From Acaryochloris sp. CCMEE 5410 (GTDB lineage: Bacteria > Cyanobacteriota > Cyanobacteriia > Thermosynechococcales > Thermosynechococcaceae), in contig NZ_AFEJ02000001.1 of assembly GCF_000238775.2 (NCBI RefSeq), positions 3,224,001-3,288,000 on the forward strand: a DNA stretch of 64,000 bases, given 5' to 3'. Positions 1 to 64,000 of this stretch are shown piece by piece. How positions within the stretch are numbered: the first letter of the stretch is position 1; every line of letters starts with the position of its first letter. The translations under genes were made by a program, and so were the position numbers. Under the pieces are notes generated by a model, which saw only the letters and a program-made list of their open reading frames with translations, had not been told where the DNA came from and ran no database searches.

Positions 1-885
1 GGTTTAGTAGCTAGCACCCTCTTGGTCTATTCAGGGATCTGTATCTTCTTTTTTGTGCGGCAAGAAGCACTACTCTACGATTCCGAACTAACCCTTGAAA
101 CGGTACCCAGCGATCAACCCTTTCAATTACCGTTCCAAACCGTCAAAATTCCGGTGGGGTCAACCTCTGAGCACTTGAATAGTTGGTGGGTACCTGCCCC
201 TCACCCCTTAGAAGACACCATTGCTCTACCCGAAGAACCTCACGATATCCTGGCCGAACCGAAAGTGATTCTGTATTTCAACGGACGGGCAGGCAACAAG
301 GGGTCTCGCAGTCACTTAGAACGCGTCAAAGGTTTCCGTCAGCTGGGCTTTTCTGTCTTGCTCGTTGATTATCGGGGCTATGGGAATAGCTCGCCTCGCC
401 AACCTAGTGAGGCCAGCTTGTACGAAGATAGCCAAGCCGCCTGGCGCTATCTGACTCAAACCCGGGGCATGGCTGCCCATCAAATTGTGATTTATGGCGA
501 ATCCTTGGGCGGAGCCGTCGCCATCGACTTAGCGGTTAAGCAGCCCAATGCAGCTGGCGTTATTGTCCAAAGTTCTTTTACGACGCTACCCGCAGCAGCG
601 AGGGAGATGGACTGGTTTCGGTTTCTCCCTGTCGATTGGATCCTCACCCAACGGTTTAATTCCCTAGCTAAGGTGCGGTCTTTGAAAACCCCTGTCCTTT
701 TCCTCCATGGCACCGCAGATCAGATTGTGCCGGTATGGATGAGTCATAGGCTGTATCAGGCAGTGCCTTCAGAGACCCCTAAAGAATTAGTGGTAGTGCC
801 CGATGCTAACCATTTCCGTATTTATCGTCCGGGTCAGCATTCTTATCTGAAAGCCATACAGCGATTGGTAACCAAGATGCAATAA
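1..885 (+). CDS. alpha/beta hydrolase, membrane-anchored (5' end outside window)
   Basis: A serine hydrolase of the alpha/beta fold, resembling the ABHD13/BEM46-type group with an N-terminal membrane anchor. The frame is open to base 1, so the true start lies upstream; the first in-window start-like codon is TTG at 22. A hydrophobic stretch near the N-terminus (VYSGICIFFFV) would anchor it with the catalytic domain following. The nucleophile elbow GESLGG, the acid region HGTADQIVP and the C-terminal DANHF histidine form a complete catalytic triad, so the enzyme looks active. The substrate cannot be inferred. It is convergent with the next gene, with 64 bases between the stops. Confidence 0.85.
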   Translation, partial: GLVASTLLVYSGICIFFFVRQEALLYDSELTLETVPSDQPFQLPFQTVKIPVGSTSEHLNSWWVPAPHPLEDTIALPEEPHDILAEPKVILYFNGRAGNKGSRSHLERVKGFRQLGFSVLLVDYRGYGNSSPRQPSEASLYEDSQAAWRYLTQTRGMAAHQIVIYGESLGGAVAIDLAVKQPNAAGVIVQSSFTTLPAAAREMDWFRFLPVDWILTQRFNSLAKVRSLKTPVLFLHGTADQIVPVWMSHRLYQAVPSETPKELVVVPDANHFRIYRPGQHSYLKAIQRLVTKMQ

Positions 886-949
886 CGCTGCTTCCCTCTC
901 CATTGATGGGCCTTGAGCTGACATTTGTGCTGAACTTCATGCTAACTCA

Positions 950-1654
950 TCAAGACTGAGAGAGCTGTCTGACAGTGATTTGCACCTTCATACTGATTTG
1001 TAAGGCTTCTTGAATCAGATCTTGATAGTCCTGGGCTTGATCCTGTAACTCTAAAGCTTGCAGGTTGATCAAGGCTTGATCCAAATCCAGCAGAGCTTGA
1101 TGCCGGTGAATCAGTTGTTGATGCTGGCGAATCAGCCTTTCTAGATTTAATGCCGTGACTAAACTGGTGCGACTAGCGTGTAAGGCATCCAAGATGAGCG
1201 TGTGATCGGACGTCAGGGCTGAGGGATTCACGTGGGTCAGACCGTCCAACAGGATGACCGTCTCCACTAGCTGATTATATTGGTCAATATCATCCAGTAA
1301 CTGCAACAGAGGTCGTAAATTGCGAGTTCGATGCCAGAGATAGAGATGCCAGCTGGCAAACATCAGCCCCGTTGCTGTTCCTGTAACCTGAAGAAATCGG
1401 TGGGGGTGGGCCGTATCCCGTAATGGGATCAGACCAACGGGCACCGACAACATACCGAGCAAGGCCAAAGCAATCATTTCTACCCCCAATACTCGCAGCC
1501 AATGTTGGGGTTGACGCCAAACCGATAGGCGGTAAACGCCTCCCCATAAGCTGCCGACCCAAAAGGAAGTGGTGGTAAAACCCGTTTGGGCTTCAAGATC
1601 ATCGGTGGTCAAGCGTAGGGCTTGTAGGTTATCTAAGTTGCGGGTACCGGTCAT
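950..1654 (-). CDS. hypothetical membrane protein with C-terminal coiled coil
   Basis: I do not recognise the family. About 234 residues. After a polar N-terminus there are two hydrophobic segments (around LGVEMIALALLGMLSVPVGLI and ATGLMFASWHLYLW), then a long Leu/Gln-rich stretch (LEIRLIRQHQQLIHRHQALLDLDQ-like) predicted as helical or coiled coil. I chose the ATG at 1654 because a longer frame (to 1705) would overlap the upstream gene. With this start the two genes are 5 nt apart, suggesting co-transcription and possibly a membrane complex. Confidence 0.6.
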   Translation of the reverse strand: MTGTRNLDNLQALRLTTDDLEAQTGFTTTSFWVGSLWGGVYRLSVWRQPQHWLRVLGVEMIALALLGMLSVPVGLIPLRDTAHPHRFLQVTGTATGLMFASWHLYLWHRTRNLRPLLQLLDDIDQYNQLVETVILLDGLTHVNPSALTSDHTLILDALHASRTSLVTALNLERLIRQHQQLIHRHQALLDLDQALINLQALELQDQAQDYQDLIQEALQISMKVQITVRQLSQS

Positions 1655-1659
1655 GCGCT

Positions 1660-2346
1660 TTAGCCCTGCATCAGATTTGCGATCGCATCTAGAACCCCTG
1701 TCCAAAAATTCCCTTCCCGAGGGCGAAACAGCTCAAAGGCTCCCGGTGAACCAAAGAAGGGACGAAGGGTCCAGCCCAACTGACTGCCAACAAACCCATA
1801 GAGCCCCAACCAAAAGCGAAGCACCGTAGACCGAAGTTGGACGTTAGTATCCGTCTCTGATTGGGCGACGGGACGCATAGCCTGATAGAGGAACGACACC
1901 CCAAACATGCCCGTCATCGCAAAAATCACCACGTTGAGTAGCAGGTAAAAGGAATAGTCTTGAACAGGGGAAATGGTGATCACAAAAAACAAAGTAATCG
2001 GAGCAAATCCTACTAGCAGCAGGGCAATGACAGCAGCTGCACTCAAGACATAAGTGAAATGCTGCGCGATGGTTTGACGAGAACCAAACAGGGCATTAAA
2101 CACGTATAGGGCAGGTAGGCAGACCAGTAAGGTAATTAGATAGAGGGTGGGCAGTTTGAGGCCCGAGGACAGGGCCTGCAGCGGACTATGAAAGGAGCCG
2201 ACAATCGCGCCATAGGTAGCGAAACTGCAAAAGCTACAGATTAGTAGAGCAGAAATTTTGACCGATAATCGCTTTCCCTCGTGAATTTCTTGGAGAAAGG
2301 TTTGTCGGTCTTTGAGGAGAGCAATAAAAATAGCAACAGCGTTCAT
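1660..2346 (-). CDS. polytopic membrane protein, uncharacterised
   Basis: About 228 residues with roughly five to six hydrophobic segments (e.g. VKISALLICSFCSFATYGAIV, LYLITLLVCLPALYVFNALF, YVLSAAAVIALLLVGFAPI, YLLLNVVIFAMTGMFGVSFL), so an integral membrane protein. An N-terminal amphipathic segment (LLKDRQTFLQEI) precedes the first span, as seen in several cyanobacterial Yip1-like conserved membrane proteins; this assignment is tentative. The ATG at 2346 was preferred over the in-frame GTG at 2376. The gene lies 5 nt upstream of the coiled-coil membrane gene and probably shares its transcript. Confidence 0.65.
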   Translation of the reverse strand: MNAVAIFIALLKDRQTFLQEIHEGKRLSVKISALLICSFCSFATYGAIVGSFHSPLQALSSGLKLPTLYLITLLVCLPALYVFNALFGSRQTIAQHFTYVLSAAAVIALLLVGFAPITLFFVITISPVQDYSFYLLLNVVIFAMTGMFGVSFLYQAMRPVAQSETDTNVQLRSTVLRFWLGLYGFVGSQLGWTLRPFFGSPGAFELFRPREGNFWTGVLDAIANLMQG

Positions 2347-2471
2347 AAACAAGGATGGCAGCGAAAAATTAAGCACAGCCTAGCTTTGCCCATCTGGTCC
2401 TGTCAGTCGGCTGAAGTCGGGAGTTCTGAGGAAAAAGTCGGGTCAGGTCGGTTTGAGGACTCAGGCCAGAT

Positions 2472-3770
2472 TTACCTCATATGGTCTTCCAGGTTCAGAA
2501 TTACTGTTTCTAGGTACCACTCCTCTGAACGCCCAGGATAATGAGCTTTTGTACTCCGAACCATCCCTTTCGCTAATTCTTGGTTCCCTCCCAATAAGTC
2601 CAATAACCGCTGCCACAAGCGCTCGTGGGTGGTTTGTGGGGGTGGCGGTGGCGGAGCTTGATTGGCAGCCTGGGCAGGGGGTTGAAGCTGATTGAGTTGG
2701 GCGAGCACCTGCTGATAGTTAAACCATTCTTCCTGGGCACAAAACAGGCTAATGGCCCGCTGGTAATCGGCAATGGCTTGGGGATTTTCCTTCATTCCCG
2801 CATAGGTGAGGCCGCGCTGATAAAAAGCATCGGCATTATTGCCATTTAAACGTAAGGCTTCTGCATAGTCTTCGATGGCTCCCAAATGATGACCAATGGC
2901 CCGGTAGGCATTGCCTCGTGCAACATAGGCATCACTATCTTCAGGAGATAGGAATAAGGCTTGGTTACAGTCTGCAATCGCCCCCTGGGGATCCTTGAGG
3001 TTTAAGCGAGCTTTGCTCCGCCCGCGAAAGGTGATCGGATCTTCAAATTTAAGGGTAAGGGCTTGATTAAAATCAGCCATGGCAGCCTGATAATTGCCCT
3101 GCTTGCAATAGACTAATCCCCGGCAGCAATAGGCTTTGCCATCTTGAGGATCGGCCTGTAAGACCCAATTAATATCCGAGAGGGCCTGACTGAGCTGGCC
3201 GATTTTGGCCCGATCGAGGATTTGCGTAAAGTAATCTTTTTCTGACAGGGCAGGGGGCGGTGCGTTGGGTGACTTTGTGATTGGAGCGTTAGCATTGGGC
3301 GTTTTGGGTCGGATTTCCTCAATCTTGTCAATGCATTGGCGTGCTCCCTCTGCATCTTTTTGATCCAGGTAAAGTCCTGAAGCCACCTTAAAGTCGGCGA
3401 TTGCCGCTGGGATTTCTCCTTGCTTGCGATGGACAATGGCTCGCAATTTATAGGCAGCAGCATAGGTGCGATCGCACCCAATCGCCAGTTCCACATCAGC
3501 CATCGTTCCTGGGATATTTTTTAAGGAGAGTCGGGCTAAGGCTCGACAGTAATAGGCTTTGGCCGATTTAGAATCAATCTCTAGGGCTTTGCCATAGTCC
3601 TCAATGGCGGCATAGACGTTACCAGAATCGTAGTAGGCCAACCCCCGCTGACAATAGGCATCGATGGAGAACGGATCGGCGTCCAGAACTTGGGTAAAGG
3701 TTGCGATCGCATCTGCATATTGCTTTTGTCGCAGTTGCGCTTGGCCTTGTTGAAATAACGGGGCACTCAT
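2472..3770 (-). CDS. tetratricopeptide repeat protein
   Basis: A protein-interaction scaffold made of about eight TPR units in two blocks. The first (residues about 1-130) and second (about 180-340) are separated by a Pro/Asn-rich linker. Repeats show the usual pattern (A-Y-x-x-R-G-L-A-Y; A-I-A-D-Y-x-x-A-I-x-L). A run of prolines (PPPPPP) joins the repeats to a C-terminal domain of about 60 residues (HERLWQRLLDLLGGNQELAKGMVR) that is not TPR and is unassigned. The ATG at 3770 is used; an in-frame GTG lies two codons upstream. No signal peptide is visible, so it is presumably cytoplasmic. No partner can be named. Confidence 0.85.
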   Translation of the reverse strand: MSAPLFQQGQAQLRQKQYADAIATFTQVLDADPFSIDAYCQRGLAYYDSGNVYAAIEDYGKALEIDSKSAKAYYCRALARLSLKNIPGTMADVELAIGCDRTYAAAYKLRAIVHRKQGEIPAAIADFKVASGLYLDQKDAEGARQCIDKIEEIRPKTPNANAPITKSPNAPPPALSEKDYFTQILDRAKIGQLSQALSDINWVLQADPQDGKAYCCRGLVYCKQGNYQAAMADFNQALTLKFEDPITFRGRSKARLNLKDPQGAIADCNQALFLSPEDSDAYVARGNAYRAIGHHLGAIEDYAEALRLNGNNADAFYQRGLTYAGMKENPQAIADYQRAISLFCAQEEWFNYQQVLAQLNQLQPPAQAANQAPPPPPPQTTHERLWQRLLDLLGGNQELAKGMVRSTKAHYPGRSEEWYLETVILNLEDHMR

Positions 3771-4148
3771 GGGCACTCTGATGGTGGTGCAGATTTCAAG
3801 CCAACAGGCTTGCTGAATAAGACTAATATCCTAACCAATACTCCACTGGGCTGAGAAGGACCTATTGATGCTGACCAATTCTTAATTGGTGAGAAATATA
3901 CCAGTTCGCTGACAGAGAATGCTTCAATCTACCCTGAGTTCGGTTTTTACTTCCAGAGATCCTTACAACTTTACGTCAAGATACTTTACAATCAGCAATA
4001 CTGCCCTGGGCATAATTAACAAAGACTTTAGAATTTAAATTACGACGTTTTAAAGCGCCCATCCCTGCTACACGGGCAATCTAACAGTCTTACGTCCACC
4101 CCTTGGTGGTTTGTCAACGTTTGTAGCACTATCCCTTAGAGAAGAAAG
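3771..4148. other. intergenic region upstream of EF-G gene
   Basis: This 378-bp gap lies between divergent genes and contains no convincing ORF. A CATAAT at 4011-4016 is a candidate -10 for the downstream gene, but its -35 (TTACAA, 19 nt upstream) is poorly spaced. A purine-rich stretch (AGAGAAGAAAG) just before 4149 may serve as ribosome binding site. The promoter for the TPR gene must also lie here. Confidence 0.4.
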
Positions 4149-6236
4149 ATGAAAGACCTCACCCGCTATCGCAACATTGGTATCTTTGCCCACGTAGATG
4201 CCGGTAAAACTACAACAACCGAAAGAATTTTGAAGTTAACCGGTAAAATCCACAAGATTGGTGAAGTGCACGAAGGTGAGGCCACCACTGACTTCATGGA
4301 GCAGGAACAAGAGCGGGGTATCACCATTCAGTCTGCTGCCACCTCCTGTGAGTGGAAAGACCATCAACTCAATATTATTGACACGCCAGGGCACGTTGAC
4401 TTCACGATTGAGGTGTATCGTTCTCTCAAAGTTTTGGACGGCGGCGTTGGCGTTTTCTGTGGGTCTGGTGGTGTTGAACCTCAATCCGAAACCAACTGGC
4501 GCTATGCCAACGACTCTAAAGTCGCTCGGATTATCTACGTTAATAAACTAGACCGCATGGGCGCTGACTTCTATCGCGTCGTCGACCAGGTCGAGAATAT
4601 CCTGGCGGCCAAACCTTTGGTCATGACCCTGCCCATCGGTACCGAAAACGACTTCATCGGTGTCGTTGATGTATTAACCGAGAAAGCATGGGTTTGGGAC
4701 GATTCCGGCGATCCTATGAACTACGAGATCAAAGATGTGCCCGACGACATGAAAGATGATCTGGCCACCTATCGAGAGCAGCTGATCGAGACCGCTGTTG
4801 AGCAAGACGATGACTTGATGGAGCGGTATCTAGAAGGTGAAGAGATCAGTATTGAGAACCTGAAGCGCTGTATCCGCAAGGGAACTCGTGACTTGGCTTT
4901 CTTCCCCACCTATTGTGGTTCTTCCTTTAAGAACAAAGGGGTTCAGCTCGTTCTGGATGCTGTGGTGGACTATCTACCGAACCCGAAAGAAGTCAATCCT
5001 CAACCTGAAATTGACTTAGAAGGGAATGAGACTGGCAACTTTGCCGTAGTTGATCCCAGCAATCCCATGCGGGCATTGGCCTTTAAAATTATGGATGACC
5101 GCTTTGGTGCTCTCACCTTTACCCGAATCTACTCCGGTACGATTTCCAAAGGTGATACGGTCCTCAATACTGCCACGGGCAAAACTGAGCGGATTGGTCG
5201 CTTGGTGGAAATGCATGCCGACTCTCGGGAAGAAATCAACTCGGCTCAAGCCGGAGATATCGTAGCTATCGTCGGTCTGAAGAATGTGCAGACGGGACAT
5301 ACCCTCTGTGATCCGAAAGAGCCTGCCACTTTAGAACCGATGGTCTTCCCTGATCCGGTGATCTCGGTTGCGATCGCACCCAAGAAAAAAGGTGCTGACG
5401 AGAAGTTGGGGATGGCCCTGAGCAAAATGGTGCAAGAGGATCCCTCTTTCCGTGTCGAGACCGACCAAGATAGTGGTGAAACCATCATCAAAGGGATGGG
5501 TGAATTGCACCTCGACATTAAGGTCGATATTCTCAAGCGCACCCACGGCATTGAAGTCGAAGTGGGTAAACCTCAAGTGGCTTACCGAGAGTCGATTACC
5601 AAGCGTCTCGAAGATAGCTATACCCACAAGAAGCAGTCCGGTGGTTCCGGTCAGTACGGCAAGATTGATTACGTCATCGAACCCGGTGAACCCGGAACAG
5701 GATTCGAATTCGAATCTAAGGTCACGGGTGGTAACGTGCCTCGTGAATTCTGGCCTGCAGTGGAGAAAGGCTTTGGCAATAGCCTAGAGAAAGGCGTGCT
5801 GGCAGGCTTCCCCTGCGTTGACATGAAAGTCACTCTGACAGATGGGGCCTACCACCCGGTTGACTCCTCTGCGATCGCCTTTGAAATCGCAGCGAAGGCG
5901 GCCTATCGTCAGTCGGTTCCTAAGGCGGGTCCTCAGTTGCTAGAGCCGATCATGAAGGTTGATGCCTTTACCCCTGATGATCACGTGGGTGATGTGATTG
6001 GAGATCTGAACCGTCGTCGAGGCATGATCAAATCTCAAGATGCCAACCCCATGGGAGCCAGAATTAAAGCTGACGTGCCCTTGAGTGAAATGTTTGGCTA
6101 TATTGGTGACCTGCGCACCATGACCTCCGGTCGAGGCCAGTTCTCCATGGAGTTTTCTCACTATGCTGCTTGTCCAACCAATGTGGCAGAAGAGGTGATT
6201 AAGGAAGCCAAGGAACGCCAAGAAGCAAAGGCATAA
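4149..6236 (+). CDS. fusA: translation elongation factor G, cyanobacterial paralogue type
   Basis: A full-length GTPase of 695 residues that would drive ribosomal translocation. All G motifs are present: AHVDAGKTT (residues 14-22), the switch I segment [18 protein letters not shown] and NKLD. Domains II-V follow with intact family signatures (QVAYRES, GSGGQYG-like [20 protein letters not shown]). The segment [19 protein letters not shown] differs from the AVGGVQPQSETVWRQA of canonical EF-G and agrees with the second cyanobacterial EF-G, the Sll1098-type of Synechocystis as I remember it. It is therefore probably an additional EF-G and not the one in the str operon, as no rpsL, rpsG or tuf is adjacent. 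It is monocistronic and followed by a terminator-like hairpin. Confidence 0.93.
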
Positions 6237-6264
6237 TCATAGCCTAGCCTTAATAAACAGTAAG

Positions 6265-6299
6265 CAAACGGCGCATTCTCCACTAGGGTGTGCCGTTTG
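6265..6299 (+). terminator. stem-loop downstream of EF-G gene
   Basis: The arms CAAACGGCGCA and TGTGCCGTTTG form an 11-bp stem with one G-U pair and a 13-nt loop. It begins 29 nt after the EF-G stop and is followed by a short T-containing tract (TTGATTT). It fits an intrinsic terminator, although the U-run is weak. Confidence 0.65.
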
Positions 6300-6445
6300 T
6301 TGATTTAGCGATCGGGTTTAGACAATACTTTATGTTCTCCTTCTCACCGATGTAGAGACTGATGATTGGAGAACTTCAGTTGGATTTGGAGCTAGTTTTA
6401 AGAGTAGGATAACAACCTATTCCTGGTGATCGCCAACATTAGATA

Positions 6446-7762
6446 ATGAGCAAAGAAAGCAACGGTCAGGCTTTGATTGCCGCAATTCAGCAAAGGGATT
6501 GCAATCAGGTTTGTAGTTTGTTAGATGCTGGATTCTCTCCTGATACCTGGGATGACTGCAATATTCCTGGCTTAGTGATTGCAGCTCAGAAGGGTTACAC
6601 CGACATTGTAGAGATCTTATTGGTTGCTGGAGCCAATTTCGCTTCCCCAGGGATCGCAGAACCCCAGGGAAGCAAGGGTGAGTTTGGAGATTTTCGCGCA
6701 TCAGGACCGATGGCTATTTGGGCCGCTGCGGTAGCGGGTCATCAGGATATTCTCCAAATCTTGAAATCTGCGATGCCAGAAATGCTTGGCCAAGTTTTGG
6801 TTGGTATTTGTGAAAGAGGCAGTCTTGCAGCGCTGCACACTCTGCTTGCTGTTATCGATGTGCATCAGTACTACAGCTACGGCCCCTTACAGGCCGCCAG
6901 CCAAGCAGGACGACCGGATGTGGTTCAGATCCTTGTCCAGTCAGGGATTGATGTAAATCGACCTAGCATCACTAAAGAAACACCATTAGTCGTGGCAGCT
7001 GACCAGGGTTATGTGGAAGTTGTTAAGACATTAGTGGAAGCAGGTGCCCTAGTGGATTCATGGACAAGTGATGAGGATTCTCCTTTATTCGGTGCTGCCT
7101 ATTGTGGACATTTGGAGGTTTATAACTATCTTTTTCCTCTTGTCTCTGAAGAAACTCAAAGATATGCAGAATACACCCTACATAAAGCTTTAAAGCGAAA
7201 AGCACGAGAACAAAACACAGATGTAGAAGCTTTTATCAAAGGTGCCATGTTAGGACAGATGGACGTTATTCAGTGGGGCCTTCGACGTGGAATAGATATC
7301 AATGCAATCGGTGCTAGCAACCAAACTGCGTTAATGTATGCAGCCTCTTCTGGCTTGCAACAGATAGTTCAGATATTGCTGGAGGCAGGCGCAGATCCCA
7401 ATATTCAAAGTGATGATGATGGTCCAGATGCAGGCACGACAGCCTTGATGAAAGTAGCAAGTCATTATGCCTGCCATTTTGCAGAAAACGTTCAAGAGAT
7501 TATTAAGCTGTTGGTAGCAGCAGGAGCAGATCCAAATCTTCAAGACAAAGCAGGCCGTACAGCCTTGATACATAGCGTAACTTGGGGGTATTCAAAGCCT
7601 GCTATTGAGGCTCTCAAAACACTCATTTCGGTGGGTGCTGATCTCAATATTCACGATAATGCGGGTAAAACAGCTTTGATATATGCACAGGATCGTTGTC
7701 AGGAGCAGGCCGGCTTTTCTGTAGTTGTAGAGTTACTTGAACGATCAGGTTTGTCAGAGTAA
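6446..7762 (+). CDS. ankyrin repeat protein
   Basis: 438 residues consisting almost entirely of ankyrin repeats, about eight or more, giving a curved binding scaffold. The consensus is clear in several units: GYTDIVEILLVAGANF, GRPDVVQILVQSGIDVN, GYVEVVKTLVEAGALVD, GLQQIVQILLEAGADPN, and the last two with AAGADPNLQDKAGRTALIH. The middle section (about residues 100-145 and 225-270) is degenerate. There is no signal peptide or catalytic domain. It is convergent with the next gene, with only 11 nt between stops. The partner protein is unknown. Confidence 0.85.
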   Translation: MSKESNGQALIAAIQQRDCNQVCSLLDAGFSPDTWDDCNIPGLVIAAQKGYTDIVEILLVAGANFASPGIAEPQGSKGEFGDFRASGPMAIWAAAVAGHQDILQILKSAMPEMLGQVLVGICERGSLAALHTLLAVIDVHQYYSYGPLQAASQAGRPDVVQILVQSGIDVNRPSITKETPLVVAADQGYVEVVKTLVEAGALVDSWTSDEDSPLFGAAYCGHLEVYNYLFPLVSEETQRYAEYTLHKALKRKAREQNTDVEAFIKGAMLGQMDVIQWGLRRGIDINAIGASNQTALMYAASSGLQQIVQILLEAGADPNIQSDDDGPDAGTTALMKVASHYACHFAENVQEIIKLLVAAGADPNLQDKAGRTALIHSVTWGYSKPAIEALKTLISVGADLNIHDNAGKTALIYAQDRCQEQAGFSVVVELLERSGLSE

Positions 7763-7773
7763 AGAACAATAAA

Positions 7774-8271
7774 CTACTCAACCGTCCATTCCCCATTAGC
7801 AGAAAAGTTAATTTTGAGTGTCTTACTTTGAGACTGTAGCCAGCCTTGACGATGCCAAGTGATCAACAATGAACGCTGTTCAATCGCCGCTTCAGATGTA
7901 CCAATATTGACGGGATTGCTAGCATCACCCATCGTAATGCTGAGATTTGGATCAGCTTTGACCACCTCAATCGCTGCAGAGGAGAGATAAGCATGATTCT
8001 TGGGTTTTATACTCTTCCACGCTAAACGCAGCTCGGCTTGGGACTCACCCAAACGAAAGGTCGCTTGGTGCGGCGTTGCTTCAGGCTCCTGCACACTAGA
8101 TTGATCGGACTCCTGTTCATACTCAGAGAAGGTGAAAGGTTCACCCAACGGCCCAACGGGTGTACTAGGAGGGCCACAGCCCACCAGTAAGGTTCCGACT
8201 AACACAAGGGAGCTCAACGTCACTCCAGAACAAGAGGTAGAACGTGGGTCCCGAAACAGCCCAGCGCGCAT
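7774..8271 (-). CDS. putative lipoprotein, uncharacterised
   Basis: About 165 residues. A signal peptide with a lipobox (SLVLVGTLLVGCG, lipidation at the Cys) is followed by an acidic linker (EYEQESDQSSVQEPE) and a beta-rich domain without recognised motifs. I chose the ATG at 8271 because AGGAGG sits 7 nt upstream; this Shine-Dalgarno overlaps the stop codon of the preceding DUF3370 gene. That arrangement implies translational coupling in a two-gene operon. Probably envelope-located; function unknown. Confidence 0.7.
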   Translation of the reverse strand: MRAGLFRDPRSTSCSGVTLSSLVLVGTLLVGCGPPSTPVGPLGEPFTFSEYEQESDQSSVQEPEATPHQATFRLGESQAELRLAWKSIKPKNHAYLSSAAIEVVKADPNLSITMGDASNPVNIGTSEAAIEQRSLLITWHRQGWLQSQSKTLKINFSANGEWTVE

Positions 8272-8282
8272 CAACAAACCTC

Positions 8283-9626
8283 CTAATCTTTGGTGAGTGT
8301 TCTGATGGTCAGCACTTGGGGAGGCGTAGAATCTGGCGGATAAAGGAACTCAACATTGACCAGCTTCTGCTGTTTGGGATCGATGGGAAGTGTCAGCAGA
8401 GCCTTGCCGCGTTGACCCCGTCGCTGCACCAAGTGAAAGAAGCGTCTTTGGGCCTTGCCAAAGGTGTCAGTATAGCTGAGCTTGACCGTTCCTCGAAAAA
8501 AGGCTGACCCTGTTGGCCGCTTGAAGAAGCGCAAGCCTTTTTGGGTAAGCTCATCTTCTTTGATGGGGGTTTGCAAGGACAGAGAAATTTTCTGGGGGTC
8601 TTTCGTTGTATTTTTTAGGGGCAGATCCAGGCTATATCGCAATCCATAATTGCCATGGGATTTATAGGCCGTATCACCATAGCGCACCAGCATCGGCGCA
8701 CTTTGAATCTGCCCGGTGCCTAATGTGCCGCGATCTAAGGAATTGATCACATAGGAAAAGGCCTTGCCGGGCTTCGGGATATCTAGCTCGTCATCCCCCG
8801 GTTTATTGGTCACTTTGGCTTTCCATTCCGAGCCTTGAGACACTCCCGCGACTCGGCCATAGAAAAACTTCTCGGCCTTAGAGTCGGGGGGTGTGGGTGG
8901 TTGATCTCTCGGCGATACCAAGCTGCCCTTGGTCAGCGTTTGCTTCCAATCATCCAACAAAGGGGCCTGAAACTTCCATTTCGAAGGAGAGCGAGCATAT
9001 CGGGTCATGCTGGCAGCGTAGAGCTTACCGTTGGTCCAGAGGCGTAGCCAGGTGGTGCGGCTATTGCTGGGGGGCAACTGCAAATTCACCAGCATTTTGC
9101 TTTCACCGGGCGGAATCACCAGATTGGTGTCCCAACCGGCTTGCCGTTGCCGACGCAGCACATCACCCGCCGTCCGACTTCCCGGACCCGAATAGACGTT
9201 ACCCCCTGGATCAGCGGTCTGAGATGGAAGATCCACAAAAGGGGCCTGGGACTGACTTAGATAGCTATTGGCCTGCAGTACCAACACCTTGACAGGCTTG
9301 CTGGTGGGATTATGCAATAGCACCCCTAAATAAAGAGGGCGCTTACCTTTTTTGGAGTCAATTCGGGTGACATGATGGGCAAACACATCAAATCGACCGG
9401 ATAAGGCATAGTTCAAATGAGCGTCAGGAGACTGTTTACCTGTTTCAGGAAAGGTCGATAAAAGAATACCTTCCGATTTAACAATTTCTGGACTATTGCT
9501 ATTAAAAACAGGGAATTTATCCAGTTCTCCCGGTAAGGCCCTGACTTCCTGGGGAATGACCACTTCGGAGGCGGCGGCAATCGTACTTGCTTGAGCGAGA
9601 AGTAGGGCAGGCAGGAAAAATGACAT
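8283..9626 (-). CDS. DUF3370 family secreted protein
   Basis: 447 residues with an N-terminal signal peptide (FFLPALLLAQASTIAAA), then a beta-rich domain. The segments VVIPQEVRALPGELDKFPVF, LLHNPTSKP and VVIPPGESK-like positions match my recollection of the cyanobacterial DUF3370 family, a group of exported proteins of unknown function. It is first in an operon with the lipoprotein gene downstream. Likely periplasmic or cell-surface. Confidence 0.8.
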   Translation of the reverse strand: MSFFLPALLLAQASTIAAASEVVIPQEVRALPGELDKFPVFNSNSPEIVKSEGILLSTFPETGKQSPDAHLNYALSGRFDVFAHHVTRIDSKKGKRPLYLGVLLHNPTSKPVKVLVLQANSYLSQSQAPFVDLPSQTADPGGNVYSGPGSRTAGDVLRRQRQAGWDTNLVIPPGESKMLVNLQLPPSNSRTTWLRLWTNGKLYAASMTRYARSPSKWKFQAPLLDDWKQTLTKGSLVSPRDQPPTPPDSKAEKFFYGRVAGVSQGSEWKAKVTNKPGDDELDIPKPGKAFSYVINSLDRGTLGTGQIQSAPMLVRYGDTAYKSHGNYGLRYSLDLPLKNTTKDPQKISLSLQTPIKEDELTQKGLRFFKRPTGSAFFRGTVKLSYTDTFGKAQRRFFHLVQRRGQRGKALLTLPIDPKQQKLVNVEFLYPPDSTPPQVLTIRTLTKD

Positions 9627-9717
9627 GAATACATCAATACAATTGAGCGAATAAATTCTACCAGCCCATGATCCCCACCTTGAAGCTTAATGGGCCGCTT
9701 TGACAGATGACCTATTC

Positions 9718-11721
9718 CTAGGGAGTGGTTTGTGCAAGTAGGTTCTCAAAGGCATGGCGCTCGTGGGGGCTGCCCACTAACAGCAATCGATCACCGACTT
9801 CCAGTAAAGTCTGGGCATGGGGATATCGAAAGATACGTTGGCCCCGCCGCACCGCCATAATGGTGGCTCCCGTTCGACTCCGGATCTGGGTTTGGGCAAT
9901 GGTTTGATTGATAAAGGGAGAGTTAGGCTTTAGGGCATACCAGCGACCTTCGAGTCCTTCCACCGCACTGCCTAATTCGGGGGGCATCCGATCCCCCAAC
10001 TGTTTCGGCACAATTTCCCGGTAGTGGCCGGCCCGATAGGTATTGGCAATGGTTTGCACCTGTTGAATCGGGTCCCCCAAGTTGAGTAGGACATGAGCTC
10101 CCATTTCTAGGGATGCTTCAAATTCTGGCTGGACTACCTCTTTGGCTCCCAGTTGGTAGAGCACGTCAATTTCTTGGATTGCATGGGCACGGACCGTGAC
10201 ATCTAAACCAGGAACCATGCTTAGGGCTCGCTTAAGGGTTAACCGAGTGGCTAAAGGATCAGGCAAGGCAATAGCTAAGACGCGGGCTCGATCAAGTTTA
10301 GATTTACGTAAGACCAGTTCACTAGAGGCATCCCCAAATAGATAGGGAAGTTTTTGATCTCGCAAGGTCTGGAGGGTCGCTTCGTTATTTTCAATCACTA
10401 GGACGGGATGACGTTGCGATCGCAACATCCGTACCAAGGTTTGCCCAACCCGACCATAGCCAGCCACAACACAATGCCCTGTTAACCCCTCGGGAATCAC
10501 CACTTCTCGGGGCCGTTGGGCATAGATAAACCAGCGACCAATCCCCGGAATACGCTGAAGATACCTGGGAAGACGCGTTGACAGCTTAAACACAAAGGGG
10601 GTAATCAGCAGAGTAATGGCCGTCGTCCCCACCATCAATCCATAGAGTCGAGGAGAGAACAGATCCAGCTCCACAGCGACCCCCGCCAGCACAAAAGAAA
10701 ATTCCCCAATTTGATTAATGCCCAAACCCACCTTTAGGGCCGTGCTGAAACCATAGCCAAAGATCACCACTAAAGTCGTCACGATCAGGGCCTTGCCGAC
10801 CATCACAATCGCCACCAAACTCAGCAGAGTCCCCAAATTTTGAACTAAAAATAAGGGGTCAATCAGCATGCCAATCGAGGCAAAAAACAAGGTGGCAAAG
10901 ACATCTCGCATGGGCAAAATACTTTGCAGGGCATGGTCTGCATATTCCACCTGGGAAATCATTAATCCGGCGACAAATGCCCCCATCTCAATCCCTAAGC
11001 CCATGGACGCTGTGGCCAACGCCACTCCCATACACAGAGCAACCACGCTCAGCACAAACAGCTCTTGCGAACCGGTCTGAGCCACTTTTTTCATCAGGGT
11101 CGGGACAATTTTTAGTCCTGCAACAATGGCTAAGAGAAAAAACAAGGCGGTTTTGAGCACCGCAATCAGCAAGGCTTGGCCGATGGTGGCAGCCGGTTGA
11201 GTCAAGATGGGCAATACCGCCAGCATCAATCCCAAACTCAAATCCTGAATAATCAGAATTCCCAACATGACTTGGCCATGAACCGTCTGCATCTCATTGC
11301 GCTCAATCAAACTTTTGAGCACCACAGCCGTTGAGGAGAGGGAGAGCACTGCTCCCAAAAAAATCGCTTGGGGGAACGTCTCGACCCACTGGGTGAAGTA
11401 GGCCAAGCCACCGCCCAACAGGGTGGTGAGCAGAACTTGCAAGGTACCGCCGCCCAAGGCAATTTTGCGGACTTTTAAGAGATTGCTGAAAGAGAACTCA
11501 ACCCCCAGGGCAAAGAGCAGCAAGACGACGCCCATTTCCGCAAAAAAGTTAATGGCTCCTTCGGCTTTAACAATCTCTAAGCCAGACGGCCCCACGGCCA
11601 AGCCTGCGAGTAAATAGCCCAATAAGGCAGGCTGTCCCAGACGGGTCGTGAGATAACCACCCACAGCAGCAGTCCCTAAAACCGCTACCATATCGACAAT
11701 AAGAGAAAGTTCTGCAGCCAT
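9718..11721 (-). CDS. monovalent cation:proton antiporter (CPA2, Kef-type) with TrkA domains
   Basis: 667 residues. The first approximately 385 form a Na+/H+ exchanger domain with about 12 membrane spans (starting LSLIVDMVAVLGTAAVGGYL; LGQPALLGYLLAGLAVGPSGL is typical). A TrkA-N domain follows with its Rossmann loop (GHCVVAGYGRVGQTLVRML), then a TrkA-C domain at the C-terminus (ALKPNSPFINQTIAQTQIRSRTGATIMAVRRG). This is the KefB/KefC architecture, for K+ or Na+ efflux coupled to protons under nucleotide control. It is a single gene, divergent from surE. The transported ion cannot be settled from sequence. Confidence 0.9.
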   Translation of the reverse strand: MAAELSLIVDMVAVLGTAAVGGYLTTRLGQPALLGYLLAGLAVGPSGLEIVKAEGAINFFAEMGVVLLLFALGVEFSFSNLLKVRKIALGGGTLQVLLTTLLGGGLAYFTQWVETFPQAIFLGAVLSLSSTAVVLKSLIERNEMQTVHGQVMLGILIIQDLSLGLMLAVLPILTQPAATIGQALLIAVLKTALFFLLAIVAGLKIVPTLMKKVAQTGSQELFVLSVVALCMGVALATASMGLGIEMGAFVAGLMISQVEYADHALQSILPMRDVFATLFFASIGMLIDPLFLVQNLGTLLSLVAIVMVGKALIVTTLVVIFGYGFSTALKVGLGINQIGEFSFVLAGVAVELDLFSPRLYGLMVGTTAITLLITPFVFKLSTRLPRYLQRIPGIGRWFIYAQRPREVVIPEGLTGHCVVAGYGRVGQTLVRMLRSQRHPVLVIENNEATLQTLRDQKLPYLFGDASSELVLRKSKLDRARVLAIALPDPLATRLTLKRALSMVPGLDVTVRAHAIQEIDVLYQLGAKEVVQPEFEASLEMGAHVLLNLGDPIQQVQTIANTYRAGHYREIVPKQLGDRMPPELGSAVEGLEGRWYALKPNSPFINQTIAQTQIRSRTGATIMAVRRGQRIFRYPHAQTLLEVGDRLLLVGSPHERHAFENLLAQTTP

Positions 11722-11860
11722 ACCTTACTCTAGGAGCAATTTTTGAAGACAGGCTACTCTAACATCAATTCAGCAGTCTTCATCTGTAAGATGCAAGCAG
11801 CATCGATAATATACAATCCTGCACAAATAATCGAGCTGTCTTTGTCTGGATCGGAGGTCC

Positions 11861-12667
11861 ATGAAAATCTTAGTTGGCAATGATGATGGTATTTTTGCCC
11901 CCGGTGTCAGGGCCTTAGCCAATACGCTGGCCCTAGACCATGAGGTCACCGTCGTTTGCCCGGATCGAGAACGCTCTGCCACCGGGCACGGGCTCACCAT
12001 CCATCAGCCCATACGCGCCGAACAAGTGCAGTCCATGTTTGTCGATCAGGTCACCGCCTGGGCCTGTTCTGGCACGCCTGCAGACTGTATCAAGTTAGCC
12101 CTAGGCGCACTCCTAGACAGTCCACCAGATTTCGTCTTGTCGGGGATTAATCAAGGTCCCAATTTAGGCACAGACGTCCTGTACTCAGGGACGGTCTCAG
12201 CAGCCATGGAAGGAGTCATTGAAGGAATTACGAGTATTGCCTTTAGTTATGGCAGCTTTACAGACCAACAGTTCCAGCCAGCGGCTAATTTTGGCCAACA
12301 GTTATTAGAACATCTGATTCAGCATCCTTTATCAGAGCCTATGTTGCTAAATGTGAATGTCCCTGCTGTACCTGCCGATCAGATTCAAGGGGTGGCCCTC
12401 ACTCGTCAGGGGATCCGTCGTTACCATGACCTATTCGAAAAACGAATCGATCCGAGAGGAAAAACGTATTATTGGCTGGCAGGAGAGGTGATGGAAGATT
12501 TAGAAGACGATAGGATAGCCGATCCGTTTATCCTCACAGATGTTCAGGCGATTCGTCAACGATGCATTGCAATCACGCCTTTGCAATATAATCTGACTGC
12601 GAACAATAGTCTAAATCCTTTATTGGCCTGGCTTACACCCCTCCAGAACCGACAATCCGTAATTTGA
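11861..12667 (+). CDS. surE: 5'/3'-nucleotidase SurE
   Basis: 268 residues, the usual length. It removes phosphate from nucleoside monophosphates and perhaps exopolyphosphate, in the cytoplasm. The diagnostic N-terminus [19 protein letters not shown] carries the metal-binding DD pair (D8, D9). [13 protein letters not shown] and [25 protein letters not shown] complete the active site. A purine-rich GGATCGGAGG lies just before the ATG. It is followed by the MBL-fold hydrolase in the same direction. Confidence 0.95.
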
Positions 12668-12780
12668 TCACACGAATTGTTCTTATTTGGGCTAAAATTC
12701 ACAGAAACCCGCAGAAGTTTCATTGCTTCGATATGATTGGACTAACGGCCGATTCGGTCCAGGCCATCCACAAGCCATTT

Positions 12781-13689
12781 ATGCAAGAAAAGCTTACGGT
12801 TCGCTTTTGGGGCGTCAGGGGCAGTATTGCTTGTCCAGGGCTACACACCGTTCGTTACGGTGGCAATACCCCCTGTGTGGAAGTGCAAGCCGGACACCAA
12901 AAGTTCATCTTTGACGGTGGGACAGGCCTTAGAGTTCTGGGACAAGAGCTTCTTAAGCATCTACCGGTCGAAGCTCATATTTTCTTTTCCCATACCCACT
13001 GGGATCATATTCAAGGATTTCCCTTTTTCGCCCCTGCATTTATGCCGGGTAACCGTTTCCATATCTACGGCACCAGAGGATCCGATGGTAAGACCATTGA
13101 GAAACGCCTAACGGATCAGATGCTGCACCCCAACTTCCCTGTGCCTCTACAGATTATGGGGGGAAGTCTGGATTTTTATGATTTGGAAGCGGGCCAAACC
13201 GTCGAAGTTGAAGATATTACGATTCGCAATGCCATCCTCAATCATCCCGGCGGGTCTATCGGCTATCGGTTGGAATGGCAGGGATTGACGGTCAGCTATA
13301 TCACCGATACTGAGCATTTCCCAGACGCCCTAGACCCTAATGTGTTGGCCTTGGCCGATCAAGCCCATGTATTGATCTACGATGCCACCTATACTGACGC
13401 TGAATATCATGAAGCGGGCAATAGCAAGGTGGGCTGGGGACATTCCACCTGGCAAGAAGCGATTAAAATTGCGGAAGCGGCGAAGGTCGATCAGCTCGTT
13501 CTTTTCCATCATGATCCCCTCCACAATGATGTTTTCTTAGATGATATCGGGCGCAAAGCAGGTCATCGATTTACGAACTCAATCATTGCCCAAGAAGGCC
13601 TAAGCATTACCCTCACCCCGAATGGCCAATCTTCTTTACAGTATGCCGAACTTGGCCGCGCCATTTCTTCCGTGCCTGATCGTGCATGA
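12781..13689 (+). CDS. MBL-fold metal-dependent hydrolase
   Basis: About 302 residues from the ATG at 12781. Longer in-frame starts exist (ATG 12733, TTG 12664), but the conserved fold begins at LTVRFWGVRGSIACPG. The zinc motif SHTHWDHIQGFPFF, the later histidine in LNHPGGSIGYRLEW, the D in YDATYTDAEY and the terminal LFHHDP supply metal ligands. This is the cyanobacterial phosphodiesterase-like/RNase Z-like MBL type. The substrate is unknown. It follows surE closely and precedes ribF. Confidence 0.85.
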   Translation: MQEKLTVRFWGVRGSIACPGLHTVRYGGNTPCVEVQAGHQKFIFDGGTGLRVLGQELLKHLPVEAHIFFSHTHWDHIQGFPFFAPAFMPGNRFHIYGTRGSDGKTIEKRLTDQMLHPNFPVPLQIMGGSLDFYDLEAGQTVEVEDITIRNAILNHPGGSIGYRLEWQGLTVSYITDTEHFPDALDPNVLALADQAHVLIYDATYTDAEYHEAGNSKVGWGHSTWQEAIKIAEAAKVDQLVLFHHDPLHNDVFLDDIGRKAGHRFTNSIIAQEGLSITLTPNGQSSLQYAELGRAISSVPDRA

Positions 13690-13727
13690 TTAAGCTGACG
13701 GGCCTAAACTGTGTCAGAATTTGAGTT

Positions 13728-14651
13728 GTGTGGGTTACTTCATCATTAGAGACGGTTCGAACACCAACGGTGATTGCCCTTGGTAACTTTGATGGCATCC
13801 ATCAAGGGCATTGCCAGGTCATTCAGTCTCTGCTGTCTAACCGCTCAGATACCACCCAGGTCACGGTGGTTGCCTTTAATCCACACCCTCAGGCTTTTTT
13901 TTCGGGTGAGCATCAGCCCCTACTCACGCCACTTCCTGAAAAAACAGCATTATTGGAACAGTTAGGGGTCAATCAGCTGGTGCTGATTCCCTTTGACCAA
14001 GCCTTGGCCAATCTCAGTCCCCAAGACTTTGTCCAGGATATTTTGGTGGCCAAGCTGCAGGCGCAGTTTATTAGCGTGGGCTTTAATTTTTGTTTTGGCT
14101 ATCAGCGGGCAGGAACAGCAGAAGACTTGGTTGCGATCGCAGGTCAGTACCAAATCCCCGTCTCCATTACTGCCCCCCAAACAAACGGTTCAGAACCCAT
14201 TAGCAGCTCTGCCATTCGTGAAGCTTTACTGGTAGGGAACCTGGAGAAAGCCCAGCAAATGTTGGGACGAGCCTATGACCTCACAGGAACCGTGGTTAAA
14301 GGGCAGCAGTTAGGCCGTACCCTAGGCTTTCCGACCGCAAATTTGCAGGTGCCTACGGATAAATTTTGCCCTCGGACGGGCGTTTATAGCGTTAGCGTTA
14401 CCAGCAACCTTTGGTCTCAACCCCAACCTGGCGTCATGAACTGGGGCTGCCGCCCTACAGTAGACGGTCAGCAACCCACCTTAGAAGTTCATCTACTCGA
14501 TTGGTCTGGGGATCTGTATGGGCATACTGTGACTGTGCATTTGCAGCAATTTCTGCGATCGGAACAAAAATTTGCCTCTTTAGCGGATCTCAAAGCCCAA
14601 ATCCAGGCAGATTGTGAGATCGCTCGGGCATCCCTCGCAGCGGTTGTATAA
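13728..14651 (+). CDS. ribF: bifunctional riboflavin kinase/FMN adenylyltransferase
   Basis: 307 residues, standard length. It makes FMN from riboflavin and then FAD. The N-terminal FAD synthetase domain has ALGNFDGIHQGH and the later ISSSAIREALL; the C-terminal riboflavin kinase domain has LGRTLGFPTANLQ and GVMNWGCRPT. The start is a GTG at 13728; an internal ATG at 13774 in another frame is irrelevant. It lies 19 nt before the MoxR gene and probably shares a transcript. Confidence 0.95.
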   Translation: MWVTSSLETVRTPTVIALGNFDGIHQGHCQVIQSLLSNRSDTTQVTVVAFNPHPQAFFSGEHQPLLTPLPEKTALLEQLGVNQLVLIPFDQALANLSPQDFVQDILVAKLQAQFISVGFNFCFGYQRAGTAEDLVAIAGQYQIPVSITAPQTNGSEPISSSAIREALLVGNLEKAQQMLGRAYDLTGTVVKGQQLGRTLGFPTANLQVPTDKFCPRTGVYSVSVTSNLWSQPQPGVMNWGCRPTVDGQQPTLEVHLLDWSGDLYGHTVTVHLQQFLRSEQKFASLADLKAQIQADCEIARASLAAVV

Positions 14652-14670
14652 CCCATCTTTTTAGGTAGCT

Positions 14671-15600
14671 ATGGTGAATACTCTGACCAGTGTCCGGCCT
14701 CCAGTGCAGCGCCTGCAAGATAATCTCGGGACCGTTATCGTCGGCAAACATGAGGCCATTCAGTTAGTCCTGGTTGCCTTGCTGTCAGGCGGCCATGCCC
14801 TCCTGGAAGATGTGCCTGGTGTCGGTAAAACCCTCCTAGCGAAATCCTTGGCCCGCTCCATTGATGGTCAATTTCACCGGATTCAATGCACTCCCGATTT
14901 ACTTCCCAGTGACTTAACCGGGACCAATATTTGGAATCCCCAAGAAGGCAAATTTGAGTTTTTAGCCGGACCTATTTTTGCCAATGTCTTGCTCACGGAT
15001 GAAATTAACCGCGCCACACCCCGAACCCAGTCTGCCCTGCTGGAGGTGATGGAAGAAGCCCAAGTCACCATTGATGGGGTCTCTCATCCCGTTCTCGACC
15101 CATTTTTTGTAATTGCCACCCAAAACCCTGTTGAATATCAGGGTACGTTTCCCTTACCGGAAGCCCAACTGGATCGGTTTGCCTTATCTTTGAGTCTGGG
15201 GTATCCCTCAGAAACCGAAGAACTGCAAATGCTGGAGCGTCTGCAATCCGGCCAATCTTTTCAGACCTTACAGCCCTGCATTACCTTGGCAGAGGTCAAG
15301 CAGCTGCAGCAAGACTGTAGGGCCATTCATGTGGAATCTTCCGTCCAGCGCTATATTTTGGCGTTGGTCCGCGCGACACGGGAGCACGATGATATTACGT
15401 TGGGTATCAGCCCTAGGGGAACGGTGACCCTCCAACGTACCAGCCAAGCCTTAGCGCTGCTGAACGGGAGAGATTACGTTTTACCCGATGATGTCAAATT
15501 TTTAGCACCCTACGTCCTCCGCCATCGCCTGATTCCTGCGGCTGGCCATTCTGCCCAAGGGATTGTGGAGCAGTTACTGGGTGCGATCGCAATTCCCTAG
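14671..15600 (+). CDS. MoxR family AAA+ ATPase
   Basis: 309 residues, the normal MoxR length. It is thought to act as a chaperone-like ATPase assembling metal- or complex-containing proteins. Walker A is EDVPGVGKTLLAKSLA (residues about 42-57), Walker B LLTDEINRATPRTQSALLEVMEE, and sensor 1 ATQNPVEYQGTFPLPEAQLDRF. The lid domain carries GISPRGTVTLQRTSQALA. MoxR genes usually sit beside a DUF58/VWA partner; none is visible here. It ends with a HIP1 site just before the stop. Confidence 0.92.
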   Translation: MVNTLTSVRPPVQRLQDNLGTVIVGKHEAIQLVLVALLSGGHALLEDVPGVGKTLLAKSLARSIDGQFHRIQCTPDLLPSDLTGTNIWNPQEGKFEFLAGPIFANVLLTDEINRATPRTQSALLEVMEEAQVTIDGVSHPVLDPFFVIATQNPVEYQGTFPLPEAQLDRFALSLSLGYPSETEELQMLERLQSGQSFQTLQPCITLAEVKQLQQDCRAIHVESSVQRYILALVRATREHDDITLGISPRGTVTLQRTSQALALLNGRDYVLPDDVKFLAPYVLRHRLIPAAGHSAQGIVEQLLGAIAIP

Positions 15601-15883
15601 CGGTTTTCGACCTCAACACCAACCTATCAGTCCCAACCTTGGAACCGCCTCGAATAACCTTGCGTCAGAGGGAATAGCATCTCGATATGTGCAGAGCGAC
15701 GATTCCCTGCTGATCTGGGCTATCTAAGCTTGATTCATCCTTAAGTCAGCACATAATCGATCCCCTCGTATTTTATAAGTGGGGATGGATGCCTTTGCCA
15801 GCGGCTACCAATCTATGAGATTGCAAAGCGGTTGGCGTTGAGATCAGGTGAACCTCTACTTTCTGCACTCCTCTGCTGCCCCT

Positions 15884-17416
15884 ATGACAAAGACATTTTC
15901 TTGGTTGCCTCTGGCACTTTGTTCTCTGGCCTTGCCCGCTAGCATCAGCATGGCGCCCGTCCAGGCGCAAGTGCCAGGCTTCTGTCATTCCCCAGCCGGT
16001 GAAGCCAAAGCCAAACTCAGCCTCCTACGCGCAGCCATTGCTGGAGATACTGAAGCTCAGCGGGCCTATGACCGACAAGTCGCTGAAGATGCTCGTGAAC
16101 TACAGCAATGTCGAGCCCGCAATTGGCCCCAAAATCAGGCTATTTGGCTGCGGTTGCATGAATGTGACTTAGAACCCGGTGTCCTCGATACACTGCTGGA
16201 TCGGATCGTCAGTCGGGGCTATAACCAAGTTTATGTAGAGGTGTTTTACAACGGTCGTGTCTTGCTGCCCTCCAGCAATAATCCAACTGCTTGGCCCTCA
16301 GAGATTCGCAATCCCAAGTATGCCAATCGGGATTTACTGGCAGAGGCGATTCAAAAAGGGCGAGCCAGAGGTCTGAAGGTCTATGCTTGGATGTTTAGCC
16401 TCAATTATGGTCACCCCTATACTCAACGTCCCGATCGGCAATCGGCCATGGCCCGCAATGGCTACGGTCAAACGAGTTTGACCCTCAATGATCACACGGA
16501 TGCCAGTATTAGCTTAGATGGTGACATTGATAACGCCTTTGTGGACCCCTACAGCCCCCAGGCCCGCCAAGATTATGCTCAGATGCTGCAAGCAATATTA
16601 CAGCGTCGCCCGGATGGTGTCCTGTTTGACTATATTCGCTACCCCAGGCAAAAGGGGGCAGCTTCCGTGAGCAGTAAGCTTAATGATCTATGGATTTTTG
16701 GTAATGCAGCCCAACAAGCCTTGATTAACCGAGCCACGAATCAAAAGGGGCGGACCGTCATCCAACGCTATCTGCAGCAGGGACGGATTTCGGCTGGAGA
16801 ACTCAAAAGCATCGATGCCCAATACCCCCAGGAGAAAGCTGCCCTCTGGCAAGGCCGCAACCTCCCTAGCAGTCAGTTACCACCGATTGACATTCGCACC
16901 ACACGCCTTAATTGGGATTTATGGCTGCTCAGTGTCGCCCATGCCTATCAAGGGATTGTGGACTATCTATCGATTTTTGCCACCACCTCCATGCGCCAAG
17001 GGATTCCCGCCGGGGCAGCCTTTTTCCCCGATGCTAATCGTCGGATCGGGAAAGGCTATGACTCCAGAATGCAGCCCTGGCATCGGTTCCCCAAAAATAT
17101 TGAATGGCATGCCATGTCCTATGGCACCTGTGGTGATACAAGCTGTATTGTTCAGCAAGTAGAGCAGGTCTTGCAGCGAACTAGCGCTGCCCAAGTCAAA
17201 CCTGTGATTGCAGGCCAATGGGGACGGGCATTTCGCAGTCGCCCCTCCTTAGAAGTTCAAATGGCAGCCATTCGTCGGGTTGCTCCCCAAATTCGGACGG
17301 TCAGCCATTTTGACTTTTCCTGGCAAGATCCACAGTTTGCCAATGCCCGCCGCTCTTGTCGCGTTACCCTGCTGCCAGGAGAGGATAATGTGCAATCTTC
17401 TATTGTTCCTGAGTGA
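15884..17416 (+). CDS. secreted family-10-like glycosyl hydrolase (GHL10/DUF187 type)
   Basis: About 510 residues from the ATG at 15884 (a GTG at 15848 is in frame but adds a non-signal extension). The N-terminus is a signal peptide ending near MAPVQAQ. After a spacer of about 70 residues comes a TIM-barrel-like domain: LDRIVSRGYNQVYVEVFYNGRVL, GLKVYAWMFSLNYG, and GVLFDYIRYPRQ with the characteristic DYIRYP strand of this hydrolase group. The barrel continues to about residue 480 (TVSHFDFSWQDP). Likely periplasmic or external and acting on a polysaccharide; the substrate is unknown. Confidence 0.8.
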   Translation: MTKTFSWLPLALCSLALPASISMAPVQAQVPGFCHSPAGEAKAKLSLLRAAIAGDTEAQRAYDRQVAEDARELQQCRARNWPQNQAIWLRLHECDLEPGVLDTLLDRIVSRGYNQVYVEVFYNGRVLLPSSNNPTAWPSEIRNPKYANRDLLAEAIQKGRARGLKVYAWMFSLNYGHPYTQRPDRQSAMARNGYGQTSLTLNDHTDASISLDGDIDNAFVDPYSPQARQDYAQMLQAILQRRPDGVLFDYIRYPRQKGAASVSSKLNDLWIFGNAAQQALINRATNQKGRTVIQRYLQQGRISAGELKSIDAQYPQEKAALWQGRNLPSSQLPPIDIRTTRLNWDLWLLSVAHAYQGIVDYLSIFATTSMRQGIPAGAAFFPDANRRIGKGYDSRMQPWHRFPKNIEWHAMSYGTCGDTSCIVQQVEQVLQRTSAAQVKPVIAGQWGRAFRSRPSLEVQMAAIRRVAPQIRTVSHFDFSWQDPQFANARRSCRVTLLPGEDNVQSSIVPE

Positions 17417-17869
17417 CTGAGATAACAAAGGGAAATCTGGGTGCCGCAAATCAACAGCCTGACTGCTCTACCACACTCTATATAAAGCTTGTGCGTCCGC
17501 TGCAAACCCTTGAGAAACATTTGAACCGAAGCTCGTTTACTCTGACCGTACGCATCACATCAACGAACGGATTGAGAGGATTTGAACGGTAAACTGCATC
17601 TTTATAAGAAGAATTCCTAATGTATCTTAGGGACTCCTTCATGAAAGTCAAAATACTATTCAGATCAACGGCTTGCATTATTAAGCAAGGTTAGGAGATT
17701 ACCCAATGTTGCATTTAGGCCGAATGAAGGAATACAGGGTGTACAGTGCTTAGTGGAACATGATATGGAATGACTATCTAAAGCATTTTTACCTGTGTTT
17801 TGACAACTTATCCAATCTGCACTTAGCTCTATCTAGGTTCATATTGGAGCATCCTTTGAAGAGAACCCC
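17417..17869 (+). other. intergenic region upstream of KaiC-like operon
   Basis: 453 bp without a convincing gene; short frames here lack family features. TTGACA at 17800-17805 is a possible -35, but no good -10 follows at the right spacing. AAGAGAA shortly before 17870 may be the ribosome binding site. The operon promoter should lie here. Confidence 0.35.
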
Positions 17870-18295
17870 ATGAGCCACTCGGGACAACCCCCTGATCAAG
17901 CGAATAACGTTTCTGAAGAAAGCGTACAGGAGCGTGTTGATCAAGCCAAAACCATCGCCCGCAAGGAAGAGGTCATTGAAATTTATGAGGATCTCTTAAA
18001 AACGATTTGGAACCGGATTATGCCCACCCTCGGTCGAGTCACGGTGACCGCCATCATGGAGCGGGCATTAGTACTGACTGCAGAGAAATATCCGGTGATT
18101 CATCACTTGGAAGTCAGGGCAGAGGGGGTTTCATTTGACGTATTGCGCCAACGTCTTGGGGAAGAAGAGAAGCTAGCAATGCGGGACGCTCTTAAGGAGT
18201 TGATTGCCAATTTGATTGATATTCTAGCCATGCTCACAGGAGATATTTTGGTGCAACAACTGCTTAAGGAAATTGAGGGACGACAGCTCATATGA
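17870..18295 (+). CDS. uncharacterised helical protein, first gene of KaiC-like operon
   Basis: 141 residues; I do not recognise it. The N-terminal 25 residues are polar and likely disordered. The rest is almost all helix-forming: KEEVIEIYEDLLKTIWNRI, then GRVTVTAIMERALVLTAEKYPVIHHLEV, then RDALKELIANLIDILAMLTGDILVQQLLKEI. There is no membrane span, cysteine or catalytic motif. It is not KaiA and not KaiB (no thioredoxin-like LKLYVAG pattern). Its stop overlaps the start of the KaiC-like gene by 4 nt (ATGA), so translation is coupled. This suggests a dedicated partner or adaptor of the ATPase. Confidence 0.75.
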   Translation: MSHSGQPPDQANNVSEESVQERVDQAKTIARKEEVIEIYEDLLKTIWNRIMPTLGRVTVTAIMERALVLTAEKYPVIHHLEVRAEGVSFDVLRQRLGEEEKLAMRDALKELIANLIDILAMLTGDILVQQLLKEIEGRQLI

Positions 18296-19956
18296 CAACG
18301 CCACGTGCTCGCAAATCCTTAGGCAAGTTACCCACCCATATTCCCGGTTTAGACCCTATCCTTTCAGGCGGTATTCCCGAACTATCCATCAATATTGTCA
18401 CGGGCCCCCCTGGGGCGGGGAAGACGATTTTTACCCAGCAAATTCTCTATAGCAATGCCAGCCCCGATCGCAAGGCCCTCTATCTCGTCACCCTCTCGGA
18501 ACCGTCCGTCAAGCTGCTCCATTACTTGCAGCGATTTAGTTTTTTTGATGCCGAAAAAGTCGGCAGTGATGTCAATTATCTCGATATTGGTGAAGTGATC
18601 CGGGAAAAGGGTCTGGAAGATGCCACCAATGTGATTGTCAAGCATGTGCAGGAGCACAAGCCGTCAATCGTGGCGATTGATAGTTTTAAGGCCATTCATG
18701 ATATGGCTAAAGATCCGGTTGAAGTCCGTAAGTTTGGTTATGATCTGTCGGTCCAGCTCACCACTTGGGGCGTGACGGCATTACTGATTGGTGAGTACAC
18801 GCCAGAAGAAATTGAGAGTGAACCGATTTTTGCGATCGCAGACGGTATCATCCAACTCCACAATATGCATCAAGGACTGCATTACCAGCGCTACGTGAAC
18901 GTCCTTAAGCTCAGGGGGGAAAGCTACTCAACCGGGCTTCATCCTTTCGACATCGACAATACCGGTCTCACCGTTTATCCCCGGATTAAAACGGTGGAAG
19001 AATCGGGTGAAATTATCCTCAGTCAACGGCAGCGAGTGTCCACAGGGGTGGATGAGCTAGATACGATGCTCGAAGGGGGCGTTCCTCAAGGGTCAGCCAC
19101 GATGGTAGCGGGAGGCGCTGGCACGGGTAAGACACTCTTGGGACTCCATTTAATTACGGCAGGGGTCAAAGCTGGAGAACCCGGCGTCATTGTCACCTTT
19201 CAAGAGAATCCTCAACAGCTGCGGGAGATTGCCTATTCCTTCGGTTGGGATTTGGAAGAGATGGAAAAGCAGGGGCTACTGGTGCATCTTTACAGCTCTC
19301 CCGTGGAACTGCAGCCCGATATCCATGCTGCCCGCGTCAAGGAAGCCGTCAAAAAGGTGGGGGCCAAACGCGTGCTGCTCGATTCTCTGAAAGATATTGA
19401 AATTGCCACCCCGGATAAGGTGCGCTTCAAAGACTATATTTACTCCCTCGTCAACCAATTCAAGTTGCAAGGGGTCACCACCCTACTCACCAATGAAATT
19501 CCCGAAATGTTTGGACCATTTCAATTGAGTGAATACGGCGTCTCATTTGTCGTCGATAATGTGATTTTGCTGCGTTATCTGGAACTAACCGGACGCATGG
19601 GACGGGCGATCAGCATTATGAAGGTGCGGGGGTCCCAACATAGTAAGGAAATTCGCTCCTTTGAAATCACCAATCAGGGCATTCGGATTGACCAGATGGT
19701 CAAAGCTCAGACGGGCGTATTAACGGGAATTCCTGTATTTAGAGAGCGCAATAAAGATCTGCTCTATTTACCAACCAAGGCTCGCTATGTGGTTGAGGTG
19801 TTGCAGGAGAAAGGACTGTCCAGTGCCAATGCCCTGTCTCAACTCACAGGCTTAGGGCTTGAAGATCTCTCCCAGGAGCTAGAAACCCTGAGGGAACAGG
19901 GCATGGTGGTGGTTACGCAAACAGACGATCAGGACCTCTATAAGGCAACGCTATAG
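18292..19956 (+). CDS. KaiC-like ATPase, two RecA domains plus C-terminal helical domain
   Basis: 554 residues. Two tandem KaiC/RecA domains: P-loop 1 GPPGAGKT (K44, T45) and P-loop 2 GGAGTGKT (K280, T281). Walker B-like strands are VAIDS (about 127-131) and VLLDS (about 361-365). The paired catalytic glutamates of KaiC are altered: SE in domain 1 (TLSEPS, about 68-72) and QE in domain 2 (FQENP, about 303-307). At the position of the KaiC phosphosites Ser431/Thr432 it has Ser-Phe (VSF, about 417-419), so only the serine equivalent remains. The last 70 residues (ARYVVEVLQEKGLSSANALSQLTG) look like a winged helix, absent from clock KaiC. It lies 4 nt upstream of the next KaiC-like gene. Probably a signalling ATPase and not the core clock KaiC. 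Confidence 0.9.
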   Translation: MTTPRARKSLGKLPTHIPGLDPILSGGIPELSINIVTGPPGAGKTIFTQQILYSNASPDRKALYLVTLSEPSVKLLHYLQRFSFFDAEKVGSDVNYLDIGEVIREKGLEDATNVIVKHVQEHKPSIVAIDSFKAIHDMAKDPVEVRKFGYDLSVQLTTWGVTALLIGEYTPEEIESEPIFAIADGIIQLHNMHQGLHYQRYVNVLKLRGESYSTGLHPFDIDNTGLTVYPRIKTVEESGEIILSQRQRVSTGVDELDTMLEGGVPQGSATMVAGGAGTGKTLLGLHLITAGVKAGEPGVIVTFQENPQQLREIAYSFGWDLEEMEKQGLLVHLYSSPVELQPDIHAARVKEAVKKVGAKRVLLDSLKDIEIATPDKVRFKDYIYSLVNQFKLQGVTTLLTNEIPEMFGPFQLSEYGVSFVVDNVILLRYLELTGRMGRAISIMKVRGSQHSKEIRSFEITNQGIRIDQMVKAQTGVLTGIPVFRERNKDLLYLPTKARYVVEVLQEKGLSSANALSQLTGLGLEDLSQELETLREQGMVVVTQTDDQDLYKATL

Positions 19957-19960
19957 GGCT

Positions 19961-22099
19961 ATGCCAGAGATTAAACTACTGCCCACGAGTGTTCCCAACC
20001 TAGATGCAGTGTTGGGAGGTGGAATTCCTGCCTATTCCCTCAATGTGATTGCCGGATCACCGGGGAGTGGTAAAACCATTCTGGCCCAGCAGATTCTCTT
20101 TAGCTATATCCAAAATCAGTCCGAAGCCAAAGCCCTGTACTTAAGCACCCTGTCTGAACCTTCCATGAAAGTGGTGCGCTATATGCAGTACTTCAGCTTT
20201 TTTGATGGAGCAGTGTTTGGCGAACGGGTGATTTATCAGGATGTGGGGTCTTTTTTGATTGAACATCCCCTAACCGCCGTTGCCGACCAGATTATGGCAT
20301 TGGTGAATGATCACCGCGCCGAAGTCTTGGTAATCGACTCCTTTAAAGCCATCCATGATTTGGCTAAAGATGAAGGAGATTTCCGCCGTTTTTGCTTTGA
20401 TGTCTCGATTCGTCTGGCCAGTTCTCGCTGTACGTCGTTTCTGGTGAATGAATGTGACCAAACCCTGATTACGAAGAGTACGGAGTTTGCGATCGCAGAC
20501 GGTATCTTCTATCTCTCGATTTCAGAAAGAGCGGGCACCCCTAGCCGTTTCCTCCAGGTTTATAAAATGCGAGGGCGAGATTCCCAGATGGAGCCCTTTC
20601 CATTTTTAATTTCTGATGATGGCATTAAAGTACTGAGTCCGGCTCTAACCCTACGCCGCCGAGAACATAACCTGGAGGTTGAAGAAGACACCCTTTCCAC
20701 GGGGATTAGCGGCCTAGACAATCTGCTCAAAGGGGGCATTCCCTTAGGACGATCACTGATTCTCTCTGGCGTGTCGGGAACGGGCAAAACCACCTTTGCT
20801 CTCCAATTTCTAATTGAAGGAGCCAGTCAGCAAGAACGAGGATTATTACTCTCTTTTGAAGAAACCCGCGATCGCCTCTACCGCAGCGCTATTGGCTTTG
20901 GGTGGGATATAGATCGCTATGAGCAGGAAGGACTCCTTCGAGTCCTGTTTATCCCGCAAACCGATATTCGCATTGAAGAACAGCTAGAACAGCTGATTCA
21001 AGAAGTCGAGAGCTTCCAACCCCGTCGTTTAGTGGTAGACTCCCTCTCTGTGTTTCTGTATCGGGTTCAGGATCCGGCGATTCAACGAGAAAAAACCTTT
21101 CAGCTAGCAACGCTAATGCAGCGGGTTGGTGGCGTTGGTATCCTGATTTCAGATATCCCCGCCAACGATACCCGTCGTTTATCTCGGTTTGGCGTTGAAG
21201 AAACCATCGCCGATGGCACCCTGGTTTTATCCACTGAAATGGTGGGGAAACGACGGGAACGATATCTAGAAATTTTTAAGATGCGGGCCGCGGATTATGT
21301 AGCCGGTCGTCATCGGATGGAGATTACGGATACAGGCATCCAAGTCTTTTATATTAACGATCGTGAACCACCAGAGACCGTTCCTAATATTGCCAGCACT
21401 CCCTTCAGTTTTCAGCCCGTCCAGCCCTTATTTCAGGGTGATTTATCCTTTGAGACCACTTGGCTCGTGCGGGGTGAATCTGGTTTAGGCAAAACGACCC
21501 TTGCCTATCAATTCTTAATGGAAGGGTTAAAGAGCCAAGACTCCGTTTTATATATTGGCGCTGATGTCCCCACCCCTCGGACCCTGAAAGCCCTTGAAGA
21601 GCTGAGTTTTCTTCCTCAACCCTATATAGAATCTGGCCAGCTGCGTCTATTGGATATCTTTGGCTACTCCTCCCATTCCCTCAACATTGAGGATACTGAG
21701 GTGTTTCTCTACAAGCTGGCCCAGCATCTGGATGAGATGCCAAAGCCCTGTCGTGTCATTACGGATTCCCTGACGCCGCTAGCTATCGCTCATTCTCATA
21801 GCGATTTTGTCAGTCTCATCTACCGAAAAAACCGTCTTTTACATCAACCCAGTGTCGTTTTATTTGATATTTTCCTCAAAGGCATCCTAGAACCAGAGTT
21901 GAGATCCAGTCTGGTGAATGCCTACGATATTTCGATTGAACTGTACCGACCCGATTGGGGTGAAATGCACCAGCTGGGCAATTCAGGCTATCCGTCTCTG
22001 CGGATCACGAAGGCCCGGGGGGTCAAAGCGGATACGCGCCCCTATCCCTATCGGATCCGGGATGGCGAAGGTGTTGTGGTTCAAACCGACTATTACTAA
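19961..22099 (+). CDS. KaiC-like ATPase with three P-loop domains
   Basis: 712 residues with three successive RecA/KaiC-type units. The P-loops are AGSPGSGKT (K38), SGVSGTGKT (K276) and RGESGLGKT (K511). Only the second domain keeps the catalytic pair (SFEET, E300-E301). The first has SE (TLSEPS), and the third has no acidic pair at that position (IGADVPT). Walker B-like strands are VLVIDS (about 122-127), LVVDS (about 357-361) and VITDS in domain 3. Domain 1 resembles domain 1 of the upstream gene (LSEPS-K-V, FSFFD, VIDSFKAIHDLAKD), so the two genes are probably related by duplication. Third in the operon after the small helical gene; no KaiB or KaiA is near. The triple architecture is unusual, since KaiC has two units. 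Confidence 0.9.
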   Translation: MPEIKLLPTSVPNLDAVLGGGIPAYSLNVIAGSPGSGKTILAQQILFSYIQNQSEAKALYLSTLSEPSMKVVRYMQYFSFFDGAVFGERVIYQDVGSFLIEHPLTAVADQIMALVNDHRAEVLVIDSFKAIHDLAKDEGDFRRFCFDVSIRLASSRCTSFLVNECDQTLITKSTEFAIADGIFYLSISERAGTPSRFLQVYKMRGRDSQMEPFPFLISDDGIKVLSPALTLRRREHNLEVEEDTLSTGISGLDNLLKGGIPLGRSLILSGVSGTGKTTFALQFLIEGASQQERGLLLSFEETRDRLYRSAIGFGWDIDRYEQEGLLRVLFIPQTDIRIEEQLEQLIQEVESFQPRRLVVDSLSVFLYRVQDPAIQREKTFQLATLMQRVGGVGILISDIPANDTRRLSRFGVEETIADGTLVLSTEMVGKRRERYLEIFKMRAADYVAGRHRMEITDTGIQVFYINDREPPETVPNIASTPFSFQPVQPLFQGDLSFETTWLVRGESGLGKTTLAYQFLMEGLKSQDSVLYIGADVPTPRTLKALEELSFLPQPYIESGQLRLLDIFGYSSHSLNIEDTEVFLYKLAQHLDEMPKPCRVITDSLTPLAIAHSHSDFVSLIYRKNRLLHQPSVVLFDIFLKGILEPELRSSLVNAYDISIELYRPDWGEMHQLGNSGYPSLRITKARGVKADTRPYPYRIRDGEGVVVQTDYY

Positions 22100-22401
22100 A
22101 CAATGGGGCATGATACACCATTGGAAAGCGTTTAGAGGCGTCGGGAATCCCTGTGATGCTTTCTCTTATCAGTTAAGCAATATTTCTTATCCCCAAGATG
22201 CCAGTTAGGTCTCGTAGAATATAAAGCAATAATAAAGAAAATTTCAATCTTTTGTTGAATCTGGAACTCTAAACTGTCTGGAGTATTTCACAAAAGCATG
22301 TTTGTGAATCCTCTAACAGCATTAAGGAATTTCAAGTATCGTCAGTCAATCTCTCTGACTCTATTGCCAGCGACATCGGGTTGATACCTGCAAAGGTCTA
22401 C
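22100..22401 (+). other. intergenic region between KaiC-like gene and histidine kinase
   Basis: About 300 bp with no convincing gene and no clear terminator. Its AT-rich second half (from about 22210) could carry a separate promoter for the kinase. I cannot tell whether the kinase is co-transcribed with the KaiC-like genes. Confidence 0.35.
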
Positions 22402-24039
22402 ATGATGGAACATTCAAGGGAAATAGAGCAATTATCGACGCGGAATGCTGAGCTGGAATTGTTATTGCTCCAGCGAACCTTTGAGCTAGAGATATTGTCT
22501 GAGTTGTCACACCAGGTGAGTTATCTTCTGGGCGATAAAGATTTACTCAGTTTGCTGATCAATAGTCTTGATCGTGTATTACCCATTGATGTTGCCGCTG
22601 GACTGATATCTGTACCGGGTGATCTGCAATTAGTCTTCAATTCCACCCATCCGCTCAGCGATCAGGCTCAAGCTGACATTCGAGAGCGACTGCTGGCTGG
22701 ATTTAGTTTGATGAATGGGGTATCCTCAGCCGAGACGAATGTCTCCTTGCAAAGAAGTAAACCCCATGCAGATTGTCCACCGCTGTATCGCCTGGCATCG
22801 ATGGTTATGGTACCGATGCTGGTGGAAACAACAGGGCAACCCGATCGTCCTGAGACCGTTGGTATGTTGCTGATAGGGGCTACGGCCCCAAATGCCTTTA
22901 CCCAAAGTCATCTTCGTTTTCTGTTCACTGTCGCCAATCAAGGAGCCGTATCTTTAGGGCGGTTACGATCGCATCTCTCCGCTGAGAAACATCGCCTAGC
23001 GCAATTCACCACCTATTTTTCTGAGGGGGTCGTTATTGTTAGTCGAGAGGGCCATATTCTCTTCACCAATGAAGTTGCTCAACAACTGTTGCCACAATTA
23101 GCTGATATTGACTACCAACAGCGCCTGCAAAACTTTGCCCAAAAGCCCCTCGAAGAATGGCTTTTGGGGGATGAACCTCGACTGTGGCAGGATATCCCCC
23201 GTCTGGATCTGACTCAGCCGCCATTAGAAGTCATGGTGCAGCAATCGACCCCACTCTCCACCACCGATTGTTATACCCTGATTATTCGAGAGGTTCGGGC
23301 GACCGCAAACCTGGAACAACTGAAAGATCAGCTGATTGCCACCATTAGCCATGAACTCCGTACTCCTTTGACCCTGATTTACGCCCCTTTAGAAATGCTG
23401 GCCAGTGGGTGTATCGGGAACTTAACGGATGAAGGGTTGCAATTGTTAGACATTGCAATTCAAAGTGCCAACCAGCTCAAGCTTCTGATCGAAAATATCT
23501 TGGAGTTGAGCCAGCTAGAATCTGGCTTGATTACCATGCAGTTTGAACCTTGCAATGCCAAGGTGTTGGTGGAGAAAGCGATCGCTTTGATGGCTAATAC
23601 AGCAGAACAGGCAGAGATCAGGATAGAACAGCAAGCCTCCCAATCTGAGGTAAGAAGCAACTTAGCCATTGAGCCTTTTACTTGCTGGGTAGATCCCGAT
23701 TATATTTTGCAAGCCTTTAAACATTTACTGGATAATGCCATCAAATTTTCTGCCCCAGAAAGTCGAGTGACCCTTGAAGTGGTGGATCAAGCCTCCTGCA
23801 TTTTGTTCAGGGTGATCGATGAAGGGATGGGAATCTCCGCTGAACAGCTCTCCTATATTTTTGCTCGCTTCCAGCAAGGAGATAGCTCCAGATGTCGCAC
23901 TTACGATGGGATGGGGATTGGTCTTGCTATTTGCGATCGCATTATCCATCTGCATGGAGGCGAAATTTGGGCTGAAAGTGTCCTGCAACAAGGCAGTACA
24001 TTTTCCTTCACCCTACCCAAAGCCCGCCAAAGCCTTTAA
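22402..24039 (+). CDS. sensor histidine kinase, GAF-PAS-HisKA-HATPase, no membrane span
   Basis: About 545 residues. The start is ATG 22402 (or the adjacent ATG 22405); a TTG at 22381 is also in frame. An N-terminal coiled coil (EIEQLSTRNAELELLLLQRTFELEILSEL) leads to a GAF domain (about 35-195), then a PAS-like segment (FTTYFSEGVVIVSREGHILFTNEVAQQLL, about 205-300). HisKA follows with the phosphoacceptor H in TISHELRTPLTLI (about residue 317). The ATPase domain has N-box HLLDNAIKFS, G1 DEGMGIS and G2 GMGIGLAIC. No transmembrane segment, so it is a soluble kinase. No response regulator is adjacent. Its stop overlaps the convergent kinase gene by 4 nt. Confidence 0.9.
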   Translation: MMEHSREIEQLSTRNAELELLLLQRTFELEILSELSHQVSYLLGDKDLLSLLINSLDRVLPIDVAAGLISVPGDLQLVFNSTHPLSDQAQADIRERLLAGFSLMNGVSSAETNVSLQRSKPHADCPPLYRLASMVMVPMLVETTGQPDRPETVGMLLIGATAPNAFTQSHLRFLFTVANQGAVSLGRLRSHLSAEKHRLAQFTTYFSEGVVIVSREGHILFTNEVAQQLLPQLADIDYQQRLQNFAQKPLEEWLLGDEPRLWQDIPRLDLTQPPLEVMVQQSTPLSTTDCYTLIIREVRATANLEQLKDQLIATISHELRTPLTLIYAPLEMLASGCIGNLTDEGLQLLDIAIQSANQLKLLIENILELSQLESGLITMQFEPCNAKVLVEKAIALMANTAEQAEIRIEQQASQSEVRSNLAIEPFTCWVDPDYILQAFKHLLDNAIKFSAPESRVTLEVVDQASCILFRVIDEGMGISAEQLSYIFARFQQGDSSRCRTYDGMGIGLAICDRIIHLHGGEIWAESVLQQGSTFSFTLPKARQSL

Positions 24040-26207
24040 GGGGTCTGCACGTTGATGGGGAAGCGAATCGTCACGGTCGTGCCTTGGTTCACTTGCGACT
24101 CAATCTGAATCTGACCTCCGTGGAGTTCCACGAACTTTTTGGCAATACTCAAGCCCAACCCCGACCCCTGAATCACATCGACATTCTCCGCCCGAAAGAA
24201 GGCTTCAAATACCTCAGCTTGAGCCTTGGATGGAATACCAATGCCTTCGTCTACAACACAAAGGACAGCCTCTTCTGCGCCATAGGTGAGCTGAACCTTG
24301 ATCGAACCGCCATCGGGAGAGTACTTAATCGCATTCGTGAGGAGATTGGTGAGAATCTGGCGCAACAGCTTGGGATCCGCTGACAGAGGGATACCATCGT
24401 CCTCACAGATAAACAGTAGCGTATGGTTATGGTTGCTCAACAATTGGTGCTCATCTATCAGCCGCTGACAAAACCCTTTTAAGTCCAATTCAATGGGTGT
24501 AAAGTCCACCCCCCCGGATTCTGCCTGCTCGATTAAGAGCATATCGTCCACCAGCTCAGTCATATAACGAGTGGCCTGCTGAATGCGTCCTAAAAAATGC
24601 TTTCTTTGATCAGGATTCAGCTGTTCTCTCTTCGTTTCCAAAAGTTCAGCCGCCATGTGAATCACGGCCAGCGGACTGCGATACTCATGGGAGACGGTAC
24701 GCACCACACGAGATTTAAGGGCAACTAACTCACGAGCATTGTTCAGGGCCTGTTGAATTTTGGCTTCAAAGCGTTTGCGATCGCTAATGTCTCGAATGAC
24801 CACCACCCAGTAGTCTAAGTGTGGATCCAGGGAAATCGGTTTAATGGTTGCCTCAAAGACCCGATCAGGATGGTCCAGTAATGTTACTTCTCGGCAATCT
24901 GGATCATCCAGTGCGCAGTTCATCAACTCTTCTAAGGTCTTATTACCCAATTGCCGTAAGCATTTATCCGTCCCCATTTCCGACAAGAGGGCGAGATAGT
25001 TCTGGGCTTTGCCGTTTGCTAGCACCACGCGACGTTTTTGATCCAGCAACAAGACGCCATCCGTCAGATTCTTGATCACCTGAGCCAATTGGTCGATGGC
25101 GAGTCGCGATCGTAGCCTTTGGATCAACATAGCCGCATGGCTCGCTGCAAAATAAAGCAGACGAACATGCTCTTCATTAAACTGCGCCGCTTGCTCAGCA
25201 CCAACAAACAACAGCCCAATCACCTGGGGTTCTTGCTCAGTGGGCACAATGAGCGGCACAAACAATTGGGATTGGATCGCGCCCAAGGGGGACGCTTGGC
25301 CATCAATCACCTGGGGATCTAAAATATCAACGTTGAATTGGGCTGCCTGCAAATCCACGTTGAATTGGGCTGCCTGCAAATCCACCCCACTCAGATAGGC
25401 CAGATTTTTGAGGATGGTGTTCCGAATACTTTGTCCAATGGCGCGGGGAAGAGGACGATTGGTTTTAATAAAAAACTTACACTGAGGACGATGTTGATGC
25501 TGTCGTTTGGCAAAATGGCCTCGCAACACATCATCCATCCGGGTCAAAAAGACGCCCCCAGAAATATCGTAGGGAATCGTCGAGCAGACATCTTCTAAAA
25601 TCGATTGGAGTAACGCTTCATCATCATGGGCAAGTTTACCTTGCAGGGAAATATCGTACAGAATTTGGGATGAAACCGTGGTCTCCAACTTCTGGCTTTC
25701 TAAATCAGCCTGCAGGGTTTGGAGGGCCAACAGTTGCTGACTTAAAAAGGAGTCGGCCTGAGGGAGTGGAGGGTCAAGGATCGTCTCGGCAGCGAGGATC
25801 TCTTGCTCCATGGCTGTTGCTGGCGAACCATCTTGGTCCAGGAGGGTGCCGATGCCATAGGTTAATTGTTGTTCGTCTTGCCACACCTGCCACGCCACAC
25901 CACGAGACCCACCGTCTTTATGCAAATGGCAATTCTGAAACTGAACGGTTTGCCCTGCCTTGACCGTTTGATAGGCAGCGATGGTGGCTGGTTGAGTCTG
26001 AGGATCTACGGAATTCAGAAAGGAGTCAGCCATTAGCTCTGACAGAGACCATCCCAAGGACTGGGTCCAAGCCTGATTCAATTGCACAAACGAAAAGTCG
26101 GGACAGATAATGCAACATAAATGAGGAGACAGCTCAAAAAAGGCTTGGAAAGCATTAGCTGCCATTGCCTGATCGTTGCGTATCGTGTGGGCTTGAGAAA
26201 CGGACAT
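24036..26207 (-). CDS. sensor histidine kinase, PAS-GAF-PAS-HisKA-HATPase
   Basis: 723 residues, no membrane span. An N-terminal PAS (FFELSPHLCCIICPDFSFVQLNQAWTQSLGWS) is followed by a GAF domain (about 190-375), a second PAS (QVIKNLTDGVLLLDQKRRVVLANGKAQNYL), then HisKA with H in RTVSHEYRSPLAVI (about residue 506). The ATPase domain is complete: N-box LLTNAIKYSPDGG, G1 DEGIGIP, G2 GSGLGLSIAKKF. The GAF domain contains an in-frame duplication of nine residues (see the repeat entry). It shares the GAF-PAS-kinase plan with the convergent kinase, with which its stop overlaps by 4 nt. No response regulator is adjacent. Confidence 0.9.
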   Translation of the reverse strand: MSVSQAHTIRNDQAMAANAFQAFFELSPHLCCIICPDFSFVQLNQAWTQSLGWSLSELMADSFLNSVDPQTQPATIAAYQTVKAGQTVQFQNCHLHKDGGSRGVAWQVWQDEQQLTYGIGTLLDQDGSPATAMEQEILAAETILDPPLPQADSFLSQQLLALQTLQADLESQKLETTVSSQILYDISLQGKLAHDDEALLQSILEDVCSTIPYDISGGVFLTRMDDVLRGHFAKRQHQHRPQCKFFIKTNRPLPRAIGQSIRNTILKNLAYLSGVDLQAAQFNVDLQAAQFNVDILDPQVIDGQASPLGAIQSQLFVPLIVPTEQEPQVIGLLFVGAEQAAQFNEEHVRLLYFAASHAAMLIQRLRSRLAIDQLAQVIKNLTDGVLLLDQKRRVVLANGKAQNYLALLSEMGTDKCLRQLGNKTLEELMNCALDDPDCREVTLLDHPDRVFEATIKPISLDPHLDYWVVVIRDISDRKRFEAKIQQALNNARELVALKSRVVRTVSHEYRSPLAVIHMAAELLETKREQLNPDQRKHFLGRIQQATRYMTELVDDMLLIEQAESGGVDFTPIELDLKGFCQRLIDEHQLLSNHNHTLLFICEDDGIPLSADPKLLRQILTNLLTNAIKYSPDGGSIKVQLTYGAEEAVLCVVDEGIGIPSKAQAEVFEAFFRAENVDVIQGSGLGLSIAKKFVELHGGQIQIESQVNQGTTVTIRFPINVQTP
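25332..25385. repeat. 27-bp exact tandem duplication inside kinase gene
   Basis: Two identical 27-bp units (25332-25358 and 25359-25385) lie head to tail and encode the nine residues VDLQAAQFN twice in the GAF region. The length is a multiple of three, so the frame is kept. The absence of any mismatch suggests a recent slippage event or selection. Confidence 0.95.
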
Positions 26208-26564
26208 CTTAGCGCTGACTGATACCCTAAGCTCTTCACACTAAGAACCAACAAGTGACATGGGAAGGCAAAAAAATGGATTCAGAACTCTGACTTGTTT
26301 GCGTCTTAATGCGCTGTGAGCTGATTGTAACAAGTTGGGAGTTGTTCGCAATTCAGACTGTTCACTGTATCGTTTTATTCACCCTGGAATTCTGTGCTAC
26401 CGCTTTCCCTGCCAGGTCCACACCACCTCCCCCTCAGTTGTAAGATATGTTTCACTTTGCCCCTTCGAGATGTGGTGGGTAGGCGGGATTCAAGGAGGAA
26501 TGGGATAGAACAATCGCAAGCTTATTGACTACCCTGGTAAAGGAGATATTTCCAGACGAACAGT
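26208..26564. other. intergenic region between divergent kinase and trmFO
   Basis: 357 bp separating two divergent genes. No ORF with family features and no clear hairpin seen. Promoters of both genes are expected here, but I could not identify good boxes. An AAAGGAGA sequence lies upstream of the trmFO ATG, though further away than usual for a ribosome binding site. Confidence 0.35.
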
Positions 26565-27962
26565 ATGGACGACAAACAACCTATTCAAGTGATTGGGGGA
26601 GGACTCGCAGGAACGGAGGCAGCTTGGCAAATTGCCCAGGCGGGATGGCCCGTGATTTTGCATGAAATGCGCTCGGTGGACGAAGAACGGCTGACGCCCG
26701 CTCACCATACCGATCATCTAGCTGAGTTGGTCTGCAGTAATTCTTTTGGTGCACAAGCTAGCGATCGCGCTGCCGGATTGCTCCATGCGGAACTGCGCCA
26801 GCTCGGCTCCATCATTATTCGCAAAGCCGATGAGCATCAAGTTCCTGCCGGAGGAGCCTTAGCCGTCGATCGAGGCGTTTTTAGCCGCAATTTGACAGAA
26901 ACTTTGGCTGAGCATCCTAATGTCGAATTGCGCCGAGGTGAAGTGCCTACTTTGCCCCCAGATGGCATTGTCGTATTGACCTCTGGGCCGTTGACCAGTG
27001 CCGCTTTAACGGAGAGCCTACACCAATTTACTGGACAAGATTATCTCAGCTTTTTTGATGCTGCCAGTCCGATCATCGTCGGTGAATCCATTAACCGAGA
27101 CGTAGCATTTCTGGCCTCACGCTATGACCGGGGCGAAGCAGCCTATCTAAACTGCCCCATGAATCGGGAGCAATATTTAGCCTTTTGGCAAGCCCTCTGC
27201 GCAGCGGAACAGGCTGAACTCAAAGACTTTGAAAAAGAAACCGCTAAATTCTTCGAGGGTTGCTTACCCATTGAAGAAATGGCCCGCCGGGGCGAAGACA
27301 CAATGCGCTACGGCCCCCTCAAGCCTGTAGGTCTATTCGATGCCCGCTACGGCGACTTTAAAGCACCGGAAAACCAGAAATATCGTCCCTATGCCGTGGC
27401 TCAACTGCGCCAGGAAGATAAGGCAGGCAAGCTCTGGAATCTAGTCGGTTTCCAGACTAATCTACGCTGGGGTGAACAAAAGCGGGTGTTCCAAATGATT
27501 CCAGGGTTGGAGTCAGCAGAATTTGTGCGCATGGGGGTGATGCATCGCAATACGTTTATCAATGCGCCGGAATTGCTTTATCCCACCTTGCAGTTTAAGC
27601 AGCGGCCTACGTTACTGGCAGCAGGACAGTTGATCGGTACGGAAGGCTATACAGCGGCGACGGCAGGAGGGTGGCTAGCAGGAACGAACGCAGTGCGATT
27701 GGCTCAAGGGCTGGAGCCTGTGGTCCTACCGACAACAACTATGAGTGGTTCGCTGTTTGAATTTATCAGTTCGGCAACACCAAAGCATTTTCAGCCCATG
27801 CCACCCAACTTTGGCATTATTCCTGATCTGCCGCAGCGAGTTCGGAATAAGCGCGAGCGTTATGGAGTCTATCGCGATCGCGCCTTAGCCGATCTAACCG
27901 CCTGGATTGCGGAACCTTCCCTCTTTCGGCAAACAGTTACTGCTAACTCGGCCAGTATGTAA
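26565..27962 (+). CDS. trmFO: tRNA (m5U54) methyltransferase, folate/FAD-dependent
   Basis: 465 residues. It methylates U54 of tRNA using methylene-tetrahydrofolate and FADH2. The N-terminal FAD-binding [14 protein letters not shown] (residues about 11-24) is followed by the strongly conserved [26 protein letters not shown] segment, [36 protein letters not shown] and [23 protein letters not shown]. Length and all signatures match TrmFO (formerly Gid). Monocistronic as far as can be seen. Confidence 0.96.
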
Positions 27963-28020
27963 TTCAGCCAGGTGCTAAATCAAAAGTTATGGCGCGCAGC
28001 TCCCGCGTTTAGCTAAAACT

Positions 28021-28392
28021 TTACTTTCTTGAGCGAAAGACGTTTATGAACTTCTGAACAACTGCTTTAGGTAGGACTCGCTCATATTGCTCCAGGGTAT
28101 GCATATTCCCCCCCGGATCATGTACTGGCATCTCACACACCCCTTGGTCTGATTCAGCAATAATAGTTTCAACATTCTTAAATCTTGGATAGTCTGAACC
28201 TAGGGAAATCCAATGGTAACGAACACCCTGATGTTCTACCTGAGCTTCGATTTCTCTAACTCGATAACCAATGTCAGCCAACTCACCCTGCAAAAATTTA
28301 TTCAGACATGTATCTACATCCGCCCTCACTGGAAGCACTACCAATGAAACGGTCAGAAATGAAATAGTCGATAAGCACATTTGTATTTTCAT
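28021..28392 (-). CDS. small secreted protein, uncharacterised
   Basis: About 123 residues from the ATG at 28392; a longer frame to 28464 would add a non-signal extension. A signal peptide (MCLSTISFLTVSLVVLPVRADV) predicts export, probably cleaved after VRA. The mature part contains two cysteines (DTCLNKF, GVCEMP), possibly a disulfide. I do not recognise the fold. Isolated between trmFO and the zinc-ribbon gene. Confidence 0.6.
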   Translation of the reverse strand: MKIQMCLSTISFLTVSLVVLPVRADVDTCLNKFLQGELADIGYRVREIEAQVEHQGVRYHWISLGSDYPRFKNVETIIAESDQGVCEMPVHDPGGNMHTLEQYERVLPKAVVQKFINVFRSRK

Positions 28393-28734
28393 GGCTACTT
28401 TTCCATAACAAGTCAATATACTTACGAGGATTAAGGCCAATAGCGATGGGTAAGTTGTAGTCAACCACTAGATGTGACTGCCCAGACTAAAGCACTGGTC
28501 TAATAGAATTTACAGCATTAATATACTTCTGAGTGCATCCAGTACAGGGATATTTGATTGTGCGTCAACGAAGAAATTTTTGCCAATTGTTCCTTCTAAA
28601 TATTCTCTCAAAAAAGGCATAGCAGCCTCACTTGATAGAAGCAGGCAGAAATGAGGGAATCTTATCATTAGCGATCTGTTTGTTCAGCATCCCTAGCACT
28701 GCATCACCCTATACCAACTTACAAAGGAAACAAA
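28393..28734. other. intergenic region
   Basis: About 340 bp between two small divergent genes. A/T-rich, with no further ORF I would support and no obvious RNA gene. Promoters for both small genes are expected here. Confidence 0.3.
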
Positions 28735-29079
28735 ATGAGCCTTTATGACATCCGCCAAAATCAGCGCATTTCAAAGGCTCAGACCGAGAACAAACGCACC
28801 GCTCGCACTGTTCAAGAAAGCCAAGAATCGATTGAAGAACTGCGTCAATCCGTTCAAAAACTGTCTTTAGCTTGTCAAGCCATGTGGCAGTTATTACAGA
28901 CCACTTCAGGACTGTCAGAGAAGGACCTGCTAGAAGCATTGCAAAACATAGAAGAAAAGAATGCCGCTCAGAACTGTGCCAAATGTGGACGGGTTCAGCA
29001 AAGCAAAAAGCCCAATTGTCTCTACTGCGGCACTCCATTTCCTGAAGAAGCCACTACCATGAGCTGTTTTCAAGTTTGA
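28735..29079 (+). CDS. small coiled-coil protein with zinc ribbon
   Basis: 114 residues. The first approximately 70 are a heptad-rich helix (QNQRISKAQTENKRTARTVQESQ, then IEELRQSVQKLSLACQAMWQLL). The C-terminus carries a four-cysteine zinc ribbon: CAKCGRVQQSKKPNCLYCG. An AAAGGAAAC stretch precedes the ATG. Such proteins often mediate oligomerisation or nucleic-acid contact; the function here is unknown. Confidence 0.7.
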   Translation: MSLYDIRQNQRISKAQTENKRTARTVQESQESIEELRQSVQKLSLACQAMWQLLQTTSGLSEKDLLEALQNIEEKNAAQNCAKCGRVQQSKKPNCLYCGTPFPEEATTMSCFQV

Positions 29080-29124
29080 GTGAGCCGTTCTGAGAGCAAA
29101 ATATGGTCAGCCTGATAGCACCGA

Positions 29125-29676
29125 CTATGGCCCATCCACCTCGTAGGACTTGAGTAATTGCTTCACGGTCTGATCAAAATAGGTCAGGTCCTTTAAACAG
29201 ACCGCCATCATCATGGCACCCTGCAGTCCTGCCACCAACGTAGCTGCCTGACTCTGGCGCTCCGCAAGGGGTACCTCAGCAGACATCGCTTCAGCAACCC
29301 AATCAACATTCGCCTGCAGAAACTGCTGCACCGCTTTAACCACCGGTTCAGGCAATCCCCCGCTTTCAACCCCCAACATGCCACACAGACAAAGCGTGTC
29401 GTTAGCCATTAGAGAAGCCCGATAGAGACCACAAAACGCCTGCAATTTTTGGCCAACAGAACCATTAGGGATAGCTGCCAGTCCCCTTTCAAACTGCTCC
29501 GAATAGCGACGGACCAGGGCAACGCCTAAATCTTCTTTCTGCGGGAAATAGTAATGCACACTTGAACTCTTGATGCCCAGCGCATCCGCTAGTTCTCGGA
29601 AGCTGACGGCGTGATAACCATAGGCACGAATCCGTTGCTCAGCAGCATCTAACAGAAGATTGAGGGTATCAGCCAT
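29125..29676 (-). CDS. TetR/AcrR family transcriptional repressor
   Basis: About 183 residues from the ATG at 29676 (an in-frame start at 29736 adds 20 untypical residues). The N-terminal helix-turn-helix is textbook: NLLLDAAEQRIRAYGYHAVSFRELADALGIKSSSVHYYFPQKEDLG. The C-terminal ligand domain (VGQKLQAFCGLYRAS, LCLCGMLGVESGGLP) is of the TetR_C type found near glutathione/thiol genes. It is divergent from the GST-cupin operon, which it probably represses through the palindrome at 29754-29775. The inducer is unknown; the cysteines in LCLCG could sense electrophiles. Confidence 0.9.
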   Translation of the reverse strand: MADTLNLLLDAAEQRIRAYGYHAVSFRELADALGIKSSSVHYYFPQKEDLGVALVRRYSEQFERGLAAIPNGSVGQKLQAFCGLYRASLMANDTLCLCGMLGVESGGLPEPVVKAVQQFLQANVDWVAEAMSAEVPLAERQSQAATLVAGLQGAMMMAVCLKDLTYFDQTVKQLLKSYEVDGP

Positions 29677-29725
29677 CGCCTTATCACATCCTATTGGCCC
29701 AATATAACCTGCAGACCCAAAAGTC

Positions 29726-29755
29726 TTGACAAACATAATTCGGATAAGCCATTAT
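29726..29755 (+). promoter_or_regulatory. predicted promoter of GST-cupin operon
   Basis: A perfect -35 (TTGACA, 29726-29731) is followed after 18 bp by CATTAT (29750-29755), four of six matches to the -10 consensus. The -10 overlaps the palindromic operator, the classic layout for TetR repression. Confidence 0.6.
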
Positions 29756-29775
29756 CTATCTATCGATAGATAGAT
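29754..29775. promoter_or_regulatory. 22-bp perfect palindrome, likely TetR operator
   Basis: The half-site ATCTATCTATC is followed directly by its exact reverse complement. It sits 14 bp before the GST start codon and overlaps the predicted -10. Size and symmetry match TetR-family operators. Binding by the adjacent repressor is inferred from position. Confidence 0.8.
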
Positions 29776-29789
29776 GAGTTTTCGCCCCT

Positions 29790-30410
29790 ATGAAAGTGTA
29801 TGAATTCAAAGGTTTTCCAAATCCCGCTCGGGTTCGCATCGCCTTGGCAGAGAAGGGATTGACCGAGACCGTAGAGTTTGTCTCTGTTGACGTGCCCAAT
29901 GGAGAACACAAACAGTCTGAATTTCTGGCTAAAAATCCCTCTGGAACCGTTCCTGTCCTTGAGTTAGACGACGGCACTACCATTGCTGAGTGCACAGCCA
30001 TTACAGAATATCTGGACCACACCTCGGGTGAAACCACGCTAACCGGTCGGACTCCCAAAGAACGGGCTGTGATTCATATGATGCAGCGCCGGGCTGAAGC
30101 AGGTTTGCTGGATGCGGTTGGCCTATATTTTCATCATGCAACCCCTGGCTTAGGGCCAGATGTCGAGGCTTATCAGTGTTCAGAATGGGGAGAACATCAA
30201 CGCCAAAAGGCCATTGCAGGCATGCACTATCTAAATGACGTGCTAGCCGAAAACACGTATTTAGCGGGTGAGCAATTTTCGATGGCCGATATCACGGCTT
30301 TTGCAGGCTTAGTATTTGCAGATTTTGCCAAGATTGAGATTCCAGCGGAGTGTGGTCATTTGAAAGCCTGGCGTGAACGCGTCAGTCAACGTCCCAGCAT
30401 CGCAGGCTAA
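29790..30410 (+). CDS. glutathione S-transferase
   Basis: 206 residues. The N-terminal thioredoxin-fold domain has EFKGFPNPARVRIALAEKG (the region of the catalytic Ser/Cys, here Asn-Pro) and the cis-Pro glutathione site NPSGTVPVLELDDGTTIAECTAITEYLD. The C-terminal helical domain holds SMADITAFAGLVFADF, the N-capping box of the GST fold. It would conjugate glutathione to electrophiles. First gene of a two-gene operon with the cupin gene, 28 bp downstream, under the divergent TetR regulator. Confidence 0.92.
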   Translation: MKVYEFKGFPNPARVRIALAEKGLTETVEFVSVDVPNGEHKQSEFLAKNPSGTVPVLELDDGTTIAECTAITEYLDHTSGETTLTGRTPKERAVIHMMQRRAEAGLLDAVGLYFHHATPGLGPDVEAYQCSEWGEHQRQKAIAGMHYLNDVLAENTYLAGEQFSMADITAFAGLVFADFAKIEIPAECGHLKAWRERVSQRPSIAG

Positions 30411-30438
30411 CTCAAACGAAGGTACAAAGGAGAGCAGC

Positions 30439-31146
30439 ATGGAGTTAAATGCAGATTTTAACCAGCGAGCAGTGGTCCATGCTGCTCAGCTCGATTGGAT
30501 TCCTTCACCCATGCCAGGTGTCGAGCGGCGGATGCTGGATCGCGTGGGTGATGAAGTGGCCCGTGCGACCTCAATTGTGCGCTATGCCCCGAATAGTTCT
30601 TTTTCACCCCACGTACATACGGGTGGAGAAGAATTCCTGGTTCTGGAAGGGGTGTTCCAGGACGAACAGGGTGATTTCCTAGCAGGGAGCTATATTCGCA
30701 ACCCACCCGAGTCGAAGCATCAGCCTGGATCTGAGTTAGGCTGCACCATTTTTGTAAAACTGTGGCAGTTTGATCTGCAGGATCGAACCCATGTGCACAT
30801 AGATGCTTACAACAGGCCACAACAGAACAGTTCAGAGCGATCAGGTATTTTACAAACGCCTTTGTTTCAGGATGATCGGGAGTCTGTTCGCCTAGAGCGT
30901 TGGCAACCGGGAGCTATGATCGACTATCAACCGAGCGGTGGTTTAGAGCTTCTGGTGTTAGAAGGAGAATTCATAGAACAAGAAGAGACCTTTACTCAGT
31001 ACTCTTGGCTCAGGCTACCGATAGGAGCAACGCTATCGGCACAAGCGGGGCCTGCAGGATGTTACTACTGGGTCAAGGAGGGACATCTACGGTACGTTGA
31101 CTTAGATCAATTACCGGGGAGTGTCCCAAAATCAAAGACCCATTAG
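30439..31146 (+). CDS. double-cupin protein, ChrR cupin-like
   Basis: About 235 residues from ATG 30439, preceded by AAAGGAGA. An earlier in-frame ATG at 30373 overlaps the GST gene. The first cupin (about 10-110) has SFSPHVHTGGEEFLVLEGVF, with the H-x-H and Glu metal ligands, and resembles the cupin of the anti-sigma factor ChrR. The second (about 125-215) has lost most ligands (YQPSGGLELLVLEGEF). The zinc-binding anti-sigma domain of ChrR is missing, so it is not an anti-sigma factor by sequence. Likely a metal-dependent sensor or enzyme working with the GST. Confidence 0.8.
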   Translation: MELNADFNQRAVVHAAQLDWIPSPMPGVERRMLDRVGDEVARATSIVRYAPNSSFSPHVHTGGEEFLVLEGVFQDEQGDFLAGSYIRNPPESKHQPGSELGCTIFVKLWQFDLQDRTHVHIDAYNRPQQNSSERSGILQTPLFQDDRESVRLERWQPGAMIDYQPSGGLELLVLEGEFIEQEETFTQYSWLRLPIGATLSAQAGPAGCYYWVKEGHLRYVDLDQLPGSVPKSKTH

Positions 31147-31213
31147 TCATCGATAGTTTGGGGCTATCTTGAGGGCACACTTTCGGGATTTAAAAGAGTT
31201 GAAAAACGGTTCA

Positions 31214-32434
31214 TCAAGGTTGGATTTCAGGTTTTACCAACTCAGGCTGAGCTGTATCATCAAGTTTTTGTGATGATTGGCCTTGTTGAATCGTACGGAT
31301 CACATGGTGAGCTGCCTGCTCGATCTCTTCTTGAGTCGTGAATCGGCCTAACCCAAATCTCAGCGTCGCTTTAGAGAGTTGAGCAGACCTCCCTAACGCC
31401 GTTAACACATGCGAGGGAGTGGGCTTACTAGACGCACATGCAGATCCTGAAGATAACGCCACATAGGGCTGCAAGCCTAATAACAATGCTGCACCATCCA
31501 CCCCTTCAAAACTGACCGACAAACACCCTGGTAATCGCTGTTGCGGATGACCATTCAAGTGAATGCCATCCAACACCTGCAGCTCTTGCCAGAGCTGATT
31601 TCTGAGCACCGTTAGCCGTTCTGCTTCTGCTGCTTGCTCTGATAGACCTAACTCAATTGCTTTTCCCAAACCGACAATTTGAGGCGTTGGTAACGTCCCC
31701 GATCGCACATTTCGTTCTTGCCCACCCCCCTGCATTTGAGCCGCAACCTGCACATGGGGATTGCGATTGCGAATATACAACGCCCCAATCCCTTTAGGAC
31801 CATAGAGCTTATGCCCCGTCATCGACAACAAATCGATCTGCAACGCTTCCACATCTAAAGGGATTTTGCCAATCGCTTGAGCCGCATCCGTATGAAAAAG
31901 AACACTGTGCTGGCGGCATATCTGACCGATTTCAGACAACGGCTGCAATACCCCTAGTTCATTATTCGCCGCCATCACCGATACCAAAATCGTATCGCCC
32001 CGAATGGCCTGTTCTAGACGCTCCAGATCCAATAGCCCATCCGCTTGAGGCGGTAGATACGTCACCTCAAATCCCAGCTTTTCGAGATATTTACAGGGTT
32101 CTAAAACAGCATTATGCTCCGTCTGCATCGTAATCAGATGCCGCCCTTTACTGAAATAGGCTTCCGCTATCCCTTTAATGGCTAAATTATTGGCCTCCGT
32201 TGCGCCACTGGTAAAGATAATCTCTTGTGGATCTGCGCCGATGGCCTGAGCAATGGTCTCCCGCGCCAGATCAACTGCTGCTTTTGCTTCCCAACCGTAG
32301 AGATGAGAGCTGCTAGAAGGATTTCCCGGACAGTCCGTAAAGTAGGGCAGCATCGCCTCGACGACCCTGGGGTCAACGGGCGTCGTGGCTTGGCAATCTA
32401 AATAAATCGGACGCTCAGGCAAGGGAGGCATCAT
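31214..32434 (-). CDS. cysteine desulfurase (NifS/IscS family)
   Basis: 406 residues. It removes sulfur from cysteine to supply Fe-S and thio-cofactor synthesis. The N-terminus IYLDCQATTPVDPRVVEAM is typical. PLP contacts are TEHNAVLEPC and the Schiff-base lysine in SMTGHKLYGPKGIGALY. The persulfide cysteine lies in SSGSACASSKPTPSHVL, the group I loop type. A C-terminal tail of about 20 residues is not conserved. No iscU or isc cluster is adjacent. A second start Met is adjacent to the first. Confidence 0.93.
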   Translation of the reverse strand: MMPPLPERPIYLDCQATTPVDPRVVEAMLPYFTDCPGNPSSSSHLYGWEAKAAVDLARETIAQAIGADPQEIIFTSGATEANNLAIKGIAEAYFSKGRHLITMQTEHNAVLEPCKYLEKLGFEVTYLPPQADGLLDLERLEQAIRGDTILVSVMAANNELGVLQPLSEIGQICRQHSVLFHTDAAQAIGKIPLDVEALQIDLLSMTGHKLYGPKGIGALYIRNRNPHVQVAAQMQGGGQERNVRSGTLPTPQIVGLGKAIELGLSEQAAEAERLTVLRNQLWQELQVLDGIHLNGHPQQRLPGCLSVSFEGVDGAALLLGLQPYVALSSGSACASSKPTPSHVLTALGRSAQLSKATLRFGLGRFTTQEEIEQAAHHVIRTIQQGQSSQKLDDTAQPELVKPEIQP

Positions 32435-32554
32435 TTAAATTTCATCAGAGAAGACCACAAACTGTTTCTGCGGATGTATCAAGTTAGGTATAAACAGTGG
32501 GAATTAATAGGTGTGATATCCAAGGTTATCTGTGGGGCTTGCGATCGCACCTCT

Positions 32555-33553
32555 TTACTGTGCCATACTCATCGTCTTTAACCCCTGAGACTGAACGGTC
32601 AGTGGGAACTCTTGCGGTGACCCTGCGGACCATTCCCACATTGAACCTGCATAATTTTGCACCTGATATCCCAAGTCTGCTAGAACCACCGTCAGCCATC
32701 CAGAGCGAATCCCTCCAGTGCAGTAAGCCACCACCATTGTCTCTGGCATAATCCCTAGATCGGCGAGTTTGGCCACAATTTTTTCTCGGGGTAGCAGCTT
32801 GCCTTGGGGCGTTAATAGATCCTGGAAATGGAGCGAAATGGCCCCCGGCACATGACCTTGGCGTTGCTCACCATAAGGGGTTGCACCGGCATACTCTTTG
32901 GGAGTTCGCGTATCGATTAACACTAAATCGGGTTGATCCAGGGCCGCTTTTAAGGCTGTTTTCTGAATTTGCCAAGTGGGATTTCTGTGAATCTCAAAAT
33001 CTCCTGACTGAGATATTTCTGGGGCCTGCAGATTTAATGAAGCTAAGGCTGAATATCCACCGTCCACCATCACCGCTTGGGGATGACCCAGGGTTCGCAA
33101 CATCCAGACGATGCGTCCTTCCTCTCCCCAACCCTGGGGCGGATTTGCAAAAACCACGACGGGCCGCCCTTGGGAGACTCCTAGCTTCTTAAGTTTTTGG
33201 TTCAAAACGGCATCGCTCTCTAGCAGCGTTCCTTTACGGACTTTATTAGAAGGAGAAAAATCTTGCCAGCGTATCGACACACTACCCGGCAACCGATTGA
33301 GCCCAAACCACTGATTCCCTCGGGCATCCAGGAGAGTAGCACCTTGGTCGATAAGAACCTTCGCTTCTAAGGCGCTAACTACCCAGGTTTGTTCAAGTTT
33401 AGGAGGTTGAGACCGAAGCGTGTAAGCAGCCTGGGGCGAATGGGTATGAGGAGTAGTGATGGTCGTCTGGGTGAATGCGATCGCACCCAACAACAGCACA
33501 ATTCCCAGAACTGCAGCTCGTCTCAACTTGGCAGGAAGGGGGTTAAGCATCAT
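32555..33553 (-). CDS. exported double-rhodanese sulfurtransferase
   Basis: 332 residues. A single N-terminal membrane or signal segment (AAVLGIVLLLGAIAFTQ) suggests periplasmic location. Two rhodanese domains follow. In the first (about 55-170) the active-site position reads VVFANPPQGWGEE, with no cysteine. The second (about 195-310) carries the catalytic loop YCTGGIRSGWL. This inactive-active tandem is normal for thiosulfate/3-mercaptopyruvate sulfurtransferases. The start is ATG 33553 or 33550; both lie at a palindrome that may regulate it. Confidence 0.88.
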   Translation of the reverse strand: MMLNPLPAKLRRAAVLGIVLLLGAIAFTQTTITTPHTHSPQAAYTLRSQPPKLEQTWVVSALEAKVLIDQGATLLDARGNQWFGLNRLPGSVSIRWQDFSPSNKVRKGTLLESDAVLNQKLKKLGVSQGRPVVVFANPPQGWGEEGRIVWMLRTLGHPQAVMVDGGYSALASLNLQAPEISQSGDFEIHRNPTWQIQKTALKAALDQPDLVLIDTRTPKEYAGATPYGEQRQGHVPGAISLHFQDLLTPQGKLLPREKIVAKLADLGIMPETMVVAYCTGGIRSGWLTVVLADLGYQVQNYAGSMWEWSAGSPQEFPLTVQSQGLKTMSMAQ

Positions 33554-33567
33554 CCTATCGATAGGAT
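33552..33567. promoter_or_regulatory. 16-bp perfect palindrome at sulfurtransferase start
   Basis: The sequence ATCCTATCGATAGGAT is perfectly symmetrical and overlaps the start codon region of the sulfurtransferase. It shares the core CTATCGATAG with the operator at 29754-29775. It could be a repressor site or an RNA structure hiding the ribosome binding site. Confidence 0.5.
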
Positions 33568-34169
33568 AAAAATCAAAAAGCTGGTGACAAGACTCGCACT
33601 TAAGATCGGCGGATTACAAATCAGCTAGACCAAAGTTTTCACCAGCCTCCTAGATACACTTCCTAGCTTATCTAAATTTTTACTGTAAACCGTTTTATCT
33701 CAAGACATTTTCAGCCCTCTAATGGATTCCAGTAGGTACAACTGAAGTACCTTTGAGAAATAGATGAGCCGACGGTCTTTTGATAGCAATCCGTGTAATT
33801 TTGCAGGACAGTATTTCCAAGACTTCCTGCATTGGCTGCTGGGCAATAACTGAAGCGAACCCCAGACTTAGGTTCAAAATCGAACTTGATGTTTTTCACC
33901 TTTAGGCTTCGCCCCAGCTAGATATCGCACTACGGATATACGTTATTTCAAGGGTGGGAAAAAAACGATCTTGTGCATTGGCAAGTACAACCTGTGATAT
34001 CAGGTAATGTTGTAGACCTGTTGATCACAATTTAAACTCCATGACCAACCTTATATCAATGAAGGAATAAACCAATCACGATATCTAGCATCTTTTCAAT
34101 CCTAAAGAAGCAGCAAGTCTGGGGCGCATAGGCTGCATGATTGATTTTAAGGTAGAAGATACTTCATTT
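33568..34169. other. intergenic region between sulfurtransferase and IS630 remnant
   Basis: About 600 bp with no supported gene. A 62-codon frame on the minus strand (33711-33899) contains a cysteine-bearing segment (VRFSYCPAANAGSLGN) and starts with GTG. It could be a small secreted-protein fragment, but I see no signal peptide and do not annotate it as a gene. Confidence 0.3.
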
Positions 34170-35315
34170 GTTATACTGCGGACGACTAGTGGCTTAACAT
34201 TGTAGCGGAGAGATTTGGCACACTGGGAGTATCCCCCAACCGACTCTCCTACTCGCATGATTAAAATTGATTTCACCGCAGAGGAAATCCAACACCTCAA
34301 CTACGAGCGCTATCATCATCCTCACCCACGGGTGCAGCGACGGATGGAAGTCCTCTACTTAAAGAGTCAAGGTCTTGCCCATGCCCAGATCTGCCAGCTT
34401 TGTCAGATTAGCCGTCCGACCTTAGCCAAAACCCTTCGTTTGTATCAACAAGGAGGAATTGAAGGACTGAAGACCCTGGAATATAAAGGTCAACCCAGTT
34501 CACTCAACGCTCATAGCGATAGTGTGAGAGCCTATTTGAGCAACACCCGCCCCGCACCAGTGCAGAAGCTCAAGCAGTCATTGAACAATTGACGGGCATT
34601 AAACGTAGTCCAACCCAGATCAAAGCTTTCCTCAAACGCATCGGTTGTCGCTATCGAAAAGTGGGGTATGTGCCGGGAAAGTCGAGTCTACCCGAGAAAT
34701 TGAGGAGCAAGAGCAGTTCCGAAAAACTTGCCTTGAACCCTTATTAGAGGGAGCTCAACGCCAAGAGCGTCTTGTCTTTTTGTAGATGCTGCTCATTTGT
34801 TCATCAGGCTTATCTGGGGTTTCTCTGGTGCATCCGTCGGATCTTCATCCCCTCTCCTTCCGGTCGTCAACGATTCAATGTTCTCGGGGCGCTCAACGCC
34901 GTCACTAAAGATATCATCAGCATCACCAACCACACCTACATCAACTCTCATAGCATGTGTTTGTTGCTAGCCAAGCTTGCTCTACTCGACCCTGTCATAC
35001 CCATCAGCGTGATTTTAGACAATGCTCGATATCAAAATGCCAGCTTGTGACAGACTTTGCTGAGATCGTCGATATTGAGTTAGTCTACTTGCCCTCTTAT
35101 TCACCCCATTTGAATTTAATTGAGCGGCTCTGGCGCTTTGTGCGCAAAGAATGTCTCTACTCAAAGTATTATGCTGATTTCCCCGCCTTTAAGGGAGCCA
35201 TTCAACAGTGCCTCGACCAGTGCAATGGTGAGCATAAGGCGAAACTCACAAGCCTGCTATCACTCAAGTTTCAGTCTTTTAAAAAAGTTAATATCTTAGC
35301 CGTCTAGAGTATAAC
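34170..35315 (+). mobile_element. IS630-family insertion sequence, decayed
   Basis: About 1.14 kb. The ends are imperfect inverted repeats: GTTATACT-nnn-GACG-n-CTA at the left (from 34170) and its counterpart at the right (to 35315). IS630 elements target TA, and a TA is present at both borders (34172-34173 and 35312-35313). The transposase inside is broken. Right end abuts the 3' end of a DUF1830 gene on the other strand. Confidence 0.8.
34257..35307 (+). pseudogene. IS630-family transposase, frameshifted
   Basis: The N-terminal helix-turn-helix part is intact from ATG 34257 (EEIQHLNYERYHHPHPRVQRR; LAHAQICQLCQISRPTLAKTL). The first reading frame then stops at 34592. The rest continues in other frames: VIEQLTGIKRSPTQIKAFLKRIG, then FVHQAYLGFLWCIRRIF, then ILDNARYQ, and finally LVYLPSYSPHLNLIERLWRF, the DDE-domain C-terminus. 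At least three or four single-base shifts are needed, most at runs of T or A (about 34783, 34797, 35037). It cannot make full transposase. Homopolymer positions also leave sequencing error as a minor alternative. Confidence 0.85.
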
Positions 35316-35561
35316 TGCCCGAAGACGATCGCAAGAAATTCGATCACATAGTAATGAACTAACAGGGCAACCTGAATAAACGTCGAGTTGAGCACCAAAT
35401 GGCGCTTGAAAGATAAGGGGCTGATCAGGAATGGCAACCCGCTCAAAATACCAGTTTGGAATATTTTCAATTCTCAGAACTTGAACATGAGCGGTTTGAT
35501 TGATGTAATAACAGCATCCCTGTGACGAGGTCGCTGGAGCGCTTATACTTGCAGCTATCAT
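35304..35561 (-). CDS. DUF1830 domain protein
   Basis: 85 residues. CCYYINQTAHVQVLRIENIPNWYFERVAIPDQPLIFQAPFGA and the terminal CDRLR match the cyanobacterial DUF1830 family as I recall it; function unknown. A GGAAGA sequence precedes the ATG. The last few codons lie inside the terminal repeat of the IS630 remnant, so the insertion has replaced the natural 3' end after the conserved CDRLR motif. The domain itself is complete. Confidence 0.75.
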   Translation of the reverse strand: MIAASISAPATSSQGCCYYINQTAHVQVLRIENIPNWYFERVAIPDQPLIFQAPFGAQLDVYSGCPVSSLLCDRISCDRLRAVIL

Positions 35562-35966
35562 ACTTCTTCCCTGGGTGAGGAAGTCTCGAATGTTGGCATG
35601 TTGATGCTGTTTTGCCCCTTAGTTTTCTCACGGGTACTCAGAATGGCTCTTTGAGATTTCATCACCGTTTCACATGGATATTCAGTAATTACTTTATTAA
35701 GCCCATATATACCTAGAGGGCTAAAGCCAAATCTCATTAAGGTATTTAATGTTTGTTTTGGAGATATAAAAGGATTCATGGCAAAGACACAACACAGCCG
35801 TAGTCGTAGAATAGCGACTACATTTGTCAAGGTTGTGACGGCAAGATGCCAAGGTTGCGAAATTCACCTCAGTCAAATTGATATTGCCTTGTGGCAGTCT
35901 CGACATAGAGTTGTCACACCAAATCGTTAGGCTTGAGTTGTTCCTAGATTAGGATTGGCGTTCACT
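35562..35966. other. intergenic region upstream of DUF1830 gene
   Basis: About 400 bp without a supported gene. Two overlapping minus-strand frames (35558-35830 and 35721-35906) lack family features and start signals. The DUF1830 promoter should lie here. Confidence 0.3.
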
Positions 35967-36101
35967 ATGCTGACGATTATGTCACTCATATCCAACATGG
36001 CCACCATTGGCTTGTGTGTGGGAGCGAGCCTCAAGATTATTATGCTGTTATTTCCTGAAACTTCCACCCGTAAACCAGATCAGGAGACACCTAAGTCATA
36101 A
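35967..36101 (+). CDS. possible small single-span membrane protein
   Basis: 44 codons from an ATG. The predicted peptide has one hydrophobic helix (MATIGLCVGASLKIIMLLF) and a polar charged C-tail (PETSTRKPDQETPKS). Composition and topology look like a genuine small membrane protein. There is no recognised homologue and no strong ribosome binding site. It lies convergent to the MscS gene. Confidence 0.3.
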   Translation: MLTIMSLISNMATIGLCVGASLKIIMLLFPETSTRKPDQETPKS

Positions 36102-36146
36102 AGCCTTTTACGCGTGAGAAAAGGTTTATTGTTCGTTTGCCCGGCA

Positions 36147-37061
36147 TCAAGAATTAGCTGTAGATGGCGGGTATTTTGCATCATGGTGAACAGTTGTGAT
36201 CAGACGGTGGGTCGGGTAAGCAAAGGCAATCTTTTCCTCTTGGTCAACTGTTCGCAGAATATCTTCCCAAATTGCTTCTTCAGTAGAGCGTCGCTGTCGT
36301 GGTTCACATAAATAGCGAATCGTCAGTAGGATACCGCTTTCTTTGACAGAGGTATAGACCGTAGGCGTTAGTTTAGAGTAGACGATCATATAATTTTGAG
36401 CTGCCTCCTGCAGACGAGCTTGGGCTGCAGCACTCAACCGTTCAGAATCTTGATTGGCGATGGTGAGAAAAATTTGTTTCGCTCGCTCCCAATCACTATC
36501 AAAGGTGATCAATACGGGTATTTCATGCCAAAGATATTGGAATCCACGGGAGTAGTTGGCGACGGTTTCATGAAAGATTCTGCCATTAGGGATATGGATG
36601 ACGCGCCCCGTACTTTGATCCGCATCGACCCAGTTCCCGACTTCCATCAGCGTAAAATGAAAAATCCGGATATCGATGACATCCCCTGTATGGGAGCCAA
36701 TTTGAATCCGATCTCCCACTTGCATCGGCTTTCTTGAGAGGATAAACACCCACCCCACTAAATCCACTAAAGGCTCTTTTAACGCCACAGCTAAACCCGC
36801 TGTTACGATTCCAAGAAAGGTGGAGATATCTTGGAGTTCAGGAATCCAAGGACGCCCCAACGCAAAGATGGCAATCCCATAGCTAATGTAGCCGACCCAC
36901 TTTCGCCATGCATATAAAATACGGGGATCTTGAATCCGTCGATTGAGGATACGAAGGGCAAACCAACGGAAGCTAATGGCAAACAGTATGCCTATCAGAG
37001 ATGCGATCAGCTTCTTTTGAAACTCAGGGTCTATACCCAGCAAAGTTTCGATGATATTCAT
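36147..37061 (-). CDS. MscS-family mechanosensitive channel
   Basis: 304 residues. Three hydrophobic segments at the N-terminus (LIASLIGILFAISFRWFAL, WVGYISYGIAIFALG, and the pore-lining ISTFLGIVTAGLAVALKEPLVDLVGWVFIL) are followed by the MscS beta domain (KPMQVGDRIQIGSHTGDVIDI, IHIPNGRIFHETVANYSRG). It would release solutes on osmotic downshock. Third gene of a response regulator-kinase-channel operon, starting 1 nt after the kinase stop, so osmotic or envelope stress is the likely signal. Confidence 0.9.
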   Translation of the reverse strand: MNIIETLLGIDPEFQKKLIASLIGILFAISFRWFALRILNRRIQDPRILYAWRKWVGYISYGIAIFALGRPWIPELQDISTFLGIVTAGLAVALKEPLVDLVGWVFILSRKPMQVGDRIQIGSHTGDVIDIRIFHFTLMEVGNWVDADQSTGRVIHIPNGRIFHETVANYSRGFQYLWHEIPVLITFDSDWERAKQIFLTIANQDSERLSAAAQARLQEAAQNYMIVYSKLTPTVYTSVKESGILLTIRYLCEPRQRRSTEEAIWEDILRTVDQEEKIAFAYPTHRLITTVHHDAKYPPSTANS

Positions 37062-37062
37062 A

Positions 37063-38157
37063 TCAACTCACGGTGGGTAGAGAAAAGCGAAAGACACTCC
37101 CCGTTCCCAGCTGACTTTCAGCCTCAATACGTCCACCTTGCAACTCCACGAGACGACGGGCGATCGCAAGCCCAATCCCCGTCCCTTGGGTAGAGTGTGA
37201 ACGCGACGATTTAGATCGCCAAAATCGCTCGAAGACATGAGGTAAATCCTCAGCAGAAATCCCTGAACCTGTGTCCTGAACCGCAATCCAAACCTCTTGG
37301 GTTCTAACAGAAGCTTGAACAGTAATCGTTCCTGATTGTGTATGTCGGAGGGCATTACTCAGCAAGTTCATCAAGACCTGCTCAGTCCGGGCCGAGTCAG
37401 CTAACACCATGGGTGTATCTTCAGGGTAATCTACCTCCAATACTGGCCCCTGCTCATCCAGTTGAGCAGAGAGGGTTTGGATTAGCTTGTCAATCAGTGG
37501 TTTGATCGCTAATGGCTTTAGATTAAGGGATAGATGTCCAGCTTCAGCGATGGATAGCTCTTGGACATCATTCGTCAGCCGCTCTAGCCGCCGAGTCTCT
37601 TTCACTAAAAGCTGATAAGCCTCTGGATTGGGTGTCAATTTTTCTGCTGTCCAGGCTTCTAAATAGCCCCGAATAATCGTTAAAGGGGTTCTCAATTCAT
37701 GGGTTAAATCGGTGATCAACTCTCTCCTTCGGTGCTCGACATCTTCAAGTTGAATGGCCATACGGTTGAAACTACGGCTGAGGCGGTTGAGTTCAGGAAT
37801 TTCGCTGGGGGGAACCCGCTCATGAAGATCACCCAAAGCCACCTGATGAATAATATGCTCCATCTGAGTTAGAGAATGCGTAATTCGGCGGGCAACCCAG
37901 AAACTCAGCAATGTCGCAGCGAGGCCCCCGACCAGAACCGCCCATCCGGTGCTGTGGCTCCAGGCAGCGTCATAGCTTTCAAGTAATACGTCACGAGCTG
38001 TGCGAATCGTAAACCCCTTTCCTTCTAACTGGGCTAGGCGATAGGCAAATACATTGGCCGAGAAGGCTTTACTAATCAAAATAAAGCTCAAAAGAGGAAT
38101 TCCCATCACCAGCAGATGGGATATCAACAAGCGCGATCTCAGCCCTATTCTGTTCAT
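37063..38157 (-). CDS. membrane sensor histidine kinase with HAMP
   Basis: 364 residues. An N-terminal span (LISHLLVMGIPLLSFILISKAF), a short extracytoplasmic loop of about 45 residues, a second span (WAVLVGGLAATLLSFWVA), then HAMP (RRITHSLTQMEHIIHQVALGDLHERVP). HisKA has H in DLTHELRTPLTIIRGYLEAW; the ATPase domain has NLLSNALRHTQSG, DTGSGIS and GTGIGLAIARRL. The small periplasmic loop suggests that membrane state is sensed. It overlaps the response regulator gene by 4 nt. Confidence 0.93.
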   Translation of the reverse strand: MNRIGLRSRLLISHLLVMGIPLLSFILISKAFSANVFAYRLAQLEGKGFTIRTARDVLLESYDAAWSHSTGWAVLVGGLAATLLSFWVARRITHSLTQMEHIIHQVALGDLHERVPPSEIPELNRLSRSFNRMAIQLEDVEHRRRELITDLTHELRTPLTIIRGYLEAWTAEKLTPNPEAYQLLVKETRRLERLTNDVQELSIAEAGHLSLNLKPLAIKPLIDKLIQTLSAQLDEQGPVLEVDYPEDTPMVLADSARTEQVLMNLLSNALRHTQSGTITVQASVRTQEVWIAVQDTGSGISAEDLPHVFERFWRSKSSRSHSTQGTGIGLAIARRLVELQGGRIEAESQLGTGSVFRFSLPTVS

Positions 38158-38873
38158 TCTGCAATTCTAGGTGCATCTTCAAACCGATACCCTACCCCCA
38201 TCACCGTTTTGATAAACCTCGGCTGGGAGGAATCGGGCTCAATTTTCTTCCGCAACCGAGCGATCTGAGTATCGACAACTCTTTCCTCACCAAAGAAGTC
38301 ATCCCCCCAAAGTTTGTCAATTAACTGGGAGCGATTCCAGACTCGATTGGGCGCACTAATAAACGTCTCCATAAGCTTAAATTCCAACACCGTTAAATCT
38401 AGGAGATCATCAGAAGACGAAGAATGCTTGTACACCCGATGCTGATCGAGATCAACGCTAAAGTGTTGAGTACGGTAGGTTTGAGGTGTGTCAGCCTGTC
38501 TAAGGCTGCGCCGCAGTAATGCACGGACCCTTGCCACTAATTCTATGGGACTGAAGGGTTTGACGAGGTAGTCATCTGCCCCCGTTGAGAGTCCTATAAC
38601 GCGATCAATTTCTTCACCCTTAGCCGTTAGCATCAAAATGTAAGGATCTTTGGCACTAGCCTGCTTTCGAATACGAGTACAGACTTCGAGACCATCCAAG
38701 CCAGGAAGCTTCAGATCGAGGATAATCAGGTCGGGCTGTAGCTGATGTTGAAGGCGCAGGGCTTCCAATCCATCGTGGCAACTATGGCAAGAAAAATCTT
38801 CTTGCTCAAGGAGTTGCTGGATGAATCGGGCAATCTCGACTTCATCTTCAACGATCAAAATAGAGGGCTTCAT
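38154..38873 (-). CDS. OmpR/PhoB-family response regulator
   Basis: 239 residues. Receiver domain with acidic pocket (IVEDEVEIARF), phosphoacceptor Asp in LIILDLKLPGLDG (about residue 53) and the K in LVKPFSP. The C-terminal winged helix (LDLTVLEFKLMETFISAPNRVWNRSQLIDKLWG; RVVDTQIARLRKKIEPD; GVGYRFE) binds DNA. First gene of the operon with the kinase and the MscS channel. Direct-repeat targets could be near, e.g. the duplicated segments at 39089 and 39517. Confidence 0.95.
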   Translation of the reverse strand: MKPSILIVEDEVEIARFIQQLLEQEDFSCHSCHDGLEALRLQHQLQPDLIILDLKLPGLDGLEVCTRIRKQASAKDPYILMLTAKGEEIDRVIGLSTGADDYLVKPFSPIELVARVRALLRRSLRQADTPQTYRTQHFSVDLDQHRVYKHSSSSDDLLDLTVLEFKLMETFISAPNRVWNRSQLIDKLWGDDFFGEERVVDTQIARLRKKIEPDSSQPRFIKTVMGVGYRFEDAPRIAE

Positions 38874-39088
38874 TACTTATTAAAGGTTTAATGCAGCGCC
38901 ACTGTTCTCAACATATGGATTGGGTGGCACTTTCAGTCTAATCCTGATCACAACATTGACATCAAATCTGCATATTCCTGACAAACGCCTTTGAATAGTG
39001 GAAATTTTTGGAGATGAGACGATGTCTAGCACTAGCACATTGAGACATGCTGGAATCGGCTATTGTCAACCCAGCACAGGCAATCACC

Positions 39089-39161
39089 CCAAACTGGCAT
39101 TTGAATGACATGTCCCTGAAATTGCTTTGACACAACCTTTCTTTAGAGTGAGCTGTATAAA
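39089..39161 (+). repeat. 73-bp duplicated promoter-like segment, copy 1
   Basis: Identical to 39517-39589 at 67 of 73 positions without gaps. Both copies contain CTTTGACACAACCTTTC and end in GAGCTGTATAAA. The TTGACA-to-TATAAA distance is 23 bp, too long for an ordinary sigma-70 promoter, so a different sigma factor or an activator site is possible. It precedes a hairpin and a small ORF at 39229. Confidence 0.85.
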
Positions 39162-39162
39162 C

Positions 39163-39204
39163 GAAAGTGTCATCACTTGAGCATTGATCATGACTGACAC
39201 TTTC
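39163..39204 (+). promoter_or_regulatory. 10-bp inverted repeat in leader of small ORF
   Basis: Arms GAAAGTGTCA (39163-39172) and TGACACTTTC (39195-39204) are exact complements with a 22-nt loop. It begins 2 nt after promoter-like copy 1 and ends 24 nt before the ATG at 39229. It may be a leader hairpin or a protein-binding site. Confidence 0.6.
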
Positions 39205-39228
39205 TCTTGAAGAGTTCCAAAGAGAGTC

Positions 39229-39450
39229 ATGATTACTTACACCGATCAACCCATAAACGGCACCCCCCTCAAATATAAGCCTCTAGGTATAACCCAATGC
39301 GATATATCAAGTGCCACTTTTGCACAGCACCGCCTCACTGGGAAATGGTATGACTTGACGGCTCAAAAGAGGACGATTGACCTGTCCCATAACTTGGCCT
39401 TCTATAAAACACAGCCTCAAACACAAATCACTCATCCGCTACCGAATTAG
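39229..39450 (+). CDS. possible small protein, 73 residues
   Basis: I do not recognise it. The ATG follows AAAGAGAG and lies downstream of promoter-like copy 1, which supports transcription. The peptide (ITYTDQPINGTPLKYKPLG at the start) is polar, with no signal peptide or motif. It could equally be a non-coding transcript or a remnant. Confidence 0.3.
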   Translation: MITYTDQPINGTPLKYKPLGITQCDISSATFAQHRLTGKWYDLTAQKRTIDLSHNLAFYKTQPQTQITHPLPN

Positions 39451-39516
39451 CTATCACAATTTAGCTTTCTTTAATGGAATTCCCATGGGTAATTACAACC
39501 CAATCAAAGCATTAAC

Positions 39517-39589
39517 ACCAAACTGGTATTCGACTGACATTTCCCTGAAATTCCTTTGACACAACCTTTCATTAGAGTGAGCTGTATAA
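39517..39589 (+). repeat. 73-bp duplicated promoter-like segment, copy 2
   Basis: 67 of 73 positions match copy 1 at 39089-39161. It ends 27 bp before the start of the first PRC-barrel-like gene, so it probably drives the operon beginning there. Confidence 0.85.
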
Positions 39590-39616
39590 ATGCCACTGCT
39601 AAATAGGAGAACAGTG

Positions 39617-40189
39617 ATGGCACCGATTGAAGCTAAACCGACCCTCCAGCACAATACTTTTCTCGGTCGTCAAGTGTTTGCAACCCAATCAGATCATCCC
39701 CTGGGTCAAGTGACTGATTTGTGGATTGATCTACGCCAACATCGGGTTCTAGGTTTCAGTTGTCGGGCAGGATTTTGGGACCTTTGTCTCCAGACTTATG
39801 CCTGGAAACAGATTGAGACTTTAGATGAACAACGAATTGAAGTGCAATCATCCCCAGTAGTCCACCCCACTTTGATATTGAGTCTGAATGCAGAAACAGG
39901 AATGGCCGTCCGAGAACGACTGGATCTGGGGGTATGGACTCAGCAAGGAGACCGGCTCGGTGAGATTACCGATTTTAGCTTTAATGCCTCTACTGGAACC
40001 ATTGACTATTACTTCTTGGCACCACATACCAAGCGGGATCAGACTCCAGAGCTGATTTATCTTGCATCCTCAATGATTGTGGATGGGGGGCAAGGCTGGC
40101 TTCAGGTGCCCGATCAGTACAAGCAGCAATTGGAGCCGGAAGCAAAAAACTTGAATTTGCTTCCTTGGCAAGTTGCCTTTGCCAGCTAA
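39617..40189 (+). CDS. PRC-barrel-like protein, paralogue 1
   Basis: About 190 residues from ATG 39617, chosen because AGGAG lies 7 nt upstream (an earlier ATG at 39590 has none). Two PRC-barrel-like units are visible. The first has FLGRQVFATQSDHPLGQVTDLWID and HRVLGFSCRAGFWDLC; the second has LGVWTQQGDRLGEITDFSFN. PRC barrels bind proteins or RNA or act as structural adaptors. The motif GF-x-CR-x-GF-W is shared with the genes at 42088 and, partly, 42956. Soluble; function unknown. Confidence 0.75.
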   Translation: MAPIEAKPTLQHNTFLGRQVFATQSDHPLGQVTDLWIDLRQHRVLGFSCRAGFWDLCLQTYAWKQIETLDEQRIEVQSSPVVHPTLILSLNAETGMAVRERLDLGVWTQQGDRLGEITDFSFNASTGTIDYYFLAPHTKRDQTPELIYLASSMIVDGGQGWLQVPDQYKQQLEPEAKNLNLLPWQVAFAS

Positions 40190-40227
40190 CCACAGAATTC
40201 TTTCAATCAACTTACCAAGAAAGAGCC

Positions 40228-40767
40228 ATGAGCAATAAGACTTCCTTACAGCAATCAGATTACAATGCTGACCATGGGTTAGAGCAGTTCGAACCCCCTT
40301 CTTCGCAAGCTGAGTTCACGCACACGATACAAGCCCTACAACAGGAGACCACCAGACTCAATAAGGATGTGAACCGTCTGCAAGGACGATCAAACGGGTT
40401 AATGGGCATACTTATCGGTGTTGTATTGCTGTTTGGTGGGACACTCGGCTGGTCCATTTTGCGGATGCAGACCATTGAAAATACGGTTATAACGCCTGCC
40501 CGTGAACGCATTGAGCAGCTTGAGAAGCAAATCACTGACCTTAACCGCCAAGTGACCGACAACGTTTCCGCAGTCCGGGAAAAGGGCCAGGCAATGGCGA
40601 CCAAGCTGGAGGATGAAATTGAGCAGCTCAAAGCTCAACTACAGAGGAGAGGATTATCCGCTCCTACCCCGGCACAAACGAACCCAGAAGGTTCAACTCA
40701 AACTAATTCCCCTGGACCTTCTTCTGCTCAACCTGAACCCGTTACTTCCCAGACTGAGACACCGTAA
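40228..40767 (+). CDS. single-span membrane protein with coiled coil
   Basis: About 179 residues from ATG 40228. A polar N-terminus with a helical segment (FTHTIQALQQETTRLNKDVNRLQG) precedes one transmembrane helix (GLMGILIGVVLLFGGTLGWSIL). A coiled coil follows (RERIEQLEKQITDLNRQV; KLEDEIEQLKAQLQ), and then a Pro/Ser/Thr/Gln-rich tail. It resembles envelope tethers. No family recognised. It lies 38 nt after the PRC-barrel gene, probably in the same operon. Confidence 0.7.
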   Translation: MSNKTSLQQSDYNADHGLEQFEPPSSQAEFTHTIQALQQETTRLNKDVNRLQGRSNGLMGILIGVVLLFGGTLGWSILRMQTIENTVITPARERIEQLEKQITDLNRQVTDNVSAVREKGQAMATKLEDEIEQLKAQLQRRGLSAPTPAQTNPEGSTQTNSPGPSSAQPEPVTSQTETP

Positions 40768-40923
40768 GGAAAGCTGTCGAATAGCAAAAGAACACTGCGA
40801 TCTTTTAGACCAAGTAATTCTACTTCTTGAGCCAACAATAAAAATTCCTGAAGTTAAAGCTTTCGCTCAGACTGTATCACCAGTTCTCTGCAATATTGGT
40901 ACTACAAAAGACTGAGTAAAGCT

Positions 40924-42012
40924 ATGTTGGAATCGGTGAAGCAACTGCCGAGATGGGTGACGATCACTCTAGCCTTGCCGCTGGTGACGTTGAATCTTTG
41001 GGTGCTCTCCTGGATTTTTGAGCAGGCGCAACCGCTGGTTAATGTACTTATCGTCGCCAATGTTCTAGCATTTATTTTGGATTATCCCGTTCAGTTGCTC
41101 CAAAATCGAGGGATTCAGCGGAGTTACGGTATCTTATTGATTTTGCTCATCGTTTTTATCGCGGTGGGCACATTCACCATTACCTTGGCTCCTGATCTGT
41201 TCAAACAATTTATTGAACTGACGAACCGCCTACCCAGCTGGATTGACTCAGGAAGGGAGCAGCTGCAAAATTTTGACGCTTGGTACGTCACTCATAATCT
41301 ACCTGGGAACTACAACGGTTTAGCCCAACAATTGAGCCGTTTATTTCCTACAGAGCTAAAGGTTCTGCCTAACCAGCTGATGGGATTGGTGGTCGGCCTA
41401 ACGGATCGGGTTATTGATTTGCTGGTAACCGCAGTCTTTACCCTCTACCTACTCATCCATGGCCGGACATTCTGGGATGGGGTTTTTTTGCGATTCCCAA
41501 CCATTCAGCATGTTCGTCCCGTTATTCGGCAGCAATTTCGCAACTATTTTTTAGGGCAAGTATCGATAGCGACGTTGATGGGTATATCGCTAACCATCGC
41601 CTTTCACCTGCTTAAAATTCCCTACTGGTTGGTCTTTGGGGTTGGGATCGGAGCTACGGTATTGATTCCCTTCGGTGACATCTTGGGGATTGCAGTGGTA
41701 AGCGGGTTGGTGGCTCTCAAGAGTATTGGGCTGGGCACGGAAGTACTCATCGTTAGCATTTTGATCGATCAGTTGATTGATAATGCGATCGCACCCCGTA
41801 TTCTGGGTCGGCTTGTGGGTCTTAATCCAGTGTGGGTATTAATTTCCCTCGTTATTGGAGCACAAATCGGCGGGTTAATTGGCATCCTGATCGCCGTTCC
41901 CTTTGCAGGCGCTATTAAGGTGGTTTTAGATAGTGTGTGGCCACCCCCACGGCAAGCGGAAAAAGAACTTTCTCTCAAACATCCCTCTGTCACGCCTTTG
42001 CCATCAGAATGA
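40924..42012 (+). CDS. AI-2E family transporter
   Basis: 362 residues with about eight membrane spans. The family signatures are present: early pair of spans (VTITLALPLVTLNLWVLSWIF; LVNVLIVANVLAFILDYPVQLLQ), the amphipathic middle domain, then TAVFTLYLLIHG, FLGQVSIATLMGISLTIAF and VLIPFGDILGIAVV. The last span is GGLIGILIAVPFAGAIKVVL. Members export small molecules or ions (AI-2, Na+/H+). The substrate here is unknown. In the PRC-barrel cluster. Confidence 0.9.
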   Translation: MLESVKQLPRWVTITLALPLVTLNLWVLSWIFEQAQPLVNVLIVANVLAFILDYPVQLLQNRGIQRSYGILLILLIVFIAVGTFTITLAPDLFKQFIELTNRLPSWIDSGREQLQNFDAWYVTHNLPGNYNGLAQQLSRLFPTELKVLPNQLMGLVVGLTDRVIDLLVTAVFTLYLLIHGRTFWDGVFLRFPTIQHVRPVIRQQFRNYFLGQVSIATLMGISLTIAFHLLKIPYWLVFGVGIGATVLIPFGDILGIAVVSGLVALKSIGLGTEVLIVSILIDQLIDNAIAPRILGRLVGLNPVWVLISLVIGAQIGGLIGILIAVPFAGAIKVVLDSVWPPPRQAEKELSLKHPSVTPLPSE

Positions 42013-42087
42013 CAAATGCATTCATTAACATGAGGTGACACCGACCGTTGAGAATGAGTGGAGCTGCCTTCAGGCAGACCGGGGATT

Positions 42088-42663
42088 ATGACCAATACGA
42101 TGGAATCAGGCATCCAGTACTCTCAATTTATTGGCCGTGAGGTGGTTGATCATAGTACGGGGCATTTTCTGGGTCATATCTCAGGCATTTGGATTGATCT
42201 CAACCACCATGAAGTCATGGGGTTCAATTGCCGTGCAGGTTTTTGGGACTTCTTTCCCTGCTCCTATCCATTAGGTCAGGTTTGTTTAATCGATGACCAG
42301 CAAATTGCGGTAGACCCTACCACAGAGTTAAATCTACCTCTATTGTCCAATCTTCTGTCAAGCAATTCATTTGTTTCAGGAGACCATATTGATCTCCACG
42401 TATGGACAGAGAGTGGACAGTGGATTGGAGAAGTGACGGACTACAGTTTTGACCTTGGATCAGGGGAAATCATTGATTATTTGTGTACGAAAAAAAGCGG
42501 AGCCGGACTGATTCAGGAACAGTTTAATATCCCCATGTACAGCATTGTAAACGCTTGTTTCGGAGGACTTTTAGTCAGTGATTCAGTGATGCCCCTGGTT
42601 GATGAAGAGGTTGTGGATATACTGATTCCAAGATACTTATCTACTGCTTTTGAGCAGGGTTGA
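42088..42663 (+). CDS. PRC-barrel-like protein, paralogue 2
   Basis: About 191 residues. FIGREVVDHSTGHFLGHISGIWID and HEVMGFNCRAGFWDFFPCSYPLGQV match paralogue 1 (39617) nearly position for position. The second unit has LHVWTESGQWIGEVTDYSFDLGSGEIIDYL. ATG 42088 is preferred over a GTG at 42058. The C-terminal part is more divergent and acidic. Function unknown. Confidence 0.75.
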   Translation: MTNTMESGIQYSQFIGREVVDHSTGHFLGHISGIWIDLNHHEVMGFNCRAGFWDFFPCSYPLGQVCLIDDQQIAVDPTTELNLPLLSNLLSSNSFVSGDHIDLHVWTESGQWIGEVTDYSFDLGSGEIIDYLCTKKSGAGLIQEQFNIPMYSIVNACFGGLLVSDSVMPLVDEEVVDILIPRYLSTAFEQG

Positions 42664-42955
42664 TGACCTCTATGTAATGCCTGGAATCTTGCTTCGTTTG
42701 GTCTTGCGGCGTGCTCATTGAAGCGTGTTTAGATTGATGAGTAACACTACTTTTAGTCTGATTTCGATTTACACAATCGCCGTGTTAACCTTTAGCAGCT
42801 GCAACAAGCTGAAGCATTGTGAATCCCACCCCATGGGATTTCTCCCTCCAATTAGTCTGCTATACCTCGCCCCAATTAGGGGGACCTCAATAGAGGAGAT
42901 CAGCATAATTTAAGCGTATTGTTCCATGTCTTTTGGAGATTTCTATTTCTGCTAT
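42664..42955. other. intergenic region between PRC-barrel paralogues 2 and 3
   Basis: About 290 bp between convergent genes. A plus-strand frame from ATG 42737 to 42913 encodes a lipoprotein-like start (SIYTIAVLTFSSCNKL), but nothing supports expression. A perfect stem AATCCCA-5 nt-TGGGATT lies at 42822-42840 and could act as a bidirectional terminator, although it lacks a T-run. Confidence 0.35.
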
Positions 42956-43525
42956 CTATGCCAACTCTACAGGAAGCAAGTTAACTCCCGACATTTTGCT
43001 GGACACAGGTTCACTCTCCTGCATAAAATCATCTATCACTGTCATCCATCCTCGGCTAACAGCCATAATCGAGTTCGGAGACAAATAAAATTGTTGGAGA
43101 GTCAGTTTTCTCAGACTCCTAACCGTGAGAATGTAGTCCTTGACGATTCCTGAATGAGGATAAATACGGCAGTCAGTAATTTTACCAACATAATTACCTG
43201 TACTCGTCCAGACCTCATGACTGATGTGATTATCTACTGCGATCTGCATTTGAAACTCCAAATTCGTAACAGCATTTAGGTGAGGCGTGGGAATGGTTTT
43301 CACCAGAATTCTTTGAGCTTCAAGAATTGCAATCTGGCTCCATGGAAAGGTACAAGAATTGTGTTTTAATACTCCCAAACGGCAAGTAAATCCTATCACT
43401 TGGTGATCTTTGTAATGTAGCCATACTTGGATAACACGACCCAATCTTTCGGAAGCAGTTTCATTTGTGACCTGCCTGTTGAGCAAACTACTGTAATAGA
43501 TCAATTCACCTGTTTGAGTTGACAT
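42956..43525 (-). CDS. PRC-barrel-like protein, paralogue 3 (divergent)
   Basis: 189 residues on the opposite strand to its relatives. LLNRQVTNETASERLGRVIQVWL and HQVIGFTCRLGVLKH align with the CRAGFWD segment of the other two but have lost the GFW part. The second unit has HEVWTSTGNYVGKITDCRIYPHSGIVKDYIL. The best explanation is an older duplication. Single gene; function unknown. Confidence 0.7.
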   Translation of the reverse strand: MSTQTGELIYYSSLLNRQVTNETASERLGRVIQVWLHYKDHQVIGFTCRLGVLKHNSCTFPWSQIAILEAQRILVKTIPTPHLNAVTNLEFQMQIAVDNHISHEVWTSTGNYVGKITDCRIYPHSGIVKDYILTVRSLRKLTLQQFYLSPNSIMAVSRGWMTVIDDFMQESEPVSSKMSGVNLLPVELA

Positions 43526-43680
43526 TGGGCTTCTCCAGTTTCAGAAGAGAGAGATTGTGTGATTTCAGATGTCATCTCAAACTTTAAATTATCTATGTGC
43601 CATTCTAGTGTCAGGGTATTGTCTCTCTACAGACTTCCCCTTGTGCAAGGGATTCATTGTAAAAATCTTTACCTTGCTTG

Positions 43681-44229
43681 TCATGACACCTCCCATTCAC
43701 ACATTTGTGGGGAAAAGTGCATTTTCACGGTTGGATATTGATAGAAGTCGCCAATGTTTAATTTCAAATCATCATATTGAACCCAAGATAGCTCTTCGTG
43801 TTCTCCTTTTCGGCTCTGGACAACATAGCCATTTTGAAGGGTTAAGTATTGATCTAATCGCCAAGTATATTCAGATGTCAAGACAGAGGACCAAGCTAAG
43901 AATAAACCGTAACCAGACACCTGATTTCCTTCTACACGACCACGGACACAAACATACACTTCTGAGTGGGGATAACCATAATACCCATCTACCCGATCGC
44001 CGAGTTTAGCAAAGACAAAACACACTCCATCTCCATCTCTTCCATCATCAGGCTCGGGTTTACTGCAAAATTGATAGTTACCATTCGCCAGGGATTCCAA
44101 GTTGCTTGGAGTTGAATTAGCCCTTGCAGAACTGACTGTTCGGGTGTTTCCCCCGAAGATTGGTAAAACCAGGGTGATGATAAAAACACCCACTTTAAAA
44201 CTGTTAAGCAGTTCTCTCGATACCGACAT
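43681..44229 (-). CDS. secreted protein, uncharacterised
   Basis: 182 residues. An N-terminal signal segment (FKVGVFIITLVLPIFGG, then SSARANS as a possible cleavage site) directs export. The mature part contains GNYQFCSKPEPDDGRDGDGVCFVFAKLGDRVDGYYGYPHSEVYVCVRGRVEGNQVSGYG, a beta-rich segment with three cysteines that appears in several cyanobacterial exported proteins. No known catalytic motif. It lies 75 nt upstream of, and in the same direction as, the antiporter gene at 44304. Confidence 0.7.
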   Translation of the reverse strand: MSVSRELLNSFKVGVFIITLVLPIFGGNTRTVSSARANSTPSNLESLANGNYQFCSKPEPDDGRDGDGVCFVFAKLGDRVDGYYGYPHSEVYVCVRGRVEGNQVSGYGLFLAWSSVLTSEYTWRLDQYLTLQNGYVVQSRKGEHEELSWVQYDDLKLNIGDFYQYPTVKMHFSPQMCEWEVS

Positions 44230-44303
44230 CCCTTAACCTCCAAAATCTGGAGTCAAGTCGAAAGATATTGATTTGGCCCGATCTCTATATGAATCTGAAT
44301 CCC

Positions 44304-46490
44304 CTATGTTTTGAGGTGATGAGAAGTACGAGCCTGTATTGCCTTCTCATTCGCTGTGTCTGAAGTACGAAGGTAAGACTCTGTATTTAATGGTTCGGCA
44401 TGGTGGGAAGACCGAGGATATTCCTGGGGCCTTGTGACCGGTTCACTGACTAGTATCACTGACCCCAAAAGCTGTTGCAGGATAGGTGTAGTTCTAGCCC
44501 CAAAGCTGAGTTGGTTGTTGATATGGCGGTATTGCGATCGCAACACTACCAGATCGTAATTTCCTGCAATTTTTGAGATCGCAGTGGTTGGTGAATCGGC
44601 TGAAACAATTTGGGTCTTAATCCGACCGTCCGTTTGAGGCAAGCGACCAATAAGATGGTCTAGCTGCTTTTGGATACGAGTTTGCTCAAGGGCCGAAGTC
44701 CGAGGGCTGCAAACGTGTAATAGCGTCATCTGTCCCCCATTTACCGCTAACAAGACCTGGGCAAATCTCAGCGCTCTGAGCATAGATGGGCTAGGGGTCT
44801 CAATGGGGACCAAGATATTGTGGATCTGGGTGGGAGATGCCAACAACCGAGCCACAACTACTAGAGATTGCGTCTTAGCCAATACCTTGTCTTGAATGCT
44901 ACCGAGCAAGTGCTTCCCCAACGACGGTCGAGCCCCCATGCCCAGCACAATCACATTGGCGTCTTCTTCCCGGCTCACGTAGCTAATGGCTTGGGCAATA
45001 TCATTGGCAATCCGCAACCGAGGTGCGAGGGGGATATCGAAGGTTTCCTTAATCTGCTCCGCTGCCGCTAATCGCCGTCGGCAGTGGCGTAAGGCCCGAT
45101 CCAGTTTGGGAGAGTCCATTTGAGGTTGTGCCAGGGCGATGGCCAGCGGAATCACACGTCCTTGCTCAAATTGCGCGATCAACGCCGCCAGTTCAATCAG
45201 ATGTTGTTCCGTTTTAGGGTTGTATACGGGGACCACCACCGAAAAAGTGTCAGGAACCTCAGGGGGGAGCCAATTAAACGCAATATCTTGATCGAGGGTT
45301 GATTGAGTCGCTAACTGACGAGCAAATCGATTAGTCACCAGTGGTCCTAGGATGGAGGTCACCAGCATCATCAAAATAACGCTGTTAAAGACCTGGATAT
45401 TAATAATTTGAGCCTCATATCCCACGAGGGCCGCTGCCAGGGTCGCTGCCACTTGCGGAATGGATAGGGACCACATGCACCAAAACTGGGGCCAGCTATA
45501 GCCAAACAAAAGTTTAGTTCCCAAGGAGGCCAGCAATTTAGAAAGTAGCAAGGTCCCCACCACCAATAGCGGTAGCTCAATGAAAAGCATGATGCTACCA
45601 AAAGCTTTGAGGTCAAGCAGCAGTCCCATATTGATAAAAAACATGGGGATAAACAGGACACTGCCTAGGAACTCTGTTTTTTCTTTGACCGGACCATCCC
45701 CCACAACGCTGTTAATAGCAAGTCCCGCCAAGAATGCACCAATGATATTTTCAACGCCAATCAGCTGAGCAACCACGGCACATAGGAAGACGGACAAAAG
45801 CACAAATAAGAATTGGTTGCCTTCATCCTGACCGGTTTTACGGAAAAAGTAGCGCCCAAATCGCTTAAGACCAGACAACACTGCAATGGTATAGAGGAGG
45901 AGAGAACCAAGCAGGATACAGAGCTTGAGAATGGTGAAGTTGCCTTGATTAATTCCCAAGCAAATGGCCAAAACCAGCAATGCCCCAATATCTGTAAAGA
46001 TAGTGGCCCCTACGGTAATCGTGATGGCTTCATCCCCGACGACCCCCAAACGCTGAATAATCGGATATGCCAACAGAGTGTGAGAGGCGAGGAGTGATCC
46101 GATTAGCACCGCTGCTAACCATCCGAAGTTAAACAGCAAGCCCATGGCAATTCCCCCCAGCATTGGTATGGCGAACGTGAGAAAGCCAAAACTGAGGGAA
46201 CGATGACGGGTGCGCTGAAATTGCACTAAGTCAATCTCTAAACCAGCAACGAACATCAGATAAATCTTGCCGATTTCTGAGAACAGTTTTAGGGTCTCAG
46301 AATCAGGCTTTAACCAGCCCAAGCCACTGCTGCCAAAAATAACCCCTGCGACCAGAAGCCCCACCAAGCCCGGTAATTTCAAACGCTCAAATAGGGGCGG
46401 TGTGATTAAGGCGATCGCCAACAGTAATACAAAGGTTGTTACAGGTTCACGCAAAGTTTGAGTCGTAGACTCAACGAGCAGTAAATACAT
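44304..46490 (-). CDS. cation:proton antiporter with C-terminal universal stress domains
   Basis: 728 residues. The first approximately 400 form a CPA2-type exchanger with about 12 spans (ERLKLPGLVGLLVAGVIFGSSGLGWLKPDSE, then GKIYLMFVAGLEIDLVQFQ). Two universal stress protein-like domains follow: VVVPVYNPKTEQHLIELAALIAQF (about 405-540) and NILVPIETPSPSMLRALRFAQVLLAVNGGQMTLLHV (about 550-680). USP domains bind nucleotides and probably gate transport. The tail is polar. It differs from the TrkA-bearing antiporter at 9718. Likely Na+/H+ or K+/H+ exchange in the membrane. Confidence 0.9.
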   Translation of the reverse strand: MYLLLVESTTQTLREPVTTFVLLLAIALITPPLFERLKLPGLVGLLVAGVIFGSSGLGWLKPDSETLKLFSEIGKIYLMFVAGLEIDLVQFQRTRHRSLSFGFLTFAIPMLGGIAMGLLFNFGWLAAVLIGSLLASHTLLAYPIIQRLGVVGDEAITITVGATIFTDIGALLVLAICLGINQGNFTILKLCILLGSLLLYTIAVLSGLKRFGRYFFRKTGQDEGNQFLFVLLSVFLCAVVAQLIGVENIIGAFLAGLAINSVVGDGPVKEKTEFLGSVLFIPMFFINMGLLLDLKAFGSIMLFIELPLLVVGTLLLSKLLASLGTKLLFGYSWPQFWCMWSLSIPQVAATLAAALVGYEAQIINIQVFNSVILMMLVTSILGPLVTNRFARQLATQSTLDQDIAFNWLPPEVPDTFSVVVPVYNPKTEQHLIELAALIAQFEQGRVIPLAIALAQPQMDSPKLDRALRHCRRRLAAAEQIKETFDIPLAPRLRIANDIAQAISYVSREEDANVIVLGMGARPSLGKHLLGSIQDKVLAKTQSLVVVARLLASPTQIHNILVPIETPSPSMLRALRFAQVLLAVNGGQMTLLHVCSPRTSALEQTRIQKQLDHLIGRLPQTDGRIKTQIVSADSPTTAISKIAGNYDLVVLRSQYRHINNQLSFGARTTPILQQLLGSVILVSEPVTRPQEYPRSSHHAEPLNTESYLRTSDTANEKAIQARTSHHLKT

Positions 46491-47146
46491 CGGTGATATC
46501 TCTGTTAAACAGCCTTAGTGTGGTCTAGAAAATTTACTTGGAATGTTCCAGGCAAAATGGGCACATTAAAATCTGCATGTTGAAAAGCAAACCTACTTCA
46601 TACAGATAAACAGGTTATTTCCAATAGGGCAAAAATGGGGTAGAGGATTGATTGGATAGTGTATAAAGTACTATATACCTTCAGCCCAAAAGGACTAGTG
46701 GCTAGAGTAGGCATTAAGAGGATGGATTATAAAGGGTTTATGGTCATACCCCCTATAACTCAAGTCTTATTTATCATAGGGATCGAAATCAATAATTTCT
46801 CTTCGCACCCATTGATGAAATGACTGTTTGGCATTTGTAACCCAGCATGAAGAGAACCATTTTTTTACAGCTATCATGCTACTAGATCCGCCAGTGCAAT
46901 ACTTTCGATTATGAACGGAGGATGTGTCATCGGTGTGACGGGCAATCTTCAATTTGCAATGAGATAAACATAAACTTGGGCACCATTTTTGAATCTTTCT
47001 AATGAACTGGGTGGAGTCTGACAGGTGAGTACACCGATATACACCGATGCTAAAAGTCACGGGCCAGTTTTTCTCTTCCATCTTGGATCAACATCAATGA
47101 TGACTCTATTGAAAGACTAAAACCAACCAGGAGTCTAAATCTTTAA
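46491..47146. other. gene-poor region with remnants
   Basis: About 650 bp with no intact gene. A minus-strand frame (46767-47081) starts with EEKNWPVTFSIGVYRC, like the final beta hairpin of a GGDEF domain (PVTFSIGV). It then loses all resemblance and is probably a 3' fragment of a diguanylate cyclase. With the truncated gene at 47147 this looks like a site of past deletion. Confidence 0.4.
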
Positions 47147-47329
47147 CTACGCTACATAAAGCCGCGAACCGAGAGATAGCTTGGGCCTGCCGATACAAAG
47201 GGCAATCAGCAATACATCCGGGGGAATGGGAAAAAAGGAAGATTCAGCAACAGCAATCAGAAACAGAGCAATACCGCCATAAGGCGTTTTACTCCAGTGA
47301 ATCACCCAGTTATAAGCGCGTCGTAGCAT
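47147..47329 (-). pseudogene. YqaA/SNARE-associated membrane protein, N-terminal fragment
   Basis: 60 codons. LRRAYNWVIHWSKTPYGGIALFLIAVAESSFFPIPPDVLLIALCIGRPK matches the start of the YqaA (DedA-like) membrane family, which is usually about 190-200 residues. The frame then runs into LGSRLYVA and stops, so three quarters of the protein is missing. Its start overlaps the end of corA by 20 nt, meaning translational coupling in the ancestral operon. Probably non-functional. Confidence 0.75.
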
Positions 47330-48500
47330 CCCTACCTCTAAACTGAGAAAAATCCCGAAACCAGCCTCGTTGCCAGAAAAACAAAATCAAGGTAAGGGCG
47401 AGCGCCCCCATCCCCCCCAAAACCAACGGATAGCCCCAGTACCAATTCAGCTCCGGCATATTCCAGGGTGAGGCTTGGGGATTAAAGTTCATGCCGTAGA
47501 TGCCCGCGATAAAGGTGAGGGGAATAAAAATAGTGGAAATCACTGTTAGGGTTTTCATCACCTCATTCATGCGGTTGCTCACTGCCGACAGATAAACATC
47601 CATTAAACTGGCGGCCAACTCCCGATAAGTCTCCACCATGTCCAGGATTTGCACCGTATGGTCATAGCAGTCCCGCAGATAGATTTGCACATCGTCCCCA
47701 ATCAACGGACAGTCATCCCGGACTAGCGTTGCCAGCAATTCCCGCTGGGGCCAGATGGCACGGCGCAGGGTGAGCAGATCGCGCTTGAGCTGATGGATTT
47801 GGGCCAGGGTCTGGGGGGTGGGATGGGCAATGACTTCATCTTCGAGGGTTTCAATCACTTCACCATAGGTTTCTAGAATTGGGAAAAAGCCGTCAATCAT
47901 GGCATCCAGGAGCGCGTAGAAAAGATAGTCTGCCTTCTGTTGGCGGATGATGCCCTTGGCATGGTGGATGCGGTCGCGCACCGGGCCAAAACAATCATGC
48001 AGGGGTTCTTCCTGAATCGTCAGCAGGTCGTTTTTCTGGAGGATAAAGCTGACCTGCTCAATCATCAGTTGCGGCAGAGGGGACACGGTTGCTCCAGAGT
48101 TACCAGCCGTTCGACTGGGGTTCGACACCAGCGTACTCATCTGGGTCACCACCAAAAGCTGATTGCCATAGTCTTCTACCTTGGGGCGCTGGGGTACATT
48201 GACTACGGTTTCTAGTACCAGAGCATGGAGCTTAAAGATCTGTCCCAACTGCCGTAGGGTCTCCTCACTGCCCAGCCCCTGCACATCGAGCCAAGAGACC
48301 GATTCACTGTCAAGATAGGGCACACAATCCTGGGGTTGATGCAGCGGGAGGCGCGTCGCTTGAGTTGGACTGTAGTCAATTAAAATTAGGCGCGGAGAAG
48401 CTGCATCGGCCTTGATATTCAGAGTACCGGGGATGCTGCCAGGAGGGAGGGTTGCCAAGGGTTGCGATCGCACTTCGCGACTGTGAGAAGAGAAGGTCAT
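47310..48500 (-). CDS. corA: CorA-type magnesium/cobalt channel
   Basis: 396 residues. A long cytoplasmic N-terminal domain (about 1-330) with VSWLDVQGLGSEETLRQLGQIFKLHALVLETVVNVPQRPKVE is followed by two membrane helices at the C-terminus. The signature YGMNF lies just after the first (VISTIFIPLTFIAGIYGMNFNPQ) and the second is VLGGMGALALTLILFFW. These forms make homopentameric Mg2+ channels. A HIP1 site lies near its start. The truncated yqaA-like gene is directly downstream. Confidence 0.95.
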   Translation of the reverse strand: MTFSSHSREVRSQPLATLPPGSIPGTLNIKADAASPRLILIDYSPTQATRLPLHQPQDCVPYLDSESVSWLDVQGLGSEETLRQLGQIFKLHALVLETVVNVPQRPKVEDYGNQLLVVTQMSTLVSNPSRTAGNSGATVSPLPQLMIEQVSFILQKNDLLTIQEEPLHDCFGPVRDRIHHAKGIIRQQKADYLFYALLDAMIDGFFPILETYGEVIETLEDEVIAHPTPQTLAQIHQLKRDLLTLRRAIWPQRELLATLVRDDCPLIGDDVQIYLRDCYDHTVQILDMVETYRELAASLMDVYLSAVSNRMNEVMKTLTVISTIFIPLTFIAGIYGMNFNPQASPWNMPELNWYWGYPLVLGGMGALALTLILFFWQRGWFRDFSQFRGRDATTRL

Positions 48501-48573
48501 TCAAAATCCTTTTTACTCAGGTATGGATGGGCAATGCAGCATCTTGGCGATCATCTTCCTTCTGGCCTTGCAC

Positions 48574-49653
48574 TCAGCTCGATTGGCCTTTGTTTTGACG
48601 TCTCAATTCCTTCAGGGAAACAATAATAATAGTGATCACAGTTAACGGCCCGACGAAATACAGCATCACCCTATTAAATTGCGGTAGCGCGTCGTGGTGC
48701 GTCGCCGCTAGTATCAGGTACAGCATATAGGCGATGTAGTACCCAAACAATAAAGCCCCTTCCTGACGACTGATCGTTCCCCCCGTAAAAAAAATCGGCA
48801 AGCAGGCAAAGGCAACAGCGATCATGACTGGAAGATCAAACCGTAAAACGGATGGTGATACTTCAATCCCAGCGGTGGCTACGATACTGGCACTCCCCAG
48901 CACCGCCATCAGATTGAAAATGTTGCTACCAACGACATTACCAACGGCGATATCGCGCTCGCCCCGGATAGCGGCGACAACAGAGGTGACCAACTCCGGT
49001 AGAGAGGTGCCAGCCGCAACGATAGTTAACCCGATGATCAGTTCGCTCACCCCCAGATATTGGGCAAACGAAACGGCACTTTTAACCAGCCATTGCGAGC
49101 CGACAACGAGAAGACCTAGACCCACAAGCACTAAGATCCCATTCGTCACCCAGCGCCTGGAACTCGGTCGGGCAGCATTGGATCTCTGATCAGATTCACC
49201 CTTGGCCCGAGCTTTTCGACTTTGGAGAATTAAAAAACTGGTATACATCACAATACCAGCGACTAAGAAAAATCCATCCATCCGACTGATCTGTCCATCC
49301 CGCGATATAACGAGGATGATAACCGACAGCGCGATCATCAAAGGGACATCCAGCCGGATCAGTTGTTGGGATACATAAAGCGGGACGATCAGCGCTGACA
49401 GGCCAAGAATAAAAAGGACGTTAAAGATATTGCTGCCAATCACATTACCCATGGCAATGTTAGCTTGTCCCGATAGGGCAGCTTGAATACTCACCACCAG
49501 TTCGGGCGCACTGGTGCCAAAGGCCACCACCGTTAGTCCGATAATCAGCGGTGAGATACCCATGGTTGCAGCTAATCGGGAAGCTCCCTTGACTAAGAAC
49601 TCCGCGCCTACAACGAGGAAGACTAGCCCAGCAACAAATTGGAAAACGACCAT
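48574..49653 (-). CDS. calcium/sodium (Ca2+/cation) antiporter, YrbG type
   Basis: 359 residues, about ten spans. The two inverted alpha repeats of the CaCA superfamily are complete: VVAFGTSAPELVVSIQAALSGQANIAMGNVIGSNIFNV and VAAGTSLPELVTSVVAAIRGERDIAVGNVVGSNIFNL. The central polar loop (QSRKARAKGESDQRSNAARPSSRR) is short. It would exchange Na+ or H+ for Ca2+. A C-terminal span and basic tail follow. Transcribed in the same direction as bicA and corA, but with separating gaps. Confidence 0.92.
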   Translation of the reverse strand: MVVFQFVAGLVFLVVGAEFLVKGASRLAATMGISPLIIGLTVVAFGTSAPELVVSIQAALSGQANIAMGNVIGSNIFNVLFILGLSALIVPLYVSQQLIRLDVPLMIALSVIILVISRDGQISRMDGFFLVAGIVMYTSFLILQSRKARAKGESDQRSNAARPSSRRWVTNGILVLVGLGLLVVGSQWLVKSAVSFAQYLGVSELIIGLTIVAAGTSLPELVTSVVAAIRGERDIAVGNVVGSNIFNLMAVLGSASIVATAGIEVSPSVLRFDLPVMIAVAFACLPIFFTGGTISRQEGALLFGYYIAYMLYLILAATHHDALPQFNRVMLYFVGPLTVITIIIVSLKELRRQNKGQSS

Positions 49654-49959
49654 ATAACCTCATATTTAGATAAAAAAATGGTGGTGAGGTGAGACAGTCC
49701 TATCCCCCTACCGAGCACCATTGATCTGCAAAATAACTTGATAAAAGTTACCAGTCCCAGGCTATTGGATAGTTCTACTCCTCATCGGTTGTTACCCATG
49801 ACCAATAACTGCATTGGTTCTACCTTCTCTAGTGCAGACTGGTCATTAGAGGCTGGCTACACCAGCAGCAACGCTATCAATGTGATCAAAATCACTACGA
49901 TAATGACAGCATTCCGAGACTGGCTCAGGACAACAATCGGAGGAGCAATTTCCTGCCAC
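49654..49959. other. intergenic region between antiporter and bicA
   Basis: About 306 bp. No gene with a start codon. On the minus strand, positions 49857-49985 form an open frame of 42 codons without ATG, GTG or TTG that encodes a membrane-helix-like peptide (NAVIIVVILITLIALLLV), overlapping the end of bicA. Not annotated as a gene. Confidence 0.35.
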
Positions 49960-51651
49960 TCAGATTGTGCTAGAGGTGCCTGTCCCTACTGATCTGAGGT
50001 CAGCTGTAAGCAACACCGTTTCAGTCGCGGCCTTGAGGGCTTCAGCGCGATTCGTATGCAGATGATGGGCTGGCAGCAAATGCAGAACTTTCATCTTTTC
50101 TAGACGTCGCTTGGTCTGCCCTGCAGCCCCAACAATAAAAACATGACGACTGGCTTCTACTGCTTCTTTAACAGCATTTTCCAGCGCCAGGGAGGAAGTC
50201 ACCCCCATATGGGGCACATCACTGAGGTCAAACACGATCGCATCACATGCCTTCATAGCATTGTGTTCTCGCGAGATCGCTTTGGCCACGCCGAAAATCA
50301 TTGGACCACTGAGCTGAAACAGCAGCACACGACCATTGGCTTCATCCAGCCAGCGCTTTTCGGTTCCATCGAGCTGAACACTATCGTCGGCATCACTGAT
50401 CACCTTGACGGATTTTGATTGCAACGTAATCATGCGATCAATGGTGAGAATATTGGCCACAAACACACCAATACCGACCGCTACCATCAGGTCTACCAAC
50501 ACCGTGAGCACAATGACACCGTACATGATCAGGGCACCCTTGATCGAAATCTGGTGGGCTCGCTTCAAGAAAGCCCAGTCAATAATGTCAATACCGACCT
50601 TAAGGGCAATCCCCGCCAGCACTGCCAAAGGAATCGTCGCAGCCAGTTTAGCAGCCCCTAAAATTACCACCAGGAGCACACCTGCCCGCGTTAACCCCGA
50701 CAGCGCCGTTTTACCCCCTGTCTGAATATTGACCACCGTTCCCATCGTGGCTCCAGCGCCAGCGATGCCACCAAACATCCCCGAGAATAGGTTTCCTAAG
50801 CCTTGACCAATCAGTTCCTTATTGGAATCATGCTCAGTGCGAGTTAAGCTATCGGCAATCACCGCCGTCAGCAGGGCATCAATACAGCCCAACATCCCTA
50901 AAACCGCTGCATTAATCAACATCAACTGCAGTTGGTCTAGCCTAAAAGCTGGAAGTTGTAGAGTCGGCAACGTTGCTGAAATCTCACCTATGCGACGAAT
51001 CTCAACGCCTTGAAACAGCACTAGTGACAACACCGTACCTGCAATCAAAGCTACCAACTGCGGGGGGATAACCCGCTTCAACTTAGCAGGCATCAACCAA
51101 ATAATGGCCACAGTCAACACTGCTAGCAGTGTCTCGATGGGCTGGACATTAGCCAGGAGTGTAGGAATAGCCTGTAAGGTACCCACTACCCCCCCGGCTG
51201 GGCTTTCCTGTCCGAGGAAAGGGGCAATCTGTAAGATCACGAGGATAATGCCAATCCCAGACATAAAGCCTGAAATCACGGTATAGGGCATCATCGTGAT
51301 GTACTTTCCCAACTTCAGCATTCCAAATAGAATCTGGAACAGTCCCGCTAGCATCACCACCGTAAAAGCCATTGCCAAGCCGTTTTCTGGATCAACAGCA
51401 ATGAAGTGAGCAATGACGGCGGTCATGACTACCGTCATCGGGCCAGTGGGCTCAGAAATCAGAGTAGGGGTGCCTCCGAAGAGGGCCGCGAAAAAGCCGA
51501 CGATGACCGCGCCCCAAAGACCAGCAGCAGCACCTGCACCGGAGGCAACACCGAAGGTCAGGGCCATTGGCAAGCTCACAACGGCGGTGGTCACGCCTCC
51601 CAGGAGATCGCCGCGCAAATGATCAAAATTGATGCGATTAGTAATTTGCAT
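49960..51651 (-). CDS. bicA: SulP-family sodium-dependent bicarbonate transporter BicA
   Basis: About 563 residues from ATG 51651. This start gives MQITNRINFDHLRGD, which I recall as the BicA N-terminus; a longer frame to 51717 is possible. The SulP core has ALPMAL-like SLPMALTFGVASGAGA, FGGTPTLISEPTGPMTVVMTAVIAHF, YTVISGFMSGIGIILVI and DSLTRTEHDSNKELIGQGLGNLFSGMFGGIAGAGATMGTVVNI. The C-terminal STAS domain (GRVLLFQLSGPMIFGVAKAISREH; FDLSDVPHMGVTSSLALE) is intact. It takes up HCO3- for the CO2-concentrating mechanism. Carrying capacity high, affinity low in the characterised member (established knowledge). Confidence 0.93.
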   Translation of the reverse strand: MQITNRINFDHLRGDLLGGVTTAVVSLPMALTFGVASGAGAAAGLWGAVIVGFFAALFGGTPTLISEPTGPMTVVMTAVIAHFIAVDPENGLAMAFTVVMLAGLFQILFGMLKLGKYITMMPYTVISGFMSGIGIILVILQIAPFLGQESPAGGVVGTLQAIPTLLANVQPIETLLAVLTVAIIWLMPAKLKRVIPPQLVALIAGTVLSLVLFQGVEIRRIGEISATLPTLQLPAFRLDQLQLMLINAAVLGMLGCIDALLTAVIADSLTRTEHDSNKELIGQGLGNLFSGMFGGIAGAGATMGTVVNIQTGGKTALSGLTRAGVLLVVILGAAKLAATIPLAVLAGIALKVGIDIIDWAFLKRAHQISIKGALIMYGVIVLTVLVDLMVAVGIGVFVANILTIDRMITLQSKSVKVISDADDSVQLDGTEKRWLDEANGRVLLFQLSGPMIFGVAKAISREHNAMKACDAIVFDLSDVPHMGVTSSLALENAVKEAVEASRHVFIVGAAGQTKRRLEKMKVLHLLPAHHLHTNRAEALKAATETVLLTADLRSVGTGTSSTI

Positions 51652-52145
51652 AGAACGATTTCCAACCAAGGGATGCAAAGAAAGTGACATGTCATCAACC
51701 CGTTCAGGCATCTCCATATCCAGAACAATTCAATATTTTGAGCGAACGTTAGGAATGGATGATACGGAGTGGCTTTACAGTTTTTATGTTGATGTTGCTA
51801 ACAATAGAATGTGGTTGTGCCACACCGATGGCAAAGCCTTAGCAGTTCTGTGACTGAGCGGCAGGAAACATACGCACTCCAGGTCTTCACTACAATTCCC
51901 TAGAGAGAATGAAGTGGAACTCAGGGTAGGAGATAGCGTTAGATGTAGCGATAGGGCCACATTATAATCTCCATCAATGCCGACGAGGTTAGCTGATGGT
52001 CTTGGCTTGAAAGATAGCCTCTTTACTTGTGCAAAGTACGCCCCAAAGTTGGGTTCCTCGTTGCGATCGCAATGTTCGGAGGAGGCTGATTGTCAGTACC
52101 TAGGGGTTCAAGGTGGCATCGCTGGCGTCTCTTCAACCATGCGTC
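51652..52145. other. intergenic region upstream of bicA
   Basis: About 490 bp. No supported gene; plus-strand frames (51629-51853 and 51977-52183) lack features. A HIP1 site lies near 52065. ATTATA(AT) at 51961-51968 is a candidate -10 for either strand. The bicA promoter should lie here. Confidence 0.35.
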
Positions 52146-53945
52146 CTACAATCCATAGAACTGAACGATTAATAATGGGGTGACGATCGCCATCAAAATA
52201 TTCAAGGGCAACCCAATGCGCATAAAATCCAAAAACTTATAGCCGCCGGGACCGTAGACCATGGTGTTGGTTTGATAACCGATAGGGGTCATATAGCTGT
52301 TAGAGGCCGCAAAGGTAATCGCAAAGATAAAGGCTAAGGGATTGAGGCTCAGGGTTGTAGCCACCTGCACTGCGAGGGGAATCACAAGAACGACAGCAGC
52401 ATTATTCGAGATGATCTCAGTCAGCAGCGATGTGAAAATATAGAGCGCTACCAACACCCCATAGCCTGACAAATGCTGACCTACGGCCACAACGGGTTGT
52501 GCTAACCACTCAGTTGCGCCAGATTTATCCATCGCAATCCCCAATGGCAGCAGACCCGCCAACAGAAAAATCACATCCCAGCGCACAGCGCCATAGAGTT
52601 CACCTGGTTTAAGGCAACCGGTGAGAATCATCAGCAAAACACCCACTAGGGCTGTGACAAGAATGGGGGCCAAATCCAACGCTGCTGCGCCAATCACACC
52701 TAAGATGATTGCGATCGCAACCCAAGCTTTTTCAGGCCGCAGAGTTTCAATATCACGGGGTTCCATCACCAGTAGCTCACGGGTGGATTGCAAACCCGCT
52801 AAGCTATTCCGTGGCCCCTGCACCAAGAGCAGATCTCCAAATTGGAGCCGGACTTGACCCAAACGATCCCGCACCAGGGCTTCGCCTCGACGAATCGCCA
52901 AGACGGTCACGTTGTAACGCTGTCGGAATTTGAGATCCTTGAGGGTGGAACCAATTAAACGGGCATTCGAGAGCACCAAAACCTCAGTAATCATCTCAGC
53001 TCCCGTGCTCAGGTCCGCTTCAAGTTCAGCGCCGCTGAACTTAGCGGCGGGCATAATCTCTACATCCCGCTGATCACGCAAACTCAGTAACTCAGTACGG
53101 CTGCCTCGCACCAAGAGTAGATCATCTACCTGGAGTGGCAGATCTGCGAGAGGTTGACTAAAGCGCTCGGCTCCCCGAATCAGCTCCAACACATCCAGAT
53201 CAAACTTACGCTGCAGCCCTGTGGTACGGAGCGTTTGGCCCACCAAGCTGGAGCCGTTAGGGATAGTGATTTCACTGACATAATCCTTGAGGTCAAAGTC
53301 ATCAAGCGATAGCGTGGCTGCTTTGCGTTTGGGCAATAGCCGAGGCGCTGCGACTGCTAGAAACACGAGTCCAACCACGAAGGTGACCAGCCCCATCCCT
53401 GTGAATTGAAACAAAGAAAACTCGCCGTAGCCCAAATCCTTCGATACGCCACTGGCCAGGATATTGGTAGAGGTGCCCACCACCGTAATCATGCCGCCCA
53501 TAATGGTGACATAGGAGAGGGGAATCAATAGCTTGGATGGTGAGATATTTTGCTTCCGGCACCAGTCTTCAATGATGGGTAGGAAGACCGCCACGACCGC
53601 CGTGTTGTTAATAAAGGCGGTAATGGGACCGACCAAAAGCCCCATCACTACGATCTGCTGCGATGGATGGCGACCACCCCATCGAATCAGCCAGTCCCGC
53701 ATCATTTGGATAATGCCTGTTCTGGCAATTCCAGCACTAAGAATAAACATCAGCAGTACAGTAATCGTGGCCGAGTTGCCAAATCCTGAAATGCCTTCAT
53801 CGGGTGATACGAGTCCTAGCAATATCAGCGCTGCCGTCACCATTAATGCCGTGATATCCACTGGAAGCCACTCTGCAACAAAGGCGATTAAGGCTAAGGT
53901 TAAGACACCTAAGGTTAAGAATTTGGGATCTTGAAGTATTTCCAT
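52146..53945 (-). CDS. DASS/SLC13-type anion transporter with two RCK_C (TrkA-C) domains
   Basis: About 599 residues from ATG 53945 (a longer frame overlaps the ABC gene upstream). The transport domain is split around two cytoplasmic RCK_C modules: VSEITIPNGSSLVGQTLRTTGLQRKFDLDVLELIRG and ITEVLVLSNARLIGSTLKDLKFRQRYNVTVLAIRRG. Membrane signatures are ITAFINNTAVVAVFLPIIEDW and IMGGMITVVGTSTNILASG, plus a second set ISNNAAVVLVIPLAVQVA and NSYMTPIGYQTNTMVYGPGGY. Cyanobacterial relatives transport sulfate or other anions (established for similar SLC13-like proteins); the substrate here is unknown. Confidence 0.9.
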   Translation of the reverse strand: MEILQDPKFLTLGVLTLALIAFVAEWLPVDITALMVTAALILLGLVSPDEGISGFGNSATITVLLMFILSAGIARTGIIQMMRDWLIRWGGRHPSQQIVVMGLLVGPITAFINNTAVVAVFLPIIEDWCRKQNISPSKLLIPLSYVTIMGGMITVVGTSTNILASGVSKDLGYGEFSLFQFTGMGLVTFVVGLVFLAVAAPRLLPKRKAATLSLDDFDLKDYVSEITIPNGSSLVGQTLRTTGLQRKFDLDVLELIRGAERFSQPLADLPLQVDDLLLVRGSRTELLSLRDQRDVEIMPAAKFSGAELEADLSTGAEMITEVLVLSNARLIGSTLKDLKFRQRYNVTVLAIRRGEALVRDRLGQVRLQFGDLLLVQGPRNSLAGLQSTRELLVMEPRDIETLRPEKAWVAIAIILGVIGAAALDLAPILVTALVGVLLMILTGCLKPGELYGAVRWDVIFLLAGLLPLGIAMDKSGATEWLAQPVVAVGQHLSGYGVLVALYIFTSLLTEIISNNAAVVLVIPLAVQVATTLSLNPLAFIFAITFAASNSYMTPIGYQTNTMVYGPGGYKFLDFMRIGLPLNILMAIVTPLLIVQFYGL

Positions 53946-53973
53946 CGATCTATGGTTAGTCCACTCATTCGCT

Positions 53974-55878
53974 CTAGACCCGACTGGGTTGCTTAAATTG
54001 CATCTGGTGGAATTGCCACAACTGGCCTCGTTGATCCAGTAGCGCTTGATAAGTGCCTTGCTCAACTATCTGCCCTTGATCTAACACAACAACCTGATCC
54101 GCATTAGCGATAGTCGATAAGCGGTGAGCAATGGCAATGACTGTTCTTCCTTCAACCAACGTCATTAACGATTCTTGAATCAATTGTTCTGTAATCGAAT
54201 CAAGGGCACTGGTTGCTTCATCTAAGATCAAAATTTCAGGATTTCGTAAGAGTGCGCGGGCAATTGCAATCCGCTGACGTTGACCACCCGACAAGCGAAT
54301 TCCACGTTCCCCTAACGGTGTGTTCAATCCCTCCGGCATCTCTTGGATAAAGGATAGGGCATTGGCCTGTTCAGCAGCCTGCCACACTCGTTCCTCAGTT
54401 ATATTTGATAAACCGTAGGCAATGTTATCTCGGACAGAAGCATTAAAAATATATGTGTCTTGACTCACAATTGCCATGCGGTCCCGTAGGGTATCGAGCT
54501 GAAGCTGCCTTAGATCCATACCATCTACCAAGATCTGACCCACCATAGGGTCAAAAAATCGCGGTATTAAATCCACTATTGTAGATTTACCTGCGCCAGA
54601 TGCTCCGACCAATGCAGTCATTTGGTTCTTCCGTAATGACAAATTAATGTCTTTAAGCACCCAATGCCCAGAGGTGTAACCAAAGCTCACATGGACGAAT
54701 TCTATAGAAAGTTGCAGTCCAGCAAATGGAAAAGTTCCATCGCTGAGATAGGGTTTATGGTTCCTGGTTAGCAGCTCACTCACATTTTCTAACGACCCCT
54801 GTAGGCTAATTAAGTTGACTCGGGAGTCACTTAGCTGGCTAACCAGTGGCAAAGTGCGATAGACCACGAATAAGAAAGCCAGTAGCGTTGAAGCTTGTAA
54901 CGTCCCTCCCGCAATCAAAATCGAGTAGGACACTGTAATGATTAGGATTAGCAAGCTGCTAGCGATTCCTCGGGCGATAGGTTGTACCCTAAGCATGCTC
55001 CGAGTCATCTGTTGGGAAATGCTCAAAGCTTGATCTGCAGCCTGGTTATATCGTTGCTGTTCATAGGCTTGAGAATTATGGGCATGAACAGTACGAATCC
55101 CGTAAATAAACTCTAAGGCGATTTCAGTCAATCGTTTATTGGCCTCGGGGACGCCAAAACTAGCAGCCCGAACTTGGCGCTGAAGATTTTGTAACCCCCA
55201 AGATAATGTGCACGTAATTAAGAGCATGGCCAGTGACAGTTGCCACGACAGCACAAACATTGAAATGCCATAGCCCAAGATCAGTGATAGTTGTGTGATC
55301 ATCTGGGCAACAGTCATTAAAGCCTGCTGTATTTGATTGACTTCACTGGTCAGTGTAGTAGTGAGTGCTCCAGCACTTGAAGATAGGTAGTAGCTCAGAC
55401 TCAGTCGTTTAAGCTGATCAAACAATTTTTTTCGGAGGCGATTGACTAACCCCAATGCAGTTAGCCGAAAGGATAGTTGTCCCCAATAGGCACTAGCTAT
55501 CTGGAGCCAAGATATGACTAAAGTCAAAGCTGCTAGTCGGTAAATTCTCTGGTTGGCTGAAGTTTGTATTCCCAAGAGATGAATATCAATCCAGCCTATC
55601 CCCGTTTGCAAGGGTGAATTGTATGGTGATGTAAGTCCTTGGAGCAAAGCGCTAATCAAACCGATGCTTAAGGCAGCAGAAATTGCTGACACAAAGGAGA
55701 AAAATAGGGCAGCAATCAATAATAGACGATAGTGCCTCAACTCCTTAAGAATCAAGCCATGGGATTGCCAAAGGTGGGTGGCCTTTAGGACGTTTCGAAT
55801 CATGATTGGCAATTTCAAAATGTGTCCAATCCTTGATAATTTGAGTGATTGAGTTGAGTCTAAATGAGCATTGTCCAT
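53974..55878 (-). CDS. ABC exporter (half-transporter), HepA/MsbA-like
   Basis: About 634 residues from ATG 55878 (TTG two codons upstream is also in frame). Six membrane spans (LLLIAALFFSFVSAISAALSIGLISALL at the first) form the exporter domain to about residue 360. The ATPase has Walker A GASGAGKSTIVDLIPRFF, Q-loop AIVSQDTYIFNASVRDNIAYG, signature LSGGQRQRIAIARALL, Walker B ILILDEATSALDS and H-loop AIAHRLSTI. Exported substrate probably a glycan or lipid (HepA-like relatives); this is inferred. It functions as a homodimer. It lies just upstream of the DASS gene. Confidence 0.9.
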   Translation of the reverse strand: MDNAHLDSTQSLKLSRIGHILKLPIMIRNVLKATHLWQSHGLILKELRHYRLLLIAALFFSFVSAISAALSIGLISALLQGLTSPYNSPLQTGIGWIDIHLLGIQTSANQRIYRLAALTLVISWLQIASAYWGQLSFRLTALGLVNRLRKKLFDQLKRLSLSYYLSSSAGALTTTLTSEVNQIQQALMTVAQMITQLSLILGYGISMFVLSWQLSLAMLLITCTLSWGLQNLQRQVRAASFGVPEANKRLTEIALEFIYGIRTVHAHNSQAYEQQRYNQAADQALSISQQMTRSMLRVQPIARGIASSLLILIITVSYSILIAGGTLQASTLLAFLFVVYRTLPLVSQLSDSRVNLISLQGSLENVSELLTRNHKPYLSDGTFPFAGLQLSIEFVHVSFGYTSGHWVLKDINLSLRKNQMTALVGASGAGKSTIVDLIPRFFDPMVGQILVDGMDLRQLQLDTLRDRMAIVSQDTYIFNASVRDNIAYGLSNITEERVWQAAEQANALSFIQEMPEGLNTPLGERGIRLSGGQRQRIAIARALLRNPEILILDEATSALDSITEQLIQESLMTLVEGRTVIAIAHRLSTIANADQVVVLDQGQIVEQGTYQALLDQRGQLWQFHQMQFKQPSRV

Positions 55879-55908
55879 TGACAACTAGAGGGGAATCGAC
55901 AAGCTGGG

Positions 55909-56238
55909 TCAAAGGCGTTTTTTCGTCGATGGTTTCAGCCATAACAACCCTGGAACTTGATGAGGGTGTATCCCCCAAGCCGTCAGAAAGACTGCTGTGA
56001 TCAACAAGATCGCTACTTTCACGGCTAGAATGCAGCCTGCAACCACAGCAACAGCGCTCATGGGCAACTCAAGTTGAAGGCCGATGACCATAAAAGCGCC
56101 ACTCATGACAAGTAACGCTACCACAGGAAACCCCACTATTAGCCAAGAAGCCGTTAAGACAAGAATCCATACAACAAAACATTTGATCACTTCTCCTAGC
56201 GACCATTGAGGAAAGGGAGAAGATGGCAATACGACCAT
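55909..56238 (-). CDS. small membrane protein, paralogue A
   Basis: 109 residues with three hydrophobic segments (CFVVWILVLTASWLIVGFPVVALLVMSGAFMVIGLQL; AVAVVAGCILAVKVAILLITAVFLTAWGI). The conserved elements are VGFPVVAL, LPMSA, VAGCILAV and LTAWGIHPHQ-PGLLWL, shared with the protein at 60972. I do not recognise the family. It lies between the ABC exporter and the P-type ATPase in the same direction. Possibly an accessory subunit of a nearby transporter. Confidence 0.7.
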   Translation of the reverse strand: MVVLPSSPFPQWSLGEVIKCFVVWILVLTASWLIVGFPVVALLVMSGAFMVIGLQLELPMSAVAVVAGCILAVKVAILLITAVFLTAWGIHPHQVPGLLWLKPSTKKRL

Positions 56239-56390
56239 AGCGTCTCCATCAGAAATAAATAGTTAAATAGCCCGATTCATGTACGTTTTTAAAGAATGCC
56301 ACGGTTGGATTTTTCAAACTGCTGGAGCACTCTCTGAACTGTGAATCAACCTTTTCAATGTAATCGATTGATGTTTCAAAGCTATGTGAA

Positions 56391-56431
56391 ATATTTGTCA
56401 AATCTCCAAGCTTCAAAGCTTTGACAAATAT
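56391..56431. promoter_or_regulatory. 12-bp perfect inverted repeat upstream of small membrane gene
   Basis: Arms ATATTTGTCAAA (56391-56402) and TTTGACAAATAT (56420-56431) are exact complements separated by 17 bp. Each arm contains TTGACA on one strand. It lies about 150 bp before the gene at 56238. Likely a binding site for a dimeric regulator or the -35 region of promoters on either strand. Confidence 0.6.
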
Positions 56432-56530
56432 GAGGTAAATATCAACTTCATTACTAGGAAGCCAGATTCCAATTATTTACAGCTAATCGAGATAATGAAT
56501 AAAGACTGATAAAGTTTTTTGCTGGAGTCT

Positions 56531-59332
56531 CTATCTTTTTCGAGGACGATACCACCAACCCATCCATACTTTTTCAAGTTCAATCCAGGTGAACATCAGC
56601 ATACTAAACCCAAGACAAATCAGTAACTCTATCCCACTTAAAGGTTGGACATCGAAAAACGTTTGGAGGATAGGAACATAAAGTAACAGCAGTTGCAACA
56701 CCGTAGTCAAGGTGACCGCGCCTAGTAGGTAAGGATTAGAGAAGGGATCGAGACGATACGTGAGTTGAGTATCAGATCGCACGGCCAGTGCGTGTCCCAT
56801 CTGAGCCAGACAAAGGGTCGTAAAAACCATTGTTTTCCATGTATCGGGATGGCCTGAATAGGTTGGGGTTTGGGTGTAGTGATAGGACCACCCCATCAGA
56901 CCAATGGTCAATAATGCAAGAATTAAGCCAATCCGCACCATGTAAAACCCCAGACCTCTGGCAAAAATACTCTCACGGGGATTGTAAGGAGGTCGATCCA
57001 TAACCCCTGACTCTGCAGGTTCCATGGCCAATGCCAACGCGGGTAAGCCATCAGTGACCAAATTCATCCACAGAATTTGCAGTGGGGAGAGAGGAACGCC
57101 CCCTAATCCCAGTAAAGGCGCTGAGGCAATGGTAATCACCTCACCAATGTTGCTACCCAAAATGTATTTAATAAAGCGGCGAATATTACCGTAAATCACT
57201 CGTCCTTCTTCTGTAGCAGCGACGATGGTGGCAAAGTTATCATCCAAAAGCACCATATCACTGGCTTCTTTACTGACATCGGTGCCCGAAATCCCCATGG
57301 CAATCCCAATATCCGCTTGCTTGAGGGCGGGGGCATCATTCACGCCATCTCCAGTCATGGCCACAAAGGCCCCTCGGTGTTGCAGGGCTTGGACAATCTG
57401 TAATTTGTGTTCAGGAGCGACCCGAGCGTAAACATTGACTCGCTCAACCTGTTGCTCCAGCTCCTGAGGCGACAGTTGGGCCAATTGTTGACCACTCAAG
57501 ACGGCATCACTCGCCTGAGCGATACCGATTTTACGGGCGATAGCCATCGCTGTCAGTTGATGATCTCCCGTAATCATCACCGGGCGGATCCCTGCCTGTC
57601 GGCAACGAGCCACGGCAGCCTTGGCTTCAGGACGCGCCGCATCTACAATACCCACCAACCCTAACCAAATCAGGTCATGCTCAACATTTTCCAGAGTTTC
57701 AGGTTCAGGGCATACCGATAGAGGTTTATACGCAAGACCCATCACCCGTAGTCCTTGACTGGCTATCTTGTTGTTTTGCATGAGAATGCGATCGCGATCT
57801 GCATCGGTTATTCCCCGAATAACGACCTGGTTCATGACCTGGTGACATTGCTCCAACACCAACTCAGGGGACCCCTTCATAAAGAGGGTGTAGGGTTGAG
57901 TGAATCCTAGGCGACGGGCTTGTGACGGAGCTGTTTTACAAATCACACTCATGCGTTTCCGCTCGGAGGTAAAGGGCACCTCCATCAAGCGGGGAAAGGC
58001 ATTTTGTAGCTCAATGGGGCCTAGCCCCGCTTTGCTGGCCAAGACCAAGAGTGCGCCCTCCGTGGGGTCTCCCATAATGGCCCATTGTCCTTTCTCCTTT
58101 TGTAAAGCGGCATCATTGCAGAGCGCACTGGTCACCAGCAGCATCTCCAGGGCAGGGTTTTGAGCGGGTAATATGACTTGGCCCTGGGCTACGAAGTCAC
58201 CGACAGGCTCGTATCCCATGCCGCTGATGCTCAAGTGGTCCCCAAGGAGGTGAATCTGCTGGGCCACCATTTTGTTTTGAGTCAGGGTCCCCGTTTTGTC
58301 GGAACAGATCGTTGTGACAGACCCCAAGGTCTCTACAGCGGGAAGCTTTCGAATCAATGCTTGACGGCGCACCATTCGTTGGGTGCCCAAGGCCAAGGTA
58401 ACCGTAATGACGGCGGGTAGTCCCTCGGGAACGACGGCAACAGCCATGCTCAGGGAGATCTCTAGCAAGTCATCCACCATGCTGAGGTTGCCTTCCCGCA
58501 CGATACCGCCAAGGACGACAAGTCCTACCAACACCATGGATCCAGTAACCAAGACATTTCCCAACTGGCCCATTCGCTGTTGCAGAGGGGTGGGTTCTGT
58601 TTCCACCGATTGCAGCATGGCCGCAATTTTCCCCAGTTCCGTCTCCATGCCTGTGGCAGTGACGATGGCTGTTCCGCGTCCTTGAATGACCTCGGTCCCG
58701 CGAAAGATGAGATTCTGTCGATCCCCCAAAGCGGTGTCTTCGGCCAAGATCAACTCAGGTTGTTTGGTGACTGCCTCCGCTTCTCCCGTTAGGGCTGATT
58801 CACGGATCGAAAGGCTAGCTGACTTTAATAACCGGCCATCAGCAGGTACCTGCACCCCAGCTTCCAAAGAGATAACATCTCCTGGCACCAACTCTTTAGC
58901 ATCAACTTCCCTCTCTTGGCCTTGGCGAATCACGCGAACCCGTGAAGAGGTCATAGATTTTAAGGCCGTTAGCGCCTGCTCTGCCCGGCTTTCCTGTATA
59001 AAGCCTAGCCAACCATTGAGTAACACAATGGCAGATATGGCGACGGCATCCTTGGGAAATTGTCGATCCTGTAAATCCAAAACAGCCGAGACAATGGCGA
59101 CGACAATCAACATCAACAACATGATGTTTTTGAATTGATCGATCAGGATAATCCAGGTTGAGCGACCGGAAACTTCTTGTAATTCATTGTGGCCATACAG
59201 CTGTTGTCTTTGATTGACCTGATCTATTGTGAGGCCATGGATTGGGTCACTCTCTAAACGGCGAAGAACAACATTGGTATCCAAGGTATGCCATTGAGAT
59301 CTTGGAGAGTGCTCTGGCCCTTCTATGGCCAT
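56531..59332 (-). CDS. P-type cation ATPase, P2A (Ca2+) type
   Basis: 933 residues. The phosphorylation motif CSDKTGTLTQNKM has Asp at about residue 344. PEGLPAVITVTLALG (M4) carries the Ca2+-type ligand pattern, TGES-like is LTGEAEAV, and the ATP-binding hinge is MTGDGVNDAPALKQADIGIAMG. The N-terminal cation ATPase domain (WHTLDTNVVLRRLESDPIHGLTIDQV) lacks a metal-binding CXXC. M5-M6 (SNIGEVITI; WMNLVTDGLPALALAMEP) agree with P2A pumps such as PacL. Most likely exports Ca2+, though Na+ or Mn2+ cannot be excluded. Transcribed toward the small membrane gene. Confidence 0.93.
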   Translation of the reverse strand: MAIEGPEHSPRSQWHTLDTNVVLRRLESDPIHGLTIDQVNQRQQLYGHNELQEVSGRSTWIILIDQFKNIMLLMLIVVAIVSAVLDLQDRQFPKDAVAISAIVLLNGWLGFIQESRAEQALTALKSMTSSRVRVIRQGQEREVDAKELVPGDVISLEAGVQVPADGRLLKSASLSIRESALTGEAEAVTKQPELILAEDTALGDRQNLIFRGTEVIQGRGTAIVTATGMETELGKIAAMLQSVETEPTPLQQRMGQLGNVLVTGSMVLVGLVVLGGIVREGNLSMVDDLLEISLSMAVAVVPEGLPAVITVTLALGTQRMVRRQALIRKLPAVETLGSVTTICSDKTGTLTQNKMVAQQIHLLGDHLSISGMGYEPVGDFVAQGQVILPAQNPALEMLLVTSALCNDAALQKEKGQWAIMGDPTEGALLVLASKAGLGPIELQNAFPRLMEVPFTSERKRMSVICKTAPSQARRLGFTQPYTLFMKGSPELVLEQCHQVMNQVVIRGITDADRDRILMQNNKIASQGLRVMGLAYKPLSVCPEPETLENVEHDLIWLGLVGIVDAARPEAKAAVARCRQAGIRPVMITGDHQLTAMAIARKIGIAQASDAVLSGQQLAQLSPQELEQQVERVNVYARVAPEHKLQIVQALQHRGAFVAMTGDGVNDAPALKQADIGIAMGISGTDVSKEASDMVLLDDNFATIVAATEEGRVIYGNIRRFIKYILGSNIGEVITIASAPLLGLGGVPLSPLQILWMNLVTDGLPALALAMEPAESGVMDRPPYNPRESIFARGLGFYMVRIGLILALLTIGLMGWSYHYTQTPTYSGHPDTWKTMVFTTLCLAQMGHALAVRSDTQLTYRLDPFSNPYLLGAVTLTTVLQLLLLYVPILQTFFDVQPLSGIELLICLGFSMLMFTWIELEKVWMGWWYRPRKR

Positions 59333-59396
59333 GATGATTTCCTTTTGACCAGAAGTATCTTGATTAGTTTCATGCAGTAATGTTGAGTGATATTTC

Positions 59397-60464
59397 TCAA
59401 CTCACAAGATAATCTGCGATTTCTGGCTTACGCTTTTGCAGTTGACTCAGGGCTGCATTTTGCAATTGGCGGACTCGTTCCCGACTGATGTCCATGCGGC
59501 GGCCTACGGCTGCGAGGGTGAGTTCACGACCATCGATCAAACCGTAGCGAAGGGTGAGCACTTCTCGCTGCTGAGGGGTGAGAGTGGCTAACAACATCTG
59601 GAGCGACTCACTCAGAGTTTTGTCAGATACAAATTTTTCAGGGGAGGAATCGGGAGCCTCAATAAAGTCAACGATAGAGCTATCTTGGTCGTCACCAATT
59701 TTCAGATCGATAGATAAAGTGTGGTGTGCGCAGTGAAGGTATTGTTGGACTTTTTCTGGGGTCAAAGACAGAGCTTGAGCAACCTCTGCTGTTGTTGGAC
59801 TACGACCTAGAGATTGAGAGAGTTCGCGCTGGGTTCGCTTGATTTTATTTAAGGCTTCTGTGAGATGAATGGGTAGTCGGATGGTGCGTCCCTGCTCTGC
59901 GATCGCACGAGTGATACCCTGCCGAATCCACCAATAGGCATAGGTTGAAAACCGAAAGCCTCGCTGTGGATCATATTTTTCCGCTGCTCTTTCCAGTCCC
60001 AAAGTCCCCTCTTGGATCAGATCTAGTAATTCTAAATTACGATCCCTATATTTTTTAGCAATGGTAACAACGAGACGTAAGTTTGCAGTAATCATTTTTT
60101 GTTTGGCTTTATGGCCCTTCTCAAGGAGCGTTTGGAGCTCCGCTATCTCCAGATCCGCAGCCTTGGTCCAGGTCTCCATTGAAGGCTCCTCCCCACAGCT
60201 TTGAGCTAATTGATCTTTTACGGCTTCCAACCGAACCATCGTCTGTACTTCTCTACCCAGCTGTAGTTCCTGCTCTGGCGTCAGCAAGGGCGATCGGCCA
60301 ATATCTCGTAGATACAAACGCACGTTATCTGAAGAGGCTTTCAGTTTTGCAGCGCACAATGGATATCCAGAAGACGTTATTGATGTTGCCATAGATAGTT
60401 TTCTCTCTACCCCTTGAACTAAAGGTGTTTGAGTTTTCACAGGATCAAACGAGTTGTCTTCCAA
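59397..60464 (-). CDS. group 2 sigma-70 RNA polymerase sigma factor
   Basis: 355 residues. Region 1.2 (DNVRLYLRDIGRSPLLTPEQELQLG) is followed by region 2 (NLRLVVTIAKKYRDRNLELLDLIQEGTLGLERAAEKYDPQRGFRFSTYAYWWIRQGITRAI), region 3 and region 4 (LTPQQREVLTLRYGL; TLAAVGRRMDISRERVRQLQNAALSQLQ). Size and the lack of region 1.1 identify a group 2 (SigB/C/D/E-like) factor, used by cyanobacteria in stress, dark or nutrient shifts (established knowledge). Its subtype is not clear. It has an unusual Cys/Ser-rich N-terminal 50 residues. Transcribed next to the Ca2+-type ATPase. Confidence 0.93.
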   Translation of the reverse strand: MEDNSFDPVKTQTPLVQGVERKLSMATSITSSGYPLCAAKLKASSDNVRLYLRDIGRSPLLTPEQELQLGREVQTMVRLEAVKDQLAQSCGEEPSMETWTKAADLEIAELQTLLEKGHKAKQKMITANLRLVVTIAKKYRDRNLELLDLIQEGTLGLERAAEKYDPQRGFRFSTYAYWWIRQGITRAIAEQGRTIRLPIHLTEALNKIKRTQRELSQSLGRSPTTAEVAQALSLTPEKVQQYLHCAHHTLSIDLKIGDDQDSSIVDFIEAPDSSPEKFVSDKTLSESLQMLLATLTPQQREVLTLRYGLIDGRELTLAAVGRRMDISRERVRQLQNAALSQLQKRKPEIADYLVS

Positions 60465-60971
60465 ATTTAGAAAAATCTGATGACGATTTGATGCGTTTTA
60501 TATGTCGTATCTGTGTCAATTGCATCGAAATAACTGCAGGCAAGCACTCAACGGCACAGTAGAGAATCTATGTTGCGTAAGAGAATCTATGTTGCGTATC
60601 ACAATACAAGATAAAGCCACCATAATGAGCAAAGCTTACAGAACATCCTTAGACTTACAAAGACCGAGTCATTTATCCAACACGTTGTTGAAGCACAATC
60701 TTGGTAGATACCCTCCTTCTCTCAACTACTCTGAGTATCTGCAATCATAAAGTTTGCAAATTTCTCTAGAAATAATTAATTGAGTGGGGACTAGAGATAT
60801 ATCAATGACACACGTTTTACATACACATGACACATACCTCGATTATTCTGAGAAAAAATCTAAATTCCAGAGGTAGTTGCAAAGGGAAAGCACCAAGAAT
60901 AAGTTCTCGAAGACGAGATGACTACAACATTGTTTGTCAATAGATATTCTACCAAAATCGAGGAAAAAACT
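60465..60971. other. intergenic region upstream of sigma factor and small membrane gene
   Basis: About 500 bp between divergent genes, rich in A and T toward the right. It carries the 19-bp tandem repeat at 60561-60598. A frame at 60502-60750 (82 codons) lacks features and I reject it. The sigma factor promoter and the promoter of the small membrane gene must lie here. Confidence 0.4.
60561..60598. repeat. 19-bp exact tandem repeat
   Basis: Two identical 19-bp units (60561-60579 and 60580-60598) containing ATCTATGTTGCG lie about 100-135 bp upstream of the sigma factor start. They could be binding sites for a regulator or a neutral duplication. Confidence 0.9.
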
Positions 60972-61349
60972 ATGGTCTCAACGCAAACTTTGCCCTTCCC
61001 TAATTGGACTCTGGGAGAGACAGTGAAATGCTTTTTTATCTGGATTTTTACACTTACCGTTTGTTCGTTAGTGGTAGGTTTTCCCGTAGTAGCACTCGTT
61101 TTTATTAGCGGTACGTTGCTAGCATTGAGTTTACAGATTGTGTTGCCCATGAGTGCCATTGCACTAGTTGCAGGATGCATTCTGGCTGTAAACATGATCC
61201 TCTTAATGATCACAGCACTATCGCTTACAGCTTGGGGTATACACCCACATCAGGCACCTGGTTTACTCTGGCTCAATCCAAATACAAAACCACAGACTCC
61301 TGTTCTTTTTGCTGCTTGTCCTTTAACCTGCGACAGCGAAATAGCTTGA
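60972..61349 (+). CDS. small membrane protein, paralogue B
   Basis: About 125 residues from ATG 60972 (60918 is an upstream in-frame ATG). Its hydrophobic segments and motifs VGFPVVAL, LPMSA, VAGCILAV and LTAWGIHPHQAPGLLWLNP match the protein at 55909 closely. The C-terminal extension (VLFAACPLTCDSEIA) is absent from paralogue A. Function unknown. Divergent from the sigma factor. Confidence 0.7.
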   Translation: MVSTQTLPFPNWTLGETVKCFFIWIFTLTVCSLVVGFPVVALVFISGTLLALSLQIVLPMSAIALVAGCILAVNMILLMITALSLTAWGIHPHQAPGLLWLNPNTKPQTPVLFAACPLTCDSEIA

Positions 61350-61661
61350 AAAGCAACGTTTAAATAGTCGGGAACATATCATCTTTATAGACACATGTAT
61401 TTCAGGCCTAGTTCTTGATGCCTAACAAAAAATTAGCAAACACCTAAAGAACAAGTATCAATGCCAAAAAAACAAGATGATATGCTCTCTGAAAATCCTA
61501 TTTAAGGATGCGTTTCAAAACATCCAAAACACATCAATTAGCGATCACAACCATCAACTCTTTTTGTCATTTTCAGCAAAGCTTAGATTACCTCTCATTA
61601 ATTAATAGCAATTGAGACTGGGATAAATAATAGTTCTTTTTTAACAGAAAAAAATTAAATT
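61350..61661. other. intergenic region upstream of glycosyltransferase
   Basis: About 310 bp, AT-rich. No gene or clear hairpin seen. It should contain the promoter of the glycosyltransferase; no convincing -10/-35 pair found. Confidence 0.3.
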
Positions 61662-62936
61662 ATGGTTTTTGAAAATAGAGGTAGCGTTGCCTTAATCTCT
61701 GTTCATGGAGATCCTGCCGTTGAATTTGGCTGCGAAGAAGCTGGTGGCCAAAACGTCTATGTTCGACGAGTTGGTGAGGAGCTTGCAGATCGAGGATGGA
61801 CGGTCGATATGTTTACCCGTCAATCAAGTCCTGATCAACCAGAGATCGTAGAACATCAGCCAGGTTGTCGGACGATTCGCCTGACTGCCGGACCCAAAGC
61901 ATTTATCAATCGAAATCAATTATTTGGGTATTTACCGGAATTTTTGACCGCCTTCCGTCAGTATCAAGCCGATAACAGCATCATCTATCCCTTAGTTCAT
62001 ACTAATTATTGGTTGTCTGCCTGGATCGGATTGCAATTAAAGCAGTCTCAGGTAACCCGACTAGTACATAACAATCATTCTTTGGGAGCTGTAAAATACC
62101 AATCCAGCAAGACCATTCCGTTGATCGCTAGAACCCGACTGGAGATTGAGAAAAAATGTGTAGAAACTTCTGACTGTATAATCGCTACAAGTCCGCAAGA
62201 AGTAGAGCATATAAGGTCGTTAGTATCCACCAACGGTAACATTGAAATCATTCCCTGCGGAACAGACACTCAGCGGTTTCAAGCCACCGACCAACAATCA
62301 GCTCGACAGAAGTTAGAGATTTCTCAAGCGTCCCACCTCATTTTGTATGTGGGTCGATTTGATCCCCGAAAAGGTATTGAAACCTTAGTTAGAGCAGTTG
62401 CAAATCCCCAAGTTCAGCGCCATCAAAATGTGAATCTGATGATTGTGGGGGGAAGTCGTTCGGAGCGTAAAGATAATCAAGAAAAAAATAGAATTGAAGC
62501 CATTGTCAAACAGCTAGGTTTGCAAGACCGAGTGACCTTTGCAGGTCAAATTAGCCATGAATTCTTACCTGATTACTATGCTGCTTCAGATATTTGCGTC
62601 GTACCTAGCCTTTATGAACCTTTTGGGCTAGTACCCATTGAGGCGATGGCTTGTGGTACTCCAGTCATTGCCAGTGCAGTTGGAGGACTGAAATATACAG
62701 TCATTGATGGAGAAACCGGGCTTTTAGTACCGCCCCAACAAGATGAAAAATTAGCCTCAGCAATTGACCACCTCATATCCAATCCTGCGAGGCGGCAAAC
62801 TATGGGCAGAGCGGGACATCAGCGAGTTCTGGCTCACTTTAGTTGGAAGGGGGTAGCGAATCAACTCGACCAACTATACACCACTCAGCTCAACCATCTC
62901 TACCGAGAGTTTTTCCCAGAAAATTCCGCAAGCTAA
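61662..62936 (+). CDS. GT4-family glycosyltransferase (sucrose-phosphate synthase/MshA-like)
   Basis: 424 residues. The N-terminal Rossmann half begins VALISVHGDPAVEFGCEEAGGQNVYVRRVGEELADRGWTVDMFTR, close to the AGG-x-NVYV loop of MshA and sucrose-phosphate synthases. The C-terminal half has LYVGRFDPRKGIETLVRAV and the donor-binding SLYEPFGLVPIEAMACGTPVIASAVGG with the E-x7-E motif. Donor and acceptor cannot be deduced. SPS-type N-terminus makes a sucrose-related role possible but unproven. It is convergent with the aspartoacylase-like gene. Confidence 0.87.
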   Translation: MVFENRGSVALISVHGDPAVEFGCEEAGGQNVYVRRVGEELADRGWTVDMFTRQSSPDQPEIVEHQPGCRTIRLTAGPKAFINRNQLFGYLPEFLTAFRQYQADNSIIYPLVHTNYWLSAWIGLQLKQSQVTRLVHNNHSLGAVKYQSSKTIPLIARTRLEIEKKCVETSDCIIATSPQEVEHIRSLVSTNGNIEIIPCGTDTQRFQATDQQSARQKLEISQASHLILYVGRFDPRKGIETLVRAVANPQVQRHQNVNLMIVGGSRSERKDNQEKNRIEAIVKQLGLQDRVTFAGQISHEFLPDYYAASDICVVPSLYEPFGLVPIEAMACGTPVIASAVGGLKYTVIDGETGLLVPPQQDEKLASAIDHLISNPARRQTMGRAGHQRVLAHFSWKGVANQLDQLYTTQLNHLYREFFPENSAS

Positions 62937-63023
62937 AAGGGCATTTCTCAGGTAAATCTGAAGGTTCAGAAAAACACTGTTTAAACCCTGTTTAGAATTT
63001 TCAAAACTCGAGGCTTTTGTCTT

Positions 63024-63083
63024 GAATCAACCCACTGTTTTATTTTGCTTGGAGAGCATTGAATTGACACAGTGGGTCAATTC
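63024..63083. terminator. hairpin(s) between convergent genes
   Basis: Two overlapping stems. GAATTGAC (63061-63068) pairs with GTCAATTC (63076-63083) over a 7-nt loop. Alternatively ACCCACTGT (63030-63038) pairs with ACAGTGGGT (63069-63077) over a longer loop. They exclude each other. They sit 14 nt past the aspartoacylase stop and about 90 nt past the glycosyltransferase stop, so they may act as a bidirectional terminator, although no strong T-run follows. Confidence 0.4.
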
Positions 63084-63096
63084 CTTATCGGAGATT

Positions 63097-64000
63097 TTAA
63101 GGAATGGCTATATGAACAATGCCATCCCCTTGGTTAACTAGAGGGTTTTGAGTATATCCAATGATGATGCCTCCACAGGGAGCCTGAATCCTGCGATTTG
63201 TATCTCCAAAAGCATCGGCGATGTAACCCAGTTTTTGACGTTGGATGACTGTTTGCCCCAGTTCAATTTGTAGATGCAAGATGCCACTACGAGACGCTCT
63301 GACCCATTTTGTACTTCTGTACATTTGAGTGGTTGGAGTGTTAGAGGTTGGGGTTGTTAGAGGCAACATCTCTAAGGCTGCCATCACCTGCAATACACCG
63401 TTAACACCAATAGCAATCGCCTCTGAATCAAATCGCAAGGCTTCTCCTGCCTCATAGAGCAAGACAGAAATCCCTTGTTTTGCAGCCGCTTGCCGAAGAG
63501 ATCCGTCACGGGTTGTGGCATGAATCATAGCTGGGGCAGCAAATGCTTGGGCACATCGATAAGTTTCGGAGTTATCCAGATTAGCCCGAATTTGGGGTAA
63601 ATTGACGCGGTGATGGGAGGCCGTATGGAGGTCAATGCCATAACTACAGTGACTGACCACTTCTTTCATAAACAGATGAGCTAAACGTGCAGCCAAAGAC
63701 CCTCGGACTGATCCAGGAAAGGAACGATTCAGATCACGTCGGTCTGGGAGATAGCGAGATTGTTCAATAAAGCCAAAAAGATTAACGATAGGGACTGCGA
63801 TTAATACACCTCTGAGTGATTTTGGCTTGACCTGTTCCAGTACCTGACGAATGATTTCCACCCCATTCAGTTCATCCCCGTGAATAGCTGCGCTTAGCCA
63901 CAAGGTTGGACCTTCACTTTGGCCGTTAACCACATGAATAGGGAGCGACAGCATGGTCTGTGTAGGTAGGCAAGCAACGGGTAGTTCGATATGCTGTTCA
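63097..64000 (-). CDS. succinylglutamate desuccinylase/aspartoacylase family protein (5' end outside window)
   Basis: The frame is open to the right edge, and the codons upstream of the first in-window ATG (63954) read IELPVACLPTQTMLSLPIHVV, a family N-terminus, so the true start lies beyond base 64000. Zinc-dependent M14-like hydrolase: metal ligands in AAIHGDELNGVEI (H and E) and DLHTASHHRVNLPQIRANL (H), the RDLNRSFPG loop, and the catalytic E in LLYEAGEALRFD. A C-terminal beta domain (ASRSGILHLQIELGQTV) resembles biotinyl/lipoyl-like folds. It deacylates an N-acyl amino acid or related compound; substrate unknown. Confidence 0.88.
   Translation of the reverse strand, partial: EQHIELPVACLPTQTMLSLPIHVVNGQSEGPTLWLSAAIHGDELNGVEIIRQVLEQVKPKSLRGVLIAVPIVNLFGFIEQSRYLPDRRDLNRSFPGSVRGSLAARLAHLFMKEVVSHCSYGIDLHTASHHRVNLPQIRANLDNSETYRCAQAFAAPAMIHATTRDGSLRQAAAKQGISVLLYEAGEALRFDSEAIAIGVNGVLQVMAALEMLPLTTPTSNTPTTQMYRSTKWVRASRSGILHLQIELGQTVIQRQKLGYIADAFGDTNRRIQAPCGGIIIGYTQNPLVNQGDGIVHIAIP

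Follow-up and report, generated by a model that had tools for sequence, protein, structure and literature searches.

Introduction

KaiC homologues are widespread outside circadian clocks, where their function is mostly unknown. Those of archaea (archaeal according to the title of Makarova et al. 2017) have reportedly been described as signalling hubs, tied to signalling and output domains, and such signalling ties are shared by the locus described here. In the clock itself, the domain that binds KaiC occurs both as a standalone protein, KaiB, and as the N-terminal part of the kinase SasA, according to work cited in the accessible part of the Ramlibacter tataouinensis study (PMC3164672). In the same part, contexts in which KaiC accompanies a histidine kinase without KaiB were already described in 2011, and co-transcription of a KaiC-like gene and its kinase was found by RT-PCR. 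The KaiC-like proteins of myxobacteria occur without KaiA and mostly without KaiB, as stated in the accessible text of PMC11832031.

The locus that we analysed lies in a window of 64,000 nt from Acaryochloris sp. CCMEE 5410, the window being the whole stretch of DNA under analysis. Like the R. tataouinensis contexts, it places a histidine kinase after a KaiC-like gene, with KaiA and KaiB absent, while the small helical partner that precedes its ATPase genes (SMALL) is not described in the accessible part of that study, where hypothetical proteins appear only in a supplementary figure legend. The conserved kinases of the same study have an N-terminus likened to KaiB/SasA (PMC3164672, accessible part), whereas the Pfam matches of HK1, the kinase of this locus, include no KaiB family. 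As in the KaiABC-SasA system, the ATPases are RecA-like KaiC proteins, and SMALL too occurs both standalone and ahead of a GAF kinase (L185), but KaiA, KaiB and SasA domains were not found at the locus, and SMALL is helical, with no relation to KaiA detected. The accessible text on myxobacterial homologues treats KaiC itself (PMC11832031), whereas here a partner family lies directly upstream in many such loci. What appears to be new is the small partner; kinases next to KaiC in the absence of KaiB had been described before.

Results

Organization of the locus

The features of the locus, in positions of the window, are as follows.

17870..18295, + strand: SMALL, a helical protein of 141 aa from a family without Pfam or NCBIfam match, with a conserved core at residues 32-133
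18292..19956, + strand: K2, a KaiC-like ATPase of 554 aa carrying PF06745 twice, along with the A-loop-like motif GVLTGIP and a winged helix at its C-terminus
19684..19953, + strand: the A-loop-like motif and winged-helix tail of K2
19961..22099, + strand: K3, a KaiC-like ATPase of 712 aa with three PF06745 domains
22381..24039, + strand: HK1, a soluble histidine kinase of 552 aa with a weak GAF, HisKA and HATPase_c
24036..26207, - strand: HK2, a convergent PAS-GAF-PAS histidine kinase

The gene order, tight junctions and P-loops given in a preliminary description of this DNA are real: in the ORF list SMALL and K2 overlap by 4 nt, K2 and K3 are separated by 4 nt, and PF06745 occurs twice in K2 and three times in K3, with two and three P-loops, respectively. 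The winged-helix tail of K2 and the convergent kinase on the - strand at 24036-26207 had been overlooked. HK1 follows K3 after a gap of ~300 nt, and its 552 aa are counted from a TTG, with an ATG at 22402. A scan of positions 17420-24400 found 7 promoters and 6 terminators as compared with 9.0 and 7.2 expected, counts that are at or below chance and thus give evidence neither for nor against an operon.

KaiA and KaiB families were absent from the Pfam matches of the five scanned proteins (for K2 and K3, from the best 25 families listed), and neither kaiA nor kaiB lies beside K2 and K3 at 17870-24039, which agrees with the earlier claim that the partners differ from those of the clock. The genome's own kaiA-kaiB-kaiC, against which the locus was to be compared, forms a separate cluster on contig C2 near 1,030,950-1,033,840, with all three genes identified by Pfam and KaiC also by NCBIfam. 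An additional KaiC-like gene is present on contig C1 near 508,000.

Comparison of K2 and K3 with clock KaiC

Both ATPases are members of the KaiC ATPase superfamily, with PF06745 scores of 296 bits for K2 and 353 bits for K3 (cut-off 26.6); the third domain of K3 keeps its P-loop and has lost the catalytic glutamates. Neither reached the cut-off of the clock KaiC models, TIGR02655 (204.7 for K2 and 176.5 for K3, cut-off 546) and NF006799 (279.6 and 250.8, cut-off 408), while the genome's own KaiC, used as a control, passed both (1057.7 and 822.4). Compared with that KaiC, the pair Ser431-Thr432, which we take to be the two adjacent phosphosites in the last domain of clock KaiC, is absent, K2 having Ser then Phe and domain 2 of K3 having Glu-Thr. 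The CI insertion of the genome's own KaiC, presumably the one that binds KaiB, is missing from all domains of K2 and K3. We regard the GVLTGIP sequence of K2 (GVLTGxP) as an A-loop-like motif. Among relatives of the K2 tail, 13 of 22 aligned tails matched TrmB at E values up to 0.1, and K2's own tail gave just two weak winged-helix matches (E 0.04). Judged by its sequence, the two-domain ATPase K2 belongs to no KaiABC clock, as indicated by the winged-helix tail and by the absence of the second phosphosite and of the KaiB-binding insertion.

SMALL beside KaiC-like ATPases

We chose 80 KaiC-like loci by the first domain of the ATPase alone, these being the best 80 of 198 relatives, and analysed them with a naive ORF caller and with profiles of SMALL, KaiC and the kinase that we made from small sequence sets. 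SMALL adjoined or was fused with the ATPase in 50 of the 80, counted with a profile derived from these same loci; the small gene is indeed kept beside KaiC-like genes in many relatives. It was directly upstream in 47 (L081 being entered as upstream in the counts and in the tree), fused to the ATPase in 2 and located directly after it in 1. Where SMALL preceded KaiC, a 4-nt overlap was found at 41 of 51 junctions, some of these best 80 loci having two. SMALL was not seen in 30 of the 80, including an entire actinobacterial clade of 19 rows; some of the 30 were cut by contig ends or frameshifted (L033). Among the matches listed, the pair occurs in twelve phyla by record and tree labels, several of them via metagenome bins only, and isolates that carry it include Myxococcus, Corallococcus, Massilia, Alienimonas and Moorena.

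On the ATPase tree, which omits four of the best 80 loci (L033, L062, L089 and L040), the SMALL label was clustered, with 7 changes as compared with 22.9 after shuffling. The distances of SMALL and KaiC were correlated across 41 non-redundant pairs (r 0.72, with 0 of 2000 permutations as high), a result that co-inheritance alone would also produce. The association of the small gene with KaiC-like ATPases is strongly supported.

Searches with SMALL alone

When three phyla were sampled starting from SMALL, 56 of the 62 matches examined adjoined or were fused with a KaiC or a two-component protein (histidine kinase or receiver). Myxococcota yielded at least 28 matches in 25 of 146 genomes (18 KaiC-adjacent, 9 directly before a GAF kinase and 1 fused to a GAF kinase), these counts being lower bounds with up to 25 candidates scored per genome. 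Chloroflexota yielded at least 32 matches in 22 of 201 genomes (12 KaiC-adjacent, 12 kinase-adjacent, 1 receiver fusion and 5 other, two matches without a locus standing outside the context count), again as lower bounds with up to 18 candidates scored per genome. The class of others comprised two weak matches (L237 and L241), a locus with a convergent kinase (L161), L243 and L238; the SMALL matches of L162 and L238 are probably spurious. At the kinase-adjacent Chloroflexota locus L235, the kinase is broken and lies 0.8 kb from SMALL. Cyanobacteriota yielded 4 matches in 4 of 373 genomes, three KaiC-adjacent and one alone; in the genome of the latter (G008), a search with the first domain of K3 gave a single weak KaiC-like match (22-29%). 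In a search of 18 genomes, a biased set since they were preselected for KaiC loci, 24 of 26 matches were KaiC-adjacent or KaiC-fused, and 3 of the 5 outside the preselected loci were KaiC-adjacent.

SMALL shares one reading frame with KaiC in two Elusimicrobiota, and in both of them methionines lie ahead of the KaiC portion, from which a second, separate product might start. Single cases were found of SMALL in front of a GAF kinase in one protein (L185) and of SMALL fused to a receiver (L223). The N-terminal extensions of five other SMALL ORFs (L039, L091, L072, L034 and L055) had no credible Pfam domain; they are probably over-long ORFs and were left out of the fusion count.

In 21 cases a kinase-adjacent SMALL gene had no KaiC in the 1.5 kb seen, and around two SMALL-kinase loci there was none in 17-18 kb. 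KaiC-like genes occur elsewhere in such genomes (several in G564 and G514, one of 27% in G477), and these pairs are therefore no proof of a KaiC-free function. The kinase that follows SMALL without KaiC in L172 is a 33% full-length relative of kinases that follow SMALL-KaiC.

The SMALL family

SMALL matched no Pfam or NCBIfam model, and neither its sequence nor its fold gave a PDB match. In a comparison aimed at the KaiA C-domain fold, its AlphaFold model had a pLDDT of 78, with a best Foldseek match at E 3.1, and the VIA rows gave Z <= 5.5. Its helix pattern had suggested a KaiA-like protein, a reading that we rejected on the lack of PDB matches and on an hhalign probability of 0.2%, a weak test because it used just 17 similar KaiA C-domains, the other 13 of 30 retrieved KaiA loci being left out. 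PF07688 was absent among 25 of 30 families listed for 53 SMALL members; the absence of KaiA, KaiB and SasA from the structure-match lists proves nothing. We also discarded a defence function: the PADLOC matches of K2, K3 and one myxobacterial KaiC (AbiO, mad8 and others) are P-loop similarities, those of HK1 are of kinase type, and two SMALL proteins gave none. Three SMALL proteins matched no phage family. A natural SMALL-KaiC fusion, predicted without an alignment, reached a pLDDT of 40, and the model was set aside. We found no description of a small KaiC partner of this type in the literature.

HK1 and the kinase context

Pfam places HisKA at residues 315-382 of HK1 and HATPase_c at 438-548. 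The GAF-PAS architecture first assigned to it is weaker than claimed, since GAF was sub-threshold (21 bits, cut-off 28.6) and no PAS was called by Pfam, even though PAS-bearing kinase models of NCBIfam could be aligned to the protein starting around residue 180-200. Its description as soluble is reasonable, as it has no long hydrophobic segment (best 19-residue Kyte-Doolittle mean 1.4). No KaiB family was among its 6 Pfam matches up to E 1. HK2 is distantly paralogous to HK1, over almost the whole of HK1 (25% identity).

Within the genus, HK1 was detected in just 2 of 7 genomes (G000 and G387, E <= 1e-60), the entire gene order being kept in G387. G388 (82% complete) gave no HK1 match; SMALL and K2 are present there, and the contig ends at the start of K3. 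In Moorena a Cache/GAF protein takes its place after the module, and no same-strand kinase lies beside the module in Moorena, Symploca or Prochloraceae. In other phyla, SMALL-KaiC is directly followed by a histidine kinase in 24 of the 44 uncut loci with SMALL among the best 80 of 198; in the 416 kb of those 80 loci, 7 kinases had neither KaiC nor SMALL within 3 kb. With KaiC held constant, SMALL and the kinase were not robustly correlated, the partial r of 0.40 over 18 loci falling to 0.09 without one clade of 7 loci. The proposed kinase partnership is partly supported: kinases recur downstream in other phyla and beside or fused to SMALL, and the search of relatives for the same order found SMALL-KaiC widely kept. 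HK1 itself does not occur at the module in the other cyanobacterial genera seen, which makes its membership no more than plausible.

Discussion

We consider the locus to be a KaiC-like ATPase signalling operon, with SMALL as a helical adaptor domain that joins the K2 and K3 rings to two-component signalling, and we give this reading a probability of about 0.55. The domain content, the tight coupling of SMALL, K2 and K3, the wide pairing of SMALL with KaiC, the SMALL-kinase pairs with no KaiC next to them and the fusions are directly seen, and SMALL is probably an adaptor between KaiC-like ATPases and two-component signalling. It would contact both the ATPase and the kinase (or its receiver) and relay state between them; ring assembly, this physical contact and the direction of signalling are what we infer. 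HK1 may be the partner in this organism, with an N-terminal part that would sense a cytoplasmic signal, and the winged helix of K2, located beyond the place of clock KaiC's A-loop, could provide a DNA-binding output.

It is unlikely that SMALL acts on the KaiC-like ATPase only, opening the A-loop and speeding up nucleotide exchange as KaiA would, with kinases as mere frequent neighbours. Such a role would suit the tight pairing of the two genes and the A-loop-like GVLTGxP motif of K2, but not the 21 KaiC-less kinase-adjacent SMALL genes (1.5 kb seen), with two loci KaiC-free over 17-18 kb, the SMALL-kinase fusion or the 0.2% hhalign probability for the KaiA C-domain (only 17 similar KaiA sequences).

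We likewise doubt that SMALL, K2 and K3 alone form an ATP-dependent DNA-binding regulator, acting via the winged helix of K2, with HK1 and HK2 as accidental neighbours in this lineage. The winged-helix-like tails of 22 aligned relatives, the modules of Moorena, Symploca and Prochloraceae without a same-strand kinase and the failure to find HK1 in G388 (82% complete) would fit, whereas the kinase directly downstream in 24 of 44 uncut SMALL-bearing loci (best 80 of 198) and the entire order kept in G387 argue against it.

An hourglass or oscillator of KaiC-like ATPases, with SMALL replacing both KaiA and KaiB, is very improbable: K2 keeps the Ser431 equivalent, with Phe for Thr432, and Ser431 by itself can be enough for circadian periodicity (work cited in the accessible part of PMC11832031), but neither the second phosphosite nor the KaiB-binding insertion is present in K2, domain 2 of K3 has Glu at the place of Ser431, both proteins score far under the clock KaiC models that the genome's own KaiC passes, and the genome has a separate kaiABC.

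Returning to the adaptor reading, the chances seem to us even that SMALL represents a signalling domain not described before and, next to KaiA and KaiB, a third type of KaiC partner, which in some twelve phyla would link KaiC-like rings to kinases and receivers. If so, KaiC homologues that have neither KaiA nor KaiB would in many cases share one dedicated partner, and the coupling of KaiC-type ATPases to two-component systems would go beyond the KaiB/SasA route. A conserved, unannotated partner is a handle on non-clock KaiC, indicating what to co-purify, delete and compare.

Organization of the locus and its genome

The preliminary description proposed a KaiC-family signalling module without KaiA or KaiB, with a cytoplasmic kinase as candidate output or input. 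Its four-gene layout at 17870-24039 was borne out, overlaps included. The locus, in a window that spans C1:3224001-3288000 of the genome, holds the following:

17870-18295 (+), SMALL, 141-aa helical protein, 4-nt overlap with K2
18292-19956 (+), K2, two-domain KaiC-like ATPase
19684-19953 (+), winged-helix-like tail of K2, from a tail alignment with 21 relatives from several phyla
19961-22099 (+), K3, three-P-loop KaiC-like ATPase
22381-24039 (+), HK1, soluble histidine kinase
24036-26207 (-), HK2, PAS-GAF-PAS histidine kinase, convergent, distant paralogue of HK1

By Pfam scan, K2 and K3 belong to the KaiC family, with two and three PF06745 domains, respectively. The true clock locus, sought elsewhere in the 8.09 Mb genome (23 contigs), was present as an ordinary kaiA-kaiB-kaiC cluster on contig C2. 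A further KaiC-like gene lies on C1, the window's contig, near 508,000 (L021:2252-9878 (+); C1 near 503,000-511,000). Its neighbours are a kinase-bearing protein of 1510 aa, a protein resembling a receiver but scoring under the Pfam cut-off, and a kinase. By eye, HK2 contains a short tandem repeat (VDLQAAQFN, twice).

SMALL is a conserved neighbour of KaiC-like ATPases

With aligned first KaiC domains as the query, we scanned genomes of 84,980 species, took the best 80 of 198 relatives, and detected SMALL by a profile iterated over the ORFs of those loci. In this set SMALL lay upstream of the ATPase in 47 loci, was fused to it in two, lay downstream in one and was absent from 30; an in-frame 4-nt overlap occurred at 41 of the 51 junctions in which SMALL precedes KaiC. 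In a first-domain tree of 76 labelled loci from the same set, all 19 rows of an actinobacterial clade were without SMALL, and 48 of the 57 remaining rows had it. K2 and K3 fell on separate branches and, as far as the loci extend, K2 occurred with SMALL and without K3 in Symploca and Prochloraceae, and K3 with SMALL and without K2 in Microcoleus and Ammonifex. Three actinobacterial KaiC-like loci without SMALL (L044, L054, L058) have a histidine kinase directly 5' of the ATPase.

Searching from the SMALL side, we found it in 4 of 373 cyanobacterial genomes by profile (4 of 386 by single-sequence query), three times beside KaiC and once alone; one of the four, on a GC-rich 6.4-kb contig of a bin with 7% contamination (G044), may be a contaminant. 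The orphan, in G008 (L016:9566-10000 (+)), has no KaiC within about 10 kb on each side. Myxococcota gave 28 matches in 25 of 146 genomes (KaiC neighbour, 18; directly 5' of a GAF kinase, nine; GAF-kinase fusion, one) and Chloroflexota 32 in 22 of 201, of which 30 were examined (KaiC neighbour, 12; kinase neighbour, 12; receiver fusion, one; other, five); three matches in each phylum were already within the earlier loci. Among the Chloroflexota, the kinase precedes SMALL in L242, and that counted in L235 is broken and 0.8 kb away. Pooling the three phyla, 56 of 62 examined matches (64 in total) adjoin or are fused to KaiC, kinase or receiver.

At L171-L179 and L226-L236 (Myxococcota, Chloroflexota), the neighbour of SMALL is a GAF histidine kinase, and the 1.5 kb inspected contains no KaiC gene. 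Of the 11 such loci in Chloroflexota, 10 have an ORF for an AAA-type ATPase on the 5' side (one by Pfam, the others by eye). Two kinase-linked loci had no KaiC inside the 17-18 kb extracted, and their genomes carry KaiC-like genes elsewhere; in wider stretches of L211 and L212, SMALL, KaiC and kinase are consecutive. The receiver with C-terminal SMALL (L223:1471-3335 (-)) neighbours a GAF-PAS-HD-domain protein, not a histidine kinase.

Kinases at the module

Counting a kinase as directly downstream when its start falls between 600 nt ahead of and 400 nt beyond the point where the ATPase run stops, we found one in 24 of the 44 SMALL-bearing loci uncut by a contig end (best 80 of 198 relatives), against 7 kinases in the 416 kb of far flanks; in the 30 SMALL-free loci it was directly 3' in two and directly 5' in three. 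Among seven genomes of the genus, SMALL is present in the host, G387 and G388. HK1 was found in the first two only; HK2 was found in these two, with a 51% relative in G388. Gene order from ribF to trmFO is identical in G387, and in Moorena a Cache/GAF protein follows the module in the kinase's place. Since neither SMALL nor a close K2 or K3 was found in G386, G389, G390 and G391 (three of the four <90% complete), it is probable that the genus carries the module as an accessory trait. The small gene stands as a module member, as first proposed, and membership of the kinase is only plausible.

Anatomy of K2 and K3

Aligned to the host's own KaiC, every K2 and K3 domain lacks the KaiB-binding insertion of clock KaiC. 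The last domain of K2 keeps the Ser431 equivalent and has Phe for Thr432; the second domain of K3 has Glu-Thr at these positions, and its third has a P-loop and no catalytic glutamates. K2 ends in an A-loop-like GVLTGIP and a tail of about 70 residues, alignable in 22 sequences including the window's K2. TrmB was matched at E of 0.1 or better by 13 of the 22 tails, the strongest at 3.1e-9, and MarR_2 by 13; the tail of the window's K2 itself gave just two weak winged-helix matches (E 0.04). The tail profile also retrieved solved transcription regulators (best E 1.3e-6). By these matches, K2-type proteins are fusions of KaiC with a winged helix, and a KaiC-like protein could bind DNA through such a tail.

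The SMALL family and its proposed role

The new element here is the SMALL protein family. The window's member had no match in Pfam, NCBIfam, PADLOC or PHROG; across 53 members, no Pfam family was matched by more than one, among the 25 listed out of 30, nor was any of 12 NCBIfam families. No solved relative was found by sequence. The structure predicted from the 53 sequences consists of helices and a single hairpin; its pLDDT averages 78 and reaches 87-95 in the core blocks. Fold searches with it returned nothing meaningful.

In the available text of earlier papers, kaiC-kinase contexts without kaiB are described, one with co-transcription (PMC3164672); myxobacteria have no kaiA and mostly no kaiB, their KaiC modulators awaiting identification (PMC11832031); and C-terminal tails are KaiA-independent regulators in a KaiBC system (PMC10076222). 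Makarova et al. (2017) is cited by PMC5847659, PMC13286277 and, in the reference list only, PMC6393860. No published description of the SMALL partner was found in listings and opening lines of abstracts from an open-access literature collection with few subscription journals.

The SMALL domain occurs by itself, N-terminal to KaiC or to a kinase, and C-terminal to a receiver; in most other cases its gene adjoins one for KaiC or a kinase. Given these contexts, SMALL would most simply be read as an interaction domain between KaiC, kinase and receiver parts. The clock offers a precedent: its KaiC-binding domain is found both as a separate protein, KaiB, and as a KaiB-like part of the kinase SasA.
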